The notes beneath the pieces are model-generated. The model did no database searches, was not told the DNA's origin, and worked only from the letters and a program-made list of their open reading frames with translations. Below are positions 1 through 13,159 of a stretch of 13,159 nucleotides of DNA, piece by piece. Source of the DNA: Candidatus Poseidoniaceae archaeon. Its GTDB lineage: Archaea; Thermoplasmatota; Poseidoniia; Poseidoniales; Poseidoniaceae. Both the position numbers and the translations under genes were made by a program. Position 1 is the first letter of the stretch. The number at the start of each line of letters is the position of its first letter. Location of the stretch: assembly GCA_949373265.1 (NCBI GenBank), contig CASICT010000003.1:1-13159 (forward strand). The letters run 5' to 3'.

Positions 1-150
1 CCATACACCCGTGCATCCGATGCAAATAACAGAATCATCCGCCGAAATGCTGACGGTGCAACAACCGCAGACATGGCGTACATCGCACAACAGGCCGCTA
101 TCGAATACGAGCGTGCACTAGTTGCTGGTGAAATCGACGAAGAGGAGTGA
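1..150 (+). CDS. C-terminal end of probable ribosomal protein L37Ae (eL43), partial
   Basis: The left edge cuts into a frame that is open from base 1 and ends at TGA 148-150, giving 49 residues. The visible part begins PYTRASDANNRIIRR and ends in an acidic EIDEEE tail. The opening resembles the segment after the last zinc-ribbon cysteine of archaeal L37Ae (GG-aY-tp-t followed by a basic helix), a small zinc-binding protein of the large ribosomal subunit. Its position directly before Pcc1 and prefoldin beta also fits, because archaeal L37Ae genes often sit in such a cluster. The zinc ribbon lies outside the window, so the name is an inference. The alanine-rich acidic tail would be longer than usual. 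An unrelated small protein cannot be excluded. Confidence 0.5.
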   Translation, partial: PYTRASDANNRIIRRNADGATTADMAYIAQQAAIEYERALVAGEIDEEE

Positions 151-156
151 TCCTTT

Positions 157-363
157 TTGTGGTCTGTCCGCCTTTCGGTGGATACGCCTAAGGCTAATTC
201 ACTAGCAGCCAGTCTTGCAAGTGAAGAATCCGTGATTGTAACCGGTGACAATTTGTCATTTACTCTAAACGAAAGTAGAGCTAAAGATGCGAGAGCAATG
301 TGGAATACTCGAATGAGATCTCTCGTCATTGCAAATCGAGTAATTGATGTGATGGATTCTTGA
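157..363 (+). CDS. pcc1: KEOPS complex subunit Pcc1
   Basis: This 68-residue protein matches the small Pcc1 family. Pcc1 is the dimerising subunit of KEOPS, the complex that makes the universal t6A modification at position 37 of ANN-decoding tRNAs in the cytoplasm. A beta-rich first half is followed by the family's typical C-terminal helix, where the segment RAKDARAMWNTRMRSLVIAN (about residues 40-59) matches the usual 'D...lRA..NS.LR' pattern. The start is TTG at 157. It is the only start in this frame before the stop of the upstream gene, and GAGGAG at 142-147 lies 9 bases before it. The upstream stop sits inside this SD region, so translation is probably coupled. The length is near the low end for archaeal Pcc1. 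The family is weakly conserved, so the call rests on the C-terminal helix plus context. Confidence 0.72.
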   Translation: MWSVRLSVDTPKANSLAASLASEESVIVTGDNLSFTLNESRAKDARAMWNTRMRSLVIANRVIDVMDS

Positions 364-387
364 ACCCCTAACTAGTGAGGAGATAAC

Positions 388-696
388 ATGGAAGCCGCTC
401 AACAATTGCAGATGGTCGTTGCCGAAGTGCAAGCAGCAAGACAACAAGTAGCATCACTTAATGCTCAACTAAGGGAACTAGAGGGTACTGTTGCTGCTGT
501 TAAAACACAGCCAGATGGTATGGCTCTTCATCGACAAATGGGCACCATATTAGTAGAAGTTGAAGATAGAAATCAGTTACTGGAAGATTTGGAAACGACT
601 CTTGTTCAAATGAAAGCTGCTGTCACCACTATGGGTGAAAGAGAGGCTGAACTTGTTTCAACCTATGAAAAACTCAAGCAATCTCTCGAGGGATGA
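388..696 (+). CDS. pfdB: Prefoldin beta subunit
   Basis: Prefoldin is the hexameric (two alpha, four beta) cytosolic chaperone that captures unfolded proteins and passes them to the thermosome. This 102-residue product has the beta-subunit plan: an N-terminal coiled coil (about residues 1-40, rich in Q, A and E), a central hairpin region (about 40-65, with the family-like segment around MGTILVEVE) and a C-terminal coiled coil (about 65-102, containing LLEDLETTLVQMK). It is somewhat shorter than the roughly 115-120 residues common in archaea. ATG 388 is preceded by GTGAGGAG at 375-382 with a 5-base spacer, so the start is firm. It lies 24 bases after pcc1 and its stop overlaps the next start (ATGA at 693-696), indicating an operon. 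The coiled-coil sequence gives weak family resolution, but the neighbour Pcc1 supports the call. Confidence 0.8.
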   Translation: MEAAQQLQMVVAEVQAARQQVASLNAQLRELEGTVAAVKTQPDGMALHRQMGTILVEVEDRNQLLEDLETTLVQMKAAVTTMGEREAELVSTYEKLKQSLEG

Positions 697-1670
697 ACTT
701 GGAAGAATTAGCCAACTGGATTACAGAAGCCACATCTCGTGGAGCAGTTCCGATTCTAGCAGGTAGAAATGGAGACATGGATACCATCGGTTCCGCCATT
801 GCATTGGCAGCATCAAACCCTGTTTTGTTAGCCTGTGGCAAGCATGTAGGCCGTTTGGCAAACCGTCTTTGTGAGGAACTAAATGCACCATTTCGCAAAC
901 TTTCCGATAATCCCGCATGGCCATCAAAAATCGGTGGAATAATCATTGTTGATGCTGCTGCTGAATCACAAACCGGAGTTAAGATTCCAGAAGGAATACC
1001 GATTTGTGTGATAGACCATCATGATACTTGTGAATGGAAATTTGGACCTGGAGATTTAGAAGTGCGGGGAAACGCTCGCTCAACAACTCAAATGATTTTT
1101 GAATACCTGTCTAGCCACTCACCTGACACTTTAACGAACGAAGTTCGTAAACTTCTACTCGCTGGTCTGATAACCGATACTGGAAGATTTCGACATGCAG
1201 ATGAATCTTCACTTCGATGTGCTGCAGACCTTCTAAATGGAGCCGATTTCGAATACCAAGAGTTTGTCGAATATATTCAAAATGAAACTATCACTGCTAG
1301 CGATCGAGGTGCCATTGTGAAGGCCTTATCCAGAAGCCAGTCAATCGAATCTGGCAAATGGAATTTGGTTCATACTCACGCTGGAATACTCGAAGGAAAG
1401 GTTGCAAGTATACTGGTTCAAGCAGGGGCGGAAGTAGCATTGGTAGCACGTAACCGTGATGGTGAAACCCGACTAACTGCCAGAGCACCACGTTCTTCGA
1501 CAAAATCAGGAATTCACTTGGGAAGGATGATGCAACAATTAGCCGAGAAAATGGGTGGCGAAGGTGGAGGGCACGATGGTGCTGCAGGCTGGAGCGGACA
1601 TTGTGACCGGATTGCTAGTGAAACCGCTTTCATCAATATCCTTGCTAATACTAGGAGGGTTGAAAATTGA
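693..1670 (+). CDS. DHH/DHHA1-family phosphoesterase
   Basis: This 325-residue protein has an N-terminal DHH domain (about 1-190) and a C-terminal DHHA1 substrate-binding domain (about 220-325). Family members hydrolyse phosphodiester or phosphoanhydride bonds (nanoRNA, pAp, cyclic dinucleotides, single-stranded nucleic acid) using two Mn2+ ions. Visible motifs are D28 and D30 in RNGDMDTIGSA (motif I), the DHH triad at 108-110 in CVIDHHDTCEW, D162 in LITDTGRF, and the DHHA1 loop GGGH at 291-294. The motif I histidine, four residues before D28 in most members, is G24 here. The start overlaps the prefoldin stop by four bases, and the stop overlaps the next gene, so it is co-transcribed. Stand-alone archaeal DHH proteins of this kind are often annotated as RecJ-like or exopolyphosphatase-like. 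The true substrate cannot be read from the sequence. Confidence 0.85.
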   Translation: MNLEELANWITEATSRGAVPILAGRNGDMDTIGSAIALAASNPVLLACGKHVGRLANRLCEELNAPFRKLSDNPAWPSKIGGIIIVDAAAESQTGVKIPEGIPICVIDHHDTCEWKFGPGDLEVRGNARSTTQMIFEYLSSHSPDTLTNEVRKLLLAGLITDTGRFRHADESSLRCAADLLNGADFEYQEFVEYIQNETITASDRGAIVKALSRSQSIESGKWNLVHTHAGILEGKVASILVQAGAEVALVARNRDGETRLTARAPRSSTKSGIHLGRMMQQLAEKMGGEGGGHDGAAGWSGHCDRIASETAFINILANTRRVEN

Positions 1671-2698
1671 ATCCTGAAGAGATTATCACCGCATATGAAA
1701 ACGGTGAGCGTGAATTAGATCACCTCCTTGAAAAAATGAGGTGGACTAGTTGGCTAGGCGTAGCAGAACTTGGACTTGTTCTAGGTAGCGACATTGTTGA
1801 ATTCCTAGCAGATAAGCTAACTCCCGCTGAATCAAAAGTCCTTGAATTGGTTAAGATGAGGGTCCAGGGTGTATTGAATATGGAATCCATCGAAGAGGCC
1901 CTTGTAGTAGCTAGGAGTCCAGACACACGTGATTTGGCTCTAGAGGGCAGATTGAGAATGGAAAGAGGTCTCGTTAATTTTGAAAACGGTGACATGGATG
2001 GAGCACGTGATGATTTGACGTGGGCTGAAACAAGGCTGAAATCGGTCGCCAAGGCTAGTAGAGACCATGATATCTCATTGCTAAACAAAGCAGCATTTCA
2101 CCTATCGATTGAGGAGCCAATGATGGCATTACACGTTCATGGTGAAATATCTCGTAGCGCAGGTCATGCAAATGAAACAATTGCAATTTCAAGAGTACAG
2201 GCTGCAAGAATCCATTTGATGTATAGCCAAATGTTTGATGCTGCAAGATGCGCTTTCAACGCACATGCACATGCTATGATCGCTAAACAAATTGACCTTG
2301 CAGTAGAATCGGGGGCTATATTTGTAGAAATAGCATCAGACTTTATTGATGATGATGCTGAAAATTTCGCCGACCAGATAGTAGATGCTAAGCCTCTATC
2401 TGTGGGGGATGAAGCCCCGACACTAAAGGTGAACAAGGAAGATATCAATGGAGTACTAGAATGGTGTATTAAAAATACATCAGAAGGATATTCAGGTGTT
2501 GAACGACCTGATTTGCGTGCATTGATGATGCTGGCCAAGAAATTAGAGAGAACAGAATTATTCACTGAACTACTTTCATCTACCGATGAAGTAGAAGATG
2601 CTATGCTAGCGGCACTTTGTGCCTCTGTTAGTACAGATGACGTGGCAAAACAGTGGACTGATAGAGTAACTGAAATAATGACTTTGGAAAATGTTTAG
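1667..2698 (+). CDS. Unrecognised all-helical, TPR-like protein
   Basis: I do not recognise this 343-residue protein. It looks soluble and almost entirely helical, with no signal peptide or membrane segment. The middle part (about 90-235) reads as helix pairs with alanine- and leucine-spaced repeats such as LALEGRLRMERGLVNFENGD followed by a second helix, which suggests a degenerate TPR-type solenoid. Acidic residues are common (for example DFIDDDAENFADQ). The start is TTG 1667, overlapping the stop of the DHH gene. A clear SD, GGAGGG at 1654-1659, lies 7 bases upstream and supports TTG over later ATGs. The gene is therefore coupled to the DHH gene and probably acts with that operon, perhaps as a scaffold, but this is inference. 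It ends tail to tail with the next gene, sharing four bases. Confidence 0.72.
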   Translation: MNPEEIITAYENGERELDHLLEKMRWTSWLGVAELGLVLGSDIVEFLADKLTPAESKVLELVKMRVQGVLNMESIEEALVVARSPDTRDLALEGRLRMERGLVNFENGDMDGARDDLTWAETRLKSVAKASRDHDISLLNKAAFHLSIEEPMMALHVHGEISRSAGHANETIAISRVQAARIHLMYSQMFDAARCAFNAHAHAMIAKQIDLAVESGAIFVEIASDFIDDDAENFADQIVDAKPLSVGDEAPTLKVNKEDINGVLEWCIKNTSEGYSGVERPDLRALMMLAKKLERTELFTELLSSTDEVEDAMLAALCASVSTDDVAKQWTDRVTEIMTLENV

Positions 2699-3678
2699 CC
2701 AAGCATTAATTGTGCCTTCTCCATCCATTCTTCTGCCCATAACTCACCTGAAGTAAGCAACGATCTAGCCATAAAGAAGGCTTCAGCGGCTTCACCAGCA
2801 TCAAGTAAATCCTGTAACCGCTTTAGGTCAGGGTCAATCTTGACATCTATTTCATCATCAGGCGTTACTATTTCCAATGGTACTTCAGAAACACTTTGCG
2901 AGAGGTTTTGCATTCGAACTAAAAATTGCGACCGGGTATTCAATGATGGGCCGCTCCAAGGAACTGCATCTTCACCATCCATTGCCATTTTCAAGCGATT
3001 CAAGAATAAGTCGCGCACCTTTTGTGTGGGCCTCAATTGTTGAACATGGTCATAGCAAAGCCAGGCTTGATCAATTTCACTCCTCCTTTCATGCAACCGC
3101 CCTAGTTCCATCCAAAGTTCATGATTCGCAGGGCGATGGGCAAGTAGATGGTGAACTAAATCAATGAATAAATCTTCATGCCCAGCCGTACGGACACGCT
3201 CTAATCTACGACCATAGATGATGTTCGACCTCTGGTCAGTAAAATCCAACCTTCGACAACGATTAGCAAACTTCTCTAAATCATCATCACCAAGAGACGC
3301 AAACCAATTCTCAGGATCAAGAGAATCTGTAATGAAGGCGGCTTCGAGTAATTCAATCCCAACTTCAAGATGATTAATTCCTTTCAGTTGGCCTAATTGA
3401 TTAGGGTCACGACCAAGAATAACAAAGATATCTCCCAGTACTAATGACATTCCGTCTGAATCTCCTCGCATATGCTTGATTAGAGCAAGACATCTCCAAT
3501 TCCTCTCATCTGTAAAGTCGTAAAGTACAGCTTGCTGCGCATTCTGCTCAGCCCAAGCAAGGTTTTCCAACTCACGAGAAGGGTCTTTTTTCGCTAACTT
3601 CACAAATCGGTCTGCTTGTGAACGGTGTCTGCTACCCAGATTACGTCTAGGATGTTGGAGAACCGTTGCGCTATCCAT
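2695..3678 (-). CDS. TPR-repeat protein of unknown function
   Basis: The product, read from ATG 3678, has 327 residues. A recognisable tetratricopeptide repeat lies at about 185-218 (NHELWMELGRLHERRSEIDQ then AWLCYDHVQQLRP, with W, LG, A and P at the expected places). A weaker repeat is seen at about 57-90 (NWRCLALIKHMRGD). The C-terminal part (about 260-327) is acidic and helical. TPRs mediate protein-protein contacts and no catalytic motif is visible. The frame stays open further upstream to 3768, but that would place 80 bases inside the UbiD gene. ATG 3678, 10 bases after the UbiD stop, is the more natural start, although only a weak GAG-type SD precedes it. The gene probably forms an operon with UbiD. 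Its 3' end overlaps the convergent helical-protein gene by four bases. Confidence 0.72.
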   Translation of the reverse strand: MDSATVLQHPRRNLGSRHRSQADRFVKLAKKDPSRELENLAWAEQNAQQAVLYDFTDERNWRCLALIKHMRGDSDGMSLVLGDIFVILGRDPNQLGQLKGINHLEVGIELLEAAFITDSLDPENWFASLGDDDLEKFANRCRRLDFTDQRSNIIYGRRLERVRTAGHEDLFIDLVHHLLAHRPANHELWMELGRLHERRSEIDQAWLCYDHVQQLRPTQKVRDLFLNRLKMAMDGEDAVPWSGPSLNTRSQFLVRMQNLSQSVSEVPLEIVTPDDEIDVKIDPDLKRLQDLLDAGEAAEAFFMARSLLTSGELWAEEWMEKAQLMLG

Positions 3679-3688
3679 GTGGAACAAC

Positions 3689-4954
3689 TCACTGAACCGA
3701 CATGAAACCAGAGCGGTCATAGCCCCATGGAATTGTTGCATCAATACCAATTTTAGCAGTTTTTCCATCCGACAAACGAGATGGGTCCAAACTAGAACCC
3801 TTCTGATTTGACAAAATTACCGAGTCTGAATCAGGTTGCCATCGAGTCATCATTGCCCATTCAACCCTAACGGGGTCGGTAATGTCGATGTCTTCATCAA
3901 CAATAGTTACCATCTTCATTGAACGGTGACCTGCTAAAGCAGCATGAATTGCTTTCAAAGCATCACCTTCATTGTTGACTTTGATTTTTACAACTGCTGC
4001 AAGCCAACCGCCTCCACCTTCGGTCATATGAACATCCAAGCATTCACAAACCTCGCTAACTGCTGACTTGATGGTTGGAGATCTTGGCAAGCCCATCAGT
4101 GTCTTGTGTTCAGCCTCTGCAGGAATTAAGGCGTGGAACACTGGATTCTTTCGATGGGTGATACCATCTATTTCAATCACGGGTTCTTGACGTACATCAT
4201 CGACTGTACCAGTAATGTCAACATAAGGACCCTCAGAGTCATTATCAGTTGTTATACGGCCCCACATTGCGTATTCAGCATGTGCTGGGACTTGTATCCC
4301 ATTAGGCAATTCAACTAATTCAAGAGGTGAACCATGTATTTTTTCGTGAAGTGCTGAGGCAATAGTCAATTCGTCAATATTTGAATCAAAGGACATTGCT
4401 CCTGCCAAAAGTACGACTGGGTCAGGTGCATTTATCACCGCTATTTTCACATCTTCCCCTGAACCCCTTGCATCACTGGTCATAGCATGAAGATGTCTCG
4501 GAACTAGTCTTACCACCAAGTGATTTTCATCACGTAGTAATTGTCGATGGAATGACATATTGCGGATTCCACCATGCTCTGCAATTATTACACTTGAAGA
4601 CATGTACCTTCCACGATCTTCTCGCCAATGATGAGGAATTGGCAATTTTGTCAAATCTGGAGTGCTTTGAGGACATTCCATGACTGGGCCTGAATCAACA
4701 ATTTTTGGGTCTCTGGGGTTTTCCATGGCCCATCCCAATAGGTCAATGAAATCCTCCGGCTCAATAGATAAGGCTGCACAAAGTCTAGGCCTTGTTAAGA
4801 GATTTACAGCAACTCTGTGACCTGGAGCCTCAATTAAATTTTCAAAGACAAGTAGTTCGTGACCTGTAGACTTAGACTTATCAAAAATACCATGCAGCAC
4901 GCTGGTTGGCTCAGTAATAAAAGTTGCTGCGCCTAACAAATCACGGAATGCCAT
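3689..4954 (-). CDS. UbiD-family decarboxylase (candidate anhydromevalonate phosphate decarboxylase)
   Basis: UbiD enzymes are (de)carboxylases that use prenylated FMN made by UbiX. Read from ATG 4954 the protein has 421 residues, a usual archaeal length. The N-terminus MAFRDLLG fits the family's 'MsfR-fL' opening. The prFMN/metal core is visible as GRYMSSSVI then RNMSFHR (N132 and R137, spaced as metal-ligand Asn and catalytic Arg), H154 or H156, VELP (E215), VPAHAEYAMWG (E227), EGPYVDITG (E241), and the late VDEDID...V.WA...R segment at about 352-371. The second Glu of the usual AExxxEG signature is W231. In archaea one UbiD clade decarboxylates anhydromevalonate 5-phosphate to isopentenyl phosphate. 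The nearby isopentenyl phosphate kinase makes that role attractive, but UbiD substrates vary widely. An alternative GTG start at 4993 lacks an SD, while AGGAAGG precedes ATG 4954. Confidence 0.87.
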   Translation of the reverse strand: MAFRDLLGAATFITEPTSVLHGIFDKSKSTGHELLVFENLIEAPGHRVAVNLLTRPRLCAALSIEPEDFIDLLGWAMENPRDPKIVDSGPVMECPQSTPDLTKLPIPHHWREDRGRYMSSSVIIAEHGGIRNMSFHRQLLRDENHLVVRLVPRHLHAMTSDARGSGEDVKIAVINAPDPVVLLAGAMSFDSNIDELTIASALHEKIHGSPLELVELPNGIQVPAHAEYAMWGRITTDNDSEGPYVDITGTVDDVRQEPVIEIDGITHRKNPVFHALIPAEAEHKTLMGLPRSPTIKSAVSEVCECLDVHMTEGGGGWLAAVVKIKVNNEGDALKAIHAALAGHRSMKMVTIVDEDIDITDPVRVEWAMMTRWQPDSDSVILSNQKGSSLDPSRLSDGKTAKIGIDATIPWGYDRSGFMSVQ

Positions 4955-5030
4955 GTACCCTTCCTGTAGGGCAATAACCATGAACATTGGCACTGTTCAG
5001 TTAACGATGCGTGCACCATCCGACCAACCC

Positions 5031-5054
5031 ATTTCAATCGGCACCATGAAATAG
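5031..5054. promoter_or_regulatory. Inverted repeat and possible TATA element upstream of uS12
   Basis: The 141 bases between the divergent UbiD and uS12 genes hold one clear small structure: ATTTCA (5031-5036) and TGAAAT (5047-5052) form a perfect 6-bp inverted repeat around a 10-base centre. Two further G-C pairs follow outside one mismatch. The right arm lies in ATGAAATAG, the best TATA-like stretch of the gap. Transcription starting about 25 bases beyond it would give a roughly 20-base leader for uS12. It could be an operator overlapping the promoter, an mRNA hairpin, or chance. There is no direct evidence of function. Confidence 0.25.
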
Positions 5055-5095
5055 GGGAGGTAGGTCGGCAAAATGCTTCAATGGAGTGTTTTGAC

Positions 5096-5524
5096 ATGGG
5101 TCGTGGATTGTTCGCAGGAACCAAGATGGCAAAGGACCGCCAAAAGTTCAGATGGTCCGACCGTAGATACAAGAAGCGTATGCTCAAGTCTCGAGCTAAG
5201 CATGACCCTCTTGCAGGTTCAACACAAGCAAAGGGTATCGTTATCGAAAAAGTCGGTATCGAAGCTAAGCAGCCTAACTCCGGAATCCGTAAAGCAGTCA
5301 AGATTTCACTGATTAAGAACGGTAACAAACTTACAGCCTTCGCACCAGGAGATGGTGCTATCAACTTTATCGACGAACACGATGAAGTGATGGTAGAAGG
5401 AATCGGTGGACGTATGGGACGTTCATACGGAGATATTCCTGGTGTCCGATACAAGGTCATCCAAGTCAACGGTGTCTCATTAGATGAGATGGTTCGTGGA
5501 CGAAAAGAGAAGCCAGTACGATGA
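5096..5524 (+). CDS. rps12: Small-subunit ribosomal protein uS12
   Basis: uS12 sits at the decoding centre of the small ribosomal subunit and monitors codon-anticodon pairing. The 142 residues match archaeal S12 along their whole length: [10 protein letters not shown] at the start, [15 protein letters not shown], the decoding loop KQPNSGIRK at about 58-66, [15 protein letters not shown] at about 84-98, GDIPGVRYK at about 112-120 and the C-terminal GRKEKPVR. The start chosen is ATG 5096, because MGrGLFA is the family N-terminus and GGAGTG at 5083-5088 precedes it. An in-frame ATG at 5081 would add five unexpected residues. It leads the str-type cluster uS12-uS7-(desaturase)-EF-2 and lies 15 bases before uS7. 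Confidence 0.97.
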
Positions 5525-5539
5525 TTCGGAGTGATTTAG

Positions 5540-6169
5540 ATGAGTGAAGAAGTCGAAACACAAGAAGAAGAATCTCAACCTGAGGAAGTTAAGCCAATAG
5601 CAGGTATCGGAACACTGGTATTCAGTAAATACGATGCTAGCGAAGTAGTCTGTAGAGACCCTGGACTAGCACCTTACATCAACCTCTCAACTGTAGGAGT
5701 ACCACATACTGGTGGACGTCATGCAAATGCATGGTTCGGTAAAGCTCGCCTCTCTGTTGTCGAAAGATTCGTCAACAAGTTGATGCGAACTGGAAAGTAC
5801 ACAGGTAAGAAGCAAGGTGCACTCAAGGCTTTTGAAGCAGCACTCGATTCTATTGCAGAACGTAGTGGAAACAATCCTCTACAAGCATTCGTAGATGCAA
5901 TTTGTCATGCTGCACCAATGGAAGAGATCACACGTATCAAATTCGGTGCTGTATCTCAACCTAAGGCTGTTGACAGTTCACCATCCCGCAGACTCGATGT
6001 TGCACTAGCAAATCTTGCAAAGGGTGCACAACAAGGAACATCAAAATCAAAGCGTACACTTACTCAGTGTATTATCAACGAACTAACAAAGGCTAGCAAC
6101 GGTGATGTTACCTCTTTCGCAGTCTCAAAGAAGGAAGAAGTTCAGCGCATTGCATCAAGTGCACGCTGA
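5540..6169 (+). CDS. rps7: Small-subunit ribosomal protein uS7
   Basis: uS7 nucleates assembly of the head of the small subunit, binding the 3' major domain of 16S rRNA and contacting E-site tRNA. The 209-residue product is archaeal in type. An acidic extension (about 1-18, glutamate-rich) precedes the conserved core starting near KPIAGIGTLVFSKYDASEV. Recognisable blocks are VERFVNKLMRTGKYTGKK, AFVDAICHAAPMEEITRIKFG and SSPSRRLDVALANLAKGAQ, with a C-terminal helix KKEEVQRIASSAR. ATG 5540 follows GGAGTGAT at 5528-5535, which pairs with the 16S 3' end apart from one missing G. The gap to uS12 is only 15 bases, so the two share a transcript. Two tandem hairpins follow the stop. Confidence 0.97.
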   Translation: MSEEVETQEEESQPEEVKPIAGIGTLVFSKYDASEVVCRDPGLAPYINLSTVGVPHTGGRHANAWFGKARLSVVERFVNKLMRTGKYTGKKQGALKAFEAALDSIAERSGNNPLQAFVDAICHAAPMEEITRIKFGAVSQPKAVDSSPSRRLDVALANLAKGAQQGTSKSKRTLTQCIINELTKASNGDVTSFAVSKKEEVQRIASSAR

Positions 6170-6187
6170 GATTAGACCCACAGAAAC

Positions 6188-6220
6188 GGTGTTGCTTGCA
6201 ACACCTGACCCCAACGGTCA
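6188..6220 (+). promoter_or_regulatory. Two tandem hairpins between uS7 and desaturase genes
   Basis: Beginning 18 bases after the uS7 stop, GGTGTTG-CTTG-CAACACC (6188-6205) forms a perfect 7-bp stem with a 4-base loop. It is followed directly by TGACC-CCAAC-GGTCA (6206-6220), a perfect 5-bp stem with a 5-base loop. The two stems could stack coaxially. No T-run follows, so this is not a typical T-rich archaeal terminator. It may instead protect the 3' end of the ribosomal mRNA, mark a processing site, or control translation of the desaturase, whose start lies 26 bases downstream. The pairing is seen directly; the role is inference. Confidence 0.42.
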
Positions 6221-6246
6221 ATAATGACAGTCTTTGCGAAGGGGCT

Positions 6247-7389
6247 ATGAGCGAGTATAGTCCATCCACTAAAATCAACTGGCTCAACTCTATTTTCCTT
6301 TTGGCAACACCTCTTGTTGCGGTTGCTGGAGTCATTTACCATTGGAACTATTTTGGAAGTCCAGGTCTTGTTGAATTCATTGTATTCTTTTTCATGTACT
6401 TTGGTTGTGGACTTTCAATAACTGTTGGTTATCACCGGTTATTTTCCCATAGGTCACACGATGCCTCGTGGCCGATGGTTTTGTTTTACGCAATATTTGG
6501 TGCTGGTTCATTTCAAAACTCGATAATCGAGTGGTGTTCTGACCATCGTAAACACCACAAAGGCACAGATACTGAAGAAGACCCGTACTCTGTAACCAGA
6601 GGTTTTTGGTATTCCCACATGATTTGGGTCATGATCGAAGAAGAGAAGTTTGCAAATGATTTCGCTAATGTAAAAGACTTACAGGCAAGTAAAATCATTC
6701 GCTGGCAACACAGGAATATATTCTTGATTGGAGCACTATCGGGCTTAGCACTACCAATGGCAGTAGGTTTCATGTTCGGAGGAATTGCTACAGCGATTGG
6801 GTGCTTAGTTTGGGGCGGATTAGTTAGACTAGTATTTGTTCACCATGGTACATTCCTAATCAATAGTGCAGCTCACATATGGGGAGTTCAACCTTACTCT
6901 GAAGAAAACTCGAGCCGTGATTCATTTTGGTTAGCGTTCTTCACATTTGGTGAAGGATACCACAACTTCCATCATACTTTCCAAGCAGACTATCGCAATG
7001 GTCACAAATGGTATCATGTGGACCCTAGCAAATGGTGGATTAAGGTATTCCATCTAGTTGGATTGAAATCTAATCTGAAAAAGACACCAAAACATTCTAT
7101 TGAGATTGCCAAACTCGACATGAAGTTCAAAACTACATCATCTAAACTAGCATCGAAAAATATCGATACTACAGATTATGAAAATAAAATCAGCACCTAC
7201 AGAGATTCAATGAAGTCTTGCTTATACGAAATTCAGAAGGCAAAGAAAGAATTGAAGAAAACTCTGAGTAATCAGAGAATGGTTCTGCGTGAGAAAATTT
7301 CTGAAATGCAGACATCATACACTCAAATCAAACAAGATTTGAAAATATTATTCAATGAAATGAACGCTCAATATGTAGCGAATTCTTAA
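6247..7389 (+). CDS. Membrane fatty-acid (acyl-CoA delta-9 type) desaturase with helical C-terminal tail
   Basis: Membrane desaturases put a cis double bond into acyl chains using a di-iron centre, O2 and electrons from a cytochrome b5- or ferredoxin-type donor. The 380-residue product has all three histidine boxes: H63-RLFS-H68, H100-RK-HH (103-104) and H239-NF-HH (242-243), plus H210 in LINSAAH. Hydrophobic spans lie at about 13-33, 40-60, 77-95, 157-177 and 180-200. After about residue 280 comes a roughly 100-residue, lysine- and glutamate-rich helical tail (for example SCLYEIQKAKKELKK) that ordinary desaturases lack. ATG 6247 follows GAAGGGG. A TTG at 6196 in frame falls inside a hairpin and is less likely. 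The gene sits between uS7 and EF-2. The enzyme is rare in archaea, and transfer from bacteria is likely. Confidence 0.9.
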   Translation: MSEYSPSTKINWLNSIFLLATPLVAVAGVIYHWNYFGSPGLVEFIVFFFMYFGCGLSITVGYHRLFSHRSHDASWPMVLFYAIFGAGSFQNSIIEWCSDHRKHHKGTDTEEDPYSVTRGFWYSHMIWVMIEEEKFANDFANVKDLQASKIIRWQHRNIFLIGALSGLALPMAVGFMFGGIATAIGCLVWGGLVRLVFVHHGTFLINSAAHIWGVQPYSEENSSRDSFWLAFFTFGEGYHNFHHTFQADYRNGHKWYHVDPSKWWIKVFHLVGLKSNLKKTPKHSIEIAKLDMKFKTTSSKLASKNIDTTDYENKISTYRDSMKSCLYEIQKAKKELKKTLSNQRMVLREKISEMQTSYTQIKQDLKILFNEMNAQYVANS

Positions 7390-7493
7390 GTTGATTAATC
7401 AGCGTACTGTACGACGTTTGTCACCGACATTCGTAGTCGATTTGATAAACCCCTTCAAGGTGGCGAGGAATGACGAGAGTCAGGTGATTCACC
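7390..7493 (+). promoter_or_regulatory. EF-2 leader with short palindromes, possible TATA element and SD hairpin
   Basis: This 104-base gap precedes EF-2. It contains TGATTAATCA (7392-7401, perfect palindrome), CGTACTGTACG (7403-7413, 5-bp arms around one base) and GGTGATTCACC (7483-7493, 5-bp arms around one base), the last ending directly at the ATG. That last element includes the SD AGGTGAT (7482-7488) and could fold as GGTG-ATT-CACC, hiding the SD. TTTGATAAA (7441-7449) is a plausible TATA box, implying that EF-2 has its own promoter. The palindromes are plain in the sequence; promoter and control roles are inferred. Confidence 0.33.
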
Positions 7494-9701
7494 ATGGGCC
7501 GTAAAGAAGACAACATCAAGAAAGCAACTGAAGTAATGCACATCCTACCTCAGATTCGTAACCTATGTATCGCGGCTCACATTGACCACGGTAAGACAAC
7601 TCTTTCAGACAACCTAATTGCGGGTGCTGGAATGATGAGTGAAGAACTAGCAGGTAAGAGCCGTGTTCTTGACTTCGATGAACAAGAGAGTGCGAGAGGA
7701 ATCACAATTAACGCTGCTTCAGCATCAATGGTTCACGCTGTAAATGATACTGATTATCTAATCAATCTAATCGACACACCAGGTCACGTTGACTTCGGTG
7801 GAGACGTTACCCGTGCTATGCGTGCTGTAGATGGATGTTTCATCTTGGCATGTGCGGTTGAAGGACCAATGCCTCAGACTGAGACTGTTGTTCGTCAAGC
7901 ACTGAAAGAGAAGGTTAAGCCCGTACTTTTCATCAATAAAGTAGACCGCTTGATCAATGAGCTCAAAGTTACTCCTGAAGATATGTTAAAGAGATTTGAA
8001 GAGACTATCAAGAAAGTAAACAAACTAATTCAATCATTCGCACCTGAAGGTATGGAGAAGAAATGGCAAGTCAGTGTCATGGATGGTACTGTAGCATTTG
8101 GCTCAGCATACCACAACTGGGGTATCACAATCCCTTACATGAAGAAGTCTGGTGTTTCCATGACTGAGATTTTCGAATACTGTAATAATGAGGATCAGAA
8201 GACATTGGCGCAAAAAGCTCCAGTGCATGAAGTTCTTTTGGATATGGCTGTTTCCAAGTTGCCCGGACCTGTTGAAGCACAGCAATACAGAATTCCTAAC
8301 ATCTGGAACGGCGACCTTGATTCTCCAATTGGAAAGGCTATGATGACTTGTGACCCAAATGCAGAACTTGCAATGATGATTACCAAAATCTGGATGGACC
8401 CACACGCTGGAGAAGTCGCTGTTGGACGCCTGTATTCTGGTTCAATCAACCAAGGCGAGTCAGTATACGCAATCGGTGCTGCAAAGCCAGAGCGTGTTCA
8501 GCAAGTCAGCATGATGGTTGGAGGAGACAGAATCCCAGTCCCAACTGTAGTAGCAGGTAACATCGCAGCAATTACTGGAATCCGTTCCGCTGCTGCTGGT
8601 GTAACACTATCACGTGACAAGGACTTCACTCCTTTCGAAGCGATCAGGCACTATTCTGACCCGGTTGTTACAGTAGCAGTAGAACCGAAGAGTATGAAGG
8701 ACCTACCAAAGTTCATCGATGCTCTACGTTCACTTGCAAAGTCCGATGCATCCCTTCAAGTTAGCACAAACCAGGAAACAGGAGAAGCACTTCTTGCTGG
8801 TATGGGAGAACTTCACTTGGAAATTACAGTTTACCGCCTAGAAGAAGAACAGAATATCAAGGTAAAAGTAAGCCCTCCAATCGTTGTATACAGAGAATCT
8901 GTTGAGGGAACAAACAGAGGACATTCATTCGAAGGTAAGTCACCAAACCGACACAACAGATTCATGATGGAATGTGAAGCACTTTCTCCTGAAGTAGTTG
9001 CTGCTCTACGTGATGGCCACTTTGGAAATGGGGCTGTTCGCTCTGGAGATGCCAAAGCAGTCGGAGCAAAATTCGGTGAACTCGGTATGGACAAGGACAA
9101 AATGCGCAAGATTTACGCAATCTACGGTACAAACGTACTAGTCAATGACACAAAGGGTATTCAGGGACTTCACGAAACTCGTGAACTGATAATCGAAGCA
9201 TTCAATGAAGTTTGCAAGAAGGGACCAGTTGCTGATGAACCTGTAATGGGAATGATGGTTCGCCTTGTTGATGCAAAGTTGCACGAAGATGCAATCCACC
9301 GTGGACCTGCTCAGACTATCCCAGCTGTACGTAATGGAATCAAAGGCGCTATGATGCGCTCACGCACTGTTCTGATGGAGCCTATGCAGAGATCACACGT
9401 CAGTGTACCAAACGACTGGCTTGGACCGGTAACTCGTGAAATCACAAACCGTCGTGGAATTATCGAAGATATGCCGTCTGAAGGTGAAGCTACAACCGTA
9501 ATAGGAACTCTTCCAGTTGCAGAAACATTTGGTTTCTCAAACGATATTCGTGCGGCTTCACAAGGTCGTGCTGTATGGAACTCCGAAAATATTGGGTTTG
9601 AAATTCTTCCACCTCAATTATTCACCAAAGTAGTCGGCGATATCCGTTCCCGTAAGGGATTGAAGCCTGACCCTAACCCTGAGTCCTATTACGCTGAGTG
9701 A
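7494..9701 (+). CDS. fusA: Translation elongation factor 2 (EF-2)
   Basis: EF-2 is the GTPase that drives translocation of tRNA and mRNA on the ribosome. The 735 residues equal the usual archaeal length. GTPase motifs are AHIDHGKT (28-35), RGIT (68-71, switch I), DTPGH (94-98) and NKVD (148-151). The domain IV tip HRGPAQTIPAVR carries H602, the histidine normally converted to diphthamide. The C-terminus GLKPDPNP with a short acidic end is also typical of archaea. ATG 7494 has the SD AGGTGAT five bases upstream. In most archaea EF-2 directly follows uS7, or is close to it. Here the desaturase gene and two structured gaps separate them, so EF-2 may be transcribed independently. EF-1A and uS10, its common companions, do not follow. 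Confidence 0.98.
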   Translation: MGRKEDNIKKATEVMHILPQIRNLCIAAHIDHGKTTLSDNLIAGAGMMSEELAGKSRVLDFDEQESARGITINAASASMVHAVNDTDYLINLIDTPGHVDFGGDVTRAMRAVDGCFILACAVEGPMPQTETVVRQALKEKVKPVLFINKVDRLINELKVTPEDMLKRFEETIKKVNKLIQSFAPEGMEKKWQVSVMDGTVAFGSAYHNWGITIPYMKKSGVSMTEIFEYCNNEDQKTLAQKAPVHEVLLDMAVSKLPGPVEAQQYRIPNIWNGDLDSPIGKAMMTCDPNAELAMMITKIWMDPHAGEVAVGRLYSGSINQGESVYAIGAAKPERVQQVSMMVGGDRIPVPTVVAGNIAAITGIRSAAAGVTLSRDKDFTPFEAIRHYSDPVVTVAVEPKSMKDLPKFIDALRSLAKSDASLQVSTNQETGEALLAGMGELHLEITVYRLEEEQNIKVKVSPPIVVYRESVEGTNRGHSFEGKSPNRHNRFMMECEALSPEVVAALRDGHFGNGAVRSGDAKAVGAKFGELGMDKDKMRKIYAIYGTNVLVNDTKGIQGLHETRELIIEAFNEVCKKGPVADEPVMGMMVRLVDAKLHEDAIHRGPAQTIPAVRNGIKGAMMRSRTVLMEPMQRSHVSVPNDWLGPVTREITNRRGIIEDMPSEGEATTVIGTLPVAETFGFSNDIRAASQGRAVWNSENIGFEILPPQLFTKVVGDIRSRKGLKPDPNPESYYAE

Positions 9702-9758
9702 TAGTTCACAAGCAAATCGATTCATCAGCATTATTGCCGATGGTCTATTGGGCAAAGT

Positions 9759-10190
9759 ATGGGCGACGTTTTGGGAATCTTCATCTCTAAGGGTGGAGTG
9801 CCTAAATTACCGATTAATTCGGTTCACATAGGACAACTGGGTCTTGCTGGTGATGTTCAAACAGATAAGAAATACCACGGTGGATATTTGAGAGCAGTTT
9901 GTGTTTTAGAAAATGAATTATTACTCAAATTACAAAGTGAAGGCCATCCGATTCTACCTGGTGAAACTGGAGAGAACCTATTGTTAGAAGGATACGACCT
10001 TACAATTGGGTCTATCTTTTCGGTTGGAGATGTTGAGTTGGAAGTTATTTCTGCAGCAACACCATGCCACAAAATTGCAAGTTCGTTCAATCAAGGAGAT
10101 TTTAATCGCATGTCTCACAAAACAACTCCTGGAGATACACGCTGGTATTGTAAAGTACTCAAAGAAGGAAACGTCAGAATATCCTCTTAA
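9759..10190 (+). CDS. Stand-alone MOSC-domain protein
   Basis: MOSC domains, also found at the C-terminus of molybdenum-cofactor sulfurases and in YiiM/mARC enzymes, carry sulfur on a conserved cysteine or act on N-hydroxylated substrates through bound cofactor. This 143-residue protein is essentially one MOSC domain: ISKGGVPKLP at the start, LGLAGDVQTDKKYHGG (H40), PGETGENLLLEG (about 67-78), IGSIFSVGDVELEV and the signature PCHK with C103. Short stand-alone MOSC proteins are widespread and their substrates are mostly unknown. ATG 9759 fits the family N-terminus, although no good SD is visible. The 57 bases after EF-2 show no clear signal, so read-through from EF-2 is possible. Its 3' end overlaps the convergent isomerase-synthase gene by 17 bases. 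No molybdopterin genes are nearby. Confidence 0.88.
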   Translation: MGDVLGIFISKGGVPKLPINSVHIGQLGLAGDVQTDKKYHGGYLRAVCVLENELLLKLQSEGHPILPGETGENLLLEGYDLTIGSIFSVGDVELEVISAATPCHKIASSFNQGDFNRMSHKTTPGDTRWYCKVLKEGNVRISS

Positions 10191-11904
10191 GTTGGTAGTC
10201 AGTCAATTCACGTAGAGCAACCATTGCAGGACTATCGGGTAACCTGTCTAGACAATCGTGAGCACTCCTGTGGTAAAATTCTGCTCTAGAACGTGCATAA
10301 TCGATAGAACCTAGATCTTCAAGCGCTTTGTGCGCTTTTGCAACTTGCTCTGAAGTAACATCATCGCCCTTACCCAATACTGCGAGTAAATCTTCCTTTG
10401 AATTAGAAGGAGGTTGGTCTAGAGCATGTATTACCATCAAAGTACGCTTACCTTGAGCAACGTCACTTCCACTAGGCTTACCAAGAGTATCAGAATCGGA
10501 TAGAACATCGATTAAGTCATCCATTAATTGGAAACATAGACCTAATGCTAATCCCCAATCATGCATGCATTCAATGGTTTGTGTATCTGCCCCGGCAAGG
10601 TGGGAGCCAACCTCAGCGCATGTAAGGAACATTGCTGCAGTCTTTCCATGAATCATAGTAATGTATTCTTCTTCAGAAACCCTTTCACGGTCTTCAAATT
10701 CAATATCCAATTGTTGACCTTCGCTGCACTTACGCACCATGCGCCCAATTCTCTTTACTAAGAACGGCAACAATTCAGGTTCAATCCCTTCAGCCACAGC
10801 CATCGCTTCAAACGCAATAGCTAACATCGCATCACCCGCATTGATAGCAGTTGGTAAGTCATAGGCCACATGCACAGCAGGCCTACCTCTACGAACGTCA
10901 TCATCGTCCATAATGTCATCATGAACCAATGTGAAATTATGAATTATTTCAATCGCAGCCCCGACATCGAGTAAACCTGAGTGAGAATCTCCAACTGCCT
11001 TGGCAACAAGCCAAGGAAGTGTTGCTCTAAGTCGCTTACCTCCACCTTCTATCAAATGCATCATGGCACCAGATAAGCGGTCTAAAGATGAATGTGTTAG
11101 GGCTCTTTCAATCCTGATTTCGACCAATTCCTTAACTTCAGCAATGCTAGTCATTAGGTCGGCACCAATTGCATTGGGAAGCATATGAGATACATCACCC
11201 ATGTCATGAATCAAATCATCAGGTTTTGCACAGCCTGGACGCCACCAATCATCATCCATTAATCTAGCAGCAATACACCTAAACCATGGTGCAATGATAT
11301 TATCTGGGTCTTCAGCAATCAATAACTCCTCAAGTTCGGATTGACTTACCCATTTAATTTCACTAACTTCATTTGGATTTGGATTGACATCAACATCTGC
11401 ATGTATAACCAAGCAATGGTCGATTTCTCTTTCAATCCAGTTTTGGTCTTGACGTGCTTGATAGCGCATTTTTGTGACAAAATCAAATTTGTCGATTGAG
11501 ACTTGAGATGGAGAGATTCCTAATTCCTGTTCCAACTTTCTTATGGCTGCTCTTTTCACTCCTAAATTATTCTTTAAGTCCATTTCATCTTCACTATGTA
11601 AAGGATGTGAGCAACAGGAATTAGCCCAAACATCAGGGAATGTAATCTTGTGCGATGCTCTTTTTTGTAGGAGTAGTCTACCTGACGAATCGAACAGAAG
11701 TACGCTAAATGCTCTGTGTATTGACCCGATTCCATTGTGGCTATCGAACTTAGAGATAGGACCTATTACTTCATCCAATTCATTTACTTGAATGACTGCT
11801 TCACTCATCAGAGACTCCTGTACTGAATCACTGTCTTGTAATGCTACAGATGTATCTGCATGCAATTTGATATTGGGAACATCCTCAATGGCATATCCCG
11901 ACAT
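10174..11904 (-). CDS. Fusion: type-1 IPP isomerase (Nudix) + GGPP-type polyprenyl synthase
   Basis: One uninterrupted frame of 576 residues joins two consecutive isoprenoid enzymes. Residues about 35-215 are a type-1 isopentenyl diphosphate isomerase. The metal ligands and catalytic residues known from the E. coli enzyme align at the same spacing as H56, H63, H100, E158 and E160, with catalytic C98 in NSCCSHPL. Residues about 245-576 are a trans-prenyl synthase with GGGKRLR (287-293), first aspartate motif DDIMDDDD (329-336), GKT (420-422) and second motif DDLID (462-466). F324, five residues before the first motif, and T325 fit an archaeal GGPP (C20) synthase. A 30-residue linker, with WW at 220-221 and PDD at 228-230, joins them. 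The start is ATG 11904 after GGAG with a 6-base spacer. A second ATG at 11808 with its own AGGAGT would drop a 32-residue extension. It lies 36 bases after the IPK gene. Confidence 0.93.
   Translation of the reverse strand: MSGYAIEDVPNIKLHADTSVALQDSDSVQESLMSEAVIQVNELDEVIGPISKFDSHNGIGSIHRAFSVLLFDSSGRLLLQKRASHKITFPDVWANSCCSHPLHSEDEMDLKNNLGVKRAAIRKLEQELGISPSQVSIDKFDFVTKMRYQARQDQNWIEREIDHCLVIHADVDVNPNPNEVSEIKWVSQSELEELLIAEDPDNIIAPWFRCIAARLMDDDWWRPGCAKPDDLIHDMGDVSHMLPNAIGADLMTSIAEVKELVEIRIERALTHSSLDRLSGAMMHLIEGGGKRLRATLPWLVAKAVGDSHSGLLDVGAAIEIIHNFTLVHDDIMDDDDVRRGRPAVHVAYDLPTAINAGDAMLAIAFEAMAVAEGIEPELLPFLVKRIGRMVRKCSEGQQLDIEFEDRERVSEEEYITMIHGKTAAMFLTCAEVGSHLAGADTQTIECMHDWGLALGLCFQLMDDLIDVLSDSDTLGKPSGSDVAQGKRTLMVIHALDQPPSNSKEDLLAVLGKGDDVTSEQVAKAHKALEDLGSIDYARSRAEFYHRSAHDCLDRLPDSPAMVALRELTDYQLKRIF
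11806..11819 (-). promoter_or_regulatory. Internal SD and start codon within the isomerase-synthase gene
   Basis: On the minus strand AGGAGT (11819-11814) is followed after 5 bases by an in-frame ATG (11808-11806) that begins MSEAVIQVNELDEVIG, where the conserved isomerase fold starts. The upstream ATG at 11904 also has a good SD. Either the first 32 residues are a real N-terminal extension, or the true start is here and the upstream frame is leader, or both are used. The sequence alone does not decide. Confidence 0.4.
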
Positions 11905-11940
11905 AACTCTCTCCAAATAGTGGGTTTCGCGTCCACTACA

Positions 11941-12729
11941 TCAAGAGTTCCCTGTAACTATACGTGTCCCAAGTACTGACTTGCCTTCAATTGCATCAAG
12001 AACACGCTCTGGATACTCTCCATTGATTATCATGACATCAACTCCTTTTTGCGAAATCATAGCGCCTCTTGCAGCCTTTAGACCAATTCCTCCTGTAACA
12101 TCAATCTCAGAAGCATGTTCACCTATGAACTTCATTTCCGGATGCCATACTTCGATTAAATCATCAGGTCCAGCATTTGAAGGTGGTACCTTCAAGATTC
12201 CATCAACTCCTCCAATAGCAAATACAGCCCTATCGACATTAGGTAACTCTGTTGCATATCGAAGCATAATGTCATCACCAGATAGGATACCAAATTCATT
12301 TTCATCGTCGCCAACAACATCTCCAAACAACACGGTTACACCATCAAACATTGGAAGTTCACCTTTGAAACCAGGTCCAGTACCCCTAGCCCATTCACGA
12401 GGAGGGAACGTTTTTGTTACAAGCCCATACTTGTTGAGGGATTTAATTACGTAACTGTTTAACTCCAGCATATCTGAACGAACTTCTTCGATTGCAGCAT
12501 CCTGTGAAATACTATCAACACGCCCTTCAGATAGTCGGAATTCTTTAGCCTTCAAGTGACCAAATGAACCTGCACCATGAACGATTACAAGTTTTTTAGT
12601 TGAATTAGAACAGGCTTCTGCTAAGGCATCTATTACTTTGGAATTAACAGTACAAAGTTGGTCCTTGTGGGTGATTAAACCCCCTCCCCACTTGATGACT
12701 ACTATTCCGGACATGGTTATGCCAAGCAT
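11941..12729 (-). CDS. ipk: Isopentenyl phosphate kinase
   Basis: This enzyme of the amino-acid-kinase fold phosphorylates isopentenyl phosphate to isopentenyl diphosphate with ATP, the last kinase step of the modified archaeal mevalonate pathways. The 262 residues show an N-terminal VIKWGGGLIT (K13, GGG 15-17), the signature VHGAGSFGHLKAKEF with H58 at the position of the family's substrate-binding histidine, LSGDDIMLRYATELP, FAIGGVDG and the C-terminal DVTGGIGLKAARGA. Length and motif order are normal. The start may be ATG 12729 or ATG 12714 (MSGIVVIK). Neither has an SD, which suits a leaderless transcript for the first gene of an operon. The fused isomerase-GGPP synthase follows after 36 bases, so product and next enzyme are encoded together. 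A nearby UbiD protein could provide its substrate. Confidence 0.93.
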   Translation of the reverse strand: MLGITMSGIVVIKWGGGLITHKDQLCTVNSKVIDALAEACSNSTKKLVIVHGAGSFGHLKAKEFRLSEGRVDSISQDAAIEEVRSDMLELNSYVIKSLNKYGLVTKTFPPREWARGTGPGFKGELPMFDGVTVLFGDVVGDDENEFGILSGDDIMLRYATELPNVDRAVFAIGGVDGILKVPPSNAGPDDLIEVWHPEMKFIGEHASEIDVTGGIGLKAARGAMISQKGVDVMIINGEYPERVLDAIEGKSVLGTRIVTGNS

Positions 12730-12751
12730 TTCCTACTAATGTGTGCATTGG

Positions 12752-12759
12752 ATTTACAT
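12752..12759. promoter_or_regulatory. Possible shared promoter element between IPK and zinc-ribbon genes
   Basis: ATTTACAT lies almost exactly midway in the 53-base divergent gap, about 27 bases from ATG 12783 on the plus strand and about 26 bases from ATG 12729 on the minus strand. That is the usual distance from an archaeal TATA box to the transcription start. It could therefore serve leaderless transcripts in both directions. The match to the TATA consensus is only fair, so this is a weak inference from spacing. Confidence 0.25.
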
Positions 12760-12782
12760 GGGAGTCTAGACAGGACCGTAGC

Positions 12783-13121
12783 ATGACCGAGTCACCAAGT
12801 GTCGATGAGTTCGTCCGCCACATGCAAGCTGAATTGGACGCCTGCGAAGAAATAGTTGACAAGGAGGAGCGTCAAAAAAGGCAATGGAAGATTGAATCTT
12901 CACTACTTTTGGCAATCGAATTCTCAGATCGTTTCAAAGAATTATCAAAACTTGGTCAAAACCCAATACAGATTGTACAAGCTCTAACTATGCCGGATGG
13001 CAAAGGCGCCGACATTGCAAAACAAGTTATGGCAATAGCAAGTGGAATGTGTCCAGCATGTGGAACATCTATGGAAACTGACCTAGACTTCTGTTCGAGT
13101 TGTGGAAATTACGTAGAGTAA
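12783..13121 (+). CDS. Small zinc-ribbon protein of unknown function
   Basis: The 112-residue product has two parts. Residues about 1-85 form charged helices, including a likely coiled coil rich in E, K and R near DACEEIVDKEERQKRQ. The C-terminus is a zinc ribbon with CPACG and CSSCG pairs separated by 11 residues, four cysteines for one zinc. Such ribbons are frequent in small archaeal nucleic-acid or protein-binding proteins, and no specific family is recognised. The frame is open upstream to a GTG at 12741, but ATG 12783 is preferred: it begins the well-behaved MTESPSVDEF sequence and is preceded by a weak AGGA. It is divergent from the IPK gene. Confidence 0.72.
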   Translation: MTESPSVDEFVRHMQAELDACEEIVDKEERQKRQWKIESSLLLAIEFSDRFKELSKLGQNPIQIVQALTMPDGKGADIAKQVMAIASGMCPACGTSMETDLDFCSSCGNYVE

Positions 13122-13157
13122 TCATTCCTCTTCCCAAATTTTAATCATATCCTGAAT
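13122..13157 (-). CDS. Possible C-terminal end of a convergent gene, partial
   Basis: Read on the minus strand from the right edge, one frame gives IQDMIKIWEEE and then TGA (13124-13122). The stop directly abuts the zinc-ribbon stop, matching the tightly packed convergent ends elsewhere in the window. The other two minus frames stop within six codons. Only 11 residues are visible, so no function can be proposed and the gene itself is uncertain. Confidence 0.35.
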   Translation of the reverse strand: MQDMIKIWEEE

Positions 13158-13159
13158 TG

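Follow-up and report, generated by a model that had tools for sequence, protein, structure and literature searches.

Does an archaeal lineage carry two consecutive steps of its lipid synthesis on a single polypeptide, and if so, how did such an enzyme come about? The question is raised by a minus-strand frame in the window (the whole stretch of DNA analysed, 13,159 nucleotides from a Candidatus Poseidoniaceae archaeon), which a first-pass annotation had read as a type-1 IPP isomerase fused to a GGPP-type synthase, both with intact active sites. As argued below, the protein is very likely a conserved bifunctional enzyme leading from IPP to GGPP. There is also a high probability that the fuller claim holds in all its parts, namely, that the protein is such an enzyme, is the only isomerase found, and is derived from an overlapping isomerase-synthase gene pair.

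Two complete enzymes in one frame

The frame is open throughout from 10174 to 11916 and encodes a protein identical in extent to the database record P0002 (Table 1). A complete type-1 IPP isomerase (IDI1) forms its N-terminal part and a complete archaeal GGPP-type synthase its C-terminal part, with no stop between them; the fusion proposed earlier is thus real, and the active-site residues of both halves proved invariant across the 42 aligned fusions. The N-terminal domain would convert IPP to DMAPP, and the C-terminal domain would add three IPP to this DMAPP, yielding GGPP.

Table 1. Coordinates of the fusion gene, its parts, and neighboring isoprenoid genes in the window
Feature	Position	Strand	Remarks
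Fusion gene, ATG to stop	10174..11904	-	576 aa; start ATG at 11904
IDI1 domain	11200..11847	-	Residues 20-235 (approximate), C-terminal tail IHDMG included
Cys98, presumed catalytic	11611..11613	-	Invariant in 42/42 aligned fusions
Linker	11164..11199	-	Residues 236-247, about 12 residues; gap between the two structure-matched ranges
GGPP-type synthase domain	10177..11163	-	Residues 248-576 (approximate)
First Asp-rich motif, DDIMD	10906..10920	-	Residues 329-333; 42/42 fusions; Phe324 five residues ahead
Second Asp-rich motif, DDLID	10507..10521	-	Residues 462-466; 42/42 fusions
Isopentenyl phosphate kinase (IPK)	11941..12729	-	NF040647, 159.9 bits (cut-off 120)
UbiD-family decarboxylase	3689..4993	-	TIGR00148, 300 bits; at the same locus in relatives

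The isomerase half scores 152.6 bits against TIGR02150 (IDI1; curated cut-off 105.8), with the match covering residues 41-215 of the 580-residue reading of the frame, and structure comparison of the predicted model gives it the fold of human IDI1. C98, H56, H63, H100, E158, and E160 are invariant in all 42 aligned fusions, which come from both of the fused groups described below. By E. coli numbering, we take C98 to be the catalytic Cys (E. coli C67) and assign the His and Glu roles likewise, so that this half would be an IPP/DMAPP isomerase. It shares the complete fold and active-site residues with human IDI1 and the TIGR02150 family; however, in the solved relatives the type-1 isomerase is a stand-alone protein, whereas in these archaea it is the N-terminal half of a fusion.

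The synthase half matches PF00348 at 219.3 bits against a cut-off of 27, and its Asp-rich motif residues, D329/D330/D333 and D462/D463/D466, are invariant in the aligned fusions. It adopts the archaeal GGPP synthase fold, with 35-38% identity to the enzymes of P. horikoshii (1wy0) and G. acetivorans (5jfq), which have the same two motifs but are stand-alone, unlike the synthase of the window with its preceding IDI1. An aromatic residue five positions before the first Asp-rich motif is a mark of archaeal C20 synthases and limits product length, and Phe324, at exactly this position, is again invariant (42/42). The scores against the exact families fall under their curated cut-offs (263 versus 500 for GGPP_syn, NF041003; 298 versus 468 for IdsA), so that product length is assigned by motif and fold, and membership in the GGPP_syn model is not claimed. 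Motif and fold together bear out the GGPP-type reading, with a predicted C20 product. A second, unfused prenyl synthase is present in all seven genomes looked at, though as fragments only in G555 and in broken form in G304. In the four copies read (L219, L220, L216, L180), Ala occupies the place of Phe324, which predicts a longer product for this second enzyme.

Continuity and spread of the fused frame

In the contig search, a single open frame spans both halves at all of the best 80 loci, and at least 120 related proteins, the window's own included, have both domains and a length of 544-581 aa. The first-pass annotation had named a stop or frameshift between the halves in independent assemblies as a finding that would count against the fusion; at none of these 80 loci is the frame interrupted. 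Over 48 junction codons from 19 genes, third positions are variable at a fraction of 0.88, versus 0.44 and 0.38 for the other two, junction dN lies at 0.06-0.21 in five comparisons, and dS exceeds 1 in the four for which it is computable. The junction evolves as coding sequence, which, together with the one-frame loci, indicates that the fusion is no accident of assembly. Of the 113 genomes in the phylum sample that belong to the two fused groups and have IDI1 above the cut-off, 104 have a frame of at least 500 aa. The coordinates of six of the nine shorter frames place them at contig ends (G163, G135, G120, G355, G320, G214), and the others are those of G340, with an N-gap, G347, with one stop (TAA), and G114. 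Broken records thus exist (also L103, with an N-gap, P0129, and P0144), and they are what could be said for an assembly or frameshift artefact; against the one-frame loci, the full-length frames, and the codon pattern of the junction, this explanation has a negligible probability, and we reject it because many independent assemblies carry the fusion in one frame over coding junction codons. We likewise rejected an internal start that would yield a separate synthase: Met241 is found in only 24 of the 42 aligned rows and Met251 in 7, leaving no conserved start. A scan of viral contigs, able to find close relatives only, returned no relative of the fusion.

The loci among these best 80 are named Poseidoniales, Poseidoniaceae, Poseidonia, or Euryarchaeota; the exception, L042, is a Poseidoniales-type fusion on a contig that is recorded as a Rhodobiaceae bacterium and was probably mis-binned.

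The extent of the fusion, which the earlier annotation had left to be mapped over archaeal genomes, was followed across Thermoplasmatota. The class comprises 339 genomes: 21 of a second order (presumably Marine Group III), five Poseidoniales with the two genes unfused, and 313 in two fused groups, presumably Poseidoniaceae and Thalassarchaeaceae. One frame covers both halves in at least 140 of the 313. Among the matches listed, eight of the 313 have a partial place only, and 115 have a best E-value below 1e-110 without a listed place; such a value alone is no proof of fusion, as one half can pass 1e-110 in close relatives, and the copy in G340, broken by its N-gap, still reaches 2.2e-146. The remaining 50 fused-group genomes miss this threshold, and 14 of them were looked at. 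In five of the first eight inspected, EF-2 is absent too, so that these assemblies lack the entire locus; in G184 and G441 the end of the synthase survives at a contig end, and in G412 one contig breaks off inside EF-2. The six further genomes have partial or split copies. G412 also has a second contig (L223; G412:C52) with another EF-2 copy, beside which no isomerase or synthase was found. Rather than a local oddity, then, the fusion is the usual state in two large Poseidoniales groups, with an unfused adjacent pair in their relatives.

A probable path from overlapping genes to the fusion

In the second order, the isomerase and synthase genes are adjacent but unfused (eight loci read, from the 21 genomes), and no IPK or EF-2 was found beside the pair in the four longer stretches read. 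The five Poseidoniales genomes with an unfused pair (G300, G379, G404, G405, G406) have it at the usual locus; G300, G404, G405, and G406 are placed in Poseidoniales by their likeness to G379. At all 10 unfused loci checked, the synthase ATG overlaps the isomerase stop, at seven by ATGA and at three by 10 nt; this count takes the ATG nearest the isomerase stop, some frames offering other starts, and leaves out L103 with its N-gap. The ATGA form is found at both loci read from the five-genome group and at five of the eight second-order loci. The second-order isomerases end in HxMG plus 3-5 residues (8/8), and at the corresponding place the group of the window has IHDMG or nearly so. The second fused group retains this tail only in part, and it is absent from the two isomerases read from the unfused five. 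The overlap in the unfused loci and the tail motif at the junction together suggest that the fusion point marks the former stop/start. On this reading, an IDI1 gene and a synthase gene that lay side by side and overlapped would have been joined when the stop was lost and the frame shifted within the overlap, and the linker would combine the old isomerase tail with the old synthase start. The direction from pair to fusion is, on these sequence features, the most likely one.

How often this happened depends on the placement of the five unfused genomes, which differs between trees. Of the separate domain trees that the first-pass annotation had called for, the synthase tree groups the five with the second fused group (90/99), and the isomerase tree places them inside part of that group (97/86). 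Both thus put them near the second fused group, whereas a five-gene tree joins them with the first fused group plus three fused loci from the second (SH-aLRT 86), and an EF-2 tree leaves the three Poseidoniales groups without resolution. A position beside or inside the second fused group would follow from two separate fusion events, or from a single one that was later undone in the five-genome group. However, the ATGA overlap of the two loci read from this group equals that of the five second-order loci, and forcing all fused loci into one clade is not rejected (p-AU 0.18); we consider such a repeated or reversed history a real possibility, falling somewhat short of an even chance. A protein resembling those of the five-genome group, P0129, has an isomerase that runs into the synthase, then goes off frame and ends at 304 aa; it is either a separate fusion or a sequencing error.

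Type, setting, and meaning of the fused isomerase

The isomerase half matches human IDI1 at 156 bits and the entries that we take to be bacterial at about 52. The best named non-archaeal match of the unfused isomerase, among the matches listed, is from Endozoicomonas, and the relatives of that protein include Poseidoniia and oomycetes. By these likenesses, the isomerase is a eukaryote-type enzyme in class members both with and without the fusion, and the earlier suggestion that this half was acquired is borne out as to its foreign type. Six other Thermoplasmatota genomes have an IDI1 that groups apart and at a distance, and this set served as the outgroup of the isomerase tree. Rooted in this way, with an unsafe root and few eukaryotes sampled, the tree has eukaryotic rows among those of Poseidoniia, while a Poseidoniia group of its own is not rejected (p-AU 0.34). 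That the marine archaea were the source of this isomerase stock and the eukaryotes, along with Endozoicomonas, its receivers, rather than the reverse, appears very improbable. The IDI1 of Haloarchaea and Thaumarchaeota has been ascribed to probable transfers from bacteria (Lombard et al., PMC3533463); in the parts of this account of archaeal IDI1 available to us, the Poseidoniia-type group is unmentioned.

Across 389 Thermoplasmatota genomes, IDI1 scores above its cut-off in 129 and the type-2 isomerase (IDI2) in 234, with 238 having a strong type-2 match (E-value below 1e-50). No genome combines IDI1 with a strong type-2 match, and 22 have neither, weak type-2 matches being counted as absence. 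Matches to IDI1 below the cut-off are the only ones in 12 genomes, nine of which have a strong type-2 enzyme; none was counted as IDI1. The two isomerases, which catalyze the same reaction but belong to different protein families, type 2 being a flavoenzyme unrelated to IDI1, are thus mutually exclusive in this phylum sample. In the class sample of 134 genomes, 123 have IDI1 above the cut-off, none a strong type-2 match, and 11 neither. Hence, the earlier remark that type-1 isomerases are uncommon in archaea does not extend to this class, in whose sampled genomes type 1 is the isomerase found; where the genes are fused, no isomerase other than the fusion was found, and it is most likely the only one of the cells.

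The surrounding genes are consistent with such a role. The IPK gene lies 36 bp upstream of the fusion on the same strand and is its neighbor in related loci too; it would make IPP, the substrate of the fusion. The UbiD-family gene is a candidate anhydromevalonate phosphate decarboxylase, and AcnX was found in all 13 Poseidoniales genomes tried. Together, these three fit the archaeal mevalonate route. IPK, EF-2, S7, S12, and UbiD are common to many fused loci and to the five unfused Poseidoniales genomes. Among the best 80 loci, 55 have the full order IPK-fusion-MOSC-EF2-S7-S12-UbiD, and in the rest at least one of these genes is absent or two are swapped; the unfused five have the same order without MOSC. 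In the window, the isoprenoid genes (UbiD-type, IPK, and fusion) flank a translation block of S12, S7, and EF-2 on the plus strand (5081-9701). Between S7 and EF-2 lies a fatty acid desaturase-like gene (PF00487; 6196-7389, plus strand), present at that place in some Poseidoniales loci and missing in others, and odd for an archaeon with isoprenoid lipids.

With both activities predicted from sequence, tethering would hold them at 1:1. Whether it does more is finely balanced: there is about an even chance that the fusion secures co-production only, the two enzymes sharing a chain but working independently, with free diffusion of DMAPP between them. Each domain closely matches stand-alone relatives, and relatives appear to run the same chemistry from two overlapping genes; on the other hand, a junction that is under selection and predicted to be ordered hints at a fixed arrangement, though it proves nothing. 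The predicted structure of the whole chain (pLDDT 90.6, pTM 0.88), with residue blocks 231-260 at pLDDT 91-94, likewise suggests a defined arrangement, and GGPP could act as the primer of the second synthase, in which case free DMAPP may be unneeded. Both points would suit a fusion that brings the active sites together and releases little free DMAPP, yet synthases of the PF00348-type family act as dimers, and we consider this reading rather unlikely. Substrate channelling by the fusion is accordingly offered here as a guess.

A natural fusion of an isomerase to a later isoprenoid enzyme is described for diatoms, in the form of IPP isomerase-squalene synthase (IDI-SQS; PMC6330534, PMC12175399). 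As far as the text of these sources was available, the likeness ends there: the diatom protein is eukaryotic and its partner does not catalyze the directly following step, whereas the archaeal partner is a prenyl diphosphate synthase. The window's protein is not itself an IDI-SQS, as its C-terminal domain is a PF00348 polyprenyl synthase rather than a squalene synthase. In the literature searched, to the extent that its text was available, fusions with squalene synthase are the natural isomerase fusions. A search of titles and abstract starts found no description of an isomerase-GGPP synthase fusion, and the available main text of PMC11052028 contains none of "fusion," "fused," or "Poseidon"; the first-pass annotation had allowed that the fusion might already be documented across archaea, and in the literature searched it is not. 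Among the matches listed, database names cover one half only ("isopentenyl-diphosphate delta-isomerase" or "geranylgeranyl diphosphate synthase type I") or read hypothetical. Although it stands in many sequence records, the architecture has, as far as the literature search shows, gone undescribed.

If the proposed function is correct, widespread and abundant marine archaea would make GGPP, from which archaeal membranes are built, from IPP on a single natural polypeptide, and the passage from overlapping genes to the fusion would still be visible in their relatives. Such a protein could serve as a natural model for the enzyme fusions that engineers build by hand. It also raises testable questions, namely, whether tethering channels DMAPP and how a eukaryote-type isomerase came to fill the place of the flavoenzyme in this lineage.
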